Positions 1 to 64,000 of a DNA stretch of 64,000 nt are shown here, piece by piece. The notes under the pieces were generated by a model. The model saw nothing but the letters and a program-made list of their open reading frames with translations. It searched no databases and was not told where the DNA came from. Numbering within the stretch: position 1 is the first letter of the stretch; every line of letters begins with the position of its first letter. A program made the position numbers and the translations under genes. Source of the DNA: Streptomyces sp. NBC_00083 (GTDB taxonomy: Bacteria; Actinomycetota; Actinomycetes; Streptomycetales; Streptomycetaceae); the NCBI RefSeq assembly GCF_026343295.1, contig NZ_JAPELY010000002.1, forward strand, positions 682,001-746,000. Reading direction: 5' to 3'.

Positions 1-104
1 CCGATCTCCACCGATTTGACCATGCCGAGCTCAGTGATCGGTCGGTGGATCTCGGGGTCGTTCACCGTCGCCAGTGCCTCAAGCACCGCGTCTTCCGTAG
101 CCAT
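1..104 (-). CDS. mrp: Mrp/NBP35-family Fe-S carrier ATPase, N-terminal fragment
   Basis: Only the first 34 codons lie in the window. Read from the ATG at 104, they give MATEDAVLEALATVNDPEI and continue through HRPITELGMV. This is the start of the MIP18/DUF59-type domain (conserved DPE..PI.ELGMV) that precedes the P-loop in Mrp/ApbC proteins, which bind and transfer Fe-S clusters in the cytoplasm. No Shine-Dalgarno is visible. A TACCAT hexamer (111-116 on the complement) sits six nt before the ATG, as in leaderless genes. DUF1003 and MgtE-N/CBS genes follow upstream on the same strand, a neighbourhood I associate with mrp in actinobacteria. The ATPase domain is outside the window. Confidence 0.8.
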   Translation of the reverse strand, partial: MATEDAVLEALATVNDPEIHRPITELGMVKSVEI

Positions 105-147
105 ACGGTGATGGTACGGCGCTTACCGCACGGTACGGAAAGCCCTG

Positions 148-723
148 TCAGCGGTCGCCTTCGTCACGTCCGTGGGCGCGCTCGTGCGGGAATACGTTCC
201 GGCGCTCGTCCATCTCCTTGACCAGGTCCTGGAGTTCGGAGCGGATCCAGTCGCGGGTGGCCACCTCGCCGAGGCCCATGCGCAGCGCCGCGATTTCCCG
301 GGTGAGGTACTCGGTGTCGGCGATGGACCGCTCGTTCTGCTTGCGGTCCTGCTCGTGGGTGACCCGGTCGCGGTCGTCCTGCCGGTTCTGCGCGAGCAGG
401 ATCAGCGGGGCCGCGTACGAGGCCTGGAGGGAGAGGGCGAGCGTGAGGAAGATGAACGGGTAGTTGTCGAAGCGCAGGCTGCCCGGCGCGAAGATGTTCC
501 AGGCGACCCACAGGATGATGATCAGGGTCATCCAGACGATGAACCGTCCGGTGCCGAGGAAGCGCGCGATCCGCTCGCTGAACCGGCCGAACGCCTCCGG
601 GTCCCACTCCGGCAGCAGCCGCCCCCGCCCCGAGCGCGGCTGGTCGAGCCGGGCGCGGCCGCGCGTCACGGCGCTCGCGCCGCTCGCCCGGGTGCGCTCG
701 TCCGTGCGGTCAGTGCCGCCCAT
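148..723 (-). CDS. DUF1003 membrane protein
   Basis: This 191-residue protein has two closely spaced membrane segments at about residues 62-80 and 88-110 (FIVWMTLIIILWVAWNIF, then a second hydrophobic stretch). The DUF1003 signature follows: NYPFIFLTLALSLQASYAAP and then QNRQDDRDR. The C-terminal half is a charged, soluble and probably cytoplasmic helical tail. The biochemical role of DUF1003 is not established. The ATG at 723 overlaps the end of the MgtE-N/CBS gene by 14 bp, so the two genes are translationally coupled and probably act together. Homologues commonly accompany metal-ion genes, so a role in cation homeostasis is a reasonable but unproven inference. Confidence 0.88.
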   Translation of the reverse strand: MGGTDRTDERTRASGASAVTRGRARLDQPRSGRGRLLPEWDPEAFGRFSERIARFLGTGRFIVWMTLIIILWVAWNIFAPGSLRFDNYPFIFLTLALSLQASYAAPLILLAQNRQDDRDRVTHEQDRKQNERSIADTEYLTREIAALRMGLGEVATRDWIRSELQDLVKEMDERRNVFPHERAHGRDEGDR

Positions 724-1987
724 CCGGCACCCCCTCGGGACCGTGGAACTCCGTCTCGCGCCAGTCGTCGGGCAGCAGGTGGTCGAGTACGTCGTCGACG
801 GTGACCGCGCCGAGCAGGGAGCCGCTGTCGTCCACCACGGGCGCGGCCACCATGTTGTACGCGGCGAGGAAGCTGGTCACCGACGGCAGCGAGGCGTTCG
901 GCGGCAGCGGTTTCAGGTCGCTGTCCACCACCGAGCTGACCAGCGTGAACGGCGGCTCCCGCAGCAGCCGCTGGAAGTGCACCATGCCGAGGTACTTGCC
1001 GGTCGGCGTCTCGTCCGGCGGCCGGCAGACGTAGACCTGTGCGGCGAGCGCCGGCGAGAGGTCCTGCTGGCGCACCCGGGCCAGCGCGTCGGCGACCGTG
1101 GCGTCGGGGCGCAGCACGATCGGCTCGGTCGTCATCAGACCGCCCGCCGTGCGCTCCTCGTACGACAGCAGCCGGCGCACGTCCGCCGCGTCGTCGGGCT
1201 GCATCAGGGTGAGGAGGCGCTCCTTGTCCTCCTCGGGCAGCTCCGAGAGCAGGTCGGCGGCGTCGTCCGGGTCCATCGCCTCCAGGACGTCGGCGGCCCG
1301 CTCGTCCTTCAGCTTGCCGAGGATCTCGACCTGGTCGTCGTCGGGCAGCTCCTCCAGGACGTCGGCGAGCCGGTCGTCATCGAGGGCGGCGGCCACCTCG
1401 GCGCGCCGCTTGGGGGAGAGGTGGTGCATGACGTTGGCGAGGTCCGCGGGGCGCAGCTGCTCGAACGTGGCGACGAGGTTCTCGGCGCCCTGCCCGTGCT
1501 CCTCCAGCGAGAACCCGGTGACGGCCGACCACTCCACGGTGAGCGTCTCGCCCTTGCGCCGCAGCGCGCCCGACTTGCCGCGGCGTACGAAGACCTTGTC
1601 GATCTCCCAGTCGCGACGGGCCGGGAGCTGCTGGATCGCCACGTCGAGCACGGTGACCTGCTCGCCGCTCTCGACCAGCGTGACCCGCCGGTCCAGGAGT
1701 TCGCCCAGCACCAGCCGCTCGGTGGGACGCTGCTCGAACCGGCGCAGGTTGACCACGCCCGTGGTGATGACCTGACCGGACTCCACGCCGGTGACCCGGG
1801 TCATCGGCAGGAAGATGAGCCGGCGGCTCACCACCTCGACGACGATGCCGAGCAGCCTCGGGGGCCGGCGGCCGACCCGCAGCATCGCCACCAGGTCGCG
1901 CACCCGGCCGACCTGGTCGCCGTTGGGGTCGAAGACGGCGACACCGGAGAGGTGGGAGACGAAGACCCGGGGGGCGCCTGCCGCCAT
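710..1987 (-). CDS. Soluble MgtE N-domain plus CBS-pair protein
   Basis: The product has 425 residues. Residues about 5-75 resemble a PRC-barrel-like module (VSHLSGVAVFDPNGDQVGRV). Residues about 150-265 are the MgtE intracellular N-domain, with helical repeats such as LANVMHHLSPKRRAEV and EAMDPDDAADLLSELP. Two CBS domains follow. The magnesium channel (pore) domain of MgtE is absent and there are no membrane segments, so this is a cytosolic sensor-like protein rather than a transporter. I chose the ATG at 1987 because AGGAGG precedes it at normal spacing; an upstream start at 2044 would add 19 residues of low-quality sequence. It is coupled to the DUF1003 gene, and CorA lies 2.5 kb away. Binding of Mg2+ or nucleotide is inferred from the family. 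Confidence 0.9.
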   Translation of the reverse strand: MAAGAPRVFVSHLSGVAVFDPNGDQVGRVRDLVAMLRVGRRPPRLLGIVVEVVSRRLIFLPMTRVTGVESGQVITTGVVNLRRFEQRPTERLVLGELLDRRVTLVESGEQVTVLDVAIQQLPARRDWEIDKVFVRRGKSGALRRKGETLTVEWSAVTGFSLEEHGQGAENLVATFEQLRPADLANVMHHLSPKRRAEVAAALDDDRLADVLEELPDDDQVEILGKLKDERAADVLEAMDPDDAADLLSELPEEDKERLLTLMQPDDAADVRRLLSYEERTAGGLMTTEPIVLRPDATVADALARVRQQDLSPALAAQVYVCRPPDETPTGKYLGMVHFQRLLREPPFTLVSSVVDSDLKPLPPNASLPSVTSFLAAYNMVAAPVVDDSGSLLGAVTVDDVLDHLLPDDWRETEFHGPEGVPDGRH

Positions 1988-2188
1988 GTGAGCGCCTCCT
2001 TCTGTTCCGGGTGTCCCGCGCGTGTCCCACGTGCCGCGATGCACCGCGCGACAAGGGCTTCAGGCTAGCCGGTGGTCGCACGGTACGCCCTTGCGGGTCG
2101 TCCGTACGGCGCCCCGGCGGGCGGCGGCGACCGTGCGGGTAGGGTGCGGTCTGCCGACCCCCACATCCATGCGAGAGGCAGTGCGCAG

Positions 2189-2938
2189 GTGACCTCGCCA
2201 TCCCCCCGGTCCCCGCGGGTACGGGCCCGCCGGGCCGCCCTGTCCCTCGTGCTGTGCGCGGGGCTCGCCGCGGGCCTCACCGCGTGCGGCTCGGATCCGG
2301 ACGAAGGGACCAACGGAGTCGGCAAGCTGTCCGCCCCCGAGATCGAGGACAAGGCGCGGGCCGCGGCCGACGGCGCGGACGCGGTGCGCCTGTCGGGCAC
2401 GCTGGTCAGCAAGGGCGGCTCGTACAAGATCGACATGAAGCTGAAGAGCAGCGGCGCCACGGGCACGGTCACCTCGCAGAAGAGCACGTTCGGGCTGCTG
2501 CGGGTGGGCGAGGACCTGTTCCTGAAGGCGGACGCCGGGTTCTGGGCGCGGGGCGACTCCGGCGGCGCGAGCGCGGCCGCGGGCAAGCTCGACGACAAGT
2601 ACGTCAAGGTGCCGTCGCGCGACCCGGCCTATCTGCAACTGCGCGGGTTCACCGAGAAGACGGTGCTGCTCAAGGGTGTGCTCGGCCTTGAGGGCACGCT
2701 CTCCAAGGGCGACCGCTCCGAGGTCGGCGCGGTCCGTACCGTACGGATCGAGGCGGGCAAGGACGGCGAGGGCGGCACCCTCGACGTCTCCCTCAAGGGC
2801 ACGCCCTACCCCCTGCGCTTCGAGCGGGCCGGCGGGGCGGGCGTCCTCGAACTGGCCGACTGGAACAAGGACTTCACGCTGGCGCCGCCGGCCAAGGACG
2901 CCACCGTGGACTACGGCAAACAGCTCCCGACGACCTAG
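2189..2938 (+). CDS. LppX/LprAFG-like lipoprotein
   Basis: From the GTG at 2189 the product has 249 residues: a basic n-region, a hydrophobic core and the lipobox LTAC (followed by GSDPDEG), so it should be lipid-anchored outside the membrane. The rest is a beta-rich domain (YKIDMKLKSSGATGTV, GLLRVGEDLFLKAD, RTVRIEAGKDGEGGTLDVSL, YPLRFERAGG), like the LppX/LprG fold of actinobacterial lipoproteins that bind lipids. The reading frame is open upstream to 2072, but that would place some 40 arginine-rich residues before the signal peptide. GAGAGG at 2173-2178 supports the GTG. Substrate is unknown. It stands alone between oppositely oriented genes. Confidence 0.82.
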   Translation: MTSPSPRSPRVRARRAALSLVLCAGLAAGLTACGSDPDEGTNGVGKLSAPEIEDKARAAADGADAVRLSGTLVSKGGSYKIDMKLKSSGATGTVTSQKSTFGLLRVGEDLFLKADAGFWARGDSGGASAAAGKLDDKYVKVPSRDPAYLQLRGFTEKTVLLKGVLGLEGTLSKGDRSEVGAVRTVRIEAGKDGEGGTLDVSLKGTPYPLRFERAGGAGVLELADWNKDFTLAPPAKDATVDYGKQLPTT

Positions 2939-2961
2939 GCCCGCGGAACCTGAACCGGGGC

Positions 2962-3471
2962 TCAGCGCCGCTTGCGCTTGAACAGCAGCTTGGGCAGCGC
3001 GGCCGGCACCGGGTGCCGGGTCGTGGCGGGGGACGCCACCGGGGCCGCCGCGAGCGAGCCCTCCGGGGCCGGCGCCAGGGGGCCCTGCGGCGTCAGGCTC
3101 AGCAGGCGGCACTCGGCCGCCCAGCGCGCCGGCATCGCCTCGCCGTCGGGCGCGTTGAGCCGCTTGCCCTTCAGCTCCGCCACCGCCGTGTCCCACGCGG
3201 GGGAGCCCGACGGGATCTCGCGGACGCGGGCCTCCCAGGTCACCAGGCGCCCGCCCTTGTCCTTGGAGCGGACGAGCACCTGCGCCGTGCCGCCGTCCGC
3301 GAGGCCGTCGAGCGGCTGCTCGCCCGGTCCGCCGCCCACGACGTACGCGGCCCCGTCGATCCACGCGTGCCACAGGGCCCGCTCGGCCACCCCGGTGCCG
3401 CGCACCCAGATGAGCCCCGACTTCTTGGTGGCCTCCTCGACAAGGGCCTGGTCGAGCAACGTCTGCGTCAT
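2962..3471 (-). CDS. Conserved protein, possible split-barrel fold
   Basis: This is a 169-residue soluble protein starting MTQTLLDQALVEEATKKSGL. The middle (LIWVRGTGVAERALWHAWIDGAAYVVGGGPGEQPL, then AQVLVRSKDKGGRLVTWEARV) reads as a series of beta strands resembling the pyridoxamine-phosphate-oxidase-like split barrel, but I see no flavin-binding motif that settles it. The C-terminus is proline/alanine-rich and ends in a strongly basic KLLFKRKRR. Two GTG codons three and two codons upstream of the chosen ATG are equally in frame, and no Shine-Dalgarno decides between them. Function is unknown; such proteins are common single-copy genes in Streptomyces. Confidence 0.75.
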   Translation of the reverse strand: MTQTLLDQALVEEATKKSGLIWVRGTGVAERALWHAWIDGAAYVVGGGPGEQPLDGLADGGTAQVLVRSKDKGGRLVTWEARVREIPSGSPAWDTAVAELKGKRLNAPDGEAMPARWAAECRLLSLTPQGPLAPAPEGSLAAAPVASPATTRHPVPAALPKLLFKRKRR

Positions 3472-3540
3472 GGGCACCACAGTAGAGGCCCCGCAGAATA
3501 GTCAGTTCCGTAATCCCGCCATGGCCCTTACGCTGCGCCC

Positions 3541-4440
3541 GTGACCACTGCCACCACCCCCGCGCCGCAGCTCGCCGCGCCCCGCACCGACTTCGTACTG
3601 CTCGGAGTCGCCATCGCCGGCGTCTCCCTGTCCGCGCCGCTGATCGCCGCGACCGCCGCGCCCGCGCTCGCCGTCGCGTTCTGGCGCAACGCCTTCGCGG
3701 TGGGCGCCCTGACGCCGGTGGCCTGGTTCAGGTACCGGGCGCGGCTGCGCGCCCTGACCCGGCGCGAGGTGAGCCTGACGGTCGGCGCGGGCGCCCTCCT
3801 CGCGCTGCACTTCGCGCTGTGGCTGCCGAGCCTGAGCATGACGTCCGTCGCCTCCTCGACCGCGCTGTGCACCACCACGCCGATCTGGACGACCCTCGCG
3901 CTGCGGCTGCGCGGACACCGGCCCCCGGCCCTGGTGTGGAGCGGCACGCTGGCCGCCTGCGTGGGCGTCATGATGCTCACCGGCGTCGACCTCAGCCTGT
4001 CGCCGCGCGCCCTCGCCGGGGACGCGCTCGCCCTCGGCGGGGGCATCGCGGCCGCCGGGTACGTGCTGCTCGGCGCCGAGGTCCGCAGGAGCGTGGACAC
4101 CGTGCCGTACACCTACCTCTGTTACGGCACGGCCGCCGCCGGGCTCCTGGCCGCGTCCCTCCTCAGCGGCGCCGACCTCACCTCGTACTCCGGTGCGACC
4201 TGGGTGAAGCTCGCCGTGCTCACGCTCGCCGCCCAGCTGATCGGGCACTCGCTGCTCAACCGCGTGGTGGCGAACCTGGGCGCGTCCGTCACCTCCACGG
4301 CGATCCTGCTGGAGACCCCCGGCGCCGCCCTCATCGCCGCGCTCTGGCTCGGCCAGCAGCCCCCGGCGCTCGCCTACCCGGCGCTGCTGGTGATCATGGC
4401 CGGACTCGCCCTCGTCGTCCGGGCGGGCCGCGCCAACTGA
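3541..4440 (+). CDS. EamA/DMT-family transporter
   Basis: This 299-residue membrane protein has ten predicted hydrophobic segments arranged as two EamA repeats, the architecture of drug/metabolite exporters. Recognisable pieces are the early segment FVLLGVAIAGVSLSAPLIAA, the WRNAFAVGAL motif after TM1, and SMTSVASSTALCTTTPIWT near TM4, typical of this family. It would export a small metabolite or amino acid; the substrate cannot be read from sequence. The GTG at 3541 has no Shine-Dalgarno, and TACGCT at 3529-3534 lies six nt upstream, so the mRNA is probably leaderless. It converges with corA, whose stop codon is only 5 bp away. Confidence 0.88.
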   Translation: MTTATTPAPQLAAPRTDFVLLGVAIAGVSLSAPLIAATAAPALAVAFWRNAFAVGALTPVAWFRYRARLRALTRREVSLTVGAGALLALHFALWLPSLSMTSVASSTALCTTTPIWTTLALRLRGHRPPALVWSGTLAACVGVMMLTGVDLSLSPRALAGDALALGGGIAAAGYVLLGAEVRRSVDTVPYTYLCYGTAAAGLLAASLLSGADLTSYSGATWVKLAVLTLAAQLIGHSLLNRVVANLGASVTSTAILLETPGAALIAALWLGQQPPALAYPALLVIMAGLALVVRAGRAN

Positions 4441-4444
4441 CCTC

Positions 4445-5602
4445 TCAGAGCCAGCCGTTGCGCTTCAGGGTGCGGTGGATGACGAGGCAGGCCACGGCCA
4501 CCAGGCCCATCGAGATCGGGTAGCCGTACTTCCAGTGCAGCTCCGGCATGTGGTCGAAGTTCATGCCGTACACGCCGCAGACCATCGTCGGGACGGCGAT
4601 GATGGCGGCCCAGGACGTGATCTTGCGCATGTCCTCGTTCTGCGCGACGGAGGCCTGGGCGAGGTTGGCCTGGAGGATCGAGTTGAGCAGTTCGTCGAAG
4701 CCGACGACCTGTTCCTGTACGCGGGCGAGGTGGTCGGCCACGTCACGGAAGTACTTCTGGATGTCCGGGTCGACCAGGCGCATCGGGCGCTCGCTCAGGA
4801 GCTGCATGGGACGGAGCAGCGGCGAGACCGCGCGCTTGAACTCCAGCACCTCGCGCTTGAGTTGGTAGATCCGGCCGGCGTCCACGCCGCGCGGGCTGCC
4901 CTTGGCCGGGGCCGAGAACACCTCGATCTCGACCTCGTCGATGTCGTCCTGCACCGCGTCCACGACCGCCAGATATCCGTCGACCACCTGGTCGGCGATG
5001 GCGTGGAGGACGGCGGAGGGGCCCTTGGCGAGGAGTTCGGGGTCGCTCTGGAGCCGGTTGCGCAGCGCGCGCAGCGAGCCCTGGCCGCCGTGCCGCACGG
5101 TGATGACGAAGTCCCGGCCGGTGAAGCACATCACCTCGCCGGTCTCGACGACCTCGCTGGTCGCGGTGAGCTCGGCGTGCTCCACGTAGTGGATCGTCTT
5201 GAAGACGGTGAACAGGGTGTCGTCGTACCGCTCCAGCTTCGGCCGCTGGTGCGCGTGGACCGCGTCCTCCACGGCGAGCGGGTGGAGCCCGAACTCGGCC
5301 GCGATACCGGCGAATTCGGCCTCGGTCGGCTCGTGCAGGCCGATCCACGCGAAGCCCCCGTCCTCGCGCACCCGGCGCATCGCCTCACGCGGCGTCAGGC
5401 ACACCGGCTCTTGCGTGGACGCGCCGGCCGGCGCCGGGACGCACTGCGGGGACTGCACGCGCCGCCCGTCGCGGTAGACCGCGCAGTCCACGACGGCGCT
5501 GCTCGCCGACGGGTCGCGGGTGGTGTCGTAGCCGTTGTACGGGGTGCTGGTCTTGCGCAGTGCGGGGCGGACCACGGCGCGCAGGTCACGGATCATCGAC
5601 AT
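4445..5602 (-). CDS. corA: CorA-family Mg2+/Co2+ channel
   Basis: This 385-residue protein has the CorA layout: a large cytoplasmic alpha/beta domain, a long helical stalk (about residues 215-325) and two C-terminal membrane helices separated by the diagnostic YGMNF motif near residue 345. The family forms pentameric channels for Mg2+ and Co2+. The last residues (HRTLKRNGWL) form the usual short basic cytoplasmic tail. ATG at 5602 is preceded by AAGGAG at good spacing. The first 60 residues are poorly conserved and probably disordered. The gene lies near an MgtE-N/CBS gene and a DUF1003 gene. No M-box-like leader was recognised in the 480 bp upstream. Confidence 0.95.
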   Translation of the reverse strand: MSMIRDLRAVVRPALRKTSTPYNGYDTTRDPSASSAVVDCAVYRDGRRVQSPQCVPAPAGASTQEPVCLTPREAMRRVREDGGFAWIGLHEPTEAEFAGIAAEFGLHPLAVEDAVHAHQRPKLERYDDTLFTVFKTIHYVEHAELTATSEVVETGEVMCFTGRDFVITVRHGGQGSLRALRNRLQSDPELLAKGPSAVLHAIADQVVDGYLAVVDAVQDDIDEVEIEVFSAPAKGSPRGVDAGRIYQLKREVLEFKRAVSPLLRPMQLLSERPMRLVDPDIQKYFRDVADHLARVQEQVVGFDELLNSILQANLAQASVAQNEDMRKITSWAAIIAVPTMVCGVYGMNFDHMPELHWKYGYPISMGLVAVACLVIHRTLKRNGWL

Positions 5603-6085
5603 GGCAGGACTCCTTCACGGAGGGCCGTCGCAGGGCGTGACGCTCTGGAACTGCCCGGAATGAGGACGTGCTGCGGCGAAGGAGACCGAGGGGCGAAGGG
5701 CCCCGTAAGGCGTCAATTGCACACGTTCGCAAAGCGGGCGGCACCACAGGGGCACGCGCGGACGGCGTTCGCTACTGAAACGGACAAGGCGAGGCGATGT
5801 GCTCTTCCGTTGGGCGAAACGCCATGAGACTCAGGTGTTTCCGGGCGCGGAGGCCGGGTAAAGAGGCTCTCGGATCACCGAGAGATTCAGATCACCGGGA
5901 ACAACGCAGCCGTGCGGAAGAGCGGTTGGTACTGCCAGGCCGACTTCGATCCATCGCAGCCCCACCTCCTCCAGCCGGTCCCCCGTGGGGAACTTCCTGC
6001 TGTCCCGAACAGCGGCCAAGACTATCAGCCCACCGTTGCGCAAGCCCCCTCTTTGCCGCTTGCATACGCCTTCTATGCTCGGCCC
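5603..6085. other. 483-bp gap between divergent corA and SUFU gene
   Basis: No open frame here looks coding: the translations are arginine-rich or lack family resemblance. It must hold the corA promoter (leftwards) and the SUFU-gene promoter at the right end. One conspicuous element is a hairpin with a 7-bp stem at 5867-5884 (CTCTCGG, loop ATCA, CCGAGAG). The region is also less GC-rich than its surroundings, as is usual for Streptomyces regulatory DNA. I did not recognise a known riboswitch or tRNA. Confidence 0.6.
6053..6079 (+). promoter_or_regulatory. Putative promoter of leaderless SUFU-domain gene
   Basis: TTGCCG (6053-6058) and TATGCT (6074-6079) are separated by 15 bp. The ATG at 6086 is the seventh base after the -10 hexamer, where transcription would begin. 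No Shine-Dalgarno precedes the ATG, so the mRNA is predicted to be leaderless. The spacer is slightly short. Confidence 0.5.
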
Positions 6086-6670
6086 ATGGTTGATGTTCTT
6101 GCTCTGGTTGAGGCCCGGCTGCGCACCGCGCTGGGCGAGCCGGACGCGCGCGCCGCGGTCACCTTTCTCGGTACGGACCGGATCGAGGTGCTGCGGTTCA
6201 CCGAGGGCGACATCGTCCGGTACGCGACCCTCGGCATGTCCGCCCAGCCGATGGCCGATCCGACCGCCGCGCTCGCCGACCCGGTCAAGGGCCCGCGGGC
6301 CGAGCTGATCCTGTCCGTGCGGGCCGGGCTCGCCGATACCGACAAGGTGCTCCGCGCGCTCGCCGTGCTCGCCGCGTCGCCCCAGGTGGAGGGTGTGGTG
6401 GTGGCCCCGGGCGCCTCGCTCGACACCGGCGAGGCGCTGTGGCCCGGCGCCCCCTTCACCTCGGTCCTGGTGGCCGAGCCGGGCGGCCTCGTCGAAGACC
6501 TGGAGCTGGACGAGCCGATGGATCCGGTCCGGTTCCTGCCGTTGTTGCCGATGACTGCGAATGAGGCGGCGTGGAAGCGGGTGCGGGGGGCGGAGGAGCT
6601 GCAGGAGCGCTGGCTCGCCCAGGGCACGGACCTCCGCGACCCGCTCCGCCCGTCGGTCCCCCTGACCTGA
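6086..6670 (+). CDS. Suppressor-of-fused (SUFU) domain protein
   Basis: The protein has 194 residues starting MVDVLALVEARLRTALGEPD. I assign it to the SUFU-like family by the pattern of an alpha/beta fold with VLRFTEGDIVRYATLGMS, RAELILSVRAGLADTD, VVVAPGASLDTGEALWPGAPFTSVLV and FLPLLPMTANEAAWKR. This family is common in Streptomyces and related to the soluble domain of animal Sufu and bacterial immunity proteins, but the role of the standalone actinobacterial form is unknown. The frame is open further upstream, but the resemblance begins only at this ATG. It has a possible leaderless promoter. Dispersed repeats follow its stop codon. Confidence 0.85.
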   Translation: MVDVLALVEARLRTALGEPDARAAVTFLGTDRIEVLRFTEGDIVRYATLGMSAQPMADPTAALADPVKGPRAELILSVRAGLADTDKVLRALAVLAASPQVEGVVVAPGASLDTGEALWPGAPFTSVLVAEPGGLVEDLELDEPMDPVRFLPLLPMTANEAAWKRVRGAEELQERWLAQGTDLRDPLRPSVPLT

Positions 6671-6681
6671 CCCCGCCACAC

Positions 6682-7113
6682 CTGGGGCTCCGCCCCAGAC
6701 CCCGTGTCGCGCCTTGAGGGCGCTCGTCCTCAATCGCCGGACGGGCTGGGGTTGCCCGGGGTGGGCATGCCGCCCAGGCCGACCCACCTAGGGGCGCGGG
6801 GAACTGCGCGAGACGCAGGCACGGTCCGCAGACGGAAGCGGGGTTGCCCGGGGCTCCGCCCCAGACCCTGTTCGCGCCCGAAAGGCGCTCGTCCTCAATC
6901 GCCGGACGGGCTGAGGTGGCCCGCATGGGCCGGGGTCGAGCAGTCGGGCGGGCTGAGGATGGGCATGCTGCCCGGCACCCATGCCGCCAGGGGCGCGGGG
7001 AACTGCGCGAGAAGCGGGCACGGTCCGCATCCGAAGGCGGGGTTGCCTGGGGCTCCGCCCCAGACCCCGGTTCGGGCCTGAACGGCCCTCGTCCTCAATC
7101 GCCGGACGGGCTG
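6682..7113. repeat. Three copies of a composite dispersed repeat
   Basis: Three copies of a composite unit fill most of this gap. CTGGGGCTCCGCCCCAG or its core occurs at 6682, 6850 and 7047. CTCGTCCTCAATCGCCGGAC followed by GGGCTG occurs within 6721-6748, 6886-6913 and 7088-7113. GGGGCGCGGGGAACTGCGCG occurs at 6791 and about 6990. The unit order is the same each time, so the array looks like tandem duplication of one roughly 170-200-bp composite. The cores are self-complementary and could fold in RNA, possibly acting as transcription punctuation. The same cores recur elsewhere in this window. Confidence 0.85.
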
Positions 7114-7128
7114 GGGTGGCCTCTGCTG

Positions 7129-7236
7129 GGCCGGGGTCGGGCAGCCGGACAAGCTGGGGTGGCTCCGTAGGCCGGGGTCGGGCGGCCGGACAAGCTGGGG
7201 TGGCCTCCACAGGCCGGGGTCGGGCAGCCGGGCCGG
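7129..7236. repeat. Short tandem repeat, 41-42-bp period
   Basis: Two full units and one partial unit of a 41-42-bp sequence start at 7129, 7170 and 7212, each opening with GGCCGGGGTCGGGC and the full ones ending in CAAGCTGGGGTGGC. The array runs to within a few bases of the stop codon of the MFS gene. The units contain part of the neighbouring dispersed repeat (CCGGACAAGCTGGGG resembles CCGGACGGGCTGGGG), suggesting local expansion from it. Confidence 0.8.
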
Positions 7237-7240
7237 GGGC

Positions 7241-8488
7241 TCAGTTCGCGAACGCCGAGACCCCGTCCTCGGCCGCATGCGCCGGCCGCAGCTCCTCCGC
7301 CTCGTGCGTGAGCGACGCCCGCCGCACCCACACGATCACCGCGCCGACGACCGCCGCCACCGCCGCCACCACGAACGGGACGTGGATGTCGCTCCACTCC
7401 TCGATCTTCGGTGCGAAGTACGGCGCCGCGGCCGCCGCGAACCAGCGGACGAAGTTGTAGCCCGCGCTCGCCACCGGCCGGGGCGCGTCCGAGACGCCGA
7501 GCGCCAACTCCGTGTAGACGGTGTTGTTGAGGCCGATGAACGCGCCGGAGGCGACCGTCGCCGCCACCGCCGTCGTGTGGCTGCCATAGCCGAGCACGAC
7601 CAGGTCCGCCGCGAGCAGCACCAGCGATCCGCCGAGCACCTTCAGGGAGCCGAACCGCTCCTGGAGCCGCGGCGCGACGAGCACCGAGAACACCGCGAGC
7701 AGCACGCCCCAGGCGAAGAAGACGCCACCCGACTTGTACGGCGACATGTTCAGGACGAACGGGGTGAAGGCGAGGACCGTGAAGAACGCGTAGTTGTAGA
7801 AGAAGGCGGACGCGGCCGCCGAGGCGAGCCCGCCGTGGCCGAGCGCCTTGATCGGGTCGAGCAGCGAGGTCTTGCGCGCCGGCTTCGGCTGCTCCTTCAG
7901 GAACGCCGTGATCGCGATGAAGCCGATCGCCATGAGCGCCGCGGTGCCGAAGAAGGGGTAGCGCCACTTCATGTCGCCGAGGATCGCGCCGAGCAGCGGC
8001 CCGCACGCCATGCCGAGTCCGAGCGCGGACTCGTAGAGCAGGATCGCCGCCGCGCTGCCGCCGGCCGCCGCGCCCACGATGACGGCGAGCGCCGTGGAGA
8101 CGAACAGCGCGTTGCCCAGCCCCCAGCCGGCCCGGAAGCCGACGAGTTCGCCCACCGAGTTCGACGTGCCGGCGAGCGCCGCGAAGACGACCACCAGGGC
8201 GAGCCCCACAAGCAGGGTCTTCTTGCCGCCGATCCGGCTGGACACGAACCCCGTGACCAGCATCGCGACGGCGGTGATCAGGAAGTACGAGGTGAAGAGC
8301 AGGGACACCTGGCTCGGCGTGGCGTCCAGGCCCTTGGCGATGGAGGGCAGAATCGGGTCGACCAGTCCGATGCCCATGAAGGCGACGACGGAGGCGCCCG
8401 CGGTCGCCCAGACCGCCTTGGGCTGACGCAGCAGACTGCCGGCTCCCGCGCCCGCGCCTTCGTCGAGTGGGTCCTTTACTTGCCGCAT
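7241..8488 (-). CDS. MFS transporter
   Basis: From the ATG at 8488 the product has 415 residues with about 12 membrane segments. It opens with a soluble stretch and then AVWATAGASVVAFMGIGLVDPILPSIA, the TM1 region typical of the drug:H+ antiporter MFS branch. SRIGGKKTLLVGL is the family's loop 2-3 motif, and LLYESALGLGMACGPLLGAILG is the TM5 antiporter motif. It is likely a proton-driven exporter of an unknown small molecule. A start at 8545 would extend through probable promoter DNA; the chosen start has GGGAG just upstream. The upstream palindrome at 8559-8571 suggests control by a MarR/TetR-type repressor not encoded nearby. Confidence 0.88.
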   Translation of the reverse strand: MRQVKDPLDEGAGAGAGSLLRQPKAVWATAGASVVAFMGIGLVDPILPSIAKGLDATPSQVSLLFTSYFLITAVAMLVTGFVSSRIGGKKTLLVGLALVVVFAALAGTSNSVGELVGFRAGWGLGNALFVSTALAVIVGAAAGGSAAAILLYESALGLGMACGPLLGAILGDMKWRYPFFGTAALMAIGFIAITAFLKEQPKPARKTSLLDPIKALGHGGLASAAASAFFYNYAFFTVLAFTPFVLNMSPYKSGGVFFAWGVLLAVFSVLVAPRLQERFGSLKVLGGSLVLLAADLVVLGYGSHTTAVAATVASGAFIGLNNTVYTELALGVSDAPRPVASAGYNFVRWFAAAAAPYFAPKIEEWSDIHVPFVVAAVAAVVGAVIVWVRRASLTHEAEELRPAHAAEDGVSAFAN

Positions 8489-8558
8489 GGCCGCTCCCGC
8501 TTCCCTTGAGTTCCCTTGAGGGGTGATCACAAGATCGTTGTGCAATACACACGATAAC

Positions 8559-8571
8559 TTAGCAAGGCTAA
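8559..8571 (-). promoter_or_regulatory. Perfect 5-bp inverted repeat upstream of MFS gene
   Basis: TTAGC-AAG-GCTAA is a perfect palindrome about 70 bp upstream of the MFS start codon, in an unusually AT-rich stretch (8541-8590). Size and position suit an operator for a dimeric repressor, as is common for efflux genes. This is inference from symmetry and location only. Confidence 0.4.
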
Positions 8572-8681
8572 TGACTGCAACGTGAAACTACTTTTTCGTG
8601 CCTCCGTGCGACGAACCCGGCGGCCTCCGGACGGGTGATCGTCCTTGACGGGGCGACGGCCGGGGAGGAGCGTGGGGCCTT

Positions 8682-9320
8682 ATGAGGGGCGAACCCAGTT
8701 GCCCGAAGTGCGGAGGCCGGGTCAGGGCGCCCGGTCTCTTCGCCGACACCTGGCAGTGCGATGTCCACGGCCCGGTCCAGCCGCTCCAGCCGATCCTGCC
8801 GCCGAGCGTCGAGGGCCTCGAAGTCGTCGTCCGCAGATCACAGGTGCCGGTGTGGATGCCCTGGCCGCTCCCGGTCGGCTGGCTGTTCACCGGCGTCGGG
8901 TACGCGGGTGACGACCGCAGCGGAGGCCGCGCCACCGCCGTCGCGTGCTCGGGCCCGGGGCCCCTCGGCGGTCTGGGGGAGCTGATCCTGGTCGCGGAGG
9001 AGCTGGGCGTCGGGCTCGGCGCCCGTTTCGCGGGCATCGAGGGACCCGACCCCGGCCCGTACATGAACGTCGACAAGCCCCCGCACACCAAGGTCCTCGC
9101 GGCCGGCCGCCCCACCCCGCTGTGGCACGTCACCCGGACCCCGGACGACCGCGCGGTCTTCGCGGGCGAGGCGTGCGGCCTGTGGCTGTGGGCGATCGTG
9201 TGGCCCGAGCAGTCGGGTCTGCTGATGTACGACGAACTCGTCCTGACCGACCTGCGCGACGCGGGCGCCGAAGTCGAACTCGTGCCGTGCGGGGCCCTCA
9301 CCCCGCGCATCCTGTCCTGA
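8682..9320 (+). CDS. DUF6758 family protein with N-terminal zinc ribbon
   Basis: The product has 212 residues and begins MRGEPSCPKCGGRVRAPG, followed by CDVHG about 20 residues on, a probable CxxC...CxxH zinc-binding ribbon. The body has proline/tryptophan-rich segments (VWMPWPLPVGWLFTGVGYAG) and ends in a compact domain with ACGLWLWAIVWPEQSGLLMYDEL. I recognise it as the Streptomyces family catalogued as DUF6758; no function is known to me. GGAGGAG lies upstream of the ATG. It is divergent from the MFS gene and precedes the PHP gene by 151 bp. Confidence 0.8.
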   Translation: MRGEPSCPKCGGRVRAPGLFADTWQCDVHGPVQPLQPILPPSVEGLEVVVRRSQVPVWMPWPLPVGWLFTGVGYAGDDRSGGRATAVACSGPGPLGGLGELILVAEELGVGLGARFAGIEGPDPGPYMNVDKPPHTKVLAAGRPTPLWHVTRTPDDRAVFAGEACGLWLWAIVWPEQSGLLMYDELVLTDLRDAGAEVELVPCGALTPRILS

Positions 9321-9428
9321 CGTCCCCGCGCGCCACCTCCCCGGCGCGTCCGGCCCCGCCCGCGCCCCGCGCGCCCCGTCCCGGCGGCGCGCCCACGCGG
9401 GCGGCGGGGCGCGGGCGGGCGGTTATCC

Positions 9429-9457
9429 TTGACTGTCCCCTGATCCGCCCTTATGCC
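9429..9457 (+). promoter_or_regulatory. Putative vegetative promoter of PHP gene
   Basis: TTGACT (9429-9434) and TATGCC (9452-9457) are separated by 17 bp, a good match to the main sigma-factor consensus. The predicted start of transcription lies about 8 nt before the GTG at 9472, so the leader would be very short and would exclude the GGAG at 9460-9463. Confidence 0.55.
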
Positions 9458-9471
9458 CTGGAGTACGCGTC

Positions 9472-10341
9472 GTGCGCATCGATCTGCACACCCACTCCAC
9501 GGCGTCGGACGGCACGGACACCCCCGCCGAACTGGTCCGCAACGCGGCGGCCGCGGGGCTCGACGTCGTCGCGCTGACCGACCACGACACCACCCGGGGA
9601 TACGCCGAGGCCATCGCCGCCCTCCCCGACCTCGACCTCACCCTCGTCACCGGCGCCGAACTCTCCTGCCGCGTCGACGGCATCGGCCTGCACATGCTGG
9701 CCTACCTCTTCGACCCCGAGGAGCCCGAGCTCTCCCGCGAGCGCGAGCTCGTGCGCGACGACCGGGTGCCGCGCGCCCAGGGCATGGTCGCCAAGCTCCA
9801 GGAACTCGGCGTGCCCCTCACCTGGGAGCGGGTCGCGCGGATCGCGGGCGACGGCTCGGTCGGCCGCCCGCACGTCGCGGAGGCGCTCGTCGAACTCGGC
9901 GTGGTCGCCTCCGTCTCCGACGCGTTCGTGCCGGAGTGGCTCGCCGACGGTGGCCGCGCCTACGTCGGCAAGCACGAGCTCGACCCGTTCGACGCGATCC
10001 GCCTCGTCAAGGCCGCGGGCGGCGTCACCGTCTTCGCGCACCCGCTCGCCCACAAGCGCGGCCAGGTCGTGCCCGAGTCGGTCATAGCGGAACTGGCCGC
10101 CGCCGGGCTCGACGGCATCGAGGTCGACCACACCGACCACGACGCCCCCACCCGGACCCGGCTGCGCGCCCTCGCGGGCGACCTGGGGCTGCTGACCACC
10201 GGCTCCAGCGACTACCACGGCAGCCGCAAGACCGTACGGCTCGGCCAGTGCACCACCGACCCCGAGATCTACGGCGAGATCACCCGCCGCGCCACCGGGG
10301 CCTTCCCCGTGCCCGGCGCGGGCGGAAGCGACCGCCCGTAG
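9472..10341 (+). CDS. PHP-domain metal-dependent phosphoesterase
   Basis: This 289-residue protein carries the polymerase-and-histidinol-phosphatase (PHP) metal motifs in order: DLHTHS (residues 4-9), LTDHD near residue 37, GAELS near 63, VFAHPL near 185 and SSDYHG near 246. These histidines and aspartates bind a two- or three-metal centre that hydrolyses phosphate esters. The closest characterised class is the YciV/TrpH-like group, whose members act on 3',5'-nucleoside bisphosphate or RNA ends, but the substrate here is not determined. It has a GTG start in a good promoter context. marC follows 158 bp downstream on the same strand. Confidence 0.9.
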   Translation: MRIDLHTHSTASDGTDTPAELVRNAAAAGLDVVALTDHDTTRGYAEAIAALPDLDLTLVTGAELSCRVDGIGLHMLAYLFDPEEPELSRERELVRDDRVPRAQGMVAKLQELGVPLTWERVARIAGDGSVGRPHVAEALVELGVVASVSDAFVPEWLADGGRAYVGKHELDPFDAIRLVKAAGGVTVFAHPLAHKRGQVVPESVIAELAAAGLDGIEVDHTDHDAPTRTRLRALAGDLGLLTTGSSDYHGSRKTVRLGQCTTDPEIYGEITRRATGAFPVPGAGGSDRP

Positions 10342-10499
10342 CGGGAGCCGCCCTCCCGCCCGCGGGGTATCACCCCGCACCCCCCCTTCACTCACCCCCG
10401 GCCGCCGCCGTGCGACCCCGGGGGCCGTGCCCGGCCGTCCCGCGCGCCACGCGGCGCCCGGCCCTCCCTCCGTACACCCCTCATCCTGCAAGGCTCACC

Positions 10500-11105
10500 G
10501 TGTTCGACGCTGCCGTTTTCGGCTCCCTCTTCCTCACCCTGTTCGTCATCATGGATCCCCCCGGGATCACGCCGATCTTCCTCGCGCTCACCGCGGGCCG
10601 GGCCGCCAAGGTCCAGCGCAGGATGGCCTGGCAGGCCGCCGCCGTCGCACTCGGAGTGATCACGCTCTTCGGCCTCGTCGGGCACCAGATCCTCAGCTAT
10701 CTGCACATCGACGTGCCCGCGCTGATGATCGCGGGCGGCCTGCTGCTGCTCCTGATCGCGCTCGACCTGCTCACCGGCAAGACCGACGAGCCCCAGCAGA
10801 CCAAGGACGTCAACGTCGCGCTCGTGCCGCTCGGCATGCCGCTGCTCGCCGGCCCCGGCGCGATCGTCCAGGTGATCCTCGCGGTGCAGAACCACGACTC
10901 GTTCTCCGGCCAGGTCTCGGTCTGGGCCGCGATCATCGCCATCCACGTCGTGCTGTACGTGACCATGCGGTACTCGCTGCTGATCATCCGCGTGATCAAG
11001 GACGGCGGCGTCGTCCTGGTGACCCGGCTCGCCGGCATGATGCTCTCCGCCCTCGCGGTGCAGCAGATCATCAACGGCGTCACCCAGGTCATCCACGGCG
11101 CCTGA
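10500..11105 (+). CDS. MarC-family integral membrane protein
   Basis: This 201-residue protein has six membrane segments and the MarC features: LFVIMDPPGITPIFLALT at the N-terminus, a GGLLLLLIALDLL segment, and LGMPLLAGPGAIVQVI in the second half, which mirrors the first half. MarC proteins were once thought to confer antibiotic resistance; their actual function is unknown. The GTG at 10500 has AAGG a few bases upstream; the frame continues upstream only as arginine-rich shadow sequence. A strong terminator follows the stop codon at 11130-11161. Confidence 0.9.
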   Translation: MFDAAVFGSLFLTLFVIMDPPGITPIFLALTAGRAAKVQRRMAWQAAAVALGVITLFGLVGHQILSYLHIDVPALMIAGGLLLLLIALDLLTGKTDEPQQTKDVNVALVPLGMPLLAGPGAIVQVILAVQNHDSFSGQVSVWAAIIAIHVVLYVTMRYSLLIIRVIKDGGVVLVTRLAGMMLSALAVQQIINGVTQVIHGA

Positions 11106-11129
11106 GGCCCACGCCCCCGTACATGCGGA

Positions 11130-11161
11130 AGCGCCCCCGTACATCCGTGTACGGGGGCGCT
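11130..11161. terminator. Bidirectional intrinsic terminator
   Basis: This is a perfect 14-bp stem (AGCGCCCCCGTACA pairing with TGTACGGGGGCGCT) around a TCCG loop. It lies 24 bp after marC and 94 bp beyond the stop of the convergent 50-residue gene, so it can serve both. There is no U-tract on the + strand, as is usual in Streptomyces. Confidence 0.85.
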
Positions 11162-11254
11162 CTTCACATACGGCACCCGCCGCCGGTCTTCACCGGGCGA
11201 GCGGGAGCGCTACCTCTGACGCGCACTGCCTCGACGCGTACTGCTTCGGACGCG

Positions 11255-11407
11255 TTACGAGGCCGCGGATTCGGCCGGGCGGATGTAGATGCGCTGGCCC
11301 ATTGCGGCGGCCTGCTGCACGATCCGGTTGACGGAGGCGGCGTCCACGACGGTGGTGTCAACGGCGATACCGTCGACGTCGTCCAGGCGCATGATTTCGA
11401 AGCGCAA
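11255..11407 (-). CDS. Small conserved Streptomyces protein, 50 aa, TTG start
   Basis: This short gene encodes MRFEIMRLDDVDGIAVDTTV, continuing through VDAASVNRIVQQAAAMGQRI and ending YIRPAESAAS. I recognise this as a small conserved Streptomyces protein of unknown function: a beta-rich start and one amphipathic helix. I place the start at the TTG at 11407 because AAGGGAG lies five bases upstream; an internal ATG five codons later would remove the conserved RFEI. It has no signal peptide or membrane segment. It is divergent from the NYN nuclease gene across 275 bp. Confidence 0.75.
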   Translation of the reverse strand: MRFEIMRLDDVDGIAVDTTVVDAASVNRIVQQAAAMGQRIYIRPAESAAS

Positions 11408-11576
11408 GGCTTCTCCCTTCGTCTGATCCTCCTGCTAGGAGAACTACTGGTGCGGGGGGCTGATGCTCAGCCTGCTCCCGCGAGGCGTCGGGGCGGTTGC
11501 CCGCCCGTTACGTGTGGATTGCGTGGCTGCTGTGCAACGCGTTCCGTAAGGGACAACGAGTTGCCTCCAGCAAACA

Positions 11577-11593
11577 TTCCCTACGCTAAGGAA
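11577..11593. promoter_or_regulatory. Imperfect palindrome in divergent promoter region
   Basis: TTCCCTACGCTAAGGAA is a 17-bp imperfect inverted repeat (TTCC...GGAA arms, with TA/TA pairs inside) in the AT-rich centre of the gap between the 50-residue gene and the NYN gene. It could be a regulator site controlling either direction. Support is symmetry and position only. Confidence 0.3.
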
Positions 11594-11643
11594 ATTTTTC
11601 GCGTGGCTAAGGATCGGCCTCGTGTCGGACTGCTTGTGCCCGG

Positions 11644-11673
11644 TTGTGCCCCGTCCGTAACGGCGCGGACAAT
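11644..11673 (+). promoter_or_regulatory. Putative promoter of NYN nuclease gene
   Basis: TTGTGC (11644-11649) and GACAAT (11668-11673) are separated by 18 bp. The ATG at 11683 is ten bases after the -10 hexamer and lacks a Shine-Dalgarno, so a leaderless or nearly leaderless mRNA is likely. Confidence 0.45.
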
Positions 11674-11682
11674 GGACGGCGT

Positions 11683-12603
11683 ATGGACGACTCCCAGGAA
11701 CCCCCAGCGCTCCACGGCCTCGCGGACCGGCTCGACCGCAAGCTGGACCGCACCAACGAGCTGCTCCAGCGCATGCTCGCCGAGGTCGCGAAGACCCCCT
11801 CCACGCACGCGATCTTCGTCGACGCGGGCTATGTCTACGCGGCCGCGGGCCTCCTCGTCACCGGCACCGAGGACCGCCGCTCCTTCGACCTCGACGCAGA
11901 GGGACTCATCGAGGCCCTCATCGACAAGGCGCGCACGATCTTCGCGGACAGCCGGCTGCTCCGCGTGTACTGGTACGACGGCGCCCGCCGCCGCATCCAC
12001 ACCACCGAGCAGCAGTCGATCGCCGAACTCCCCGACGTCAAAGTCAGACTCGGCAACCTCAACGCCAACAACCAGCAGAAGGGCGTCGACTCGCTGATCC
12101 GTTCCGACCTGGAGTCCCTGGCCAGGCACCGCGCGATCAGTGACGCCGCGCTGATCGGCGGCGACGAGGACCTCGTCTCCGCCGTCGAGGCGGCGCAGGG
12201 CTACGGCGCCCGCGTCCACCTCTGGGGCATCGAGGCGGCCGAGGGCCGCAACCAGGCGGAGCCCCTGCTCTGGGAGGTCGACAGCCAGCGCACGTTCGAC
12301 CTCGACTTCTGCAAGCCGTACGTGACGCGCCGGCCCGTCACCCTGTACGAGCAGGAGGGCCCCGCGCCCAGCCGCGAGGACGTGCGCTTCGTCGGTGCGC
12401 GGATCGCCGCGACGTGGCTCTCCGAGCGGGGGCGCGCCGCGCTCGCCGACCTCCTGCCCGGCCATCCCTACCTCCCGGGCCCGGTCGACCAGGACCTCCT
12501 CATCGAGGCGGAACGCCTCCTCCAGTACTCCCTGCGCGGCCATGCCGACCTGCGGCGGGCCCTGCGCGACGGGTTCTGGCACCACCTGCAGGGCCAGTAC
12601 TGA
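11683..12603 (+). CDS. NYN-domain (PIN-like) ribonuclease family protein
   Basis: From ATG 11683 the product has 306 residues. Residues about 40-200 form a NYN/LabA-like PIN-fold domain: AIFVDAGYVYAAAG carries the first catalytic aspartate, YWYDGARRR follows, then KGVDSLIRSDLESLA, and SDAALIGGDEDLVSAVEAAQGYGARVHLWG supplies the second acidic cluster. Such domains are metal-dependent RNases. The C-terminal hundred residues (EDVRFVGARIAATWLSERGR) form a helical LOTUS/OST-HTH-like or otherwise uncharacterised appendix. Cytosolic. The frame is open 13 codons further upstream, but the promoter elements fall there. Confidence 0.87.
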   Translation: MDDSQEPPALHGLADRLDRKLDRTNELLQRMLAEVAKTPSTHAIFVDAGYVYAAAGLLVTGTEDRRSFDLDAEGLIEALIDKARTIFADSRLLRVYWYDGARRRIHTTEQQSIAELPDVKVRLGNLNANNQQKGVDSLIRSDLESLARHRAISDAALIGGDEDLVSAVEAAQGYGARVHLWGIEAAEGRNQAEPLLWEVDSQRTFDLDFCKPYVTRRPVTLYEQEGPAPSREDVRFVGARIAATWLSERGRAALADLLPGHPYLPGPVDQDLLIEAERLLQYSLRGHADLRRALRDGFWHHLQGQY

Positions 12604-12718
12604 GGGCTCCGCCGCGGGGGGCCGCCCCTCGGCAGAGCGCCAAGCCCTGGGAGCCCCGCCTACGTCCGCGGACCGTGCCCGCGTCCCGCGCAGTTCCCCG
12701 CGCCCCTGGAGGGCCGGC
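12604..12718. repeat. Convergent gap with one dispersed-repeat copy
   Basis: This short gap between the convergent NYN and carboxylesterase genes contains, at 12689-12707, the reverse-orientation core CGCAGTTCCCCGCGCCCCT of the repeat seen at 6791, 37134 and 56202. The flanking GGACCGTGCCCGCG also matches what flanks the forward copies. It may act as a bidirectional transcription end point. Confidence 0.7.
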
Positions 12719-14158
12719 TCAGCCGGCGAGGGGGTGGGGCGCCGGGTGGAGGGGGTCGAAGGGCGCCCAGCCCGGATCCCCGGTGCGGGCGAACGCCACC
12801 CACGCCCCGTGGGTCCGGGCCGCAAGGCCCACCGGAGCCGGGCCGGACCCCAGCAGCCCGGCCTCCCCGTGCAGCCAGGGTTCGTCGGCGACGTCGAAGA
12901 CGAAGGGCAGCTCCACGGTGTGGGCCGCGCCGAGCCGCCCGCCCAGCCCCGGCGAGCGGTATCCGAACGAGTACAGGTGCGTGCGACCGCCCGAGATCCG
13001 CGCGTGGGCCCGCGCCATGCGCGCCGTACCCTCCGAGAACAGGGCCTGCCCGAGCACCGCGGCCCGCAGCTCGCCCGGTGTCGCCTCCGGCCGCGCCGCA
13101 CGGAGCCCGGCGAGCACGGCCGCCGGGTCGGCGTGGGTCCGGGCCGCGACGGCGGTCAGCTCGGCCTCCGTGGTGGACTCCAGCGCCCCCTGCGGCACGA
13201 CGTACAGCCTGCCCTCCTCGGTGGTGGTGCCGATGAGCAGATCGACGTCGGCGGCCGGGCCCTCGGCCAGGGCATCGACGGGCTGCACCGGGAGCACCGG
13301 GGCGAAGGGGCTCAGCCCGGCCAGCGGGTCCCCGGCGGTGGCGGTGGCGAGGTCGAGGCCGGCCAGCGCGGGCAGCACCGCGAGGAAACGCTCGTCCGGG
13401 ACCGGGGCGAACGCCTCGGCACCCGGTTCGACACCCAGCGCGGCGGCCACCGCGACGGTGACCCGGCGCGCCTGCTCCGGGGTGAACGCGCCGGCGCCGT
13501 TGCCGCTCTGCACGATCGCCCGCCGGAAGAGCCCCCTCGCCGCCGGCGTCGCGAGCAGCGCGCCCACCAGCGTGGCCCCCGCCGACTGCCCGAAGAGCGT
13601 GACGTTCCCGGGGTCGCCGCCGAACGCGGCGACGCTGTCCCGGACCCAGCCGAGCGCGGCGAGCACGTCGAGCAGCCCGCGGTTGGCCGCCGCGTCCGGC
13701 AGGTCGAGGAACCCGGGGATGCCGAGCCGGTAGGCGACCGTCACGAGGACCACACCGTCGCGGACGAACGCACCGCCGTCGTAGAGCGCGGCGCGGCTCG
13801 ACCCGGCGACGAACCCGCCCCCGTGCACGAAGACCATGACGGGGCGGCGCCCGCCGTCGGCGGCGGGCGTGTGGACATCGACGGTCAGATACGCGTCGGC
13901 GGGCACCCAGCCCGGCCCGAAGTAGGGGCTCATGTCGAGCGGGCCGAAGTCGCGGACCGGCTGGGGCGCCGTGGGCGCGGGCCGCGTGGCGTCCCGTACC
14001 CCGGGCCAGCGCGGGTGCGGCACGGGCGGCGCGAAGCGGGCGGCGCCGGTGGGCGCGGCCGCGTAGGGGAGGGCGAGGTAGCGCTCGCCGGAGGCGTCCC
14101 GGATGCCGCGCACGGCGCCGGCCGGGGTTTCGGCCACCGGATCTGTGGGGTGGGGCAC
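12719..14158 (-). CDS. Type-B carboxylesterase
   Basis: This 479-residue protein of the carboxylesterase/lipase (COesterase) family has an alpha/beta-hydrolase fold. The oxyanion-hole HGGGF lies near residue 118, the nucleophile elbow FGQSAGA near residue 190 (catalytic Ser), the acidic residue near GTTTEEGR, and the catalytic histidine in AAHTVELPF near residue 430. There is no signal peptide, so it is cytosolic. GTG at 14158 is supported by GGAAGGG just upstream; the longer open frame before it runs out of frame through the metallo-hydrolase gene. It starts 44 bp after that gene and is probably co-transcribed with it, under the divergent MmyB-type regulator. Confidence 0.9.
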   Translation of the reverse strand: MPHPTDPVAETPAGAVRGIRDASGERYLALPYAAAPTGAARFAPPVPHPRWPGVRDATRPAPTAPQPVRDFGPLDMSPYFGPGWVPADAYLTVDVHTPAADGGRRPVMVFVHGGGFVAGSSRAALYDGGAFVRDGVVLVTVAYRLGIPGFLDLPDAAANRGLLDVLAALGWVRDSVAAFGGDPGNVTLFGQSAGATLVGALLATPAARGLFRRAIVQSGNGAGAFTPEQARRVTVAVAAALGVEPGAEAFAPVPDERFLAVLPALAGLDLATATAGDPLAGLSPFAPVLPVQPVDALAEGPAADVDLLIGTTTEEGRLYVVPQGALESTTEAELTAVAARTHADPAAVLAGLRAARPEATPGELRAAVLGQALFSEGTARMARAHARISGGRTHLYSFGYRSPGLGGRLGAAHTVELPFVFDVADEPWLHGEAGLLGSGPAPVGLAARTHGAWVAFARTGDPGWAPFDPLHPAPHPLAG

Positions 14159-14202
14159 GAGGGCCCTTCCTTTCTGCAAGGGGCGGGCGGGGTGTGCGGG
14201 CG

Positions 14203-15120
14203 TCAGGACAGGCGCGTGAAGGGCGCCCACTCCTTGATCGCGAACTTCGACCCGTCGCGCACGACCTCGGCGGCGCCCCGGCCGCCGAAGTGCGCGGGGA
14301 AGACGAGCGTGTTGGTGTCGGCGGCACGGCCGAGCAGCCGGTGCCGGGTCGCGCGGGACTCCACCGGGTCCTCGCAGAAACAGGAGTTGGTCCCCGGCTC
14401 CGCGATCTGCAGCGCGGTGTGCACCAGATCTCCGACGAACAGGGCCCGCTCGCCACCGGACTCCAGGGTGAGGACGGACGAGCCGGGCGTGTGCCCCGCG
14501 GCGAGATCGAGCCGCAGGTTCTTGTCGATCCGGTACGAGCCGTCCCACAGGTGGATGAGTCCGGCCCGGTGGACCGGCGTCACACTGTCCTCGAACACGT
14601 TCTGGTTCCCGCGGCCCAGCACGGACCGGTGGTCGTTGGCCGGGTCCCAGAACGCGAAGTCGCGCCGGTTGATCAGATAGGTGGCGTTCGGGAAGGTCGG
14701 CACCCAACTCCGGCCTTCGAGGCGGGTGTTCCAGCCGACGTGGTCGATGTGGAGATGGGTGTTGATCACCAGGTCGACGTCCTCGGGCCGCACCCCGGCG
14801 GCGGCGAGGTGGTCGAGATAGGGCGTGTCCAGGCGGTTCCACACCGGCGCGTAGGGCCGGTCCTTGTGGTTGCCCACCCCCGTGTCGACGAGGATGGTGC
14901 GCCCCTCGCTGCGCAGCAGCCAGGACTGGATCGCGGTGTGGCACTCGTCGGTGGCCGGGTCCCAGAAGTCGGGCGCCAGCCAGGCACGGTGCTCGTCCCA
15001 CGAGCCGTCGGGGCTGTCGGGGAAGAACTCGCCGGGCGCCATCTCGGCCGAGCCGTAGAACTCCTTGACGCGGGTGACACCGACGTCGCCGAAGGTGAGC
15101 TGCTCCGGGGGATGGATCAT
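14203..15120 (-). CDS. MBL-fold metallo-hydrolase
   Basis: The product has 305 residues. The metallo-beta-lactamase zinc motif is NTHLHIDHVGWN near residue 120 (HxHxDH). Further ligands lie in AAGHTPGSS and VGDLVHTALQ, with a late histidine in FPAHFGG. The N-terminus (FGDVGVTRVKEFYGSAEMAPGEFFP) resembles the quorum-lactonase-like and alkyl-hydrolase members of the family, so a lactone or ester substrate is plausible but not proven. ATG at 15120 has GAGG nine bases upstream. It is the first gene of a two-gene unit with the carboxylesterase and divergent from an MmyB-type regulator, which probably controls it. Confidence 0.9.
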   Translation of the reverse strand: MIHPPEQLTFGDVGVTRVKEFYGSAEMAPGEFFPDSPDGSWDEHRAWLAPDFWDPATDECHTAIQSWLLRSEGRTILVDTGVGNHKDRPYAPVWNRLDTPYLDHLAAAGVRPEDVDLVINTHLHIDHVGWNTRLEGRSWVPTFPNATYLINRRDFAFWDPANDHRSVLGRGNQNVFEDSVTPVHRAGLIHLWDGSYRIDKNLRLDLAAGHTPGSSVLTLESGGERALFVGDLVHTALQIAEPGTNSCFCEDPVESRATRHRLLGRAADTNTLVFPAHFGGRGAAEVVRDGSKFAIKEWAPFTRLS

Positions 15121-15186
15121 GGGTACGTCCTCGGTTCCGTACGGGCAGTCGAACAAAACCGAGCCTGGAGGCGGCGGCGGGCGGGT

Positions 15187-15224
15187 GCCACACCCGGCTC
15201 GTCCTACCCCTCGCAGGGTGTGGC
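15187..15224. promoter_or_regulatory. Inverted repeat in MBL/regulator divergent promoter
   Basis: GCCACACCC (15187-15195) and GGGTGTGGC (15216-15224) form perfect 9-bp arms 20 bp apart, centred in the 135-bp gap between the metallo-hydrolase and its divergent regulator. This is a natural position for a regulator binding both promoters; a transcript hairpin is the alternative. Confidence 0.45.
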
Positions 15225-15255
15225 TGCGGACGGAGCGCCCGGCGAGACTGGGGCG

Positions 15256-16113
15256 ATGAACGGACCCGGCCCCCTCGGCACCTTCCTCCTGGCCCGACGG
15301 GCGCGGCTGCGCCCCGAGGACGTCGGCCTGCGCGACTTCGGCCCCCGCAGACGGGTGGCGGGCCTGCGGCGTGAGGAGCTGGCCCAGCTGGCCGGCGTCA
15401 GCGTCTCGTACTACGCCCGGCTCGAACAGGGCCTGTCGCGCGGCGCCTCCGCCGAGGTGCTCGACGCGATCGGACGCGCCCTCCTGCTCGACGGCCACGA
15501 ACGCGAACACCTCGACCGGCTCGCCGAAGCCGCCCGCCACACGCCCCGGATGCGCCGCCCGCGGCCCGAGAAGCTCGCCGACGAGACGCGCGACCTGCTC
15601 CGCGCGGTCGACGGCGTCCCCGCGATCGTGCTCGGCCGCCGCACCGACGTCCTGGCCTGGAACACGCTCGGACACGCCCTGCTCGCCGGCCACCTCGACG
15701 TCCGCGCCCCGGACGACCCGGCCCGCCGCCCGAACATGAGCCGCATGCTCTTCCTCGACCCGCACTGCCGGGCGCTGTACGCCGACTGGAAGCGCAAGGC
15801 GCGCGCGGTGGTCGGCAATCTGCGCGTCGCCGTCGGCCGGTACCCCGACGACGCGCTGCTCGCCGAGCTGATCGGCGAACTGACCATGAAGAGCGAGGCG
15901 TTCGTGAAGCTGTGGCGCGACCATCGGGTGACGCCGTGCGAGGCCACCTGCTACGAACTGCGCCACCCCGTCGTCGGCACGGTGACCGTGACCCAGCAGG
16001 CCCTGTCGGTCGCCCGCTCGCCGGAGCAGGTGCTCACCGTGTGCACCACGCCCGCCGGCTCCCCTTCCGAGACGGCCGTCGCGCTGCTGCGGCAGGCTGC
16101 GGCCGGGCGCTGA
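15256..16113 (+). CDS. XRE/MmyB-type transcriptional regulator
   Basis: This 285-residue protein has an N-terminal helix-turn-helix at about residues 10-75, with the family hallmark RRVAGLRREELAQLAGVSVS then YYARLEQGLSRGAS. A C-terminal MmyB-like ligand-binding domain (MLFLDPHCRALYADWK; ELTMKSEAFVKLWRDHRV) follows. The family contains many single-component regulators, usually divergent from the oxidoreductase or hydrolase gene they control; some bind a fatty acid or similar hydrophobic ligand. Here the divergent target is the MBL-hydrolase/carboxylesterase pair. It converges tightly with the downstream hydrolase gene (9 bp between stops). Confidence 0.92.
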   Translation: MNGPGPLGTFLLARRARLRPEDVGLRDFGPRRRVAGLRREELAQLAGVSVSYYARLEQGLSRGASAEVLDAIGRALLLDGHEREHLDRLAEAARHTPRMRRPRPEKLADETRDLLRAVDGVPAIVLGRRTDVLAWNTLGHALLAGHLDVRAPDDPARRPNMSRMLFLDPHCRALYADWKRKARAVVGNLRVAVGRYPDDALLAELIGELTMKSEAFVKLWRDHRVTPCEATCYELRHPVVGTVTVTQQALSVARSPEQVLTVCTTPAGSPSETAVALLRQAAAGR

Positions 16114-16122
16114 ACCGGGTCG

Positions 16123-16998
16123 CTAGGCCGCACCCGAGCCGGCCGTGACACCGGCCCAGAACTCGGTGAGGGCGGCGGTCAGTTCCTGGGGATGGGAGAC
16201 GTTGGGGGAGTGGTCGGCGCCGCGGATCACGGTGTGCCGGGCGCCGGTGCTGCGCGCCATGTGGGCCAACTCGCTGAGGGACCACACCATTTCGCCGTCC
16301 CCGTACGCCACATGGAGCGGCAGCGGCAGCTTCGCGAGCCCCTCGGTGCGGTCCGGTTCGATCCTCAACTGCCGTCCGGTGGCGATGAGTTGGGCGGGCT
16401 GAGTGCTGAACCAGCGGCGGCCGAGAAACGCCACGATCTCCGGCGGGTCCGGTACGAACGCCGGGTCCCTGCCGTCCAGCCACTGCGTCACCGACCACAC
16501 CCACGACGCGGGCAGTACCGGCAGCGCCGCCTGCAACAGCCGGATCTTGGTGCGCTGTTCGGGCGCGACCCGCCCCGGCCCCGACGCGAGCAGCGTCAGC
16601 GAGCGGAACGCGGAGGGATCGAGCCGGGCCGCCGACCGGGCGACGAACCCGCCGAAGGAGTGCCCCACGAGATGGACGGGGCCGTCGCCCAGCGCCGCGG
16701 CCTGCGCGAGGACGTCGCCGCCGAGGGCGCGCGGCGTGTACCCGGCGGGCCACCGCGGCCCCGGGCTCTCGAACTGCCCGCGCCCGTCGACCGCCACCGC
16801 CCGGTACCCGGCGTCCGCCAGCGGATCGAGCAGCGCGAGGAAGTCCTCCTTGCTGCCGGTGTACCCGGGCACCAGGAGCACGGTCCCGCGCGGCTGCCCG
16901 TCGGGCCGCGAATCGAGTACGGCGAACTCCTGACGCGGGGTGCGAAGCCGGTACGCACGCGTACGCGCCGGGAGGTCGAGGGAGCGCGGCTTACTCAT
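16123..16998 (-). CDS. Alpha/beta-hydrolase
   Basis: From ATG 16998 the product has 291 residues. The core shows VLLVPGYTGSKEDF (oxyanion strand), VDGRGQFESPGP, the nucleophile elbow VGHSFGG (catalytic Ser near residue 115) and a late IRGADHSPNVSHP with the catalytic histidine. This is a proline-iminopeptidase/haloalkane-dehalogenase-like hydrolase without a recognisable specific substrate. A longer frame to 17052 enters the terminator stem, so it is rejected. TACGCT lies six bases before the ATG, with no Shine-Dalgarno, so transcription is probably leaderless. Confidence 0.88.
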   Translation of the reverse strand: MSKPRSLDLPARTRAYRLRTPRQEFAVLDSRPDGQPRGTVLLVPGYTGSKEDFLALLDPLADAGYRAVAVDGRGQFESPGPRWPAGYTPRALGGDVLAQAAALGDGPVHLVGHSFGGFVARSAARLDPSAFRSLTLLASGPGRVAPEQRTKIRLLQAALPVLPASWVWSVTQWLDGRDPAFVPDPPEIVAFLGRRWFSTQPAQLIATGRQLRIEPDRTEGLAKLPLPLHVAYGDGEMVWSLSELAHMARSTGARHTVIRGADHSPNVSHPQELTAALTEFWAGVTAGSGAA

Positions 16999-17049
16999 GA
17001 GTAGAGCGTATCCGCCCTGCCCAGGAGCCCTCTCGCCGCGTGAGCCCGG

Positions 17050-17097
17050 CACGCGAACGGCCCGGCCCCCATCGAGGGGAACCGGGCCGTTCGCGTG
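17050..17097. terminator. Strong intrinsic terminator of DEAD-box helicase gene
   Basis: A perfect 16-bp stem (17050-17065 with 17082-17097; outer arm CACGCGAACGGCCCGG) is extended inward by CCCC/GGGG around ATCGA. It lies 16 bp beyond the helicase stop codon and just upstream of the next gene on the same strand, separating the two transcripts. Confidence 0.88.
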
Positions 17098-17113
17098 GTG
17101 CTGGTGGTGCGGG

Positions 17114-19546
17114 TTACGCCTCGGGCGCGACCGCCGCCTTCTTGGCGCGGCTGCGACGGGGCTTGGCCGGGGCTTCGGCGTCCGCCGGCGCCTCGACGGC
17201 CTCGACGACGGCCTCGGCGGCCTTCTTGCGCGTGCGACGCGGCTTCACCGGAGCCTCCTCGGCCTCGACGGCCGCCTCGGGGGCGGACGCCACGGCCTTC
17301 TTGGCGCGGGTGCGGCGCGGCTTGGCAGCCGGGGCCTCGGCCTCGACGGCCGCCTCGACGACCGCTTCGGGGGCGGCCTCCGCGACCTTCTTGGCGCGGG
17401 TGCGGCGCGGCTTGGCAGCCGGGGCCTCGGCCTCGACGGCCACCGGCGCTTCGACCGTCTCGACGACGGCCTCGGCGGCCTTCTTGCGCGTGCGACGCGG
17501 CTTCACGGGAGCCTCGGCCTCGACGGCCGTTTCGACGACCGCCTCGGGAGCGGCCTCGACGGCCTTTTTGGCGCGGGTGCGGCGCGGCTTGGCAGCCGGG
17601 GCCTCGGCCTCGACGGCCACCGGTGCCTCGACCGTCTCGACGACGGCCTCGGCGGCCTTCTTGGCCCGCGTGCGCCGCGTCTTCGCCGGCGCTTCCTCCA
17701 CCGGCGCCACGGCGACCGGGGCCTCCGCGACGACGGTCATCGCGGCGGTGGTCGCGGCCTTCGCCGCCCTGGCCAGTTCGAGCGCGGCCGACTCGGGCGT
17801 CATGAATCCGACCTCGGAGGCCGGGTCGGCCTTGCGGACCCGACGACGGCGCGCCTTGGCCTCGACGGAAGCGGCGACGGGCTCGACGACCGGCGCGGAA
17901 CGGCGACGCGACTGCGCCTTGACCGGAGCCGCGGCGGGCTCGGCCTTGGCCCGCGCTGCGACCGGCTCGGCGACGGCGACCCGGGCGGCCGGAGCGGCGG
18001 CCTGGGCCACCGGCGCGGCGGCGGCCTGCGGCGCGGACGACGGGGCGCCCACACGGGTACGGCGACGGCGGCGCGGGGTGCGCGGCTCCGTACCGGTCTC
18101 GACGGCGTCGACGGCCGGGGCCGCGGCGGGCGCGGGCACGGTCTCGACGGCCTCGGCCTGCGAACCGCCCCGGGTGCGGCGACGCTGACGCGGCGTCCGC
18201 GTACGCTCCGGGCGCTCCTCGGTGACGACGGGGGCCGCAGCGGCGGACTTGCGGCCGCGCCCACCGGTCTCGCCGAGGTCCTCGACCTCTTCGGCGGCGA
18301 GCCCGGCGCGGGTGCGGGCGCCACGGGGCAGCACGCCCTTCGTGCCCGCCGGGATCTTCAGCTCCTCGAAGAGGTGCGGCGACGTGGAGTACGTCTCCGG
18401 CGGGTCCGGGAACTTCAGGTCGAGCGCCTTGTTGATCAGCTGCCAGCGCGGGATGTCGTCCCAGTCGACCAGCGTGATCGCGATGCCCTTCTTGCCCGCG
18501 CGGCCGGTGCGGCCGATGCGGTGGAGGTAGGTCTTCTCCTCCTCGGGCGACTGGTAGTTGATGACGTGCGTGACGCCCTCGACGTCGATGCCGCGCGCGG
18601 CGACGTCGGTGCAGACCAGCACGTCGACCTTGCCGTTGCGGAAGGCGCGCAGCGCCTGCTCGCGGGCGCCCTGGCCGAGGTCGCCGTGGACCGCGCCGGA
18701 GGCGAAGCCGCGCTTGGCGAGCTGCTCGGCGATGTCGGCGGCGGTGCGCTTGGTGCGGCAGAAGATCATCGCGAGCCCGCGGCCCTCGGCCTGCAGGATG
18801 CGCGCGACCATCTCCGGCTTGTCCATGGAGTGGGCGCGGTAGACGAACTGCTCGGTGTTGGCGACGGTCGTGCCCTCGTCGTCCGGCGACGTGGCGCGGA
18901 TGTGCGTGGGCTGCGACATGTAGCGGCGGGCGAGGCCGATGACGGCGCCCGGCATGGTCGCCGAGAACAGCATCGTCTGACGCTTCGGCGGCAGGTGCTG
19001 GATGATCTTCTCGACGTCCGGCAGGAAGCCGAGGTCGAGCATCTCGTCGGCCTCGTCGAGGACGAGCGCCTTGACGTGGGAGAGGTCGAGCTTCTTCTGC
19101 CCGGCGAGGTCGAGCAGGCGGCCCGGGGTGCCGACGATCACGTCGACGCCCTTCTTGAGCGCCTCGACCTGGGGCTCGTACGCCCGGCCGCCGTAGATGG
19201 CGAGCACGCGCACGTTGCGCACCTTGCCGGCGGTCAACAGGTCGTTGGTCACCTGCTGGCACAGCTCGCGCGTCGGGACGACGACGAGGGCCTGCGGGGT
19301 GTTGGTGAGCTGGGCGGTGGTGGCCCGGCCGGCCTCGACGTCGGCCGGCACGGTCACGCGCTCCAGGAGCGGGAGGCCGAAGCCGAGCGTCTTGCCGGTG
19401 CCGGTCTTGGCCTGCCCGATGATGTCGGCGCCGGAGAGCGCGACGGGGAGCGTGAGCTCCTGGATGGGGAACGGGGACACGATGCCGACGGCTTCAAGGG
19501 CTTCGGCGGTCTCGGGAAGGATCCCGAGCTCTCGGAACGTAGTCAG
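17114..19546 (-). CDS. DEAD-box RNA helicase with long basic repeat tail
   Basis: With a CTG start at 19546 the product has 810 residues. Residues 1-370 are the two RecA domains: Q-motif FPIQ (26-29), motif I AKTGTGKT (46-53), PTRELCQQ, motif II DEAD, SAT and HRIGRTGRAG. It unwinds RNA and probably aids ribosome assembly or mRNA decay, like RhlE/CsdA. The last ~400 residues have no fold: they are repeats of A/E/V-rich stretches alternating with KPRRTRAKKA or KPRRTRKKAA, a disordered RNA-binding tail. The start is uncertain. TTG at 19672 is the only conventional upstream start and would add 42 arginine-rich residues, whereas the CTG is preceded by AGAGG and gives the family's usual MTTFRELGIL. 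Confidence 0.9.
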   Translation of the reverse strand: MTTFRELGILPETAEALEAVGIVSPFPIQELTLPVALSGADIIGQAKTGTGKTLGFGLPLLERVTVPADVEAGRATTAQLTNTPQALVVVPTRELCQQVTNDLLTAGKVRNVRVLAIYGGRAYEPQVEALKKGVDVIVGTPGRLLDLAGQKKLDLSHVKALVLDEADEMLDLGFLPDVEKIIQHLPPKRQTMLFSATMPGAVIGLARRYMSQPTHIRATSPDDEGTTVANTEQFVYRAHSMDKPEMVARILQAEGRGLAMIFCRTKRTAADIAEQLAKRGFASGAVHGDLGQGAREQALRAFRNGKVDVLVCTDVAARGIDVEGVTHVINYQSPEEEKTYLHRIGRTGRAGKKGIAITLVDWDDIPRWQLINKALDLKFPDPPETYSTSPHLFEELKIPAGTKGVLPRGARTRAGLAAEEVEDLGETGGRGRKSAAAAPVVTEERPERTRTPRQRRRTRGGSQAEAVETVPAPAAAPAVDAVETGTEPRTPRRRRRTRVGAPSSAPQAAAAPVAQAAAPAARVAVAEPVAARAKAEPAAAPVKAQSRRRSAPVVEPVAASVEAKARRRRVRKADPASEVGFMTPESAALELARAAKAATTAAMTVVAEAPVAVAPVEEAPAKTRRTRAKKAAEAVVETVEAPVAVEAEAPAAKPRRTRAKKAVEAAPEAVVETAVEAEAPVKPRRTRKKAAEAVVETVEAPVAVEAEAPAAKPRRTRAKKVAEAAPEAVVEAAVEAEAPAAKPRRTRAKKAVASAPEAAVEAEEAPVKPRRTRKKAAEAVVEAVEAPADAEAPAKPRRSRAKKAAVAPEA
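17140..17700 (-). repeat. In-frame coding repeats of helicase tail
   Basis: Five to six near-identical stretches of about 90-130 bp (for example around 17300-17345, 17390-17435 and 17570-17615) share GCGCGGGTGCGGCGCGGCTT and CGGGGCCTCGGCCTCGACGG. They encode alternating acidic spacers and basic PRRTRAKK clusters. DNA-level identity is higher than codon constraint requires, implying recent expansion or gene conversion. Copy number may vary between strains. Confidence 0.75.
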
Positions 19547-19926
19547 GGTGCTGCCTCTTCTGTGAGACGCGGCACGGAGGCGAACGCGGCGGGTCGTACC
19601 GTGCCCATGTCGTCCGGCGGGATCAGATTCGATCGGGTTGCCGGGGGGCGCGGGACCACTGCCGTCGCTCAAGCGCGCGTGCCGCTGAGGGATCCCTCTT
19701 GGGTGGCACGTGGGGAAACGTGCCCCGCGAAGGGCTGTCGGGTCGGAGCCGACCGGGGAACCGACCGGGCATCCTCATTCGTGCGGCCCGTCGACATACT
19801 CGGCAGGCGCATTACCACTGTACCCCGGATTCGCGCATGTGTGTCGGGAGAATTCACGGGGCGGGTGCGACGGGTGTGATCGAGTAGGCCCTTACAGCGT
19901 GCCCCGGGCGGGCTATTGTGCGGCTT
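19547..19926. other. 380-bp divergent intergenic region with structured leader
   Basis: This gap separates the helicase and ferritin-like genes. No open frame resembles a protein. On the minus strand the helicase mRNA could have a leader of well over 200 nt; candidate -10 sequences are near TACAGT (complement of about 19815-19825). The leader would contain GGTCGG/CCGACC inverted repeats near 19740-19780. Long structured leaders are typical of cold-regulated RNA helicase genes. The right end carries the ferritin-like gene's promoter. Confidence 0.5.
19892..19919 (+). promoter_or_regulatory. Putative promoter of leaderless ferritin-like gene
   Basis: TTACAG (19892-19897) and TATTGT (19914-19919) are separated by 16 bp; the ATG at 19927 is eight bases downstream, at the expected transcription start. 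No Shine-Dalgarno is present. Confidence 0.55.
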
Positions 19927-20688
19927 ATGGAGACGTCTGACAACGCCACTGCGGCCGAAGAAACCACCCCGGAACCCGAGCGCACCGGGATCGCCGCCCA
20001 GGACTGGGCGACGGCCTCCGCGCTTCCCCAGTACCGGGCGGCGGTCGTGGACCTCCTCGGCGCCCTCGCCTACGGCGAGCTCGCCGCCTTCGAGCGGCTC
20101 GCCGACGACGCGAAGCTGGCGCCCACCCTCGCCGACAAGGCGGAGCTGGCGAAGATGGCCTCCGCCGAGTTCCTCCACTTCGAGCGGCTGCGGAACCGGC
20201 TCGCGCAGATCGACGCGGAGCCGACGGCCGCGATGGAGCCCTTCGCCAAGGCGCTCGACGACTTCCACCAGCAGACCGCCCCGTCGGACTGGCTCGAAGG
20301 CCTGGTCAAGGCGTACGTGGGGGACTCGATCGCGAGCGACTTCTACCGCGAGGTCGCCAACCACCTGGACTCCGACACCCGCTCACTGGTGCTCGCGGTG
20401 CTCGACGACACCGGACACGGCAACTTCGCCGTGGAGAAGGTGCGCGCCGCGATCGAGGCGGACCCGAGGGTCGGCGGCCGGCTCGCGCTGTGGGCGCGCC
20501 GTCTGATGGGCGAGGCGCTCTCGCAGGCCCAGCGGGTGGTGGCCGAGCGCGACGCGCTCTCCACGATGCTGGTCGGCGGCGTGGACGGCGTGGCCGCGGG
20601 CTTCGACCTCGCGGCCGTGGGCGAGATGTTCACGCGGATCACCAAGGCCCACACCAAGCGGATGGCGGCCCTGGGCCTCGCCGCCTGA
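19927..20688 (+). CDS. Ferritin-like fold protein, possible diiron hydroxylase
   Basis: This 253-residue, all-helical protein follows a disordered acidic N-terminus of about 22 residues. Candidate metal ligands of a four-helix ferritin-like bundle are the E in LLGALAYGELAAFERLADDA, the E and H in ASAEFLHFERL, and later acid/histidine positions in DDTGHGNFAVEKV. The family is annotated as ferritin-like or tRNA-hydroxylase-like (MiaE superfamily), and the mycobacterial neighbour of rhlE is of the same family; the substrate is unknown. It is divergent from the RNA helicase gene, which suggests an RNA-linked role but does not show one. Two in-frame starts nine and three codons upstream fall within the promoter. 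Confidence 0.87.
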   Translation: METSDNATAAEETTPEPERTGIAAQDWATASALPQYRAAVVDLLGALAYGELAAFERLADDAKLAPTLADKAELAKMASAEFLHFERLRNRLAQIDAEPTAAMEPFAKALDDFHQQTAPSDWLEGLVKAYVGDSIASDFYREVANHLDSDTRSLVLAVLDDTGHGNFAVEKVRAAIEADPRVGGRLALWARRLMGEALSQAQRVVAERDALSTMLVGGVDGVAAGFDLAAVGEMFTRITKAHTKRMAALGLAA

Positions 20689-20720
20689 GCCCTGACGCGC
20701 CGTCAACCGGCCGGTGCCGC

Positions 20721-20984
20721 CTACGCCGCCGAGCGGCGCAGGCGGCGCGTGGGGCGCAGCAGCAGCGACAGCAGGACGGTCGCGACGAAGACCGCGCCGA
20801 GCACGGTGGTCACGCCGTGGCCGGGGCCGATCGCCGAGTGGGTCAGGAAAGCGCCGAAGAGACCGGCGAGCGGCCCCACGGCGAGGACGGTGCGGCGGTC
20901 GGGCAGCCGGTGGGCGAGGCGGGTCGCGGCGGCCCACGCGAGCGCGAATCCCAGCAGTGCGGAGCCGAGGGCTTCCAGAAGCAT
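20721..20984 (-). CDS. Small integral membrane protein, 87 aa
   Basis: The protein has three hydrophobic stretches (LLEALGSALLGFALAWAAAT, TVLAVGPLAGLFGAFLTHSA, and GVTTVLGAVFVATVLLSLLL) and a basic cytoplasmic end RPTRRLRRSAA. Size and glycine-rich helices resemble small GlsB/YeaQ-like or other stress-associated membrane proteins, but I cannot assign a family with confidence. GGGAGG eight bases before ATG 20984 is a strong ribosome-binding site, which supports this as a real gene. It is convergent with the ferritin-like gene (32 bp). Confidence 0.75.
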   Translation of the reverse strand: MLLEALGSALLGFALAWAAATRLAHRLPDRRTVLAVGPLAGLFGAFLTHSAIGPGHGVTTVLGAVFVATVLLSLLLRPTRRLRRSAA

Positions 20985-21108
20985 GTACGTCGCCTCCCAG
21001 GGGGTGTGGCCAGGGCGGAACCGGTCACACCCGTCCTACCCGACGCTCGCGGAACGCAACCCTCCCCTCACTGGGAGGAAGCAACGGCCCAGGCACGGGC
21101 GCGGGCAT

Positions 21109-21153
21109 GCGGAAGGGGTGCCCCCAGTCCTCGACTGGGGGCACCCCTTCCGC
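21109..21153. terminator. Long intrinsic terminator hairpin
   Basis: A perfect 21-bp stem (21109-21129 with 21133-21153) closes on the three-base loop CTC. It begins 14 bp beyond the stop of the DUF3107 gene on the minus strand and separates it from the small membrane protein gene. It is one of the most stable hairpins in the window. Confidence 0.9.
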
Positions 21154-21166
21154 GGTGTCCGGTGTA

Positions 21167-21394
21167 CTACAGCGCGCCGAAGCCCACCCGACGGACGGCC
21201 GGTTCGCCGATCTCCACATAAGCGATCTTGTCGGCAGGCACCAGGACCCTGCGGCCCTTGTCGTCCGCGAGGCTGAGCAGCTGCGCCTTGCCGGCGAGGG
21301 CGTCGGCAACCGCGCTCTCGACCTCTTCGGCGGACTGCCCGCTCTCCAGAACGATCTCCCGGGGTGCGTGCTGCACGCCGATCTTGACCTCCAC
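21167..21394 (-). CDS. DUF3107 family protein
   Basis: This 75-residue protein (MEVKIGVQHAPREIVLESGQ, then SAEEVESAVADALAG, and VPADKIAYVEIGEPAVRRVG) is a clear match to actinobacterial DUF3107. Its mycobacterial member (recalled as Rv3208A, the TB9.4 antigen) lies beside the same TetR gene. It is a compact alpha/beta fold with no catalytic motif; the role is unknown. The GTG at 21394 has GGAGGGAC-type pairing upstream. It ends at a strong terminator and follows the TetR gene on the same strand by about 140 bp. Confidence 0.92.
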   Translation of the reverse strand: MEVKIGVQHAPREIVLESGQSAEEVESAVADALAGKAQLLSLADDKGRRVLVPADKIAYVEIGEPAVRRVGFGAL

Positions 21395-21536
21395 GGCTAT
21401 GTCCCTCCGACCTCGTGCGGTGCGCGGTCAGCCGCGCCGTACGCTGCACACATTAGCCCGGCGAGCGGGCCTGAAATGGCCCGCCCCTGAACGCCAGGAG
21501 CGAACAGAATTCAGGAATGACCGCGCCGCGGCCGGT

Positions 21537-22178
21537 TCAGTGGCCCTCGATGCCGTGCAGCGGGAAGCCCGCGATGCCGCGCCAGGCGAGCGAGGTGAGC
21601 AGTTCGACCGCCTTGTCGCGGGGGATGGTCGACTCGCTGGAGAGCCAGTAACGGGCCACCACCTGGGAGACACCGCCGAGCCCCACGGCGAGCAGCATCG
21701 ACTCGTCCTTGGACAGGCCGGTGTCCTCGGCGATGACGTCCGAGATGGCCTCCGCGCACTGGAGGCTGACCCGGTCCACGCGCTCGCGCACGGCCGGCTC
21801 GTTGGTCAGGTCCGACTCGAAGACCAGCCGGAACGCGCCGCCCTCGTCCTCGACGTACGCGAAGTAGGCGTCCATCGTCGCGGCGACCCTGAGCTTGTTG
21901 TCCGAGGTCGACGCGAGCGCGGTGCGTACGGCGTGGAGCAGCGACTCGCAGTGCTGGTCCAACAGGGCCAGGTACAGCTCAAGCTTGCCGGGAAAGTGCT
22001 GGTAGAGCACCGGCTTGGAGACGCCGGCGCGCTCCGCGATGTCGTCCATGGCGGCCGCGTGGTAACCCTGCGCGACGAAGACTTCCTGGGCCGCGCCCAG
22101 AAGCTGATTGCGGCGGGCCCGGCGCGGCAGGCGCGTGCCTCGCGGGCGCGCCGCCTCGGTCTGCTCGATGGCTGTCAC
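21537..22178 (-). CDS. TetR-family transcriptional regulator
   Basis: This 213-residue repressor has its DNA-binding helix-turn-helix at about residues 20-65 (QLLGAAQEVFVAQGYHAAAM, DDIAERAGVSKPVLYQHFPG, KLELYLALLD). An all-helical ligand-binding domain follows (MDAYFAYVEDEGGAFRLVFE...). The GTG at 22178 sits directly behind GGGAGGCGGC; the frame remains open to 22394, but that stretch is not TetR-like. Its DUF3107 neighbour and the divergent hydrolase/DUF3152 pair are the same as in mycobacteria. It most likely regulates itself or these neighbours; the ligand is unknown. Confidence 0.92.
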   Translation of the reverse strand: MTAIEQTEAARPRGTRLPRRARRNQLLGAAQEVFVAQGYHAAAMDDIAERAGVSKPVLYQHFPGKLELYLALLDQHCESLLHAVRTALASTSDNKLRVAATMDAYFAYVEDEGGAFRLVFESDLTNEPAVRERVDRVSLQCAEAISDVIAEDTGLSKDESMLLAVGLGGVSQVVARYWLSSESTIPRDKAVELLTSLAWRGIAGFPLHGIEGH

Positions 22179-22323
22179 GCCGCCTCCCAAAGTTGTTCTG
22201 GTGCGCGATGCACGCGCGTCGCCATCGTACTTTTGGGTAACCCGGCTGTGCGCGGTGCGAACGCAGAATTTCACGGACCGGACGCGCTGGGTAGCCGGAG
22301 GTATCGGGAGGAACCCGGCCAAT

Positions 22324-22545
22324 TCACCGGTAGTCGTCCTCGTCGAGGGCGACCACGCGGGCCTGTTCGACGGCGTCCGCCTCATTGGCGGCATCGGGGT
22401 CGAGGCGGGTCAGCGGGTCGTCGTGGCTCTGCCGTACGTCCGTGTGCTGCTCGGCCGCGTCCGCCTCGGGGGTCTCTCCGGACAGCTCCGCGGGGGCGTC
22501 GGCTTCTTCCTGGAAGGTTTCCGGATCGCTGGGATCGACCGGCAT
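22324..22545 (-). CDS. Small acidic conserved protein, 73 aa
   Basis: The protein starts MPVDPSDPETFQEEADAPAE and ends EADAVEQARVVALDEDDYR. It is strongly acidic, lacks hydrophobic segments and is probably disordered apart from the last 20 residues, which look the most constrained. I recognise no family with a function. AAAGGGAG lies seven bases before the ATG at 22545, a convincing ribosome-binding site. It sits upstream of and on the same strand as tetR, about 145 bp away. Confidence 0.7.
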   Translation of the reverse strand: MPVDPSDPETFQEEADAPAELSGETPEADAAEQHTDVRQSHDDPLTRLDPDAANEADAVEQARVVALDEDDYR

Positions 22546-22681
22546 GACTGCTCCCTTTTCGTCCTCTTCGAGTGATTCGGGGGCTTCCTTACGAGCCTAG
22601 GAGTTCCCCGGACACACCGCTATACGGCCTGTGACGGCGAACACATGAACCACGGTGTGATCGTCTCGTAACATTGCCCGC

Positions 22682-23674
22682 ATGTCTTCGACCGAGCTGC
22701 CGGAAACCCCCGCCGCTGCCGCCCTGGCGCCACGGGTGAGCGCGGTCGGGGTCGCCGAGGGCGAGGAGCTGCGCTCCGTGAGCCTGCCCGGCCTCTCCCT
22801 GACCGTCCGGTCCCGGCCCGGCACCACCCCCGGCCTCGAACCCGCGCTGTACGTCCACGGGCTCGGCGGCTCCTCGCAGAACTGGTCGGCGCTGATGCCG
22901 CTCCTCGCGGACCGGGTCGACGGCGAGGCCCTCGATCTGCCCGGCTTCGGGGACTCCCCGCCGCCCGACGACGGCAACTACTCGATCACCGCGCAGGCCC
23001 GCGCCGTGATCCGCCTGCTCGACGCCTCCGGCCGCGGCCCCGTCCACCTCATCGGGAACTCGCTCGGCGGCGCCGTCTCGACCCGGGTCGCGGCCGTCCG
23101 CCCCGACCTGGTGCGCACCCTGACGCTCGTCTCGCCGGCGCTGCCCGAGATCCGCGTCCAGCGCAGCGCCTGGCCGACGGCGCTGGTCGCGCTGCCCGGC
23201 GTGGCCTCCCTCTTCGCGAAGCTGAGCCGGGACTGGACCGCGGAGGACCGTACCCGCGGGGTCATGGCGCTCTGCTACGGAGACCCGGAGCGGGTGAGCC
23301 CCGAGGGGTTCGACGCGGCGGTCAAGGAGATGGAGCGCCGCCTCCAACTGCCGTACTTCTGGGACGCGATGGCGCGCTCGGCGCGTGGCATCGTGGACGC
23401 GTACACCCTGGGCGGCCAGCACAGCCTGTGGCGGCAGGCCGAGCGCGTGCTCGCGCCGACGCTGCTCGTGTACGGGAGGCGTGACCAGCTCGTCTCGTTC
23501 CGGATGGCCCGTCGCGCGGCGGCCGCCTTCCGTGACGCGCGGCTGCTGACCCTGCCCGACGCCGGGCACGTGGCGATGATGGAGTACCCCGCGACGGTCG
23601 CGAAGGCCGTGCGGGAGCTGATGGACGACAGCAGCGGCGGCGCACGCCGCCACGACCGAGGAAACAGGAGCTGA
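22682..23674 (+). CDS. Alpha/beta-hydrolase
   Basis: The product has 330 residues: YVHGLGGSSQNWSALMPLLA carries the oxyanion region, DLPGFGDSPPP follows, IGNSLGGAVS is the nucleophile elbow (Ser near residue 127) and LPDAGHVAMMEYP carries the catalytic histidine. It belongs to the large epoxide-hydrolase/MhpC-like class; substrate unknown. TAACAT (22669-22674) lies seven bases before the ATG with no Shine-Dalgarno, so a leaderless mRNA is likely. It overlaps functionally with the next gene: only 8 bp separate its stop from the DUF3152 start, so they form an operon, perhaps in cell-envelope metabolism. Confidence 0.88.
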   Translation: MSSTELPETPAAAALAPRVSAVGVAEGEELRSVSLPGLSLTVRSRPGTTPGLEPALYVHGLGGSSQNWSALMPLLADRVDGEALDLPGFGDSPPPDDGNYSITAQARAVIRLLDASGRGPVHLIGNSLGGAVSTRVAAVRPDLVRTLTLVSPALPEIRVQRSAWPTALVALPGVASLFAKLSRDWTAEDRTRGVMALCYGDPERVSPEGFDAAVKEMERRLQLPYFWDAMARSARGIVDAYTLGGQHSLWRQAERVLAPTLLVYGRRDQLVSFRMARRAAAAFRDARLLTLPDAGHVAMMEYPATVAKAVRELMDDSSGGARRHDRGNRS

Positions 23675-23682
23675 TCCGGGGC

Positions 23683-24969
23683 GTGGGACGACACAGCCGA
23701 CCCAAGGAGTCCGGCGAAGCGGCGCCGATACCCCAGGCGCCCCAGGCCCCCGAGGCCGAGCCGGCCGGCGCCTCCGGCAGCGGCCGGCGCAGACGACGGG
23801 CGGACGACGCCCACGACGGACACCACGACACGGCGGGCACCCCCGCCTCCGGCACCCCCCGGGTGCGCGGCGGGCACCCCCAGCACCACGAGGACGGTCC
23901 GGGCGGCGCGGCGGCCCGCTACGGCGACCGGCGCGGCACGCCCCGCCCGGCCCAGCGTGATTCCCGCGACGGCGGAACTCCGCGCATCCCGGGCCCGCGC
24001 CGCTCCTACACCGAGGCCTTCGACGGCCCCGACACCCGGTCCGCCGCGGCGTCGAACACCGTCGCCGTCCCGACGGTCCCGGTGCCCCTGCGCGACGGTC
24101 CGAACGCGCCCGCCGCGAAGGCGAAGGGGTCCCAGGAGACCGGCGCGGCCAAGGCCTCCAAGGTGTCCAAGGGGAGGACGTTCACCGGGATCGCGGCCGC
24201 CGCGGTGACCACCGTGCTCGCGGTCGTCGTCGCGGGCCAGGTCACGTCCGACGACAACCGGCACGACGCCGCGGGACAGTCGGCGGCCGACAAGGGGCGG
24301 GACGACGACGGCTCCGCGTCGCGCGGCAGCGGGCGCTCCACCCCGCAGGCCGCCCCCGCGGTCCTGACGTACGACCAGAAGATGGCCCAGCAGTTCCCGC
24401 TCGACGCCAAGCTCAAGGGCCCCGGCGACTTCGAGACGGTGCCGGGCGCGGCCGCCGCCCCGGGCAAGGGGCGCAAGTACCGCTACCGGGTCGATCTGGA
24501 GAAGGGGCTCGGCCTCGACGGCGCCCTGTTCGCCGAGGCGGTGCAGAAGACGCTCAACGACGACCGCAGCTGGTCGCACAACGGGGCGATGACCTTCGAG
24601 CGGATCTCGTCGGGCAAGCCGGACTTCGTGGTCACCCTGGCGAGCCCCGGCACCACCGGCGTGTGGTGCCAGAAGTCGGGCCTGGACACCACGGAGGACA
24701 ACGTCTCCTGCGACTCCGCCGCCACCGACCGCGTGATGATCAACGCGTTCCGCTGGGCGCAGGGCTCGGAGACCTTCGGCTGGGGCAAGGCGATGGTCGC
24801 GTACCGGCAGATGCTCATCAACCACGAGGTGGGCCACCGCCTCGGGCACAACCACGTGAGCTGCCGCACGCCCGGCGCGCTCGCCCCGGTGATGCAGCAG
24901 CAGACCAAGTCCCTCGACATCGACGGCATCGCCTGCCGGCCCAACCCCTGGGTCTATCCCACGAGTTGA
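23683..24969 (+). CDS. DUF3152 protein, zincin-like extracytoplasmic domain
   Basis: This 428-residue protein has a disordered, charged N-terminal region (1-165). One membrane anchor lies at about 168-190 (TGIAAAAVTTVLAVVVAGQV), then a linker, and a C-terminal DUF3152 domain from about 265. The domain contains NHEVGHRLGHNHVSC, which resembles the HExxHxxGxxH zinc motif of metallopeptidases (here HEVGHRLGHNH), so a secreted-face metalloprotease is plausible; activity has not been shown to my knowledge. Cysteines near WCQKSG, VSCDSA, VSCRTPG and IACRPN could form disulfides outside the cell. It is in an operon with the upstream hydrolase. Mycobacteria carry a homologue in the same place. Confidence 0.9.
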   Translation: MGRHSRPKESGEAAPIPQAPQAPEAEPAGASGSGRRRRRADDAHDGHHDTAGTPASGTPRVRGGHPQHHEDGPGGAAARYGDRRGTPRPAQRDSRDGGTPRIPGPRRSYTEAFDGPDTRSAAASNTVAVPTVPVPLRDGPNAPAAKAKGSQETGAAKASKVSKGRTFTGIAAAAVTTVLAVVVAGQVTSDDNRHDAAGQSAADKGRDDDGSASRGSGRSTPQAAPAVLTYDQKMAQQFPLDAKLKGPGDFETVPGAAAAPGKGRKYRYRVDLEKGLGLDGALFAEAVQKTLNDDRSWSHNGAMTFERISSGKPDFVVTLASPGTTGVWCQKSGLDTTEDNVSCDSAATDRVMINAFRWAQGSETFGWGKAMVAYRQMLINHEVGHRLGHNHVSCRTPGALAPVMQQQTKSLDIDGIACRPNPWVYPTS

Positions 24970-25032
24970 CGGCTGTCCGATGCCGACGCGGTGCGACATG
25001 TCCACGATGTGGGACGGCCGTCTCGTTCCCGA

Positions 25033-25061
25033 TTGACAGTGAACAGCGGTTCGTTCATATT
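25033..25061 (+). promoter_or_regulatory. Consensus promoter for leader peptide and ABC operon
   Basis: TTGACA (25033-25038) is a perfect -35 and CATATT (25056-25061) a good -10, separated by 17 bp. Transcription would start at about 25068-25069, the first base of the leader-peptide ATG. This is the best promoter match in the window. Confidence 0.75.
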
Positions 25062-25068
25062 TCTCGGC

Positions 25069-25164
25069 ATGTCGCACCGTCACGCCACCACCGAACGCGC
25101 CGCCATCGAGCTGGCGCTCATCGGCGTGACCGGGCACAGCGTGGCCGACGTTCTCTGTAGCTGA
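25069..25164 (+). CDS. 31-aa cysteine-containing leader peptide
   Basis: This short ORF reads MSHRHATTERAAIELALIGV and ends ...GHSVADVLCS. It resembles the actinobacterial leader-peptide family catalogued as Ms4533A, in which ribosome stalling at Cys codons near the end is thought to control downstream genes in response to cysteine supply. The only cysteine is the penultimate codon (TGT). The promoter places transcription start on the ATG itself, so translation should be leaderless. The 186 bp between its stop and the binding-protein gene contain a nested stem (25205-25254) that could be the switch. Too short to matter as an enzyme; probably a regulator in cis. Confidence 0.75.
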   Translation: MSHRHATTERAAIELALIGVTGHSVADVLCS

Positions 25165-25204
25165 CGCAGTCCCGAGCGCGTTCGACTCCTTCCTTTTCCC
25201 TTTT

Positions 25205-25254
25205 TGCGCCCGGGTATCGCCGTGCTTCCCGCACGGCCTCCGCACACGGGCGCA
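25205..25254 (+). promoter_or_regulatory. Nested stem, possible attenuator
   Basis: TGCGCCCG (25205-25212) pairs with CGGGCGCA (25247-25254) and encloses a second hairpin, CCGTGC-TTCCC-GCACGG (25220-25236). It follows a pyrimidine-rich stretch ending in five Ts, between the leader peptide and the ABC operon. A conformational switch coupled to leader translation is the natural reading, but alternative pairings were not computed. Confidence 0.4.
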
Positions 25255-25350
25255 GCCACCCCCTCCCCGCCACCCCCTTTCGGTACGGGTCCGGCGCTGC
25301 GGCGCCCGCGTCCGCCGCCTGCCCCGCAGCCACCGAGAGGTCTCCTTCCG

Positions 25351-27081
25351 ATGCGTCACACGTCCCTTTCCCCAGGAAATGTCGCCAGAGCGGCCGCGAT
25401 AGCCGTGGTCCTCGCCGTGGGCGCCGTCGCCTGCGGCCCCGAGGGCGGCGGCGTCGGCAGTGCCGCGTCCGGCGCGTCCGGCACGCCCCACAATGGCGGC
25501 ACGCTCAGCGTCCTCAACAACGAGGCGCAGACCGACTTCGACCCGGCCAGGCTCTACACCTCGGGCGGCGGCAACGTGCCCTCGCTCGTCTTCCGCACCC
25601 TGACCACCCGCAACCGCGAGAACGGCGCCGAGGGCACCAAGGTCGTCCCCGACCTCGCCACCGACACCGGCAGGCCCAACGCCGACGCCACCGTGTGGAC
25701 GTACACGCTCAAGGACGGCCTCACCTACGAGGACGGCAGCCCGATCACCACCGCCGACATCAAGTACGGCATCGAGCGCTCCTTCGCGGCCGAACTCTCC
25801 GGCGGCGCACCGTACTTGAGGGACTGGCTGGTCGGCGGCGCCACCTACGCGGGCCCCTACAAGGACGGCGGCAAGGGCCTCGGCTCCATCGAGACGCCCG
25901 ACGCCAGAACCATCGTGTTCCATCTGAACAAGCCCGAGGGCGAGTTCCCCTTCCTCGCCACCCAGACCCAGTTCGCACCCGTCCCCAAGGCCAAGGACGA
26001 CGGCACCAAGTACGAGGAGCACCCCGTCTCGTCGGGCCCCTACAAGGTGGTCAAGAACGAGAACGACGGCGAGCACCTCGTCCTGGCCCGCAACCCCCAC
26101 TGGTCCGAGGCCACCGACAGCGAGCGCAAGGCCTACCCCGACACCATCGACGTGCGCTCCGGGCTCGATCAGGCCGTCATCAACCAGCGGCTCTCCGCGT
26201 CCCAGGGCCCGGACGCCGCCGCCGTCACCACCGACACCAACCTCGGCCCCGCCGAACTCGCCAAGGTCGGCGGCGACAAGCAGCTCGCCGCGCGCGTCGG
26301 CACCGGCCACTTCGGCTACACCAACTACATCGCGTTCAACCCGAACGTGAAGCCGTTCGACAACCCCAAGGTCCGCCAGGCCATCGCGTACGCCGTCGAC
26401 CGCACCTCCGTCGTCAACGCCGTCGGCGGCTCCTCGCTCGCCGAGCCCGCGACCACCTTCCTGCCGGACCAGAAGGCCTTCGGGTACACCCCGTACGACC
26501 CCTTCCCTGCGGGCCCCTCCGGCAACGCGGACAAGGCCAAGGAGCTGCTCAAGGAGGCCGGTTACGCCGACGGCCTGACCGTCACGCTCACCCACTCCAA
26601 CGCCAAGGGCGGCCCCAAGGGGCCCGAGGTCGCCACCGCCCTCCAGGACGCCCTGAAGAAGGCGGGCATCACCGTCAAGCTCCAGGGCCTCGAAGGCAAC
26701 GACTACAACGACACCGTCGCGAGCGTGACCAAGGAGCCCGGCTTCTTCCTGCGCGGCTGGGGCGCCGACTGGCCCTCCGGCGGCCCCTTCCTCGCGCCCA
26801 TCTTCGACGGCCGCCAGATCGTCAAGGACGGCGCCAACTTCAACACCGGCTTCCTGAACGAGCCGTCCGTCAACACCGAGATCGACGAGATCAACAAGCT
26901 CACCGACCTCGCCGCGGCGGCGCCCCGCTGGGGCGCGCTCGACAAGAGGATCGGCGACCGGGCCGTGGTCGTGCCGCTGTTCCACCCCGTCTACAAGCGC
27001 CTCGTCGGCAAGGACGTCAAGAACGTCGTCATCAGCGACTGGACCGGCGTGCTCGACATCTCGCAGACAGCGGTCAAGTAG
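25351..27081 (+). CDS. ABC importer substrate-binding lipoprotein, SBP family 5
   Basis: This 576-residue protein is a family-5 (oligopeptide/dipeptide/nickel-type) extracytoplasmic binding protein. The signal peptide ends in the lipobox VGAVACG. Family blocks include NNGGTL-like NGGTLSVLNNEAQTDFDPA, VPDLATDTG, WTYTLKDGLTYEDGSPITTAD, DNPKVRQAIAYAVDR, and a late FLRGWGADWPSGGPFLAPIF. It captures a peptide-like or chelated-metal ligand outside the membrane. ATG 25351 follows GAGAGG at ten bases. First structural gene of a four-gene import operon; the leader peptide upstream hints at cysteine- or sulfur-dependent expression. Confidence 0.93.
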   Translation: MRHTSLSPGNVARAAAIAVVLAVGAVACGPEGGGVGSAASGASGTPHNGGTLSVLNNEAQTDFDPARLYTSGGGNVPSLVFRTLTTRNRENGAEGTKVVPDLATDTGRPNADATVWTYTLKDGLTYEDGSPITTADIKYGIERSFAAELSGGAPYLRDWLVGGATYAGPYKDGGKGLGSIETPDARTIVFHLNKPEGEFPFLATQTQFAPVPKAKDDGTKYEEHPVSSGPYKVVKNENDGEHLVLARNPHWSEATDSERKAYPDTIDVRSGLDQAVINQRLSASQGPDAAAVTTDTNLGPAELAKVGGDKQLAARVGTGHFGYTNYIAFNPNVKPFDNPKVRQAIAYAVDRTSVVNAVGGSSLAEPATTFLPDQKAFGYTPYDPFPAGPSGNADKAKELLKEAGYADGLTVTLTHSNAKGGPKGPEVATALQDALKKAGITVKLQGLEGNDYNDTVASVTKEPGFFLRGWGADWPSGGPFLAPIFDGRQIVKDGANFNTGFLNEPSVNTEIDEINKLTDLAAAAPRWGALDKRIGDRAVVVPLFHPVYKRLVGKDVKNVVISDWTGVLDISQTAVK

Positions 27082-27083
27082 CC

Positions 27084-28067
27084 ATGTCAGAAACCCTGTT
27101 GGCCACCGGGGCGGGCGTCGCCGCGCCCGCTCCCGGCGGCCGTCTCTTCTGGCGGCGGCTGCGCGCCCAGCGCGCGGTCACCGCCGCGGCGGCCGTCTTC
27201 GCCCTGCTCGTCCTCGTGGCGCTCGCCGCGCCCCTGCTCACCGCGCTCGAAGGCCAGGACCCCAACGCCTACCACCCCGCCCTCGTCGACTCGGCGAGCG
27301 GCGGCGTGCCCATCGGCCCGTTCGGCGGGATCAGCGGCTCGCACTGGCTCGGCGTCGAACCGGGGACCGGCCGCGACCTGTTCGCCCGCCTCGTCCACGG
27401 CGCCCGCGTCTCGCTCGGCGTCGCCTTCGTGGCCACCCTCATCCAGGTCGCGCTCGGCGTCGGGCTCGGCCTGTTCGCCGCGCTCGGCGGGAGCTGGGCC
27501 GACCAGATCGTCAGCCGCGTCACCGACGTCGCGGCCGCCCTGCCCATGCTCGTCATCACCCTCGGACTGCTCGCCGTGGCCCCCGCGTCCGTCCCGCGCC
27601 CCGTCCTGATCACGCTGATCATCGCCGGGCTCGGCTGGTTCGGCACCTCGAAGATCGTGCGGGCCGCCGCCCTGTCGCTCAAGACCCTCGACCACGTATC
27701 GGCGGCCCGGCTCAGCGGCTGGGGCAGCTGGGCGATCGCCCGCCGCGAGCTGCTCCCCGCGCTCGCGGCCCCCGTGATCACCTACGCCGTGCTGCTCGTC
27801 CCCGGCAACGTGGTGGCCGAGGCGGCCCTGTCCTTCCTCGGGGTGGGCATCAAGCCGCCCACCCCGTCCTGGGGCCAGATGCTCACCGACGCCAACACCT
27901 GGTACCAGGCCGCCCCGACCTATCTGCTCCTGCCGGCCGGGCTCCTCTTCATCACCGTCCTCTCCCTGACGGTGATCGGCGAGGGAGTGCGCACGGCCCT
28001 CGACCCGAGAGCCGCGTCGCGCCTGCGGGCCGGAACCCCCAAGTCCCGCAAGGAAACGGCACGTTGA
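27084..28067 (+). CDS. ABC importer permease, DppC/OppC type
   Basis: The product has 327 residues. An N-terminal cytoplasmic stretch and first membrane helix (AVTAAAAVFALLVLVALAAPLL) precede the periplasmic loop with HWLGVEPGTGRDLFARLVHGAR, a hallmark of OppC-type subunits. Five more helices and the EAA-like coupling loop (HVSAARLSGWGSWAIARREL, then LPALAAPVITYAV) follow. It starts two bases after the binding-protein stop, and its TGA overlaps the next ATG by one base, so expression is coupled. Unusually, this C-type permease precedes the B-type one. Confidence 0.92.
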   Translation: MSETLLATGAGVAAPAPGGRLFWRRLRAQRAVTAAAAVFALLVLVALAAPLLTALEGQDPNAYHPALVDSASGGVPIGPFGGISGSHWLGVEPGTGRDLFARLVHGARVSLGVAFVATLIQVALGVGLGLFAALGGSWADQIVSRVTDVAAALPMLVITLGLLAVAPASVPRPVLITLIIAGLGWFGTSKIVRAAALSLKTLDHVSAARLSGWGSWAIARRELLPALAAPVITYAVLLVPGNVVAEAALSFLGVGIKPPTPSWGQMLTDANTWYQAAPTYLLLPAGLLFITVLSLTVIGEGVRTALDPRAASRLRAGTPKSRKETAR

Positions 28068-29071
28068 TGAACTCCACGGGACTCGCGACCTTCCTCCTGA
28101 AACGGGTCGCCGGAGCCGTCTTCGTGCTCCTCGCCCTCTCGGTCATCGTGTACGCGGTCTTCTACGTCGCCCCCGGCAACGTCGCCCAGATCGTCTGCGG
28201 CGAACGCTGCTCACCGGCGCAAGTCGCCCTGGTGCACGACAAGTTGGGGCTCGGCGACCCGCTGTACCTCCAGTACGCCCACTTCATCCAGGGCATCTTC
28301 GCCGGCCGCGACTTCTCCTCCGGCACCGCGATGGTGCACTGCTCCGCACCCTGCCTCGGGCAGTCCTACCGCACCGACGCACAGGTCACCGACCTCATCC
28401 TCGGCAAGCTCCCCGTCACCGGCTCGCTGGTGGTCGGCGCGTTCGCGCTGTGGCTGCTGATCGGGGTCGGAACGGGAGTGCTCTCCGCGTGGAAGCGCGG
28501 CGGAGCCGTCGAGCGGCTGCTCACCTGGCTGACCCTGGCCGGCACCTCCACTCCGGTGTTCGTCATCGGGCTGCTGCTGATCATCGTCCTCTGCTCCACC
28601 CTGCAGTGGCTGCCGTTCCCGCAGTACGTGCCGTTCACCGACAACCCCGAGCAGTGGTTCTGGGGCCTGCTCCTGCCGTGGTTCTCGCTCGCACTGATCG
28701 AATCGGCCAAGTACGCGCGCCTGACGCGGAGTTCGATGCTGGAGACGCTCGCCGAGGACCATGTGCGCACGTTCCGGGCGTACGGGCTCACCGAGCGGGC
28801 GATCGTCGGGCGGCACGCGCTGCGCGGCGCGGTCGCCCCGGTCATCGCGCTCAGCGCACTCGACGCGGGCACGATGTTCGGCAGCGCGGTGCTCACCGAA
28901 ACGCTCTTCGGCATCCCCGGCATCGGGCGCCAGCTCGTGGAGTCGGTGCGCACGGTCGACCTGCCGGTGGTGGTCGGCGTGGTCCTGACCACCGGATTCT
29001 TCGTGGTGCTCGCCAATACCGTCGCGGACGTCCTGTACGCGATGGCGGACCGACGGGTGGTGCTCTCATGA
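28067..29071 (+). CDS. ABC importer permease, DppB/OppB type
   Basis: This 334-residue OppB-type permease has an N-terminal helix (FLLKRVAGAVFVLLALSVIVYAVFYVAPGN), a large external loop with four cysteines (CGERCSP, VHCSAPCLG), and then five helices. The coupling loop is YARLTRSSMLETLAEDHVRT followed by FRAYGLTERAIVGRHALRGA. The extra cysteines in the external loop are not typical of OppB and may form a disulfide. ATG 28067 overlaps the previous stop; a TTG one codon earlier is possible. Overlaps the ATPase gene by ATGA. Confidence 0.92.
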   Translation: MNSTGLATFLLKRVAGAVFVLLALSVIVYAVFYVAPGNVAQIVCGERCSPAQVALVHDKLGLGDPLYLQYAHFIQGIFAGRDFSSGTAMVHCSAPCLGQSYRTDAQVTDLILGKLPVTGSLVVGAFALWLLIGVGTGVLSAWKRGGAVERLLTWLTLAGTSTPVFVIGLLLIIVLCSTLQWLPFPQYVPFTDNPEQWFWGLLLPWFSLALIESAKYARLTRSSMLETLAEDHVRTFRAYGLTERAIVGRHALRGAVAPVIALSALDAGTMFGSAVLTETLFGIPGIGRQLVESVRTVDLPVVVGVVLTTGFFVVLANTVADVLYAMADRRVVLS

Positions 29072-30765
29072 CGCCGATTCCTGATGCGGAGCCGCTGGTC
29101 GAAGTGACCGACCTCGGCATCTCCTTCGGCGGGGTACGCGCCGTCGACGGCCTCTCCTTCACACTCCGGCCCGGCGCGGCGCTGGGGGTCGTCGGTGAAT
29201 CCGGCTCCGGCAAGAGCGCGTCGGCGTACGCGCTGCTCGGCCTCCACCGGGGCACGGGGGCGCGGGTCACCGGCGCGGTCCGGGTGGCCGGGGTGGATGT
29301 CGGGTCGGCCTCCGACGCCGAACTCCGCGCACTGCGCGGCGGGTTGGCGGCCATGGTCTTCCAGGACCCGCTCTCCTCGCTCGACCCCTACTACACGATC
29401 GGCGACCAGATCGCCGAGGTGTACCGGGTGCACAAGGGCGGCTCGCGGCGGGCGGCCCGAGCGCGCGCGGTCTCGGTCCTCGACCGGGTCGGGATCCCCG
29501 ACGCGGCCCGCAAGTCCCGGGCGCGGCCGCACGAGTTCAGCGGCGGCATGCGGCAGCGGGCGCTCATCGCGATGGCGCTGGCGTGCGAGCCGCGGCTGCT
29601 GATCGCCGACGAACCGACGACCGCGCTCGACGTGACCGTCCAGGCGCAGATCCTGGACCTCCTGCACGACCTGCGCCGCGAGACGGGCCTCGGCCTGCTC
29701 CTGGTCACCCACGACGTGGGAGTGGCGGCGGAGAGCGTGTCCGATGTGCTGGTGATGCGGGCGGGCAGGGAGGTGGAGCGGGGACCGGTCGAGACGGTCC
29801 TGACGGCGCCGAGAGAGCCGTACACGCGGGCACTCCTGGCGGCAGTCCCGCAACTGTCCCCGGCTCAGCCCCCGGCCCAGCCCCCGGCGGGGCCCGGCCA
29901 TCCGGCGTCCCCGGCCCGTCCGGCGTTCGAGGACGAGCGCCCGTCAGGCGCGAACGGGGTCCGGGGCGGAGCTCCGGCAGGCAGACCCGTCATCGAAGCC
30001 CTCGGCGTCAGCCGGGCGTTCGGGCGGGGCCGGGCCGCGTTCCGGGCGGTCGACGACGTCACCCTCACCCTCCACCCCGGACAGACCCTCGGCATCGTCG
30101 GCGAGAGCGGCAGCGGCAAGACCACCCTCGGCCGCATGCTCGTCGGGCTCCTGGAACCGAGCGCCGGGCGCGTCACCCGTACCGGCTCCGTGCAGATGGT
30201 CTTCCAGGACCCCGTCTCCTCCCTCAACCCCCGCCGCTCGATCGGCGAATCCGTCGCCGACCCCCTGCGCGCCGCCGGCGGGCGCGACGAGGCCCGCATC
30301 CGCGCCCGCGTCGCCGAACTCCTCACCCGGGTAGGGCTCGACCCGGACCGGTACGACGGCTACCCGCACGAGTTCAGCGGCGGCCAGCGCCAGCGCGTGG
30401 GCATCGCGCGGGCCCTCGCCGCCGAGCCGCGGCTCATCGTCTGCGACGAACCCGTGTCGGCGCTCGACGTCACCACCCAGGCCCAGGTCATCGCGCTGCT
30501 CGGCGAGTTGCAGCGGGAACTCGGCCTCGCGCTGGTCTTCATAGCCCACGACCTCGCCGTCGTGCGGCAGGTCAGCGACCGCGTGGCCGTGATGCGCCGG
30601 GGCCGGATCGTGGAGGAGGGGGAGGCGGACGTGGTGTACGGGGCGCCGAAGGACCCGTACACCCGGCAGCTGCTCGCCGCCGTCCCCTCCCTCGACCCCG
30701 CAAGGGCCGCCGCCCGCCGGGCCGCACGCCGCACGCCGCCGCGCGAGGAGGTACCCGTGGCGTAG
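29068..30765 (+). CDS. Fused double ABC ATPase, OppD-OppF type
   Basis: The product has 565 residues with two complete nucleotide-binding domains. Domain 1 (about 10-255): Walker A GESGSGKSA, signature FSGGMRQRA, Walker B LLIADEPTTALD. Domain 2 (about 310-540): GESGSGKTTL, FSGGQRQRVG, LIVCDEPVSALD. Each ends with a PYTRALLAAVP/PYTRQLLAAVP motif of the oligopeptide-importer C-terminal region. OppD and OppF are usually separate; here they are one chain. The linker (about residues 272-308) is encoded by a copy of the dispersed intergenic repeat (29911-29979). Last gene of the import operon. Confidence 0.93.
   Translation: MTPIPDAEPLVEVTDLGISFGGVRAVDGLSFTLRPGAALGVVGESGSGKSASAYALLGLHRGTGARVTGAVRVAGVDVGSASDAELRALRGGLAAMVFQDPLSSLDPYYTIGDQIAEVYRVHKGGSRRAARARAVSVLDRVGIPDAARKSRARPHEFSGGMRQRALIAMALACEPRLLIADEPTTALDVTVQAQILDLLHDLRRETGLGLLLVTHDVGVAAESVSDVLVMRAGREVERGPVETVLTAPREPYTRALLAAVPQLSPAQPPAQPPAGPGHPASPARPAFEDERPSGANGVRGGAPAGRPVIEALGVSRAFGRGRAAFRAVDDVTLTLHPGQTLGIVGESGSGKTTLGRMLVGLLEPSAGRVTRTGSVQMVFQDPVSSLNPRRSIGESVADPLRAAGGRDEARIRARVAELLTRVGLDPDRYDGYPHEFSGGQRQRVGIARALAAEPRLIVCDEPVSALDVTTQAQVIALLGELQRELGLALVFIAHDLAVVRQVSDRVAVMRRGRIVEEGEADVVYGAPKDPYTRQLLAAVPSLDPARAAARRAARRTPPREEVPVA
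29911..29979 (-). repeat. Dispersed repeat copy inside ABC ATPase linker
   Basis: This stretch matches, in reverse orientation, the composite repeat at 7047-7113. By eye there are about ten differences and one gap over roughly 67 positions; the shared blocks include GCCCGTCCGGCG, GAGGACGAG and GGGGCGGAGC. In frame it encodes ARPAFEDERPSGANGVRGGA, which joins the two ATPase domains. Confidence 0.85.
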
Positions 30766-30956
30766 CCCAGAGTGACCGGGACGACCCGTAGCGCCACTGA
30801 ACGCCACCGGGTCGGGAAAGTTACGTGCATTCACCCCTTCTGGTGGCGCGATGGACAACCGTCCGTCGCGCCATCGGCATATCCGCTTACGTTCATCCCG
30901 CTGCGAGTCGCCGTTGCCAACGGTGGCCGCCCACAAGGGAGATCGGGGGTGCGCAC

Positions 30957-32708
30957 ATGCGGATCGGACTGCTCACGGACGGCGGTTATCCGTACACGAC
31001 CGGCGAGTCCGGACTGTGGTGCGACCGGCTCGTGCGCGGGCTCGCGCGGCACGAGTTCGACATATTCGCGCTGAGCCGGAGCCGGGATCAGGAAACGCGC
31101 GGCCTCGTCGCGCTGCCGCCCCAGGTGCGCCGGGTGCGGACCGCCCCGCTGTGGTCCGCACCGGAGACCCGCACCGGCCGCGGCCGGAGCGAGCGCGCCT
31201 ACGGACGGCGCGAACGCCGGGCGTTCGCCGCCCACTTCGGCCGCCTCGCCGCCGCCGTGTGCACCGAGGAGAGGGGCGGCGACGCCGGGACGGACCCCGC
31301 CGACACCCCCGCCCGCGCCTTCGCCGACGGGCTCTACGGACTCGCCGCCCTCGCCCGCGAACACGGCGGACTCGGCGCCGAGCTGCGCTCCGAGACGGCC
31401 GTCCGCATGCTGGAGGCCGCCTGCCGTGCGCCCGGCGCGAACCGGGCCGTGCGCGCCGCCCGGGTCCCCGACCACCTCGCCTTCGCGGCCTTCCTCGAAC
31501 GCACCCTGCGCCCGCTGTCGCTCGACTGGTACGGCGAGGACGCCCTCGGCTCGGTCGACCTCAGCCATGCCGCGTCCGGCGGCCGTGCGGCGCTGCCCGG
31601 CCTCCTGGCCAAACGCTTCTGCGGAATCCCGCTGCTGGTCACCGAGTACGGCGTGCAGCTGCGCACCCAGTACCTGGCGAGTGCCCAACTCTCCGCCCCT
31701 GTCCGGGCGTTGCAGTCCGGATTCGAGCGCCGCCTCGCCGTCGAGGTGTACGCGCGGGCCGAGCTGATCACCCCCGGAAACACCCACGCCCGGCGCTGGC
31801 AGGAGCGCTGCGGTGCCGACCGCGCCAAGCTGCGGACCGTCTACCCCGGCATGGCGGCCGACCGGTTCCACGCGGTCGGCGAGGGCGCGTACGGCGGAGA
31901 CCCGCACACCCTGGTCTGGGTCGGCCGGATCGAGCCCGCCAAGGACCTCATCGCTCTGCTGCACGCCTTCGCCGAGGTCCGCAAGGCCGAACCCGCCGCG
32001 CGCCTGAGGCTGTTCTCGGCGCCCGCGCAGGACGCCGGGTCCGCCGGCTACCTCGCCCACTGCCGCGCGCTCGCCGCCCAGCTCTTCCCCGACGAGGCCG
32101 CCGACCCGCACGCGGTCGGCGACAACCCCGTGTCGTTCGAGGAGATCGGCGGACCCGAGGCGCCGGAACTCGCCGACGCGTACGCCACGGGAAGCGTCGT
32201 CGTCCTGTCCAGCGTCGTCGAGGGATTCCCGCTGAGCCTCGTCGAGGCGATGTTCTGCGGCCGGGCCACCGTCTCCACCGACAGCGGCGCCGTCGTCGAA
32301 GTGATCGGCGGCACGGGCCTCGTCGTGCCCCCGCGCAACCCCCGCGCCCTCGCCGACGCCTGCCTCGCGCTGCTGCGCGACCCCGAGCGGCGGGCGCGTC
32401 TCGGCGCCGCCGCCCGAGCCCGCGCGCTCGAACTGTTCACCGTCGAGCAGAACCTCGCGGCATTTCGCGGCATTTACCTGGAGCTCATGTCCCACAACCC
32501 GGTCCACCGCGAGAGCGCCCGCGAGGCCGTCGCGCCCCAGCCCTTCGCGCACCCGGCCGAAGCCCATGTGCCGGGACGCTGGGCGGCACCGACCGCGGCC
32601 CGCGTCCCCGCCGCGCCCGGCGGCCACGGGCCCGGCTGGGCGGTCGGCCCCCTCGGCGTGCTCGCGCAGGAACGTCTCGACACGGCGGCGGAAGGGGCGG
32701 GCGCGTGA
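30957..32708 (+). CDS. PelF-like GT4 glycosyltransferase (DUF3492)
   Basis: This 583-residue cytosolic glycosyltransferase has an N-terminal DUF3492/PelF-type acceptor domain with MRIGLLTDGGYPYTTGESGL then WCDRLVRGLARHEFDIFALS. The C-terminal GT4 nucleotide-sugar domain shows VGRIEPAKDLIALLHAF, SSVVEGFPLSLVEAMFCGRA (E-x7-E) and GLVVPPRNPRALADAC. PelF builds the Pel polysaccharide from UDP-GalNAc in other bacteria. Here the partners are a membrane protein, an epimerase and a spherulin-4-like protein, which fits extracellular polysaccharide synthesis. The ATG at 30957 follows GGGAGATCGGGGG; the frame upstream is open but unrelated to the family. GTGA overlap with the next gene. Confidence 0.88.
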   Translation: MRIGLLTDGGYPYTTGESGLWCDRLVRGLARHEFDIFALSRSRDQETRGLVALPPQVRRVRTAPLWSAPETRTGRGRSERAYGRRERRAFAAHFGRLAAAVCTEERGGDAGTDPADTPARAFADGLYGLAALAREHGGLGAELRSETAVRMLEAACRAPGANRAVRAARVPDHLAFAAFLERTLRPLSLDWYGEDALGSVDLSHAASGGRAALPGLLAKRFCGIPLLVTEYGVQLRTQYLASAQLSAPVRALQSGFERRLAVEVYARAELITPGNTHARRWQERCGADRAKLRTVYPGMAADRFHAVGEGAYGGDPHTLVWVGRIEPAKDLIALLHAFAEVRKAEPAARLRLFSAPAQDAGSAGYLAHCRALAAQLFPDEAADPHAVGDNPVSFEEIGGPEAPELADAYATGSVVVLSSVVEGFPLSLVEAMFCGRATVSTDSGAVVEVIGGTGLVVPPRNPRALADACLALLRDPERRARLGAAARARALELFTVEQNLAAFRGIYLELMSHNPVHRESAREAVAPQPFAHPAEAHVPGRWAAPTAARVPAAPGGHGPGWAVGPLGVLAQERLDTAAEGAGA

Positions 32709-33916
32709 GCGACACCCCCTCGGCCCCGGCCACCGGAACCGCCTGGGACGGCCCGCCGCAGGACGCCCTCGCCGCTCCGGAGGACCGGCGGGCCGCCGCC
32801 GAAAAGCCCCGCCCCCCGCAGGAGACCCGCACCCCCGAGCCCGCCCCGCGCGGCGCGGGACGCGGCGCCCCCGCGCGGCGCGGCCCCGCCGACCCGGTCA
32901 AGGCGCTGATGCACCGCCATCGTGCGCTGTGCGAGCGGGCCGTCGACCCGTTGGAGATCGCGGCCGGCCTCGAAGCGCACGGCGTCACCGACCGCACCGC
33001 CGCCCGCTTCCGGCACCGCGACGTCTTCTCGCTCGCCGAAGAGCTCTACGCCCGTGTGCCGCGCGACACCGAAACCACCCTGCCCACACCGGAGTTGGCG
33101 ACCGCACCCGTCGGCTGGGCGGTCTGGGCGCTGCTGCCCGGCGCCCTCGGTGTCCTCGCCGTCACCGGCACCGAAGCCACCCCCGCGGGCATCCGCCCCG
33201 CGGTCGGCGCCCTCGGCGCCGTGGCCTTCGTCGCGGCCCTCACCCTGGCGCTGCGCCGCGCCCCCCTGCGCACCGCCCCCCGCGCCGGACTCGCCGTCCG
33301 GCTCTGCGCCGGCTGGCTGACGGCGTACGCGATCGGCGGTGACGGACTGCTCGCCGACGCGGTGCGCGGCGGCCCCGACGGCGGCTGGCCACTGAACCCC
33401 GCGGCGGCCACCGGCCTCGCGCTGGCCGTCGCCCCCGGGATCTGGTGCGCGCACCTCTTCTCCGTGCGGACCCGCCGCAAGCTCGCGTCGAGCCGGGGCC
33501 TCGCCGAGTTCGCCGGACGGTCCAGACCGCTGCTCCTGGCGACCGCGGCGCTGTTCGCCGTCGGGCTGGGCGTATGTCTGGCAGGCGCTCAACTCGCCTA
33601 CAGCGCGCCTTATGTGACCGGCGCCTTCGCGCTCGGCATGCTGCTCTGGCTCGCCCGTCTGCTCGCCGCGCACGGTTTCGCCCGCGCCGCCGCCAAGGTG
33701 CTCGCCGCCGCGGCCGGCGCCGAACTCCTCGCGCTGTGCAGCGTGTTCGCCGGGCGGCTGCCCGGTCTCTCCCTCGTCGGCCGGCCCGTCGCGACCGCCG
33801 TCCAGAACTGGGGCGCCGGCGTGCTGCCCGCCGCCGTGTGCGGCGCCGCCGCCCTCGCCCTGCTCGTCCGGGCCACCGCGGTACTCGCCCGCGCCTCGGC
33901 CCACTGCGACCAGTGA
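32705..33916 (+). CDS. Multi-TM protein of polysaccharide operon
   Basis: The product has 403 residues. A disordered proline/arginine-rich region (1-65) precedes a short helical module (DPVKALMHRHRALCERAVDP, then RFRHRDVFSLAEELYARVP), and then about eight membrane helices from residue 138 on. The C-terminal half is alanine/leucine-rich (ATAALFAVGLGVCLAGAQLA, FALGMLLWLARLLAAHG). Position directly after the PelF-like gene suggests a role in polysaccharide export analogous to PelG, but PelG has more helices and I see no signature that proves it. GTG start overlaps the previous stop (GTGA). Confidence 0.75.
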   Translation: MSDTPSAPATGTAWDGPPQDALAAPEDRRAAAEKPRPPQETRTPEPAPRGAGRGAPARRGPADPVKALMHRHRALCERAVDPLEIAAGLEAHGVTDRTAARFRHRDVFSLAEELYARVPRDTETTLPTPELATAPVGWAVWALLPGALGVLAVTGTEATPAGIRPAVGALGAVAFVAALTLALRRAPLRTAPRAGLAVRLCAGWLTAYAIGGDGLLADAVRGGPDGGWPLNPAAATGLALAVAPGIWCAHLFSVRTRRKLASSRGLAEFAGRSRPLLLATAALFAVGLGVCLAGAQLAYSAPYVTGAFALGMLLWLARLLAAHGFARAAAKVLAAAAGAELLALCSVFAGRLPGLSLVGRPVATAVQNWGAGVLPAAVCGAAALALLVRATAVLARASAHCDQ

Positions 33917-34011
33917 GGCGCCCGTCGACCGACGCGCCCACCCCACCGAAGCGCCGAACCCGCCTGACCGCCCCACGGAGCAGGCGACGAGGCATTGAAG
34001 GAGAACGACAC

Positions 34012-34065
34012 ATGACCGCCCTGCCACCGGCCTCCCGCCGCACGCACGGAAGGACCGCGCGATGA
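34012..34065 (+). CDS. 17-aa mini-ORF coupled to epimerase gene
   Basis: ATG 34012 is preceded by a near-perfect ribosome-binding site, AAGGAGAACGACAC. It encodes MTALPPASRRTHGRTAR and ends with TGA overlapping the epimerase ATG (ATGA at 34062-34065). The epimerase gene has no good site of its own, so the mini-ORF probably recruits ribosomes for it. The peptide is basic and featureless; it may act only as a translational coupler. Confidence 0.6.
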   Translation: MTALPPASRRTHGRTAR

Positions 34066-35027
34066 GGGTGCTGCTGCTCGGAGCCAACGGATACCTCGGC
34101 CGGTTCGTCGCCGACCGCCTGCTCGCCGACCCCGCCGTCCAGCTCACCGCGCTCGGACGCGGCGACGACGCCGACGTACGGTTCGACCTCGCCACCGGCA
34201 GCCCGGGAGCCCTCACCCGCTTCCTGGACGCCGTCCACCCCGGGGTCGTCGTCAACTGCGCCGGAGCGATCCGCGGCGGCGCACGCGAACTGACGCGGCA
34301 CAACACCGTCGCCGTCGCCACCGTCTGCGAGGCCCTGCGCCGCAGCGGCTGCGGCGCCCGCCTCGTGCAGATCGGCTGCGCCTCCGAATACGGTCCCTCG
34401 CAGCCCGGCTCCTCGACCGCCGAGGACGCGGTGCCGCGCCCCGGCGGCCCGTACGGCGTCTCCAAGCTCGCCGCGACCGAACTGGTCCTCGGCTCCGGGC
34501 TCGATGCGATCGTCCTGCGCGTCTTCTCGCCCGTAGGGCCCGGCACCCCGGCCGGCTCGCCGCTCGGCCGGCTCGCCGAGGCGATGCGCCGCGCCATGCA
34601 GTCCGGCGACGGCGAGCTGAAGCTCGGCGGCCTCGGCGTGCAGCGGGACTTCGTGGACGTACGCGATGTGGCGCGGGCCGTACACGCCGCCTCGCTCTCC
34701 GCAGCCCAGGGCGTCGTCAACATCGGCACCGGGCGCTCGGTGAAGCTCCGCGACGCCGCCGCCGTCCTCGCCAGGGTCGCCGGTTACGCGGGCGCCCTGC
34801 ACGAGCTGGACGGCCCGCCAGTCATGCGGCCCGGCCTCATCGGATCCCCGCGCTCCGGCGAGGCCGTGCTCGACCACCTCGCCGCGCCCTCGCCGTACCC
34901 CGACGGCTGCGGCAGCTGGCAGCAGGCCGATGTGCGCACCGCCCGCGACCGGCTCGGCTGGCGGCCCCGGATCAACCTGGAGGAATCCCTCGCCGACATC
35001 TGGATGGAGGCGGCATGCCGAATCTGA
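34062..35027 (+). CDS. NAD(P)-dependent sugar epimerase/dehydratase
   Basis: This 321-residue extended short-chain dehydrogenase has the N-terminal Rossmann motif GANGYLGRF (residues 7-15), the dehydratase/epimerase NCAGAIRG block, a catalytic S...YGVSK pair (IGCASEYG near 107 and GPYGVSKLA near 130) and the VFSPVGPGTP region. It most likely interconverts a nucleotide sugar, for example UDP-GlcNAc to UDP-GalNAc, for the adjacent PelF-like transferase; the substrate is inferred from context. Translation is coupled to the 17-codon ORF, and its end overlaps the next gene by 13 bp. Confidence 0.88.
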   Translation: MRVLLLGANGYLGRFVADRLLADPAVQLTALGRGDDADVRFDLATGSPGALTRFLDAVHPGVVVNCAGAIRGGARELTRHNTVAVATVCEALRRSGCGARLVQIGCASEYGPSQPGSSTAEDAVPRPGGPYGVSKLAATELVLGSGLDAIVLRVFSPVGPGTPAGSPLGRLAEAMRRAMQSGDGELKLGGLGVQRDFVDVRDVARAVHAASLSAAQGVVNIGTGRSVKLRDAAAVLARVAGYAGALHELDGPPVMRPGLIGSPRSGEAVLDHLAAPSPYPDGCGSWQQADVRTARDRLGWRPRINLEESLADIWMEAACRI

Positions 35028-35791
35028 CCCGGACCGCCCGGCAGAAGGCGGCCACCGGCGCCGACCGGCTCGGCCTCGGTGTCCCCGGGTACGCCCATCC
35101 TCTCGTCGCCCCCGTCGAATGGGCCGAACTCACCCGTCCGGGAACGCCGTTGCACTGGGCCGTGCTCAACGTGGCGGGCGGCGCCAGGGGCGGGCCCGGC
35201 AGCCGTCCCGACCCGCACTGCCTCGAAGCGGCGGGCAAGCTCCGCAACGCCGGGATCCGGGTGCTCGGCCACCTCGACGCGGCGCACGGCACCCGGGCCT
35301 TCGGCGACCAGATCTCCGAGGCCCAGCGCTACCTCGACTGGTACCGGGTCGACGGCTTCTACCTGGACCGCTGTCCCACGGATCGAGACGACCTTCTCGG
35401 CATGCGGCGCACCGCGGAGACCCTGCGCGCCCTGCGCGAGGGCGCCCACCTGGTCTTCGGCCACGGCGCCCACCCGTGCCCCGGTTACGCCGAGCTCGCC
35501 GACCAGCTGGTCACCTTCACCGGACCGTGGAGCGAATACCGCTGGTCGCAGGTGGCGGAATGGACCGCCGACCATCCGCCGGAGCGCTTCTGCCACCTGG
35601 TGCACGGGGTGCCGAGGACCCACCTGGAAGAGGCGCTGCGGATCGCCCGCTGGCAGGGCGCGGGCACGATCTACTTCACGGACCGCCCCGATCGGGCCCC
35701 GCGGGGAAAGGGGCGTATCGACCCATTTGAGACACTGCCCGGCTACTGGGACGAAATCGTCTCGCGGATCGGACCCGGTATCTCGGAATGA
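35015..35791 (+). CDS. Spherulation-specific family 4 (spherulin-4) protein
   Basis: This 258-residue TIM-barrel-like protein belongs to the spherulin-4 family: LGLGVPGYAHPLVAPVEWAEL, LHWAVLNVAGGARGGPG, GIRVLGHLDAAHGTRAFGDQI, YLDWYRVDGFYLDRCP and GAGTIYFTDRPDR are its characteristic blocks. Fungal relatives (Sph3, GH135) cleave galactosaminogalactan. D residues in HLDAAHG and YLDRCP are candidate catalytic acids. Unlike secreted fungal Sph3, there is no signal peptide or anchor, which is odd for a polysaccharide hydrolase. The start overlaps the epimerase gene by 13 bp, so they are coupled. Confidence 0.85.
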   Translation: MPNLTRTARQKAATGADRLGLGVPGYAHPLVAPVEWAELTRPGTPLHWAVLNVAGGARGGPGSRPDPHCLEAAGKLRNAGIRVLGHLDAAHGTRAFGDQISEAQRYLDWYRVDGFYLDRCPTDRDDLLGMRRTAETLRALREGAHLVFGHGAHPCPGYAELADQLVTFTGPWSEYRWSQVAEWTADHPPERFCHLVHGVPRTHLEEALRIARWQGAGTIYFTDRPDRAPRGKGRIDPFETLPGYWDEIVSRIGPGISE

Positions 35792-35854
35792 GGGGGAGCG
35801 TGGCAGTGTTACGGAGAGAACAACCGTACTGACATACCGACCGACGGAGTTTCC

Positions 35855-37033
35855 GTGTCGCTGCCACCCCTGGTCGAGCCAGCAGCTGAGCTCACCGTAG
35901 ACGAGGTCCGCAGGTATTCGCGCCACCTGATCATCCCCGACGTCGGGATGGACGGGCAGAAGCGGCTGAAGAACGCGAAGGTGCTCGCCGTGGGCGCCGG
36001 CGGTCTCGGCTCCCCGGCCCTGATGTACCTGGCCGCCGCCGGTGTCGGCACGCTCGGCATCGTGGAGTTCGACGAGGTCGACGAGTCGAACCTCCAGCGC
36101 CAGATCATCCACAGCCAGGCCGACATCGGCCGCTCCAAGGCGGAGTCCGCGCGTGACTCCGTGCTCGGCATCAACCCGTACGTGAACGTGGTCCTGCACG
36201 AAGAGCGGCTCGAAGCCGAGAACGTGATGGACATCTTCAGCCAGTACGACCTGATCGTCGACGGCACGGACAACTTCGCGACCCGTTACCTGGTCAACGA
36301 CGCGTGCGTGCTGCTCAACAAGCCGTACGTGTGGGGTTCGATCTACCGCTTCGACGGCCAGGCCTCGGTGTTCTGGTCCGAGCACGGCCCCTGCTACCGC
36401 TGCCTCTACCCGGAGCCCCCGCCGCCGGGCATGGTTCCGAGCTGCGCCGAGGGCGGCGTGCTGGGCGTGCTCTGCGCGTCCATCGGTTCCATCCAGGTCA
36501 ACGAGGCGATCAAGCTCCTCGCGGGCATCGGCGAGCCGCTGGTCGGCCGTCTGATGATCTACGACGCCCTGGAGATGCAGTACCGCCAGGTCAAGGTCCG
36601 CAAGGACCCGAACTGCGCGGTCTGCGGCGAGAACCCGACCGTCACCGAACTCATCGACTACGAGGCCTTCTGCGGCGTCGTGTCCGAGGAGGCCCAGGAA
36701 GCGGCCATGGGTTCGACGATCACTCCCAAGCAGCTCAAGGAGTGGATCGACGCGGACGAGAAGATCGAGATCATCGACGTCCGCGAGCCGAACGAGTACG
36801 AGATCGTCTCGATCCCGGGCGCCAAGCTGATCCCGAAGAACGAGTTCCTGATGGGCACGGCCCTCCAGTCGATGCCCCAGGACAAGCGCATCGTCCTGCA
36901 CTGCAAGACGGGCGTCCGCTCCGCGGAGGTCCTCGCGGTCCTCAAGTCGGCGGGCTTCTCGGACGCGGTCCACGTGGGCGGCGGCGTGATCGGCTGGGTC
37001 AACCAGATCGAACCGGAGAAGCCGATCTACTGA
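35855..37033 (+). CDS. moeZ: MoeZ: adenylyltransferase/sulfurtransferase
   Basis: This 392-residue MoeB/ThiF-type protein is fused to a rhodanese domain. Residues 15-270: RYSRHLIIPDVGMDGQ, the ATP-binding GAGGLGSPALMYLAAAGVG, NLQRQIIH, and the zinc CxxC pairs CYRC and CAVC. Residues about 290-392: rhodanese with the persulfide cysteine in LHCKTGVRS. It adenylates and thiolates small carrier proteins (MoaD2 for molybdenum cofactor; CysO and ThiS-type for cysteine and thiamine). The nar operon encoded 11 kb on would need that cofactor. GTG start behind ACGGAG; 63 bp after the spherulin-4 gene, ending in a terminator. Confidence 0.96.
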   Translation: MSLPPLVEPAAELTVDEVRRYSRHLIIPDVGMDGQKRLKNAKVLAVGAGGLGSPALMYLAAAGVGTLGIVEFDEVDESNLQRQIIHSQADIGRSKAESARDSVLGINPYVNVVLHEERLEAENVMDIFSQYDLIVDGTDNFATRYLVNDACVLLNKPYVWGSIYRFDGQASVFWSEHGPCYRCLYPEPPPPGMVPSCAEGGVLGVLCASIGSIQVNEAIKLLAGIGEPLVGRLMIYDALEMQYRQVKVRKDPNCAVCGENPTVTELIDYEAFCGVVSEEAQEAAMGSTITPKQLKEWIDADEKIEIIDVREPNEYEIVSIPGAKLIPKNEFLMGTALQSMPQDKRIVLHCKTGVRSAEVLAVLKSAGFSDAVHVGGGVIGWVNQIEPEKPIY

Positions 37034-37050
37034 GGCGCCTACGGCTCCCC

Positions 37051-37090
37051 CTGGGGCCGGCCCGCACTCCCTGTGCGGGGCCGGCCCCAG
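37051..37090 (+). terminator. Intrinsic terminator after moeZ
   Basis: A 17-bp stem with one bulged base (CTGGGGCCGGCCCGCAC against the complementary arm at 37073-37090) closes on a five-base loop, 17 bp after the moeZ stop. Confidence 0.85.
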
Positions 37091-37133
37091 CGGCATGTCC
37101 GGCGACCCGAGCGCACGACGCCGGGGGCCCATA

Positions 37134-37157
37134 AGGGGCGCGGGGAACTGCGCGAAC
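37134..37157. repeat. Dispersed repeat core between convergent genes
   Basis: AGGGGCGCGGGGAACTGCGC, followed by GAAC, matches the core at 6791 and 6989. It sits between the moeZ terminator and the end of the convergent TAP-peptidase gene. Confidence 0.8.
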
Positions 37158-37219
37158 GGCCCCCGCCCCGGGGGCACCCCGGTCACGCGCTGCCCACCCC
37201 CGCAATGACCGGCGCCGGG

Positions 37220-38803
37220 TCACGCGCAGACGGCCCCCGCAGAAGGCACCCTCCCCTCCAGGAGGTACGCGTTGACCGCGTTCTGCACGCACTTGTTGCC
37301 GCTGTCGTACGCCCCGTGCCCCTGGCCCTTGTACGTGAGTTCCACGCCGACCCCCGGGCCCAGCTTGTCCACCATGTTCTTGGCGCCCTCGTACGGCGTC
37401 GCCGGGTCCCCGGTGTTGCCGACGACCACGATGGGCGGTGCGCCCGGCGCGCTCACGTCCGGCGTGGTCCACTGGCCGGCGACCGGCCACTCGGAGCAGC
37501 CGAGCAGTCCCCACGCCATGAAGTCGCCGAAGACGGGCGACGCCGCGCGGAACTCCGGAAGCTTCGCCTTCGCCTGGTCCACCGTGTAACGCTGTTTGAA
37601 GTCAACGCAGTTGATGGCCGCGTTGGCCGCCTGGATGTTGCTGTACGAGCCGTCCTTGGCGCGCCCGTTCATGGAGTCCGACAGGACGAGCAGCAGGGCG
37701 CCGTCGCCGCCCTCCGCGTCGTCCACGCCCTGTTCGAGCAGCTGCCAGTACTCCTTGGAGTACAGGGCCTGCGCGATGCCGTTGGTGGCCTGGGTCTGGG
37801 TGAGCTGCCGCCCGCTGTTGCCGGCCGGGATGGGCTTCTGTCCGAGCTGGGCGAGCAGCTTGACGATGGTGCCCTCGACCTCCTTGGCGGTGGAGCCGCG
37901 CAGCAGGCACTGGTCACCGCGGTTCACGCAGTCCTGGGCGAAGTTGTCGAGGGCGAGCTGGAACCCCTTGGCCTGGCCGAGGGCGCCCTGCTCGACATCG
38001 TTCGTGGGGTCGACGACGCCGTCGAAGACGGCCCGCCCCACGTTCTTGGGGAACAGATGGGCGTAGACGCCGCCGAGTTCGGTGCCGTACGAGATGCCCA
38101 TGTAGTGGAGCTTCTGGTCGCCGAGCACCTGGCGCATCAGGTCCATGTCGCGGGCCGCGTTGGTGGTCCCGACGTGGGGGAGCACCGTGCCGGAGTTGTC
38201 CTGGCAGGCCGTCGCGAACGACTTGAGGCTCTCGACGTACGACTTCTCCTGGGCGGGGGTGTCGGGCGTGGCGTCCTGCGCGAAGTAGGTGTCGAGCTGG
38301 GAGTCGTTCTCGCAGCGCACCGGCGCGCTCGCGCCCACCCCGCGCGGGTCGAAGCTCACCAGGTCGTAACGGGCACGCAGCCCCTTGTAGTCGGTCGCGG
38401 CGGCGGGCAGGGTGGTCACGCCGGAGCCGCCGGGGCCGCCGAAGTTGAAGACGAGCGAGCCGATGCGGTGGGCCTTGTCGGTGGCCTCGGCGCGGATCAG
38501 GGCCAGGTCGACGGTGCCGGCCTTCGGGTCGGCGTAGTCGAGCGGCACCTTCATGGTGGCGCACTTCCACTCGCCGCCGCCGGGCGGCGCCGACGGGGCC
38601 GAGCCCGTGCCCTCCGCCGCGGTGGGCGCCGCGCACGGCTTCCAGCTCAGCTTCTGCGAGGCGAGCTTGGCCGGGTCGGCGGCGCTGGAGCTGAGCCCGT
38701 TGTCGTCCTTGTCGCCGCTGGAACAGCCGGCGGCGAGCAGGAGGGCGGCGGCGCCGAACGCGGTCGCGCGCGTCCGCTTGCGAGGGGCACGGTGGTGTTC
38801 CAT
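37220..38803 (-). CDS. Secreted TAP-type alpha/beta-hydrolase lipoprotein
   Basis: From the ATG at 38803 the product has 527 residues. A basic start and hydrophobic core lead into the lipobox LLLAAGCSSG. The alpha/beta-hydrolase domain has NFGGPGGSGV (oxyanion loop) and the nucleophile elbow GISYGTELG (Ser near residue 230), and the C-terminal TAP-like domain follows (PIVVVGNTGDPATPYEGAKN; GQGHGAYDSGNKC carries the histidine). Members resemble tripeptidyl aminopeptidases of Streptomyces that trim peptides outside the cell. An upstream in-frame start would add 22 residues before the signal peptide. Convergent with moeZ. Confidence 0.92.
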   Translation of the reverse strand: MEHHRAPRKRTRATAFGAAALLLAAGCSSGDKDDNGLSSSAADPAKLASQKLSWKPCAAPTAAEGTGSAPSAPPGGGEWKCATMKVPLDYADPKAGTVDLALIRAEATDKAHRIGSLVFNFGGPGGSGVTTLPAAATDYKGLRARYDLVSFDPRGVGASAPVRCENDSQLDTYFAQDATPDTPAQEKSYVESLKSFATACQDNSGTVLPHVGTTNAARDMDLMRQVLGDQKLHYMGISYGTELGGVYAHLFPKNVGRAVFDGVVDPTNDVEQGALGQAKGFQLALDNFAQDCVNRGDQCLLRGSTAKEVEGTIVKLLAQLGQKPIPAGNSGRQLTQTQATNGIAQALYSKEYWQLLEQGVDDAEGGDGALLLVLSDSMNGRAKDGSYSNIQAANAAINCVDFKQRYTVDQAKAKLPEFRAASPVFGDFMAWGLLGCSEWPVAGQWTTPDVSAPGAPPIVVVGNTGDPATPYEGAKNMVDKLGPGVGVELTYKGQGHGAYDSGNKCVQNAVNAYLLEGRVPSAGAVCA

Positions 38804-38881
38804 TCCCCCATCCTGCGGGCCGGGCCCCCGGGGTGCGCGAGCGGGGCGCCATGCGGGTGGCGCCGTCACCGGGCCGCCGGG

Positions 38882-40258
38882 TCAGCCCTCCGAGACCCGC
38901 AGCGCCGCGGCCAGCCCCGTCGCCACGCACGCCGCGATGCCGACGCCCTCGTACGCGGCGCCGCACACGGCGAGGCCGGACAGGCGGGCGAGGTCCTCGC
39001 GGATCCGGGCCGTGCGCTCGGCGTGGCCGACCGTGTACTGCGGCAGGCCGCGATCCCAGCGGGTGACGCGGGCCGCGACCGGCTCGCCGATCGCGCCCAC
39101 CGCGTGGTGCAGGTCGTGGAGGGCGGCGCGGACGAGATGGCGGTCCGTGCGCTCCAGGAGGTGTTCCTCGCCGGCCCTGCCCACCGAGGCGCGCAGCAGG
39201 AAGTGGCCGGGCGCCGCCTTCGCCTGCCAGTCCCATTTGTTGGAGAGGAAGGTGGCCGCCTTCACGGTGTGGCCGTCCACCGGCGGCACCAGGAAGCCGT
39301 TGCCGGTGGGCAGCCCCGCGAGCCCGGACCGTTCGCGCGCGAAGGCCATCGTCACCACGGCCGTGCTCGCGTAGGGGATCGCCGAGAGCCCGATGTGGGC
39401 GTCCGGCGCCAACGGGCGGAGCAGGGTCGCCGCCGCGAAGGCGGGCACGGCGAGGATCACCGCGTCGGCGCCGAGCAGCAGCGGACCGTCGGCGGTGGCC
39501 GCCTGGACCCGCCAGCCGCCGGACGCGGTGCGTTCGACGGCGCGTACGGTCGTGCCGGTCAGGACGCGGGCCCCGCTCTCCGCGGCGACCGCGAGCGGCA
39601 GCCGCCCGGTGCCGCCCGCGATGCCGCGCACCAGGGAACCCCGGGGGCGCGGGCGGCCGCGCAGGGCCGCGAGGAGCGGCTCGCCGCGCTCGGCGACCCT
39701 GGCCACGCCCGGCATCGCCGAGCGCAGGGAGAGCCGGTCGGTGCGGCCCGCGTACACACCGCCGAGCAGCGGTTCGACCAGCCGGTCCACCGCTTCCCGG
39801 CCGATCCGGCCGATGAGGTAGTCGGAGATGGCGACATCCTCGGTGATGGGCCCCGCCGGCCGCTCCGGCTCGTCGCGCAGCCGCGCGAGGCCCTCGTCCG
39901 ACAGCAGGCCCGTACCGGCGAGCGCCGCCGGGTCGGACGGGATGCCGAGCATGTGCCCGGCGGGCATCGCGCGCAGCGCGCCGCGCGTCCACACCGTGAC
40001 CGGCGCGGGCGCCGGGTCGGTGAGCGCGGGGCCGAGCCCGACCGCCGTGGCGAGGTCGACGGCCTCCGGCCGCAGCGCCATCACGGACTCGGCGCCCTCG
40101 TCGACGGGCACCCCGGCGAGCGTGCCGGTGCGGAGCTTGCCGCCGATGCGGGCCTCGCTCTCCAGGACCGTGACGTCGGCGCGGCCGCGCAGCTGCCAGG
40201 CGGCGGCGAGGCCGCTGATGCCGCCGCCGATGACGATGACCGATCGCGTCGATCTCAT
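38882..40258 (-). CDS. hemG: HemY/CgoX-like porphyrinogen oxidase
   Basis: This 458-residue flavoprotein is of the HemY/CgoX family. The N-terminal FAD dinucleotide motif VIVIGGGISGLAAAWQL (residues 7-23) is followed by LESEARIGGKLRTG. Further marks are DEGAESVMALRPEAVDL, GGVYAGRTDRLSLRSAMPGV and the C-terminal GLAVCGAAYEGVGIAACVATG. The family oxidises coproporphyrinogen III (the actinobacterial heme route) or protoporphyrinogen IX. ATG 40258 overlaps the radical SAM stop by four bases; the longer frame upstream is unrelated. Located at the end of the nar operon, it is perhaps a second, respiration-linked copy. Confidence 0.88.
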   Translation of the reverse strand: MRSTRSVIVIGGGISGLAAAWQLRGRADVTVLESEARIGGKLRTGTLAGVPVDEGAESVMALRPEAVDLATAVGLGPALTDPAPAPVTVWTRGALRAMPAGHMLGIPSDPAALAGTGLLSDEGLARLRDEPERPAGPITEDVAISDYLIGRIGREAVDRLVEPLLGGVYAGRTDRLSLRSAMPGVARVAERGEPLLAALRGRPRPRGSLVRGIAGGTGRLPLAVAAESGARVLTGTTVRAVERTASGGWRVQAATADGPLLLGADAVILAVPAFAAATLLRPLAPDAHIGLSAIPYASTAVVTMAFARERSGLAGLPTGNGFLVPPVDGHTVKAATFLSNKWDWQAKAAPGHFLLRASVGRAGEEHLLERTDRHLVRAALHDLHHAVGAIGEPVAARVTRWDRGLPQYTVGHAERTARIREDLARLSGLAVCGAAYEGVGIAACVATGLAAALRVSEG

Positions 40259-41436
40259 GGAACCAGCTCTCGGAGTTCGTCCTGATGGGGGAAGGTGCCG
40301 GGCTCGTACGCGCACCCCGGGTCGGCGGCGAGCACATCGCCGGTCAGGCCGTACGCCCGTGAACGCGAGCCGCCGCACACGGTGTTGAACTCGCAGCGCC
40401 CGCACGCGCCGCGCAGCAGGGCGGGGTCGCGGAGCGTCGTGAAGAGGGCCGAGCCGCGGTAGATCTCGGCCAGTGGATGGTGCTTCACATTGCCCGCGGT
40501 GACCGGCAGGAAACCGCTGGGGTGGACCTCGCCGGTGTGTGAAACGAAGACGAAGCCGCGGCCCGACGACACGTCCATCGGTGGCCTGCGCACCGGGCGC
40601 CGCGCACCGTCGAAGAAGCCCAACTCCTGTGCCCTGGCGGACAGTTGGCGATAGAGCGGGCCCAGTTCCGGCTGCTCTTCGTGGCGGGCCAGGATCGCGC
40701 GCTGCAGCGCGACCCGCCGGAAGTGGTGGCCCTCCGTCGTCTTGGTGGCGATGACCGAGCCGCAGTCGTACAGGAAGTGCAGGACGTCCTCGATCTCGTG
40801 CGGGGCGGGCGCCCCCAGGTCGGCGCCGCGCCCGGTCGGCACCAGGACGAAGCCGGACCAGAGCATCGCGCCCTCGCGCCGGACCAGGGCCGCGATGTCG
40901 GCGAGGTCCGGCAGGGCGGCGCGGGTCACGGTGGTGTTGATCTGCACCTTGAGGCCCAGCGCGCGGGCGGTGCGCCAGCCGTCCAGGGTCCAGTCGAAGA
41001 CGCCGTCCACGCCCCGGAAGGCGTCGTGCCGTTCGGCCGTCGACCCGTCGAGGGAGAGCGAGAGCGCCACCGCGCCCGCGTCCCGCACCGCCGTCAGACG
41101 GGCGCGGGTCAGGGTCGGCGTGCCGGACGGCGACACCGCGACCCTGAGCCCCAGTGACGTCCCGTACGCCACCAGGTCGTTGAGGTCGGGGCGCTGGAAG
41201 GGGTCGCCGCCGGTGATGACGAACAGCGGACTCGGCTTGCCGAACGCGGCGATCTGGTCCATGAGGCGCCGGGCGTCCGTCCCGTCGAGCTCGCCCGGAT
41301 CGCGGTCCGGCTGCGCCTCGGCCCGGCAGTGCAGACAGGCCAGCGGACAGGCGCGGGTGGCCTCCCAGATCACGATGAAGGGCCGCTCCGCCAGGGCGTG
41401 CCGGGGCCTGCGCACCAGGGTGCGGCGCTCGCTCAT
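40255..41436 (-). CDS. Radical SAM/SPASM protein, TIGR04053-like
   Basis: The product has 393 residues. The [4Fe-4S]-SAM cluster motif is C30xxxC34xxC37 (ACPLACLHC), followed by FVITGGDPFQRPDL, the SAM-binding glycine motif. The C-terminal SPASM-type region has cysteines in GACGRCEFNTVCGG and DPGCAYEP for an additional cluster. It resembles AhbC/NirJ/MftC-type enzymes; I match it to the family TIGR04053. Position between narI and the HemY-like gene, with ATGA overlaps on both sides, suggests a heme-related step in nitrate respiration; this is inferred, as the family also includes peptide-modifying enzymes. Confidence 0.85.
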   Translation of the reverse strand: MSERRTLVRRPRHALAERPFIVIWEATRACPLACLHCRAEAQPDRDPGELDGTDARRLMDQIAAFGKPSPLFVITGGDPFQRPDLNDLVAYGTSLGLRVAVSPSGTPTLTRARLTAVRDAGAVALSLSLDGSTAERHDAFRGVDGVFDWTLDGWRTARALGLKVQINTTVTRAALPDLADIAALVRREGAMLWSGFVLVPTGRGADLGAPAPHEIEDVLHFLYDCGSVIATKTTEGHHFRRVALQRAILARHEEQPELGPLYRQLSARAQELGFFDGARRPVRRPPMDVSSGRGFVFVSHTGEVHPSGFLPVTAGNVKHHPLAEIYRGSALFTTLRDPALLRGACGRCEFNTVCGGSRSRAYGLTGDVLAADPGCAYEPGTFPHQDELRELVP

Positions 41437-42158
41437 CGCACCCGCTCCCAGCCGCGCCGGTCCGCCCGGTTGGCGGTCAGCGCGGGGTCGCGGCGGCGGT
41501 AGACGACGTACGGGCGGAACAGATACTGCACGGGTGCGCTGAAGATGTGCACGAGGCGCGAGTACGGGATCAGCGCGAACAGGGTGAAGCCGAACAGGAT
41601 GTGCAGCTGGAAGGCGAGCGGGGCCGCGCCCATCAGGTGGTAGTCCGGTTGGAAGGTGAACAGCGACCGGAACCAGAGGGAAATGCCCCCGCGGTAGTTG
41701 TAATCGCCGGTCGCCCCCGTCGAGTTGAGGATCGTCGCGGTGAGGCCGAGCACCATCGCGCCGAGCAGGAACGTGTACATCAGGTGGTCGCTGCGCAGGG
41801 TCGCCCGGCGCACCGCCGGGACCTTCAGGCGGCGGTACACGAGGAGGCCGATGCCGGCCGCCGCGGCGATCCCCGCGACCGCGCCCGTCGACACGGCGAG
41901 CAGATGGTAGGTGTGGTCGTCGACCCCGGCCGCGTCGGTCCAGCTCTGCGGGATCACCAGGCCCACCACATGGCCGAGGACGACGAAGGCCATCCCGAAG
42001 TGGAAGAGCGGCGAACCGATGCGCAGCAGCCGCGACTCGTGGACCTGGCTGGAGTGGGTGGTCCAGCCGAACCGGTCGTAGCGGGCCCGCCACAGGACAC
42101 CCGCGACCAGCAGCGCGATCGACACATAGGGCAGTACGCCCCACAGGAGCAGGTCCAT
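41433..42158 (-). CDS. narI: Respiratory nitrate reductase gamma subunit
   Basis: This 241-residue membrane cytochrome b has five helices. The two heme b groups are ligated by paired histidines: candidates are H in SPLFHFGMAFVVLGHVVG and H in LAFQLHILFGFTLFALIPYSRLVH. Menaquinol is oxidised at this subunit and electrons pass to NarH. ATG 42158 has AGAGGAAGG upstream and overlaps the narJ stop (TGATG); its own stop overlaps the radical SAM start (ATGA). Slightly shorter than Escherichia coli NarI, with all expected helices. Confidence 0.95.
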   Translation of the reverse strand: MDLLLWGVLPYVSIALLVAGVLWRARYDRFGWTTHSSQVHESRLLRIGSPLFHFGMAFVVLGHVVGLVIPQSWTDAAGVDDHTYHLLAVSTGAVAGIAAAAGIGLLVYRRLKVPAVRRATLRSDHLMYTFLLGAMVLGLTATILNSTGATGDYNYRGGISLWFRSLFTFQPDYHLMGAAPLAFQLHILFGFTLFALIPYSRLVHIFSAPVQYLFRPYVVYRRRDPALTANRADRRGWERVR

Positions 42159-42799
42159 CAGGATGCCTTCCTCTCGGGGAAGCCGGGCCAGGGGAGTTCG
42201 ACGCCGGGCCCGAGGGGTTCGAGGCCGACCGTTTCCTGGGGCGGCCCCGCCTTGGCCAGCGCCTTCGCCTCGGCCTTCGTCGTGGGTGAGGCGCCGGGCA
42301 GAGTCGCGCAGACCGCTTCGAGCACATCGGCGTACGGGGTGCCGGCCTCGGTCAGGGCGAGCCGCAGCAGTTCGAGGCCGGCCCGGTGCTCCTGGAGCAG
42401 CCGGGTGCCGGACTCCTCGTGCCGCCCGGCGAATTCGAGCGCGGCCGGCAGGAAGTCGGGCAGCTCCTCGTGGCTGAACTCCAGGCCGTGGTCGCGGTAG
42501 ATCCGCTTGAGCCGGACGAGCGAGAGGCCGCGGCGCCGGGTGTCGCCGTCGGTCCACCACGTCAGATACAGACAGCGCCGGTTGCGGGTGTCGAACGTCG
42601 ACGTGTAGTGCGCGGCCAGGTCCAGCGGATCGGTGGCCGCCGCGGTCTCCACGAACACCTGGAGCCGCTCGGCGGCCGGCCCCGGGAAACGGAGCAATGC
42701 CTCGCGCAGCAGCGGGAGTTGGGCGTGGAGCATCTCGTCCGGGTAGCGCAGGCAGCGGGCCGCGACCAGACGCAGGACGGCTGAGGTCTCGGGGTTCAT
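42158..42799 (-). CDS. narJ: Nitrate reductase assembly chaperone
   Basis: This 213-residue helical protein is of the NarJ/TorD family. Key sequence is LRLVAARCLRYPDEML at the start, and LAAHYTSTFDTRNRRCLYLT then WWTDGDTRRRG, the diagnostic NarJ block. It binds the NarG apoprotein and gates insertion of the molybdenum cofactor before the complex joins NarI. The C-terminus is proline-rich and probably flexible. ATGA overlap with narH and TGATG overlap with narI show coupled expression. Confidence 0.94.
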   Translation of the reverse strand: MNPETSAVLRLVAARCLRYPDEMLHAQLPLLREALLRFPGPAAERLQVFVETAAATDPLDLAAHYTSTFDTRNRRCLYLTWWTDGDTRRRGLSLVRLKRIYRDHGLEFSHEELPDFLPAALEFAGRHEESGTRLLQEHRAGLELLRLALTEAGTPYADVLEAVCATLPGASPTTKAEAKALAKAGPPQETVGLEPLGPGVELPWPGFPERKAS

Positions 42800-44316
42800 G
42801 CGATTCTCCGGGTGGGGGAGAGGTTCAGCAGGACGCGGTCCTGCGCGATGTCGCCGACCGGGCAGGCGGCGTCGAGCGGGTGGGAGTCGGCGAGGGCGTC
42901 GGCGTCGGCGCGGGCCGCGCTGGGCACCACGTACCGGTCCTCGTACTTGGCGATCGCGAGCAGCCGGAACAGGTCCTCCATCTCGGTGCCGGTGAGCCCG
43001 ACGGCCGTGGCGATGGACTCGTCGCGCGCCTCGCCGAGGTTGACGCGGCGCATGTAGGCGCGCATGGCGGCCATCCGGTGCAGCACCGCCTCCACGGGGT
43101 GGGGGTCGCCCGCGGTGAGGATCTCGGCCAGGTACTCCACGGGTATCCGCAGGGCATCGATCGCGCCGAACAGGTTCCCCGCGTCCTCACCGTCGTGGCC
43201 GCTCGCGGCGACCGCCTCGACGACGGGGGAGAGCGGCGGCACGTACCAGACCATCGGCATCGTGCGGTACTCCGGATGGAGCGGCAGCGCGACCTGGTAG
43301 GTGGCGATCAGGTCGTACACCGGAGAGCGGCGGGCCGCCTCGATCCATTCGCGGGTGATGCCCGAGGCCTGGGCCGCGGCGACGACCGCCGGGTCGTCCG
43401 GGTCGAGGAAACACTCCAACTGGCTCGGATACAGGTCGTGTTCGTCCTCCACGGCCGCGGCTTCGGCCACCTTGTCCGCGTCGTACAGCATGACGCCGAG
43501 GTAGCGCATCCGGCCCACGCAGGTCTCCGAGCAGACGGTCGGCAGGCCGACCTCGATCCGCGGGAAGCAGAACGTGCACTTCTCGGCCTTGCCGGTGGCG
43601 TGGTTGAAGTACACCTTCTTGTACGGGCAGCCCGTCACGCACATCCGCCAGCCGCGGCACTGGTCCTGGTCGACGAGGACGATGCCGTCCTCCTCGCGCT
43701 TGTACATCGCGCCCGACGGGCACGACGAGACGCACGCCGGGTTCAGGCAGTGCTCGCACACGCGCGGCAGGTAGAACATGAAGCTCTGCTCGAACTCGAA
43801 GCGGATCTTCTCGCCGACCTCGTCGCGGATCTTCTCCACGACCGGGTCGAGCGGCGCGTTCTGGGGCGCGCCGCCCAGGTTGTCGTCCCAGTTGGGGCCC
43901 CACTCGATCGTGTCGACGGGCTCACCGGTCAGGCTGGACACGGGCCGTGCGACCGGCAGGTCGTCGCCCGCCGGGGCATCGATGAGGTTCTTGTACTCGT
44001 ACGTCCACGGCTGGTAGTAGTCGTCGATCTCCGGTAGCTGGGGGTTGGCGAAGATGTTCCCGAGCCGCTTGAGCCGGCTGCCCGCGCGCAGGCGCAGCTT
44101 GCCGGAGCGGGTGCGCTCCCAGCCGCCCTTCCACTTCTCCTGGTCCTCCCAGCGGCGCGGATAGCCCTGGCCCGGGAGGGTCTCGACGTTGTTGAACCAG
44201 ACGTACTCGGTGCCCTGCCGGTTGGTCCAGGCCTGCTTGCAGGTGACCGAGCAGGTGTGGCAGCCGATGCACTTGTCGAGGTTCATGACCATGGCGATCT
44301 GGGCCATCACACGCAT
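42796..44316 (-). CDS. narH: Respiratory nitrate reductase beta (Fe-S) subunit
   Basis: This 506-residue iron-sulfur subunit has four Cys groups. Group I is C16xxC19xxC22xxxC26 (CIGCHTCSVTC), group II CEHCLNPACVSSC, group III CRGWRMCVTGC, in which tryptophan replaces one cysteine and gives the [3Fe-4S] cluster, and group IV KCTFCFPRIEVG with CSETC. Electrons run from NarI heme to NarG. ATG 44316 overlaps the narG stop by one base (TGATG). Downstream overlap with narJ is ATGA. Confidence 0.97.
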   Translation of the reverse strand: MRVMAQIAMVMNLDKCIGCHTCSVTCKQAWTNRQGTEYVWFNNVETLPGQGYPRRWEDQEKWKGGWERTRSGKLRLRAGSRLKRLGNIFANPQLPEIDDYYQPWTYEYKNLIDAPAGDDLPVARPVSSLTGEPVDTIEWGPNWDDNLGGAPQNAPLDPVVEKIRDEVGEKIRFEFEQSFMFYLPRVCEHCLNPACVSSCPSGAMYKREEDGIVLVDQDQCRGWRMCVTGCPYKKVYFNHATGKAEKCTFCFPRIEVGLPTVCSETCVGRMRYLGVMLYDADKVAEAAAVEDEHDLYPSQLECFLDPDDPAVVAAAQASGITREWIEAARRSPVYDLIATYQVALPLHPEYRTMPMVWYVPPLSPVVEAVAASGHDGEDAGNLFGAIDALRIPVEYLAEILTAGDPHPVEAVLHRMAAMRAYMRRVNLGEARDESIATAVGLTGTEMEDLFRLLAIAKYEDRYVVPSAARADADALADSHPLDAACPVGDIAQDRVLLNLSPTRRIA

Positions 44317-47300
44317 CAGTACTGGACCTCCTGGGTGCGGCGGCGGATGACGGTGACCTCGTCGCGCTGGTTGCCGGTCGGGCCGAGATAGTTGAACGCC
44401 CACGTCAACTGGGCGTAGCCGCCCACGAGATGGGTGGGCTTGAGCATGATCCGGGTGAGCGAGTTGTGGATGCCGCCGCGCCTGCCGGTCTTCTCCGTCT
44501 TCGGCACGCCGACCGTGCGCTCCTGCGCGTGGTTCATGTAGACGGTGCCGGCGGGCATCTTGTGCGAGACGATCGCGCGGGCGGTGACCACGCCGTTGCG
44601 GTTGACGGCCTCGATCCAGTCGTTGTCGGCCACGCCGATCGCGTCGGCGTCCCGCGGTGACATCCAGATGGTCTGGCCGCCCCGGCCGAGCGTCATCATG
44701 TACAGGTTGTCCTGGTACTGGCTGTGGATCGCCCACTTGTTGTGCGGCGTGAGGTAGCGGACCGCGACCTGCGTGCCGTCGGTGGAGCCCAGCTCCGGCT
44801 CCCCGTACAGGCGGTGCATGTCGAGCGGCGGCTTGTAGACGGGCAGCGCCTCGCCGACCTCGTGGATCCAGTCGTGGTCGAGGAAGAAGTGCTGACGCCC
44901 CGTCAAGGTGTGCCAGGGCTTGAGGTGTTCGGTGTTGACGGTGAACGCGGTGTAGCGCCGCCCGCCGGACTCGCTGCCCGACCACTCCGGCGAGGTGATC
45001 ACCGGAACCGGCCGCGCCTGGGTGTCCGCGAACGTGATGCGCTTGCCCTCGGCCTCGGCGGCCAGATGCGCCATGTGCTGCCCGGTCCTCTTCTCCAGGG
45101 TCTCGAACCCCTGCGTCGCGAGGCGCCCGTTGGAGGTGCCGGACAGCGAGAGGATCGCCTCGCAGGCGCGCTGCGCGGTGTCCAGACGAGGCCGCCCCTC
45201 GGCGACCCCCGTCCGCACCAGGCCGTTCTTCTCGCCCAGGTACGTGATCTCCTCGGCTACGTCGAAGGTGATCGCCTTGGTGGTGACACCCAGCGTGTCG
45301 ACGAGGGGGCCGAGCGCGGCGAACTTCTCGCCGACGGCGCCGTAGTCCCGCTCGACCACGGCCAGGTTGTACATGGTGCGCCCCGGCACCGGGTCGCACT
45401 CGCCCTTCGACCAGTCGAGCGCCACCCCGCCGGGCTGCGCCATCTCACCGCCGGGGGTGTCGTGCTGAAGGGCGGTGGCGACCACGTCCTTGCGCACCCC
45501 GAGGTGCTCCTTGGCCAGCTCGCCGAAGCGCTCGGCCAGCGCGTGGAAGGCGTCGTAGTCGGAGCGGGCCTGCCAGGGCGGGTCCACGGCCGGGGTGAAG
45601 GCGTGCAGGAAGGGGTGCATGTCGGTCGAGGACAGGTCGTGCTTCTCGTACCAGGTCGCGGCGGGCAGCACGACATCGCTGAGCAGCGTCGTCGACGTCA
45701 TCCGGAAGTCCATCGCGAGCAGCAGGTCGAGCTTGCCCTCCACGTCGTCCTGGTGCCAGGCCACGTCGCGCGGGGCGCAACGGGGGCCGTCGTCGGGCAG
45801 GTTGGAGTGGGTGCCGAGCAGATGCTTGAGGAAGTACTCGTTGCCCTTGGAGCTGGAGCCGAGCAGGTTGGCGCGCCATACGTTCAGGACGCGCGGCCAG
45901 TTGCGCGGTGCGTCCGGGTCCTCGCCGGCGAAGCCGAGCCGGCCCGCCTTCAGCTCGTCCACGACGTGCTGGACGGGGTCGTCGGCCTCGCCGAGCTCCA
46001 GGGGGTTGCGGTCGAAGGTCGGGTACGACGGCATCCAGCCCATGCGGGCCGAGGCGGCCAGGCAGTCGGCGCCGGTCATGCCCTCGAACCGCCCGTCGCC
46101 CAGCGGCGAGGCCAGCGCCTCGGTGGGCAGCGTGTCGTAGCGCCACTGGTCGGTGTGGAGGTAGAACCAGCCCGCGCCGATCATGTGGCGGGGCGGCCGG
46201 GTCCAGTCCGATGCGCTCGCCAGGGTGGCCCAGCCGGTGACCGGGCGGCACTTCTCCTGCCCGACGTAATGCCCCCAGCCGCCCCCGTTGCGGCCCTGGC
46301 AGCCGGTCAGGGTGAGCAGGGCGAGGAAGGCGCGGTAGATGGTCTCGGAGTGGAACCAGTGGTTGGTGCCGGCCCCCATCAGGATCATGCAGCGGCCCCC
46401 GGACCTCTCGGCGGTGTCCGCGAACTCCCGTGCCACGCGCGCCGCTTGGGCCGCCGGTACGGAGGTGAGGGTCTCCTGCCAGGCGGGCGTGCCGGGCGTC
46501 GTCGCGTCCTCGTACGACGTGGGCCAGACGCCGGGCAGGCCCGCGCGGCCCACCCCGTACTGCGCCAGCATCAGGTCGAACACCGTCGTGACGGGGCGCC
46601 CGCCGACGCGACGGACCGGGACGCCACGGCGTACGACACCCTCGGCGCCCTCGCCGGTCTCCTCGAAGCGGGGCAGCACGACCTCGGCGCTCTCGCCGCC
46701 GCTCTCGCCCAGGAGGGTGAGCCGGGGCACGGTGTCGCCCAGGTCCAGGTTCCACTCGGGCGTCGAGCCCCAGCGGTGTCCCAACGTGCCGTTGGGCACG
46801 GTCGGTTCACCCGTGGCGTCGTCGACGAGCACCGTCTTCCACTGAGCGTTCTCCGTCTCGTCACCGAGATCGGCGGCGGTCACGAACTTGTGCGGCACGA
46901 GCCCTTCCTCGGTCTCCTTCAGGGAGACCAGGAAAGGAAGATCGGTGTACTTCCGCACGTAATCCGTGAAGAAAGGCGTCTGCCGCTCCACGAAGAATTC
47001 CTTGAGAATCACATGGCCCATGGCGAGGGCCAGTGCGCCGTCCGTCCCGGGGTGCGGGTGCATCCACTCGTCGGCGAATTTCGTGTTGTCCGCGTAATCC
47101 GGGGAGACGGTGACGACCTTCTGGCCGCGATAGCGCGCCTCGGTCATCCAGTGCGCGTCGGGGGTGCGGGTGACGGGGACGTTGGAGCCCCACATCATCA
47201 GATACGCCGCGTCCCACCAGTCGCCGGACTCCGGAACGTCCGTCTGGTCGCCGAAGACCTGCGGGGACGCGACGGGCAGGTCCGCGTACCAGTCGTAGAA

Positions 47301-48008
47301 GGAGAGCATCGGCGCGCCGATGAGCGAGTGGAAGCGGGCGCCCGCCGCGTGCGAGGCCATCGACATCGCCGGGATGGGGGAGAAGCCCGCGACCCGGTCC
47401 GGGCCGTGCTCCTTGATGGTGTGGACGTGGGCGGCCGCGACGATCTCGACGGCCTCCTCCCAACTGGCGCGTACGAGACCGCCCTTGCCGCGCGCCTTCT
47501 GGTAGCGGCGGCGCCGCTCGGGATCGCCCTGGATGTCGGCCCACGCCAGGACCGGATCGCCGAGGCGCGCCTTGGCCTCGCGGTACATCTTCAGGAGCTC
47601 GCCGCGCACATGCGGGTACCGGACGCGGGTGGGGGAGTAGCTGTACCACGAGAAGGAGGCGCCGCGGGGGCAGCCGCGGGGCTCGTACTCGGGGCGGTCG
47701 GGGCCGACGGAGGGGTAGTCGGTGGCCTGCGTCTCCCAGGTGATGATGCCGTCCTTGACGTACACCTTCCACCGGCAGGAGCCCGTGCAGTTCACGCCGT
47801 GCGTCGAGTACACGACCTTGTCGTGGCTCCAGCGGTCCCGGTAGAAGGACTCCGCGTGCCGGCCGCCCGTACGGTGCACGGTGCGCAGGTCGTCGGAGAC
47901 CTCGGCGCGGGTGAAGAAGCTGCCCGCGCGCACCAGCGCGTCGGCGGCGTCGTGCCGGTGCTGCGCCTTCTGGTGCGCTTTCTGCTGCGCCTTCGCCTTC
48001 TGTTGCAA
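44316..48008 (-). CDS. narG: Respiratory nitrate reductase alpha (molybdenum) subunit
   Basis: This 1230-residue catalytic subunit is normal family length. The FS0 cluster ligands are H70-x3-C74-x3-C78 (HGVNCTGSC), and the aspartate near QTDVPESGDWWDAAYL is a candidate Mo ligand. Other marks are WGSNVPVTRTPDAHW and the C-terminal NPR-free NarG blocks (HAQERTVGVPK; THLVGGYAQLTW). There is no twin-arginine signal, as expected for the cytoplasm-facing enzyme. I chose the TTG at 48008 because CAGGAG lies six bases upstream; the frame up to 48404 is unrelated. The first 20 residues are a K/Q/A-rich stretch. First gene of a six-gene operon. Confidence 0.96.
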   Translation of the reverse strand: MQQKAKAQQKAHQKAQHRHDAADALVRAGSFFTRAEVSDDLRTVHRTGGRHAESFYRDRWSHDKVVYSTHGVNCTGSCRWKVYVKDGIITWETQATDYPSVGPDRPEYEPRGCPRGASFSWYSYSPTRVRYPHVRGELLKMYREAKARLGDPVLAWADIQGDPERRRRYQKARGKGGLVRASWEEAVEIVAAAHVHTIKEHGPDRVAGFSPIPAMSMASHAAGARFHSLIGAPMLSFYDWYADLPVASPQVFGDQTDVPESGDWWDAAYLMMWGSNVPVTRTPDAHWMTEARYRGQKVVTVSPDYADNTKFADEWMHPHPGTDGALALAMGHVILKEFFVERQTPFFTDYVRKYTDLPFLVSLKETEEGLVPHKFVTAADLGDETENAQWKTVLVDDATGEPTVPNGTLGHRWGSTPEWNLDLGDTVPRLTLLGESGGESAEVVLPRFEETGEGAEGVVRRGVPVRRVGGRPVTTVFDLMLAQYGVGRAGLPGVWPTSYEDATTPGTPAWQETLTSVPAAQAARVAREFADTAERSGGRCMILMGAGTNHWFHSETIYRAFLALLTLTGCQGRNGGGWGHYVGQEKCRPVTGWATLASASDWTRPPRHMIGAGWFYLHTDQWRYDTLPTEALASPLGDGRFEGMTGADCLAASARMGWMPSYPTFDRNPLELGEADDPVQHVVDELKAGRLGFAGEDPDAPRNWPRVLNVWRANLLGSSSKGNEYFLKHLLGTHSNLPDDGPRCAPRDVAWHQDDVEGKLDLLLAMDFRMTSTTLLSDVVLPAATWYEKHDLSSTDMHPFLHAFTPAVDPPWQARSDYDAFHALAERFGELAKEHLGVRKDVVATALQHDTPGGEMAQPGGVALDWSKGECDPVPGRTMYNLAVVERDYGAVGEKFAALGPLVDTLGVTTKAITFDVAEEITYLGEKNGLVRTGVAEGRPRLDTAQRACEAILSLSGTSNGRLATQGFETLEKRTGQHMAHLAAEAEGKRITFADTQARPVPVITSPEWSGSESGGRRYTAFTVNTEHLKPWHTLTGRQHFFLDHDWIHEVGEALPVYKPPLDMHRLYGEPELGSTDGTQVAVRYLTPHNKWAIHSQYQDNLYMMTLGRGGQTIWMSPRDADAIGVADNDWIEAVNRNGVVTARAIVSHKMPAGTVYMNHAQERTVGVPKTEKTGRRGGIHNSLTRIMLKPTHLVGGYAQLTWAFNYLGPTGNQRDEVTVIRRRTQEVQY

Positions 48009-48129
48009 CGGAAACTCCTGTGGCCCGGAGAAAAGAATTTGAGCGGGCCTTTCCGGACGGACTGTCGGGAAAAGCGGACGCCTCCGGACGGCCACCAACG
48101 ACACTACGCCCGGGGTTTCTTGGAACTCG

Positions 48130-48143
48130 GGGTCTTTGGTCCC
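48130..48143. promoter_or_regulatory. OsdR/DevR-like box between narG and ywiC-like genes
   Basis: GGGTC-TTTG-GTCCC differs at one position from the symmetric GGGAC-N4-GTCCC core recognised by DevR/DosR and its Streptomyces counterpart OsdR, regulators of the oxygen-limitation response. It lies 122 bp upstream of narG and about 117 bp upstream of the divergent gene, so it could control both. Confidence 0.5.
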
Positions 48144-48259
48144 ACCCGGCGGTGACCTAATTCCGCAAATGTCCCGGGTGCGGGCTGAGAAACTGGGAAA
48201 CGCGCCGGGTCCGTACGGCGTCCAGTACTTTTGGCCATTTCGGGACAGCGGAGGATGCC

Positions 48260-49018
48260 GTGGGATTCGGCCGGGGTGGTGGCGCCGGGCGGAGCCGGTG
48301 GCTGCCGAACCAGCACGGGGCGTGGGCGATGCTCGCCGTGCCGTTCCTCGCGGGTACGTTCCTCGGGGACCCGCGCTGGGCGCAGCTGCCGCTCTTCGCG
48401 ACATGGCTGCTCGGGTACCTCGCGGTCCATCACGGCCAGCAGTGGCTGCGGCTGACCCGGATATCCCGCAACCCGCGGGCGCCGCGCCGCCATGTCCGGC
48501 CCGCGCTGTGCTTCGGCGCGGGCGCGGCGGTGTGCGGAGTCCCGCTCGCGGCCCGCCACTCCTGGCTGCTGCTCGCGGCGGCGTGCGCGGTGCCGTTCGT
48601 CGCGGTCAACTTCCTTTACGCGTACCGCAATCGGGAGCGTTCCCTGTGGAACGGGCTCGCGGCGGTCGTCCCGGCGTGCGCGATGCTGCTGGTCGCTCTG
48701 CGTCTGGGCGGCGGGTCATGGGGCTCGGGAGTCGCTCCCGCGCTCGCCTGCCTGCTGTACTTCGCGGGGACGGTGCCGTACGTGAAGACGATGATCCGCG
48801 AGCGGAACTCCCGGGCGTACTACCGGGGTTCGGTCGCGTACCACGCGACGGCGCTGCCCCTGGCCCTCCTGCTCAGCCCCTGGCTGGCGATCCCGTTCAC
48901 CCTGTACCTGACGCGAGCCGTCGCCCTGCCGGGGCGGGGGGTACGGGTGGGGGTTGTGGGGGCGGTCGAGGTGGCGGGGTCGGTGATGTTGCTCGGGGTT
49001 GTGGTGGGGGCGTTCTGA
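48260..49018 (+). CDS. YwiC-like integral membrane protein
   Basis: This 252-residue protein has about eight membrane helices. It opens with LPNQHGAWAMLAVPFLAGTF, the most conserved block of the YwiC family, and contains AVNFLYAYRNRERSLWNG and YFAGTVPYVKTMIRERNSRAYY. Bacillus ywiC lies beside narGHJI and fnr, and the present gene is divergent from narG, so the association is shared. The role is unknown; transport or cofactor handling in anaerobic respiration is plausible. GTG 48260 follows GGAGG at ideal spacing. Confidence 0.88.
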   Translation: MGFGRGGGAGRSRWLPNQHGAWAMLAVPFLAGTFLGDPRWAQLPLFATWLLGYLAVHHGQQWLRLTRISRNPRAPRRHVRPALCFGAGAAVCGVPLAARHSWLLLAAACAVPFVAVNFLYAYRNRERSLWNGLAAVVPACAMLLVALRLGGGSWGSGVAPALACLLYFAGTVPYVKTMIRERNSRAYYRGSVAYHATALPLALLLSPWLAIPFTLYLTRAVALPGRGVRVGVVGAVEVAGSVMLLGVVVGAF

Positions 49019-49075
49019 GGAAGCCCGCGCCCGCGCGGGTGGCCCCCGTGCAAGCGACCCTCCGCGCCCGGGGTG

Positions 49076-52000
49076 CTACAGCTGGCCCTTCCTCGTCAAG
49101 TAGTTGAAGCACAGCCACCCCGGCAGCACCGGCAGCCAGAAGGTGAGGAGGCGGTACAGCAGCACCGCCGACGTCGCGGTCTCGGCCGTCATGCCGGCGA
49201 TCGTGAGCGCGGTGGACAGCGCCAGCTCGACCGCGCCGACACCGCCCGGCGTCGGCGCCGCCGAGCCGAGCGCGTTGGCCGTCAGGAAGACCACCGCCAC
49301 GCTCGCGTAGCTCAGCGTGTGGTCACTGCCCGTACCGAACGCCCGGATCGACGCGTCGAGGCACATCACGAACACGCCGGTCAGGAGCAGCATGCCGCCG
49401 ATCCCCGTGACCAGCTTCTGCGGACGCTGGAGCACGTCCAGCATGCGCGGCACCACCCCCGCGAACAGCGAGCGGACCCGGCTCACCACGAACTTGCGCA
49501 GGAACGGCACCGCGGTCACGACCAGGATCAGGACGGCCGCCGTGAGCAGCCCCGCGATCACCGTGCGGGACGGCGACAGCTCCGAGGTCTGCTCGGTACC
49601 GGTCACGTACCCGAAGATCAGCAGCAGCGAGATGTGCGAGGCCAGCCCGAAGAGCTGCGACGCGCCCACACTCGCCACCGCGAGCCCCGGCCGCACCCCC
49701 GCACGCTGCAGGAAGCGCGTGTTGAGGGCGACACCGCCGACCGCGGCCGGCGCCACCAGCTTCACGAACGACCCCGCGACCTGCGCGACCACCGCCCGCC
49801 AGAACGGCACCCGCTCCGGTACGAAGCCGAGCAGGCTGGCCGCGGCGGCCGGATAGGACAGCGCCGAGAACAGCGCGGCGGCCGCGACCCAGCCCCACTG
49901 GGCGTTCGCGACCAGCTCGCCGAACTTGATGTTGGTGAGCTGCACCAGCAGGAAGTACGCCGCGAAGGCGCCCGCCACGAAACTGATCAGCGTCTTCACC
50001 TTGATGCGTTCAAGACGCACCGGCTCCACCGGGGCCAGCGGCCGGATCAGCAGCACCTGGTGGCGGATCTGGGTGAGCAGATCGTCCTCGTGCGCCTCGT
50101 CGAGCGCCTCGTCGATGGCCACCTTCTCGGCCTTCTTCTCGGCCTTGACCGCCTTGCGGTCCTCCGGGGCGGCCACGGCCTCGGGGTGCGCCGCCGCCTC
50201 CTTCGCCGCGGCGGCCTCCGCGGCCTTCGCCTCGCGCGCCGCGTCCGACGCGTCGAGCACCGCCTCGCGCTCGCGCTGCGCCTGCTCGCGCCCGAGCCTG
50301 CGCAGCGTCGCGCGGGTGGAGCGGCTCAGCGCGATGGGCTGGAGCAGCGGAAGGCTGTCGGCGACCGCGTCGGGGCCGAGCACATCGAGCGCGGACGCGA
50401 CCGAACGCTCGGCGCCGACCCGCAGGCCGAGCGTGGTGAGCAGCTGGGCGACGTCCATCCGGAGCACGATGTCGCCGGCCGCGATCTCGCCGCCGCGCAG
50501 ATCCGTCACGATCACACTGCCGGAACGATCCACCAGGATCGCGTCCCCGGCCAGCCTGCGGTGCGCGATCCGCCGCGACTGGAGCGCCTCGACCTGCCGC
50601 CACGTCTCGCGCAGCAGGTCGTCGGTGATCTCCTTGTCGTCAAGGGAGTCCAGGGAGCGCCCGCCGGTGTGCTCGTAGACCAGCATCACGGCGTCCGGGC
50701 CGAGTTCGGAGGTGGCGATCAGTTTGGGCGCGTTGGCCCCGGCCGCGATGGCCGCGTACGCGAGCAGCGCCTCCTGCTCCAGGGCCTGCCGCAGCGACTG
50801 GATCGAGCGGCGGGTGGTGATGGAGCGCAGCGTCAGACGGCGCCAGACCCGGTAGAAGAAGCCCTGTGCCTGCTGTTCGCGGTCGACGACCGTGACGTCG
50901 AGCGGCGGGCCGTCCTCCAGGGTGACGAGATAGCGCCGGCCCCGCTCGCCCTGCTCCATCGAGTCCGGTACGTCCTCGGCGCGCAGCGCGGTCACCGGGT
51001 TGAAGCCGACGTGGCGCAGGCCCGCGAGGAGGGTCTGCCCGGTGGGCCGCACATTGGGCGAGCCGACCGCGTAGAGCGTTCCGTACGCGACGGTCCAGCC
51101 GATGAGGATCGTCACCATGATCGAGAACGGGGTGGTCTGGCCGCCGACGAGAACCGCGAAGGAGTTGAGCAGCAGCACCGCCCACAGCGCCACCCGCCAC
51201 CGTGGTCTGCGGGCCATGCCGACGGCCGTCATGTAGGCGATGACGGGGGCGAGGTAGCCGTGCACGGGGTCGGTGAGGGTGCCGGACGCGGACTGCTGGG
51301 TCAGCGCCTCGGTGATCGAGCCGGGCGCCGATTTGGCGACCCACAGGTCGGTGGCGAGCGCCACGCCGTGCGCGAGGACGGCGGCGAGCACACCGTCCGC
51401 GATCCGCAGCCCGTCGCGTTTGATCAGCCGTTCGATCGCGAAGGCGACGGGCAGCACGAGGACGGCGATGCTGGAGGCGAGCCCGGCGAGCCGGATCAGG
51501 ACGTCGGGGGTGCCGGTGGTGCCCTTGGTGATGTCGTCCTCGAGGCCGGACGTGGTGCCGTGCGCGAACGCGGCGATGGCGAGGACGACGGCGATCGCCA
51601 GGACGCCGGTGAGCAGCCGCAGCAGGTCGGAGGGGCGGTGCACGCGTGCGGGCAGCAGCGGTTCGTCCACGGAGACGCGCTCGATGGCCCCGGAGTCCTC
51701 ACACCGCCCGCCCCCGGCCTCCCCGGTCTCCCCGTCCTCACCGTCGGAAAGCCCGGCTCCCTGCGCGCCCTCGGGCCCCCCTGGGCCCGAAGCGCCCGAG
51801 GCGTCCTCGGGCCCCGCGGGGGATTCGGAGTCGGAGGATCCGGTCGTGCCGGCCGGTGTTCCGGGGGCGTCCGTGGACGCCGGGTCCTGGGACGCGGCGG
51901 CCTGCCGCCCCGCTTCGGGGCTGCTGCTCGCCGCCGCCTCGGGTGGCTGCACGCCCCGCTCCTTCGCCGACTCGTCCGTCTTGTCTCTGTCTCGTATCAC
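49076..52000 (-). CDS. Kinase-like plus LPG-synthase-TM (UPF0104) fusion
   Basis: The product has 974 residues in four parts. There is an acidic, disordered N-terminus (1-120). A first membrane block of about six helices (125-325) follows. A protein-kinase-like cytoplasmic domain (about 345-560) has RIAHRRLAGDAILVDRSGSVIVTDLRGGE in the catalytic-loop position; the kinase HRD and DFG motifs are degenerate (AHRRL, TDLRG), so activity is doubtful. After an Ala/Glu/Lys-rich coiled segment (about 585-640) comes the C-terminal lysylphosphatidylglycerol-synthase-type membrane domain (SAAPTPGGVGAVELALS is its hallmark). Probably a lipid flippase or transferase regulated by the central domain. GTG start at 52000. 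Confidence 0.85.
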   Translation of the reverse strand: MIRDRDKTDESAKERGVQPPEAAASSSPEAGRQAAASQDPASTDAPGTPAGTTGSSDSESPAGPEDASGASGPGGPEGAQGAGLSDGEDGETGEAGGGRCEDSGAIERVSVDEPLLPARVHRPSDLLRLLTGVLAIAVVLAIAAFAHGTTSGLEDDITKGTTGTPDVLIRLAGLASSIAVLVLPVAFAIERLIKRDGLRIADGVLAAVLAHGVALATDLWVAKSAPGSITEALTQQSASGTLTDPVHGYLAPVIAYMTAVGMARRPRWRVALWAVLLLNSFAVLVGGQTTPFSIMVTILIGWTVAYGTLYAVGSPNVRPTGQTLLAGLRHVGFNPVTALRAEDVPDSMEQGERGRRYLVTLEDGPPLDVTVVDREQQAQGFFYRVWRRLTLRSITTRRSIQSLRQALEQEALLAYAAIAAGANAPKLIATSELGPDAVMLVYEHTGGRSLDSLDDKEITDDLLRETWRQVEALQSRRIAHRRLAGDAILVDRSGSVIVTDLRGGEIAAGDIVLRMDVAQLLTTLGLRVGAERSVASALDVLGPDAVADSLPLLQPIALSRSTRATLRRLGREQAQREREAVLDASDAAREAKAAEAAAAKEAAAHPEAVAAPEDRKAVKAEKKAEKVAIDEALDEAHEDDLLTQIRHQVLLIRPLAPVEPVRLERIKVKTLISFVAGAFAAYFLLVQLTNIKFGELVANAQWGWVAAAALFSALSYPAAAASLLGFVPERVPFWRAVVAQVAGSFVKLVAPAAVGGVALNTRFLQRAGVRPGLAVASVGASQLFGLASHISLLLIFGYVTGTEQTSELSPSRTVIAGLLTAAVLILVVTAVPFLRKFVVSRVRSLFAGVVPRMLDVLQRPQKLVTGIGGMLLLTGVFVMCLDASIRAFGTGSDHTLSYASVAVVFLTANALGSAAPTPGGVGAVELALSTALTIAGMTAETATSAVLLYRLLTFWLPVLPGWLCFNYLTRKGQL

Positions 52001-52170
52001 CGCTCACCGCCCGCATGATGGTGGCATGTCCAGAGATCCCAGAGGGGCAGCAGGGTGTATTCGCCGGGCGTGCGCGGTGTGACTTGCGCCCCTTCGCCAC
52101 GCCCCGAACCCGTCCCCGCACAGGAGCGGACCCGGGGCGGCTGTCGGTGGCGTACGGCAGGATGGGGCGG

Positions 52171-52572
52171 ATGAGCGAGCAGCGCAGGGACCGGGCGGGC
52201 GAGCCGCCCGAGCTTCCCGAGTACGCGGAACGGGTGCTCGACGTGGCCGAGCACATTCCGCCCGGCCGGGTGATGACGTACGGGGACGTCGCCGAATGGC
52301 TCGGCGAGGGAGGGCCGCGCCAGGTCGGCCGGGTCATGGCGCTCTACGGCGCCGCGGCGCCCTGGTGGCGCGTGGTGCGCTCGGACGGCGCGCTGCTGCC
52401 CGGCCACGAACTGCGCGCCCTCGGCCACTACCGGGACGAGGCCACACCGCTGCGCGAGGCCGGCCGGTCCGCCGAGGGGCACCTGCCCCGGCTCGACATG
52501 AAGCGGGCACGCTGGGACGGCCACGGCGGCGGCACGGTCGGCGGGCTCGGCGGCGAGGCGGCTCATACCTGA
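52171..52572 (+). CDS. Alkyltransferase-like (ATL) MGMT-family protein
   Basis: This 133-residue protein has the DNA-binding half of O6-methylguanine-DNA methyltransferase: RVLDVAEHIPPGRVMTYGDV, AEWLG, GPRQVGRVMALYGAAAPWWRV. The active-site PCHR is replaced by PWWR, so it cannot accept an alkyl group. ATL proteins bind alkylated bases and hand them to nucleotide excision repair. The C-terminal tail is glycine-rich. An in-frame ATG three codons earlier (52162) is possible. It sits directly before adnA in a repair neighbourhood, as does the MGMT-like gene in mycobacteria. Confidence 0.88.
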   Translation: MSEQRRDRAGEPPELPEYAERVLDVAEHIPPGRVMTYGDVAEWLGEGGPRQVGRVMALYGAAAPWWRVVRSDGALLPGHELRALGHYRDEATPLREAGRSAEGHLPRLDMKRARWDGHGGGTVGGLGGEAAHT

Positions 52573-52733
52573 CAGCTTGTGGCATCCCGCGTCGCCCCGG
52601 GCGGCCGGAGGACCGTACGGATGACCCGCTGCGTCGCGGGCACGGTTCGGCGTACCGTCGAGGGTCCGCGCCGAGCGCGCGGTTCCCGCACTCACCATCA
52701 CGACCAGCACACCCACCAGGACCGGCGATCCAC

Positions 52734-55700
52734 GTGAGCTCCTCCTCCTCCACCGGGCGTACGGCGTACCAACAGGTGCGCCGGGCGGCCCCCGGCGCGT
52801 ACCGGCTGGTGCGCACACCGCCGGCCCCGGTGGAGCCCCCTCTCCTTGACGCACCCCAGCGCAGGGTGGTTGACCACCGCGCGGGTCCACTTCTGGTGCT
52901 CGCGGGACCCGGCACCGGCAAGACCACCACCCTGGTCGAGGCCGTCGCGGCCAAGGTGGCGGCGGGCGCCGACCCCGAGCGGATCCTGGTGCTCACCTTC
53001 AGCCGCAAGGCCGCCGTGGAACTCCGCGACCGCATGGCGCTGCGCCTCGGCGCCGGCACGAAGAGCCCGCAGGCCACCACCTTCCACTCCTACTGCTACG
53101 CCCTGGTCAGGGCCCACCAGGACGCCGAGCTCTTCCGTGAACCGCTGCGCCTGCTGTCCGGGCCCGAACAGGACGTGGCCGTACGCGACCTCCTGGCCGG
53201 CCAGATCGACCTCCAGCGCACCGGCCTCGCCCATGTGCGCTGGCCCGACGAGCTGCGCGCCTGCCTCACCACGCGCGGCTTCGCCGACGAGGTCCGCGCG
53301 GTCCTCGCCCGCAGCCGCGAACTGGGCCTCGGCCCGGACGAGCTGGCCCGCTTCGCCGAGCGCGCAGGACGTCCGGACTGGACGGCCGCCGCGGCCTTCC
53401 TCGCCGAATACCTCGACGTGCTCGACCTCCAGGGCGTCCTCGACTACGCGGAGCTGGTGCACCGCGCGGTACTGCTCGCGGACCGCACCCCGCTGCCCTC
53501 CTACGACGCGGTGTTCGTCGACGAGTACCAGGACACCGACCCCGCGCAGGTACGCCTCCTCACGGCGCTCGCGGGCGGCGGACGCACCCTGGTCGCGTTC
53601 GGCGACCCCGACCAGTCGATCTACACCTTCCGGGGCGCCGACATCAACGGCATCCTCGACTTCCCCGACACCTTCGCGCGGACCGACGGAACGCCCGCGC
53701 CGGTCGAAGTCCTCACCACCTCGCGCCGCTCCGGCACCGCGCTCCTGGACGCGACGCGGCTCCTGACGCGCCGCATGCCGATGCCGCGGCTGCCCGCCGA
53801 ACAGGTCCGCGCCCACCGCGACCTGCGGCCGACCCGCACCGGCGGCCGGGTCGAGACGTACACCTATCCGACGGCCTCCACCGAACTCGACAACATCGCC
53901 GACCTGCTGCGCCGCGCCCACCTCGAAGAGGGCGTCCCGTGGCAGGAGATGGCGGTCCTGGTCCGCGCGAGCACCCGCGCCATCCCGGCGCTGCGCCGCG
54001 CCCTGACCACCGCGGGCGTCCCCGTCGACACCTCCGGCGCCGACACCCCGCTGCGCGACGAGCCCGCGGTGGCGCCCCTCCTGACGGCGCTGCGGGTGGT
54101 CGCGGAGGCGGCGCTCGGCCGCGCCGGGCAGGGCCCCGCGGCGCCCGCGCCCCCGCGGGTCAGCCTGATCCACCCCGGCCGGACCGCGCCGGCCGAGCCC
54201 GCCGCGCCCCCCGCCGGACTCGACACCGAAACCGCGCACACCCTGCTCACCTCGCCGCTCGGCGGCATGGACACCGCCGACCTGCGGCGCCTCGGCCGGG
54301 CCCTGCGCGACGAGGAGCGGGCCGCCGGGGCCCGCGTTCCCGCGCCCTCCGACGTGCTGCTCGCCCGCGCCCTCGCCGAACCCGAACGGCTCGTCGCGCA
54401 CGACCCCTCGTACGCCCGCGGCGCCCAGCGCCTGGCCGCGCTGCTGCGCAAGGCACGTGAACTCCTCGAAGGCGGCGGCACCGCGGCCGAGGCACTGTGG
54501 GAGCTGTGGAACGGCACCCCGTGGCCGGGGCGCCTGGAGCGCTCGGCCCTGCGTGGCGGACCCGGCGGGCGCGCCGCCGACCGCGACCTCGACGCGGTGT
54601 GCGCCCTGTTCGACACCGCGGCCCGCGCCGAGGAACGCACCGGAGGGCGGGGCGCGCTCAACTTCCTCGACGAGGTCGACGCGCAGGACATAGCGGCCGA
54701 CACCCTCACCCGCAGGGCGGCCCGCCCGGACGCGGTCCGCGTCATGACCGCCCACCGCTCCAAGGGCCTGGAGTGGAGCCTCGTCGTGGTGGCCGGAGTC
54801 CAGGAAGGGCTCTGGCCCGACCTGCGCCGGCGCGGCTCGCTCCTGGAGGCCGACCGCATCGGACGCGACGGCCTGGCCGAGCCGCTCACCCCGGGCGCGC
54901 TCCTCGCCGAGGAACGGCGCCTGTTCTACGTGGCGGCGACCCGCGCCCGCGACCGCCTGATCGTGACCGCCGTGAAGGCGCCCGCCGACGACGGCGACCA
55001 GCCGTCCCGCTTCCTCACCGAGTTGGGCGTCGAGCCCCGCGACACCACCGGCCGCCCCCGCCGCCCCCTCGCGGTCGCGGCGCTCGTCGCCGAACTGCGC
55101 GCCACCACCGTCGACCCGGCGGCCTCCGACGCGCTGCGCGAGGCCGCCGCCGAACGCCTGGGCCGGCTTGCCGCGCTCACCGACGACGAGGGCCAGCCGC
55201 TGGTCCCGGCGGCGCACCCGCACCGCTGGTGGGGCCTGTACGACCCGACCCGCTCCGAGGTCCCGCTGCGCGACCGCGAGCTGCCCCTCGCGCTGTCCGG
55301 CAGCGCCCTCGACCAGCTCGCCAACACGTGTGCGCTGCAATGGTTCCTCGGCCGCGAAGTGAAGGCGGACGCGCCGGCGACGGCCGCGCAGGGCTTCGGC
55401 AACGTGGTCCACGTCCTCGCCGACGAGGTCGCCTCCGGCCGTACGCCCGCCGACCTGGCCGTCCTCATGGAACGGCTCGACTCCGTGTGGGACGCGCTCG
55501 CCTTCGACGCGCCCTGGAAGTCGCTCCAGGAGAAGCAGAACGCGCGCGCCGCCCTGGAGCGGTTCCTCCAGTGGCACACCCTCGACCGCGCCGGCCGCAC
55601 CCCGGTCGCCACGGAACACGGCTTCGACGTGACCCTGGAGGCGGGGGAGTACGCCGTCCGCATCCGGGGCTCCATGGACCGGGTGGAGCAGGACGTCGAG

Positions 55701-56087
55701 GGCCGCGCCTACGTGGTCGACTTCAAGACCGGCAAGCAGGCGCCGACGGCGGCCGAGGTCGCCGCCCACCCGCAGCTGGCCGTCTACCAGCTGGCGGTCC
55801 GCGAGGGCGCCCTGGACGAGGCCTTCGACGGCCGCCGCCCCGACCCCGCGGGCGCGGAACTCGTCCACCTCCGTCAGGCCGCGCCCCAGCGCGAGGGCGG
55901 CGAGGCGTACCCCAAGGTGCAGTCCCAGCAGCCCCTGGAGGGCGAATGGGTCGGCGACCTCCTCGCGACGGCGGCGGGCAAGGTCCTGGACGAACACTTC
56001 ACCCCGACACCGGGCACGCACTGCACCCACTGCACGTTCCGCGCCTCCTGCACGGCCCAGCCGGAGGGGAGGCAGGTGGTGGAGTAG
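52734..56087 (+). CDS. adnA: AdnA-type helicase-nuclease subunit
   Basis: The 1117-residue first subunit of the AdnAB recombination machine. Helicase: Walker A AGPGTGKTTTLVEAV (about residues 60-75), TFSRKAAVELRDRM, Walker B VFVDEYQDTDPAQV, GDPDQSIYTFRGAD, and VMTAHRSKGLEWSLVVV. The C-terminal RecB-type nuclease contains YVVDFKTGKQ. A cysteine in LANTCALQW and three in CTHCTFRASC resemble the iron-sulfur staple of AddB-type nucleases. With AdnB it would resect double-strand breaks. GTG 52734 lacks a strong ribosome-binding site. The assignment as A rather than B rests on gene order matching mycobacteria. Confidence 0.88.
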   Translation: MSSSSSTGRTAYQQVRRAAPGAYRLVRTPPAPVEPPLLDAPQRRVVDHRAGPLLVLAGPGTGKTTTLVEAVAAKVAAGADPERILVLTFSRKAAVELRDRMALRLGAGTKSPQATTFHSYCYALVRAHQDAELFREPLRLLSGPEQDVAVRDLLAGQIDLQRTGLAHVRWPDELRACLTTRGFADEVRAVLARSRELGLGPDELARFAERAGRPDWTAAAAFLAEYLDVLDLQGVLDYAELVHRAVLLADRTPLPSYDAVFVDEYQDTDPAQVRLLTALAGGGRTLVAFGDPDQSIYTFRGADINGILDFPDTFARTDGTPAPVEVLTTSRRSGTALLDATRLLTRRMPMPRLPAEQVRAHRDLRPTRTGGRVETYTYPTASTELDNIADLLRRAHLEEGVPWQEMAVLVRASTRAIPALRRALTTAGVPVDTSGADTPLRDEPAVAPLLTALRVVAEAALGRAGQGPAAPAPPRVSLIHPGRTAPAEPAAPPAGLDTETAHTLLTSPLGGMDTADLRRLGRALRDEERAAGARVPAPSDVLLARALAEPERLVAHDPSYARGAQRLAALLRKARELLEGGGTAAEALWELWNGTPWPGRLERSALRGGPGGRAADRDLDAVCALFDTAARAEERTGGRGALNFLDEVDAQDIAADTLTRRAARPDAVRVMTAHRSKGLEWSLVVVAGVQEGLWPDLRRRGSLLEADRIGRDGLAEPLTPGALLAEERRLFYVAATRARDRLIVTAVKAPADDGDQPSRFLTELGVEPRDTTGRPRRPLAVAALVAELRATTVDPAASDALREAAAERLGRLAALTDDEGQPLVPAAHPHRWWGLYDPTRSEVPLRDRELPLALSGSALDQLANTCALQWFLGREVKADAPATAAQGFGNVVHVLADEVASGRTPADLAVLMERLDSVWDALAFDAPWKSLQEKQNARAALERFLQWHTLDRAGRTPVATEHGFDVTLEAGEYAVRIRGSMDRVEQDVEGRAYVVDFKTGKQAPTAAEVAAHPQLAVYQLAVREGALDEAFDGRRPDPAGAELVHLRQAAPQREGGEAYPKVQSQQPLEGEWVGDLLATAAGKVLDEHFTPTPGTHCTHCTFRASCTAQPEGRQVVE

Positions 56088-56201
56088 GGCGTCGACCCGT
56101 GCGGGTCGGCTCAGGAGCCGGCGCCCCCGCCGGGCGAGCCGGTGATACGCAGTACCCCGCGCCCCGGAGCCCGCTTCCGCCCGCGAGCCGTAGAGCCGGG
56201 C

Positions 56202-56500
56202 CGCGCAGTTCCCCGCGCCCCCAAGGGGTTCGATTTCGTCTGCGGGCTGTGGGGGGCTGGTCGCGCAGTTCCCCGCGCCCCCAAGGGGTGCGTCTTCGTC
56301 TGCGGGCTGTGGGGGGCTGGTCGCGCAGTTCCCCGCGCCCCTAAGGGGTGCGTCTTCGTCTGCGGGCTGTGGGGGCTGGCCGCGCAGTTCCTCGCGCCCC
56401 TAGGGCGCGCCTTCGTCTGCGGGCTGTGGGGGGCTGGTCGCGCAGTTCCTCGCGGCCCTGGGGGCGGCTTCGTCTGCGGGCGGTGGGGGTTGGGCGCGTC
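56202..56500. repeat. 60-bp minisatellite, five units
   Basis: Units begin CGCGCAGTTCCCCGCGCCC (or with TCCTCGCG) at 56202, 56262, 56322, 56381 and 56439, so the periods are 60, 60, 59 and 58 bp. Each unit carries CTTCGTCTGCGGGCTGTGGG. The leading core is the reverse complement of the dispersed repeat at 6791 and 37134. Units decay to the right: the first two are nearly identical and the last is the most diverged. Confidence 0.9.
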
Positions 56501-56550
56501 GTTTGCCGGGCCTCTCCAGGGCGGTGCGTCTCGGCGGTGCTGTTTGGGGG

Positions 56551-56690
56551 CGCGGGGAACTGCGCGGGTGACCACGCACGGTCCGCGGACGAAGTTCTCG
56601 GGGTCCGGGGCGGAGCCCCGTGGGGGGTGTCGGGGCGGAGCCCCGTGGTGGGACGGGGCGGAGCCCAGTGGAGGGGCAGGGGCTCCGCCT
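56551..56690. repeat. Repeat core plus palindrome cluster
   Basis: A forward-orientation copy of GGGGGCGCGGGGAACTGCGC lies at about 56549-56569. Downstream, GGGGCGGAGCCCC occurs at 56607-56619 and 56632-56644, with a near copy at 56655-56666 and the opposite GGGGCTCCGCC at about 56679. These are the same elements as in the gap at 6682-7113. Confidence 0.8.
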
Positions 56691-56777
56691 CGGGAAGGAC
56701 CCTTCGCCTCGTCCGCCGCAGGCGCCCCCACCTGCACAAACCCCGCATTGTCGGCACCCCCCACTACCCTTCCAAGC

Positions 56778-59700
56778 GTGCCCACCCACCTCACCGACCC
56801 CGAACAGCTCAAAGAGCTGCTCGGCATCCCCTTCACCCCGGAGCAGACGGCCTGCATCATCGCCCCGCCCGCCCCGCAGGTCATCGTGGCCGGAGCCGGT
56901 TCCGGCAAGACGACCGTCATGGCGGCCCGCGTCGTATGGCTGGTGGGCACCGGCCAGGTCGCGCCCGAGCAGGTCCTCGGCCTGACCTTCACCAACAAGG
57001 CCGCGGGCGAGCTCGCGGAGCGCGTGCGCACCGCGCTGGTCAGGGCCGGCATCACCGACCCCGACGCCCCCGAGCCGGAGCAGGGCGAGCCCGGCATCTC
57101 CACGTACCACGCCTTCGCCGGCCGGCTCCTCACCGACCACGGCCTGCGCATAGGCCTGGAGCCCACCTCCCGCCTCCTCGCCGACGCCACCCGCTTCCAG
57201 CTCGCCGCCCGCGTGCTGCGCGAGGCCCCGGGCCCGTACCCCGCGCTGACCAAGTCGTTCGCCTCCCTGGTCAGCGACCTGCTCGCGCTCGACGCCGAGC
57301 TGGCGGAACACCTCGTACGCCCGGAGCGTCTCGCCGCGTACGACCACGACCTGCTGCGCACCCTCGCGGACGCCAGGCTCAGCAACGCCGAGCTGCGCAA
57401 GGTGCCCGAAGCCGCCACCGCCCGGCTCGAACTGCTCGACCTCACCACCCGCTACCGCGCCGCGAAGAAGAGCCGCGACCTCCTCGACTTCGGCGACCAG
57501 ATCGCGCTCTCCGCCGAGCTCGCCCTCACCCACCCCGAGGTCGGCCGGATCCTGCGCGAGGAGTTCAAGGTGGTGCTCCTCGACGAGTACCAGGACACCT
57601 CGGTCGCCCAGCGCCGCCTGCTCGCCGCGCTCTTCGGCGGCGGCACCGGCCACGCGGTGACCGCCGTCGGCGACCCCTGCCAGGCGATCTACGGCTGGCG
57701 CGGCGCATCGGTGGCCAACCTCGACGACTTCCCCCGCCACTTCGCGTACGCCGATGGCCGCCCCGCCACCCGCCACGCGCTCTCCGAGAACCGCCGCAGC
57801 GGCGGCCGCCTGCTCGACCTCGCCAACTCCCTTGCCGCACCGCTGCGTTCGATGCACGAAGGGGTCGAGGCGCTGCGCCCCGCGCCCGGCGCCGAGCGCG
57901 ACGGCAGCGTGCGCATCGCCCTGCACACCACCCACGAGGAGGAGATCGAGTGGCTCGCCGACTCGATCGCCCACCTGGTGCGCACCGGCAAGGCGCCCGG
58001 CGAGATCGCCGTCCTGTGCCGCACCGCGGGTGACTTCCCGGGGATCCAGGGCGCCCTGGTGGCCCGGGACATCCCCGTCGAGGTCGTCGGGCTCTCCGGG
58101 CTGCTCCACCTGCCCGAGGTCGCCGACCTGGTGGCGGTCTGCGAAGTCCTCCAGGACCCGGGCGCCAACGCCTCCCTGGTACGGATCCTGACCGGCCCGC
58201 GCTGGCGCATCGGCCCCCGCGACCTGGCGCTGCTCGGCCGCCGCGCGCGCCTTCTCGTACGGCGCGCATCGGCCGGTTCCGACGACCCCGACCAGCGTCT
58301 CGCCGACGCCGTCGAGGGTGTCGATCCCGCCGAGGTGATCTCCCTCGCCGACGCGCTCGACACCTTCCTGGAGGGCGCCGAGGACGACGGCCTGCCCTTC
58401 TCCGCAGAGGCTCGCGTCCGCTTCGCCCGTCTCGCCGCCGAACTGCGCGATCTGCGCCGCTCGCTCGCCGACCCGCTCATGGACGTCCTGCACCGCGTCC
58501 TGACCGTCACGGGCCTGGAGGTCGAACTCTCCGCATCGCCGCACGCGTTGGCGGCCCGCCGCCGCGAGACGCTCTCCGGCTTCCTCGACATAGCGGCGAG
58601 TTTCGCCGCGCTCGACGGCGAGGCCTCGCTGCTCGCCTTCCTCGGCTTCCTGCGGACCGCCGCCCAGTACGAGAAGGGGCTCGACACGGCGCTGCCCGGC
58701 GGCGAGAACACGGTCAAGGTGCTCACCGCGCACAAGTCGAAGGGCCTGGAGTGGGACGTGGTGGCCGTGCCCGGCCTGGTCACCGGCACGTTCCCGTCGA
58801 CCAGGGCGAGGGAGGCCTGGACCGCCCAGGCGAAGGTCCTCCCGCACGCGCTGCGCGGCGACGCCCCGACGCTGCCGGCCGTCGACAAGTGGGACGCGAA
58901 GGGGCTCAAGTCCTTCAAGGAGGCGATGAAGGACCACCAGCACACGGAGGAACTGCGCCTGGGATACGTCACGTTCACCCGCCCCCGCACCCTGCTGCTC
59001 GGCTCCGGCCACTGGTGGGGGCCGAGCCAGAAGAAGCCCCGCGGCCCGTCCGCCTTCCTGCACGCGCTGTACGAGCACTGCGCGGCCGGCCACGGCGAGA
59101 TCGAGGCGTGGGCGGACGAGCCGGCCGAGGACGCGGAGAACCCCGTGCTCCACGAGTCCGCGGTCTCCCACGCCTGGCCGCTCCCACTCGACGCGGCATC
59201 CCTCGCACGCCGCCGCGCCGCCGCGGAGCGGGTCCTGGCCCACGTGGCGGCGGCCCCCGCGCCCGAGGACGCAACGCCTCCCGGCCATGCCGTAACGCCC
59301 TCCTCCTATGAGGACGAGGCATACGCGGACGCGCCCTACAGGGACGCGCCCTTGGACGACGCGCCCTATGAGGACGCTCCCTTCGGGGACGAGCCGTACG
59401 GGGCCGAGGAGTTCGGCCTCCCCGAGGATCTCGACGACGGCGACTGGGACCTGCTCCCCACCGAGCGCCCGGCCTCCTCCGTACCGCCCGCCGACCGCCC
59501 GGCCCCTTCCGAGCAGACCCGCACCGAGCCTTCCGCCGAGCACACCCGCACCGCGGCCCCCGACGGAACCGGTGCCCGCGACCACGCCCAGGCCGGTGCG
59601 CCCCTCGCCATCCCCGCTCCTCGGCTCACCCCCGAAGACCGCCGTGCGCTGCACTCCTGGGACCGCGACCTGGAGGCGCTCACCACCGAGCTGCGCCGGG

Positions 59701-60365
59701 CCCGCGCCGCCACCCGCGAGGTCGCGGTGCCCGCCTCGCTCACCGCGTCCGAACTGCTGCGACTGGCCGCCGACCCGGATGCCTTCGCACGGGAACTGGC
59801 CCGGCCCATGCCGAGCCGCCCCCAGCCGGCCGCCCGCAGGGGCACCCGGTTCCACGCCTGGGTGGAGTCCCGCTTCGACGAGCTCCCGCTGCCCATGCTC
59901 GGCCCCGACGAGCTGCCGGGCGCCGACGACAGCGAGGCCGACATCGCGGACGAGCAGGACCTGGCCGCGCTCAAGGACGCCTTCGAGCGCACCCCGTACG
60001 CGACGCGCACCCCCTTCCGCACCGAGGCGCCCATCCAGCTGACCCTCGCGGGCCGGGTGATCAGGGGCCGGATCGACGCCGTCTACAAGGAGGGCGAGGG
60101 CGCGCTCGCCACGTACGAGATCGTCGACTGGAAGACCGGGCGCCAGGCCACCGCCGACCCCCTGCAGCTGGCGGTCTACCGGGTCGCCTGGGCCGAGCAG
60201 ATGGGTGTGCCGCCGGAGTCGGTCGAAGCCGCGTTCGTCTACGTACGCACAGGTGAGACGGTGCGTCCCGGGCGTCTGCCGGGCCGCGCCGAGCTGGAGG
60301 CGATCCTGTTGGGCCCGCGTCCGCAGGGCGGACCGGGGGACGGGCCACCGCCCCCGGCCGGATAG
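56778..60365 (+). CDS. adnB: AdnB-type helicase-nuclease subunit
   Basis: This 1195-residue UvrD-like motor has a C-terminal RecB-type nuclease. Helicase motifs: FTPEQTACIIAP (Q region), VAGAGSGKTTVMAARV (Walker A), GLTFTNKAAGELAERV, LLDEYQDTSVAQRRL, VGDPCQAIYGWRGAS, and VLTAHKSKGLEWDVVAVPG. Nuclease: YEIVDWKTGRQ near residue 1115. A long disordered acidic linker (about 845-950) separates the two and contains short repeats of the form YxDAP. GTG 56778 has no Shine-Dalgarno. It pairs with AdnA; a canonical helicase half suggests this is the main motor. In mycobacteria adnA and adnB adjoin; here a repeat array separates them. Confidence 0.9.
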   Translation: MPTHLTDPEQLKELLGIPFTPEQTACIIAPPAPQVIVAGAGSGKTTVMAARVVWLVGTGQVAPEQVLGLTFTNKAAGELAERVRTALVRAGITDPDAPEPEQGEPGISTYHAFAGRLLTDHGLRIGLEPTSRLLADATRFQLAARVLREAPGPYPALTKSFASLVSDLLALDAELAEHLVRPERLAAYDHDLLRTLADARLSNAELRKVPEAATARLELLDLTTRYRAAKKSRDLLDFGDQIALSAELALTHPEVGRILREEFKVVLLDEYQDTSVAQRRLLAALFGGGTGHAVTAVGDPCQAIYGWRGASVANLDDFPRHFAYADGRPATRHALSENRRSGGRLLDLANSLAAPLRSMHEGVEALRPAPGAERDGSVRIALHTTHEEEIEWLADSIAHLVRTGKAPGEIAVLCRTAGDFPGIQGALVARDIPVEVVGLSGLLHLPEVADLVAVCEVLQDPGANASLVRILTGPRWRIGPRDLALLGRRARLLVRRASAGSDDPDQRLADAVEGVDPAEVISLADALDTFLEGAEDDGLPFSAEARVRFARLAAELRDLRRSLADPLMDVLHRVLTVTGLEVELSASPHALAARRRETLSGFLDIAASFAALDGEASLLAFLGFLRTAAQYEKGLDTALPGGENTVKVLTAHKSKGLEWDVVAVPGLVTGTFPSTRAREAWTAQAKVLPHALRGDAPTLPAVDKWDAKGLKSFKEAMKDHQHTEELRLGYVTFTRPRTLLLGSGHWWGPSQKKPRGPSAFLHALYEHCAAGHGEIEAWADEPAEDAENPVLHESAVSHAWPLPLDAASLARRRAAAERVLAHVAAAPAPEDATPPGHAVTPSSYEDEAYADAPYRDAPLDDAPYEDAPFGDEPYGAEEFGLPEDLDDGDWDLLPTERPASSVPPADRPAPSEQTRTEPSAEHTRTAAPDGTGARDHAQAGAPLAIPAPRLTPEDRRALHSWDRDLEALTTELRRARAATREVAVPASLTASELLRLAADPDAFARELARPMPSRPQPAARRGTRFHAWVESRFDELPLPMLGPDELPGADDSEADIADEQDLAALKDAFERTPYATRTPFRTEAPIQLTLAGRVIRGRIDAVYKEGEGALATYEIVDWKTGRQATADPLQLAVYRVAWAEQMGVPPESVEAAFVYVRTGETVRPGRLPGRAELEAILLGPRPQGGPGDGPPPPAG

Positions 60366-60375
60366 GGTCGAGGCC

Positions 60376-61803
60376 ATGAGCGAGACCCCGGACAGCGCCG
60401 TCCAGACCGCCACCGCGTCGGTGCGCACGTACATCGAGCAGCACCGCGACGCGTTCCTCGACGACCTCGCGCAGTGGCTGCGCATCCCGTCGGTGTCGGC
60501 CCAGCCCGACCACGGCGCCGATGTGCGCCGCAGCGCCGAATGGCTCGCCGCGAAGCTCCGCGAGACGGGCTTCCCGGTGGTCGAGATCCTGGACACCCCG
60601 GGCGCTCCCGCCGTCTGCGCCGAGTGGCCTTCGGGCGACGCCGGCGCGCCGACCGTCCTGGTCTACGGCCACCACGACGTGCAGCCCGCGGCCCGTGAGG
60701 ACGGCTGGGACACCGACCCGTTCGAGCCGGTGATCAGCGACGGGCGGATGTACGGGCGCGGCGCCGCCGACGACAAGGGCCAGGTGTTCTTCCACACGCT
60801 CGGCGTCCGCGCGCACCTCGCCGCCACCGGCCGCACGGCGCCCGCCGTCAACCTGAAGCTCCTGATCGAGGGCGAGGAGGAGTCCGGCTCGCCGCACTTC
60901 CGCGCCCTGGTCGAGCAGCACGCCGAGCGGCTCGCCGCGGACACCGTGATCGTCTCCGACACCGGCATGTGGTCGGAGAACACCCCCACCGTGTGCACCG
61001 GCATGCGCGGCCTCGCCGAGTGCGAGATCCAGCTGTACGGACCGGGCCAGGACATCCACTCCGGTTCCTTCGGCGGTGCCGTACCCAACCCGGCGACGGC
61101 CGCGGCCCGCCTGGTCGCGGCCCTGCACGACGCGGACGGACACGTCACCGTCCCCGGCTTCTACGACGGCATCGCCGAGCTGACCGACGCGGAGCGCGAG
61201 CTCTTCGCCGAGCTGCCCTTCGACGAGGCCGAGTGGCTGGACACCGCCAAGTCGCGGGCGGTCCACGGCGAGGCCGGGTTCTCCACCCTGGAGCGGATCT
61301 GGGCCCGGCCGACCGCCGAGGTCAACGGCATCGGCGGCGGCTACCAGGGCCCCGGCGGGAAGACGATCATCCCGTCGTCGGCGATGGTGAAGCTGTCCTT
61401 CCGCCTGGTCGCCGGCCAGGACCCGGCGCACATCGAGAAACTCGTCACGGAGTGGGCCGCGGGCCAGGTCCCCGCCGGGATCCGGCACGAGATCAGCTGG
61501 AGCGCGGGCACCCGCCCGTGTCTGACGCCGCTCGGCCACCCGGCGCTCCAGGCCGTCGTGCGGGCGATGGGCACCGCCTTCGGCACCAAGGTCCGCTTCA
61601 CCCGTGAGGGCGGCTCGGGCCCCGCCGCCGACCTCCAGGACGTCCTGCGGGCGCCCGTCCTGTTCCTCGGGATCTCGGTCCCCTCGGACGGCTGGCACGC
61701 GCCCAACGAGAAGGTCGAGCTCGACCTCCTGTTCAAGGGCGTCGAGACGGCGGCCCACCTGTGGAGCGACCTCGCGGCCACCGCGGCCCCGTCCGTCACC
61801 TGA
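60376..61803 (+). CDS. M20/M28-type dipeptidase
   Basis: This 475-residue metallopeptidase is of the M20A/CNDP dipeptidase type. Metal-binding blocks are LVYGHHDVQPA (H and D), YGRGAADDKGQ, IEGEEESGSP (bridging glutamates), and a late GWHAPNEKVEL (H). A dimerisation insert lies between about 195 and 320 (IHSGSFGGAVPNPATAAARL). Cytosolic; it would hydrolyse dipeptides or acylated amino acids. TAGGGT at 60363-60368 ends seven bases before the ATG, and no Shine-Dalgarno is visible, so it is probably transcribed leaderless, although adnB ends only 10 bp upstream. Confidence 0.92.
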   Translation: MSETPDSAVQTATASVRTYIEQHRDAFLDDLAQWLRIPSVSAQPDHGADVRRSAEWLAAKLRETGFPVVEILDTPGAPAVCAEWPSGDAGAPTVLVYGHHDVQPAAREDGWDTDPFEPVISDGRMYGRGAADDKGQVFFHTLGVRAHLAATGRTAPAVNLKLLIEGEEESGSPHFRALVEQHAERLAADTVIVSDTGMWSENTPTVCTGMRGLAECEIQLYGPGQDIHSGSFGGAVPNPATAAARLVAALHDADGHVTVPGFYDGIAELTDAERELFAELPFDEAEWLDTAKSRAVHGEAGFSTLERIWARPTAEVNGIGGGYQGPGGKTIIPSSAMVKLSFRLVAGQDPAHIEKLVTEWAAGQVPAGIRHEISWSAGTRPCLTPLGHPALQAVVRAMGTAFGTKVRFTREGGSGPAADLQDVLRAPVLFLGISVPSDGWHAPNEKVELDLLFKGVETAAHLWSDLAATAAPSVT

Positions 61804-61900
61804 GCCCCACGTGCAGCCCCACCGCGCAGCCCGCCGGCCCGAGCACCGGCTGCCAGAAATCGCTGAACACACCGTCCACCCGGGGGAGTTGGAAGCACCT

Positions 61901-62890
61901 GTGAGCACCACCAGCAGTGACGTCTTCACGGACCGGCCGACCGGGCTCGCCACGCCCATCGGCCTCACCGAGCCGAACGGCATCGACCGCGCCGCCCACC
62001 ACCGCCTCGACGAGGCCTGGCTCGCGGCGGCCTGGAGCCACCCGACCACCCGGGTCTTCGTGGTCTCCGGCGGCCAGGTCCTGATCGACGAACCCGCGAA
62101 TGGCGCGGACGGCACGGACGGCGAGCCCGGCCGCACCGAGCTGGTCATGACCCCCGCCTTCGAGGCCCCGGTCACCGAGACCCACCGCTACTTCCTGGGC
62201 ACCGACGAGGACGGCGTGAGCTACTTCGCGCTGCAGAAGGACGCGCTGCCCGGCCGCATGGACCAGTCGGCGAGGCCCGCGGGGCTGCGCGAGGCCGGCC
62301 TGCTGCTGTCGGCGCGCGAGGCCAGTCTGGTGACGCACGCCGTCGCCCTGGAGAACTGGCAGCGGCTGCACCGCTTCTGCTCCCGCTGCGGGGAGCGCAC
62401 CGTGATCGCGGCGGCCGGTCACATCCGCCGCTGCCAGGCCTGCGGCGCCGAACACTACCCGCGTACCGACCCCGCCGTGATCATGCTGGTCACCGACGAC
62501 CAGGACCGGGCGCTGCTCGGCCGCCAGGTGCACTGGCCCGAGGGGCGCTTCTCGACCCTCGCCGGCTTCGTGGAGCCCGGCGAGTCCATCGAGCAGTCGG
62601 TGCGCCGCGAGGTCTTCGAAGAGGCCGGCGTCACGGTCGGCCCCGTCGAGTACGTGGCGAGCCAGCCCTGGCCCTTCCCGTCCAGCCTGATGCTCGGCTT
62701 CATGGCGAAGGCCGTCTCGTCCGAGATCAACGTCGACGGCGAGGAGATCCACGAGGCCCGCTGGTTCTCCCGCGAGGACCTGGCCGCGGCGTTCGCCTCC
62801 GGCGAGGTCCTGCCCCCGTACGGCATCTCGATCGCGGCCCGCCTCATCGAGCTCTGGTACGGCGAACCCCTGCCGAAGCCGACGCACTGA
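61901..62890 (+). CDS. nudC: NAD+/NADH pyrophosphatase (NudC)
   Basis: This 329-residue protein has the NudC architecture. An N-terminal domain leads to a four-cysteine zinc ribbon (CSRCGERTV... and CQACGAEHYPR) and then the Nudix domain with the box GFVEPGESIEQSVRREVFEEAG. The family-specific SQPWPFPSSLM follows and selects NADH and NAD-capped RNA ends. It cleaves NADH to NMNH and AMP and can decap NAD-RNA. GTG 61901 follows GGGGGAGTTGGAAG-type purines. In mycobacteria nudC likewise lies between adnB and mrx1. Confidence 0.95.
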   Translation: MSTTSSDVFTDRPTGLATPIGLTEPNGIDRAAHHRLDEAWLAAAWSHPTTRVFVVSGGQVLIDEPANGADGTDGEPGRTELVMTPAFEAPVTETHRYFLGTDEDGVSYFALQKDALPGRMDQSARPAGLREAGLLLSAREASLVTHAVALENWQRLHRFCSRCGERTVIAAAGHIRRCQACGAEHYPRTDPAVIMLVTDDQDRALLGRQVHWPEGRFSTLAGFVEPGESIEQSVRREVFEEAGVTVGPVEYVASQPWPFPSSLMLGFMAKAVSSEINVDGEEIHEARWFSREDLAAAFASGEVLPPYGISIAARLIELWYGEPLPKPTH

Positions 62891-62925
62891 CCCGGGACCC
62901 CGCCGGGGCTGCCCGGGGTACGAGC

Positions 62926-62967
62926 GAGGCCCCCGCCCCAGCCCTCAGGGGCTCGGACGGGGGCCTC
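62926..62967. terminator. Convergent terminator of nudC and mrx1
   Basis: GAGGCCCCCG (62926-62935) and CGGGGGCCTC (62958-62967) form a perfect 10-bp stem over a 22-base loop that can itself pair partly (AGCCCTC...). It lies between the two convergent stop codons and can end both transcripts. Confidence 0.8.
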
Positions 62968-62994
62968 GTGCCGTATGCGGCGCGGCGGCCGGCG

Positions 62995-63237
62995 TCAGAC
63001 GCCGATCTTCTGCTTGACCTGCGCGAGCGACGGGTTGGTCAGCGTGGAGCCGTCGTCGAAGAGGACGGTCGGCACCGTCTGGTTGCCGCCGTTGGCCTTC
63101 TCCACGAACGCGGCCGACGCCGGGTCGTGCTCGATGTTGACCTCGGTGTACGCGATGCCCTCGCGGTCCATCTGCTTCTTCAACCGCTGGCAGTAGCCGC
63201 ACCAGGTGGTGCTGTACATCGTCACAGTGCCCGGCAT
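62995..63237 (-). CDS. mrx1: Mycoredoxin-1-like glutaredoxin
   Basis: This 80-residue protein has a glutaredoxin fold: VTMYSTTWCGYCQRLKKQ has the CxxC active site (CGYC). TVPTVLF supplies the cis-proline, and DGSTLTNPSLAQV the C-terminal substrate site. Mycoredoxins reduce mycothiol mixed disulfides in actinobacteria; the same position relative to nudC and uvrD2 in mycobacteria supports the call. ATG 63237 follows GAGAGAC-type purines. It is divergent from uvrD2. Confidence 0.95.
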   Translation of the reverse strand: MPGTVTMYSTTWCGYCQRLKKQMDREGIAYTEVNIEHDPASAAFVEKANGGNQTVPTVLFDDGSTLTNPSLAQVKQKIGV

Positions 63238-63449
63238 GTCTCTCGCGCTCCTCTGTATCGCCGACTGGCGTGCGCGCCCCGCCCGATGCGGTTCCGCACG
63301 GGGTGGAACGTACGGGAGGCGAACACCATTCCCGCATGTGACCGAAGCGTCACGGCCCGCCTCGTCGAGCCCCCCGAAAAGTACGACTACTCGCGCCCCC
63401 TGTGGACGACGCGGCGCGGCAGCCCCGGGCGACCTGGCAGCATGGCGGG

Positions 63450-64000
63450 GTGACAGCAGCAACGCACTCCACTCCCTTCCCGCAGGTCCCCGAGACGGCC
63501 GACGCGGTGCTCGACGGGCTCGACCCCGAGCAGCGCGAGGCCGCCACGGCCCTGAACGGCCCGGTGTGCGTGCTGGCCGGCGCGGGCACGGGCAAGACCC
63601 GCGCGATCACCCACCGGATCGCGTACGGGGTGCGCGCCGGCATCCTGCAGCCCTCCAGCGTGCTGGCCGTCACCTTCACCAACCGGGCGGCCGGCGAGAT
63701 GCGCGGCCGGCTGCGCCAGCTCGGCGCCGGCGGCGTCCAGGCCCGCACCTTCCACTCGGCGGCCCTGCGCCAGCTCCAGTACTTCTGGCCCAAGGCGGTC
63801 GGCGGCCCGCTGCCCCGGCTCGTCGAGCGCAAGGTCCAGCTCGTCGCCGAGGCGGCCGCCCGCTGCCGGCTGCGGCTCGACCGCAACGAGCTGCGCGACG
63901 TGACGGGCGAGATCGAGTGGGCGAAGGTCACCCAGACCGTCCCCGGCGACTACCCGGCGGCGGTCGCCAAGTCCCATCGGGACGCGCCGCGCGACCCGGC
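63450..64000 (+). CDS. uvrD2: UvrD2-type helicase, N-terminal fragment
   Basis: The 183 codons in the window encode the N-terminal RecA domain of an SF1 helicase: LDPEQREAATALNGPVCVLA, Walker A GAGTGKTRAITHRI (about residues 46-60), and AVTFTNRAAGEMRGRL, then ARTFHSAALRQLQYFWP. UvrD2 of mycobacteria has the same beginning and lies beside mrx1; it carries a C-terminal HRDC and zinc-finger part, which is outside this window. GTG 63450 lacks a Shine-Dalgarno. CAGCAT at 63438-63443 lies six bases before it, as in leaderless genes. Confidence 0.9.
   Translation, partial: MTAATHSTPFPQVPETADAVLDGLDPEQREAATALNGPVCVLAGAGTGKTRAITHRIAYGVRAGILQPSSVLAVTFTNRAAGEMRGRLRQLGAGGVQARTFHSAALRQLQYFWPKAVGGPLPRLVERKVQLVAEAAARCRLRLDRNELRDVTGEIEWAKVTQTVPGDYPAAVAKSHRDAPRDP

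Follow-up and report, generated by a model that had tools for sequence, protein, structure and literature searches.

Leaderless short ORFs with polycysteine stretches have been described in mycobacteria (Canestrari et al. 2020, as cited in PMC9094748 and PMC13236596), and candidate cys leader peptides were reported in 2005 for Mycobacterium, Propionibacterium and Bifidobacterium (PMC1262725). Such leader peptides are already covered by the NCBI model NF042937 (Ms4533A-family Cys leader). The locus described here lies within a window of 64,000 nucleotides (the whole stretch of DNA that was analysed) of a 7.8-Mb Streptomyces genome, and consists of a leader of this type followed by a peptide-type ABC importer operon. 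The window leader and the Ms4533A family have in common the leaderless geometry, the UGU Cys codon just before the stop codon and a compound hairpin followed by a hairpin over the Cys and stop codons. However, the window leader differs in having one Cys instead of a Cys run, its operon encodes a peptide-type importer whereas the mycobacterial counterpart is a sulfate importer, and its two downstream structures (the nested stem P2 and a hairpin over the Shine-Dalgarno sequence, SD, described below) are not alike in sequence. When mycobacteria-like leaders were folded, a comparable compound hairpin was found and, in most of them, a Cys-Arg-stop stem of different sequence. The Ms4527A family (NF042936) resembles the window leader in that a short ORF, with UGU close to its stop codon, precedes sulfur genes, and single-Cys examples occur in the window genome, but it has the peptide core RRHVDL.RV, and the matches in the window genome are all below the NF042936 cut-off. 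Similarly, the leaders of PMC1262725 have Cys codons near the stop codon and no obvious terminator, but they contain Cys runs, and neither Streptomyces nor peptide-type importers were reported there. No report of such a leader in front of this operon type was found in the open, non-subscription literature searched. The type of switch is already known; its placement before a peptide-type importer and its fine structure look unreported.

The leader ORF (MSHRHATTERAAIELALIGVTGHSVADVLCS; 25069..25164, + strand, as are the promoter, RNA elements and operon genes given below) comprises 31 codons and a stop codon (25162-25164). It matches NF042937 with 49.6 bits over residues 1-30 of 31, the cut-off of the model being 31 bits. 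The resemblance to Ms4533A-type leaders, which the preliminary description of this DNA had put forward, is thus a true family match to a curated HMM, and the 31-codon ORF with its sole Cys (TGT) in the penultimate codon was found as claimed, the Cys codon being located at 25156-25158. A scan of the window with Rfam 15, which includes riboswitches, T-boxes and attenuators, gave no match at gathering score. A weak match to the leader family in one other genome (G121) was judged apparently spurious.

A single promoter-like site, TTGACA-N17-CATATT (25033..25061), was detected between coordinates 24950 and 25360 (shuffles: mean 0.0). It consists of TTGACA at 25033-25038, a spacer of 17 and CATATT at 25056-25061, and is separated from the leader ATG (25069) by seven bases, which makes this ATG the predicted first transcribed base. 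The same promoter, identical at 12 of 12 positions and at the same distance from the ATG, is found in 109 of the 173 unique leaders of the same genus, and most of the remaining leaders retain a near match to it. The proposal that the promoter places the transcription start on the ATG thus agrees with the exact spacing present, and the fixed distance is the strongest argument for a leaderless transcript that sequences can provide before RNA 5' ends are mapped.

The leader is conserved upstream of the importer. The binding protein of the window is 93-94% identical to its counterparts in S. violascens and S. xanthochromogenes, and an ortholog (at least 73% identity) is present in 71 of 150 same-genus genomes, all 71 of which also contain the leader. 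The leader is located directly 5' of the binding-protein gene in all 70 loci read out, and was present at 79 of the 80 loci from named Streptomyces and Kitasatospora strains; the search for a conserved ORF upstream of orthologous operons, suggested in the preliminary description as a check, was therefore positive. Directly 5' of the leader, the window encodes a DUF3152 protein (23683-24969) with a zinc-protease-like motif, HEVGHRLGH, and the same upstream neighbour is found at many orthologous loci. At one locus (L306 in G079, a genome 78% complete), the leader is intact and the binding-protein gene is apparently internally deleted, with only residues 154-321 matched.

The regulatory Cys codon, TGT at codon 30 (25156..25158), is invariant in relatives and is the last Cys codon in all 173 unique leaders. 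The Cys codons of the binding-protein orthologs from the same genomes amount to 69 TGC and 1 TGT, and those of 11 window genes to 33 TGC and 1 TGT. TGT is also used in the mycobacteria-like leaders of the same family and in the Ms4527A-like leaders of the window genome. An earlier Cys, immediately 5' of VAD, is variable: it is present in 48 of 70 leaders, mostly as TGC, and is replaced by Ser in the window leader. One Cys is found in 43 of the 173 unique leaders and two or more in 130; the window leader belongs to the former and does not contain the run of at least two Cys codons that characterizes polycysteine attenuators, which counts against its reading as a cysteine attenuator. Two readings of the fixed UGU may be considered, as it could be kept either for its pairing with an upstream GAC codon in the hairpin H1 or because a wobble-read UGU would provide a more sensitive stall site.

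Three helices with conserved pairing were identified within the ORF. Helix Pa (25079..25130) is formed by GTCACGCC (25079-25086) and GGCGTGAC (25123-25130), the partners being variable codons near the N-terminus and the conserved GGC-GTG-AC codons; it encloses the inner stem Pb (25097-25103 with 25110-25117), which uses CTG-GCG. Hairpin H1 (25146..25160) lies over the Cys codon; its arms are CGACA/UGUCG in most relatives, whereas the window version, CGACG/UGUAG, contains one mismatch. Over the 173 leaders, Pa, Pb and H1 are paired in 89%, 94% and 97%, respectively, compared to maxima of 0.52, 0.50 and 0.71 in slid-helix controls, and six double compensatory events were counted for the Pa pair 16-60. 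In 61 diverse leaders, 89.9% of the helix set is paired vs a slid maximum of 46.8%, and the covariation score is higher than in all 500 shuffles, a control that leaves relatedness in. However, a stricter, approximate R-scape-like tree-aware test of all column pairs gave no significant pair, and RNAalifold applied to the ORF alignment found H1 and preferred a small alternative hairpin over Pa and Pb. As a result, the structural claims rest on the named helices with their slid and shuffled controls, and, given the outcome of the tree-aware scan and of RNAalifold, Pa and Pb are considered well supported but not proven.

In the gap between the leader and the binding-protein gene, the nested stem noted earlier, here named P2 (25205..25254), is present with exact arms. 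It is formed by TGCGCCCG (25205-25212) and CGGGCGCA (25247-25254) around GCCGTGC (25219-25225) and GCACGGC (25231-25237), and its arms are retained, with small changes allowed, in six close relatives. P2 was rejected as a terminator in the window for its lack of a U-tract, and a search of the window for a terminator-like site found none. Probably more telling than P2 is a second hairpin (25276..25340), in which the SD of the binding-protein gene (GAGAGG, 25335-25340) is predicted to be sequestered by pairing of CCUUUCGGU (25276-25284) with ACCGAGAGG (25332-25340). The predicted probability of SD pairing is 0.71-0.99 in the window. All six close relatives likewise have a largely paired SD, with probabilities mostly >0.9, and in five of them it lies in an extended hairpin of ~16-19 bp. 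The conservation of this hairpin, together with the lack of a terminator in the clade of the window, points to translational control. The route from the stalled ribosome to the SD was addressed by two computations. When 169 leader-gene regions were folded at equilibrium under the constraint of a ribosome footprint over the Cys codon, the SD was not relieved (mean 0.04 kcal/mol) and a coupling of the stall to the nested stem gained no support, and the energy required to open the SD in genus-wide relatives was not higher than in dinucleotide-shuffled gaps. As neither computation supports a simple switch, the coupling of the stall to the SD is retained as a putative step.

The same cysteine sensor could alternatively act on transcription, with the stall choosing between a terminator, either intrinsic or Rho-dependent, and an antiterminator located 3' of the leader. 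Terminator-like stems with U-tracts are present in the gap in 60 of 169 relatives vs 13% of shuffles. In a large subgroup of relatives, named group B (e.g. L011 and L065), a CCGUGACC..GGUCACGG hairpin followed by a U-run lies between the leader and the gene; this hairpin is 82% paired, with 6 double compensatory events, and in the same subgroup GACGACC additionally forms 7 bp with the SD side. Furthermore, Rho-dependence has been suggested for the mycobacterial cys leaders (PMC1262725). However, with neither a terminator-like site nor a U-tract after P2 in the window, and with the SD hairpin retained by its close relatives in place of the group B terminator-like hairpin, which is absent from this clade, transcriptional control is considered rather unlikely at this locus. 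The mode of attenuation may have switched within the genus. As the relatives differ in their gap structures, the downstream half of the switch seems to evolve fast, while the leader stays fixed.

The locus thus probably holds an Ms4533A-family cysteine sensor that is leaderless and read by ribosomes, and that controls a dipeptide/oligopeptide-type ABC importer for sulfur supply via the SD hairpin. Transcription would start on the ATG of the 31-codon leader ORF. When Cys-tRNA(Cys) is plentiful, ribosomes would pass the UGU codon, the SD would be locked in the 25276-25340 hairpin and translation of the binding protein would be low, whereas under cysteine shortage the UGU codon, next but one to the stop codon, would make ribosomes stall, the leader-gene RNA would presumably refold and the importer would be made. 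The response to cysteine, the refolding step, translation as the controlled step and the sulfur-containing cargo are the parts of this scheme that we infer.

The importer operon comprises four genes. The first encodes a substrate-binding lipoprotein of the SBP_bac_5 type (25351..27081; Pfam PF00496, 254 bits), followed by two permeases, one of Opp/Gsi C/D type (27078..28067; NCBIfam Opp4C/GsiD matches below cut-off) and one of Opp/Gsi B/C type (28064..29071; Opp2B/GsiC matches below cut-off), and by a fused two-domain GsiA-like ATPase (29068..30765), in which PF00005 is found twice and the GsiA match is below the equivalog cut-off. The top NCBIfam match of the binding protein is GsiB-like and below cut-off, and its OppA-like matches are also below the equivalog cut-offs. 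The equivalog scores of the glutathione importer GsiABCD are not reached, with 89 of 594 bits for GsiB and 512 of 1077 bits for GsiA. The structure that AlphaFold predicted for the binding protein was of low quality (pLDDT 49) and was left unused. The presence of a known cysteine-switch leader at the start of the operon suggests that the importer serves sulfur supply, and a sulfur-containing peptide, e.g. Cys- or glutathione-like, is a plausible cargo. About 5 kb 3' of the operon, the window encodes a ThiF-Rhodanese protein (35855-37033; MoeZ-like sulfur-carrier activation).

The leader might also sense cysteine in front of an importer whose cargo has nothing to do with sulfur nutrition and is, for instance, a precursor or a peptide signal. 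The PDB chain nearest to the binding protein, at 283.7 bits, is 2wok, OppA2 from the clavulanic acid cluster, with which it has the WGAD motif in common, and this, as well as the Gsi-type scores all under the equivalog cut-offs, would be consistent with such a cargo. On the other hand, the other Ms4533A- and Ms4527A-type leaders with an identified downstream gene precede sulfur genes, the exceptions being one oxygenase-like gene (L298) and one unassigned case (L296), and a cargo of another kind is therefore regarded as quite unlikely. In one family (f4), an Ms4533A-type leader precedes a gene that passes TIGR00971 (sulfate-binding protein); we take this family to represent mycobacteria and relatives. 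A third operon type is provided by family f18 (L309 in G313, ~1488-3071), in which an Ms4533A-like leader, scoring 29.9 bits and hence just under the NF042937 cut-off, is located 5' of an arylsulfatase-like gene. In the window genome itself, Ms4527A-like leaders with UGU precede genes resembling those for sulfite/nitrite reductase, SsuD (alkanesulfonate monooxygenase), SsuC and SfnB/DszC. Five leaders of this genome (L297, L298, L299, L300 and L301) are Ms4527A-like with scores below the family cut-off; several have a single Cys, all use TGT, and sulfur genes and the oxygenase-like gene lie downstream of them. They may belong to a larger cysteine-leader network in Streptomyces.

A relic of the locus was found in one genome (L313 in G671, reverse complement of 1501-1876), where a deletion reaching from the SD to near the C-terminus of the ATPase has removed the importer operon. 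What remains is the DUF3152 gene, followed by the leader with the SD, some 50 C-terminal residues of the ATPase and the adjoining glycosyltransferase gene, and the best other binding protein of this genome is 43% identical. In this leader both Cys positions are lost, the Cys codon now being CGC, and the ATG of the binding-protein gene has become CTG, which suggests that loss of the importer was followed by decay of the Cys codon. Together with the sulfur genes behind related leaders, the relic links the importer both to the Cys codon and to sulfur. The earlier suggestion that the importer brings in a sulfur source draws support from these comparisons, as the leader family also occurs before sulfate-importer genes and the relic has no Cys codon.

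That the ORF instead gives rise to a small protein with a function of its own, and is conserved for this function and not for attenuation, might be argued from the strong conservation of the amino acids ELALIGV....VAD..C across distant genera, but is highly improbable, as the conserved blocks overlap the RNA stems, codon choice is fixed at synonymous sites (UGU 100%, CTG 96%, GCG 98%, GTG 96%), the pairing partners in variable codons stay complementary, and the first Cys is dispensable whereas the last is not.

Beyond the cysteine sensor itself, we tentatively propose, as a possibility, that the leader is a portable RNA cassette, consisting of a leaderless ORF with internal structure in which the rare UGU codon is obligatory, and that sulfur operons without homology to each other, encoding a sulfate importer, a peptide-type importer or a sulfatase, have either retained or captured it at their 5' side. 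UGU would be obligatory through RNA pairing or a sharper stall, and the cassette would here mark an importer of organosulfur compounds or peptides that is widespread in Streptomyces and has gone unrecognised. If the sensor acts as proposed, approximately half of the sampled Streptomyces genomes would hold a cysteine-repressed peptide-type importer with a predictable sulfur-source cargo, which would provide a testable cargo assignment for a transporter class mostly left without one. The fixed UGU and the RNA structure within the ORF would offer handles on how, in a high-GC bacterium, an operon is controlled by ribosomes stalling at just one codon.
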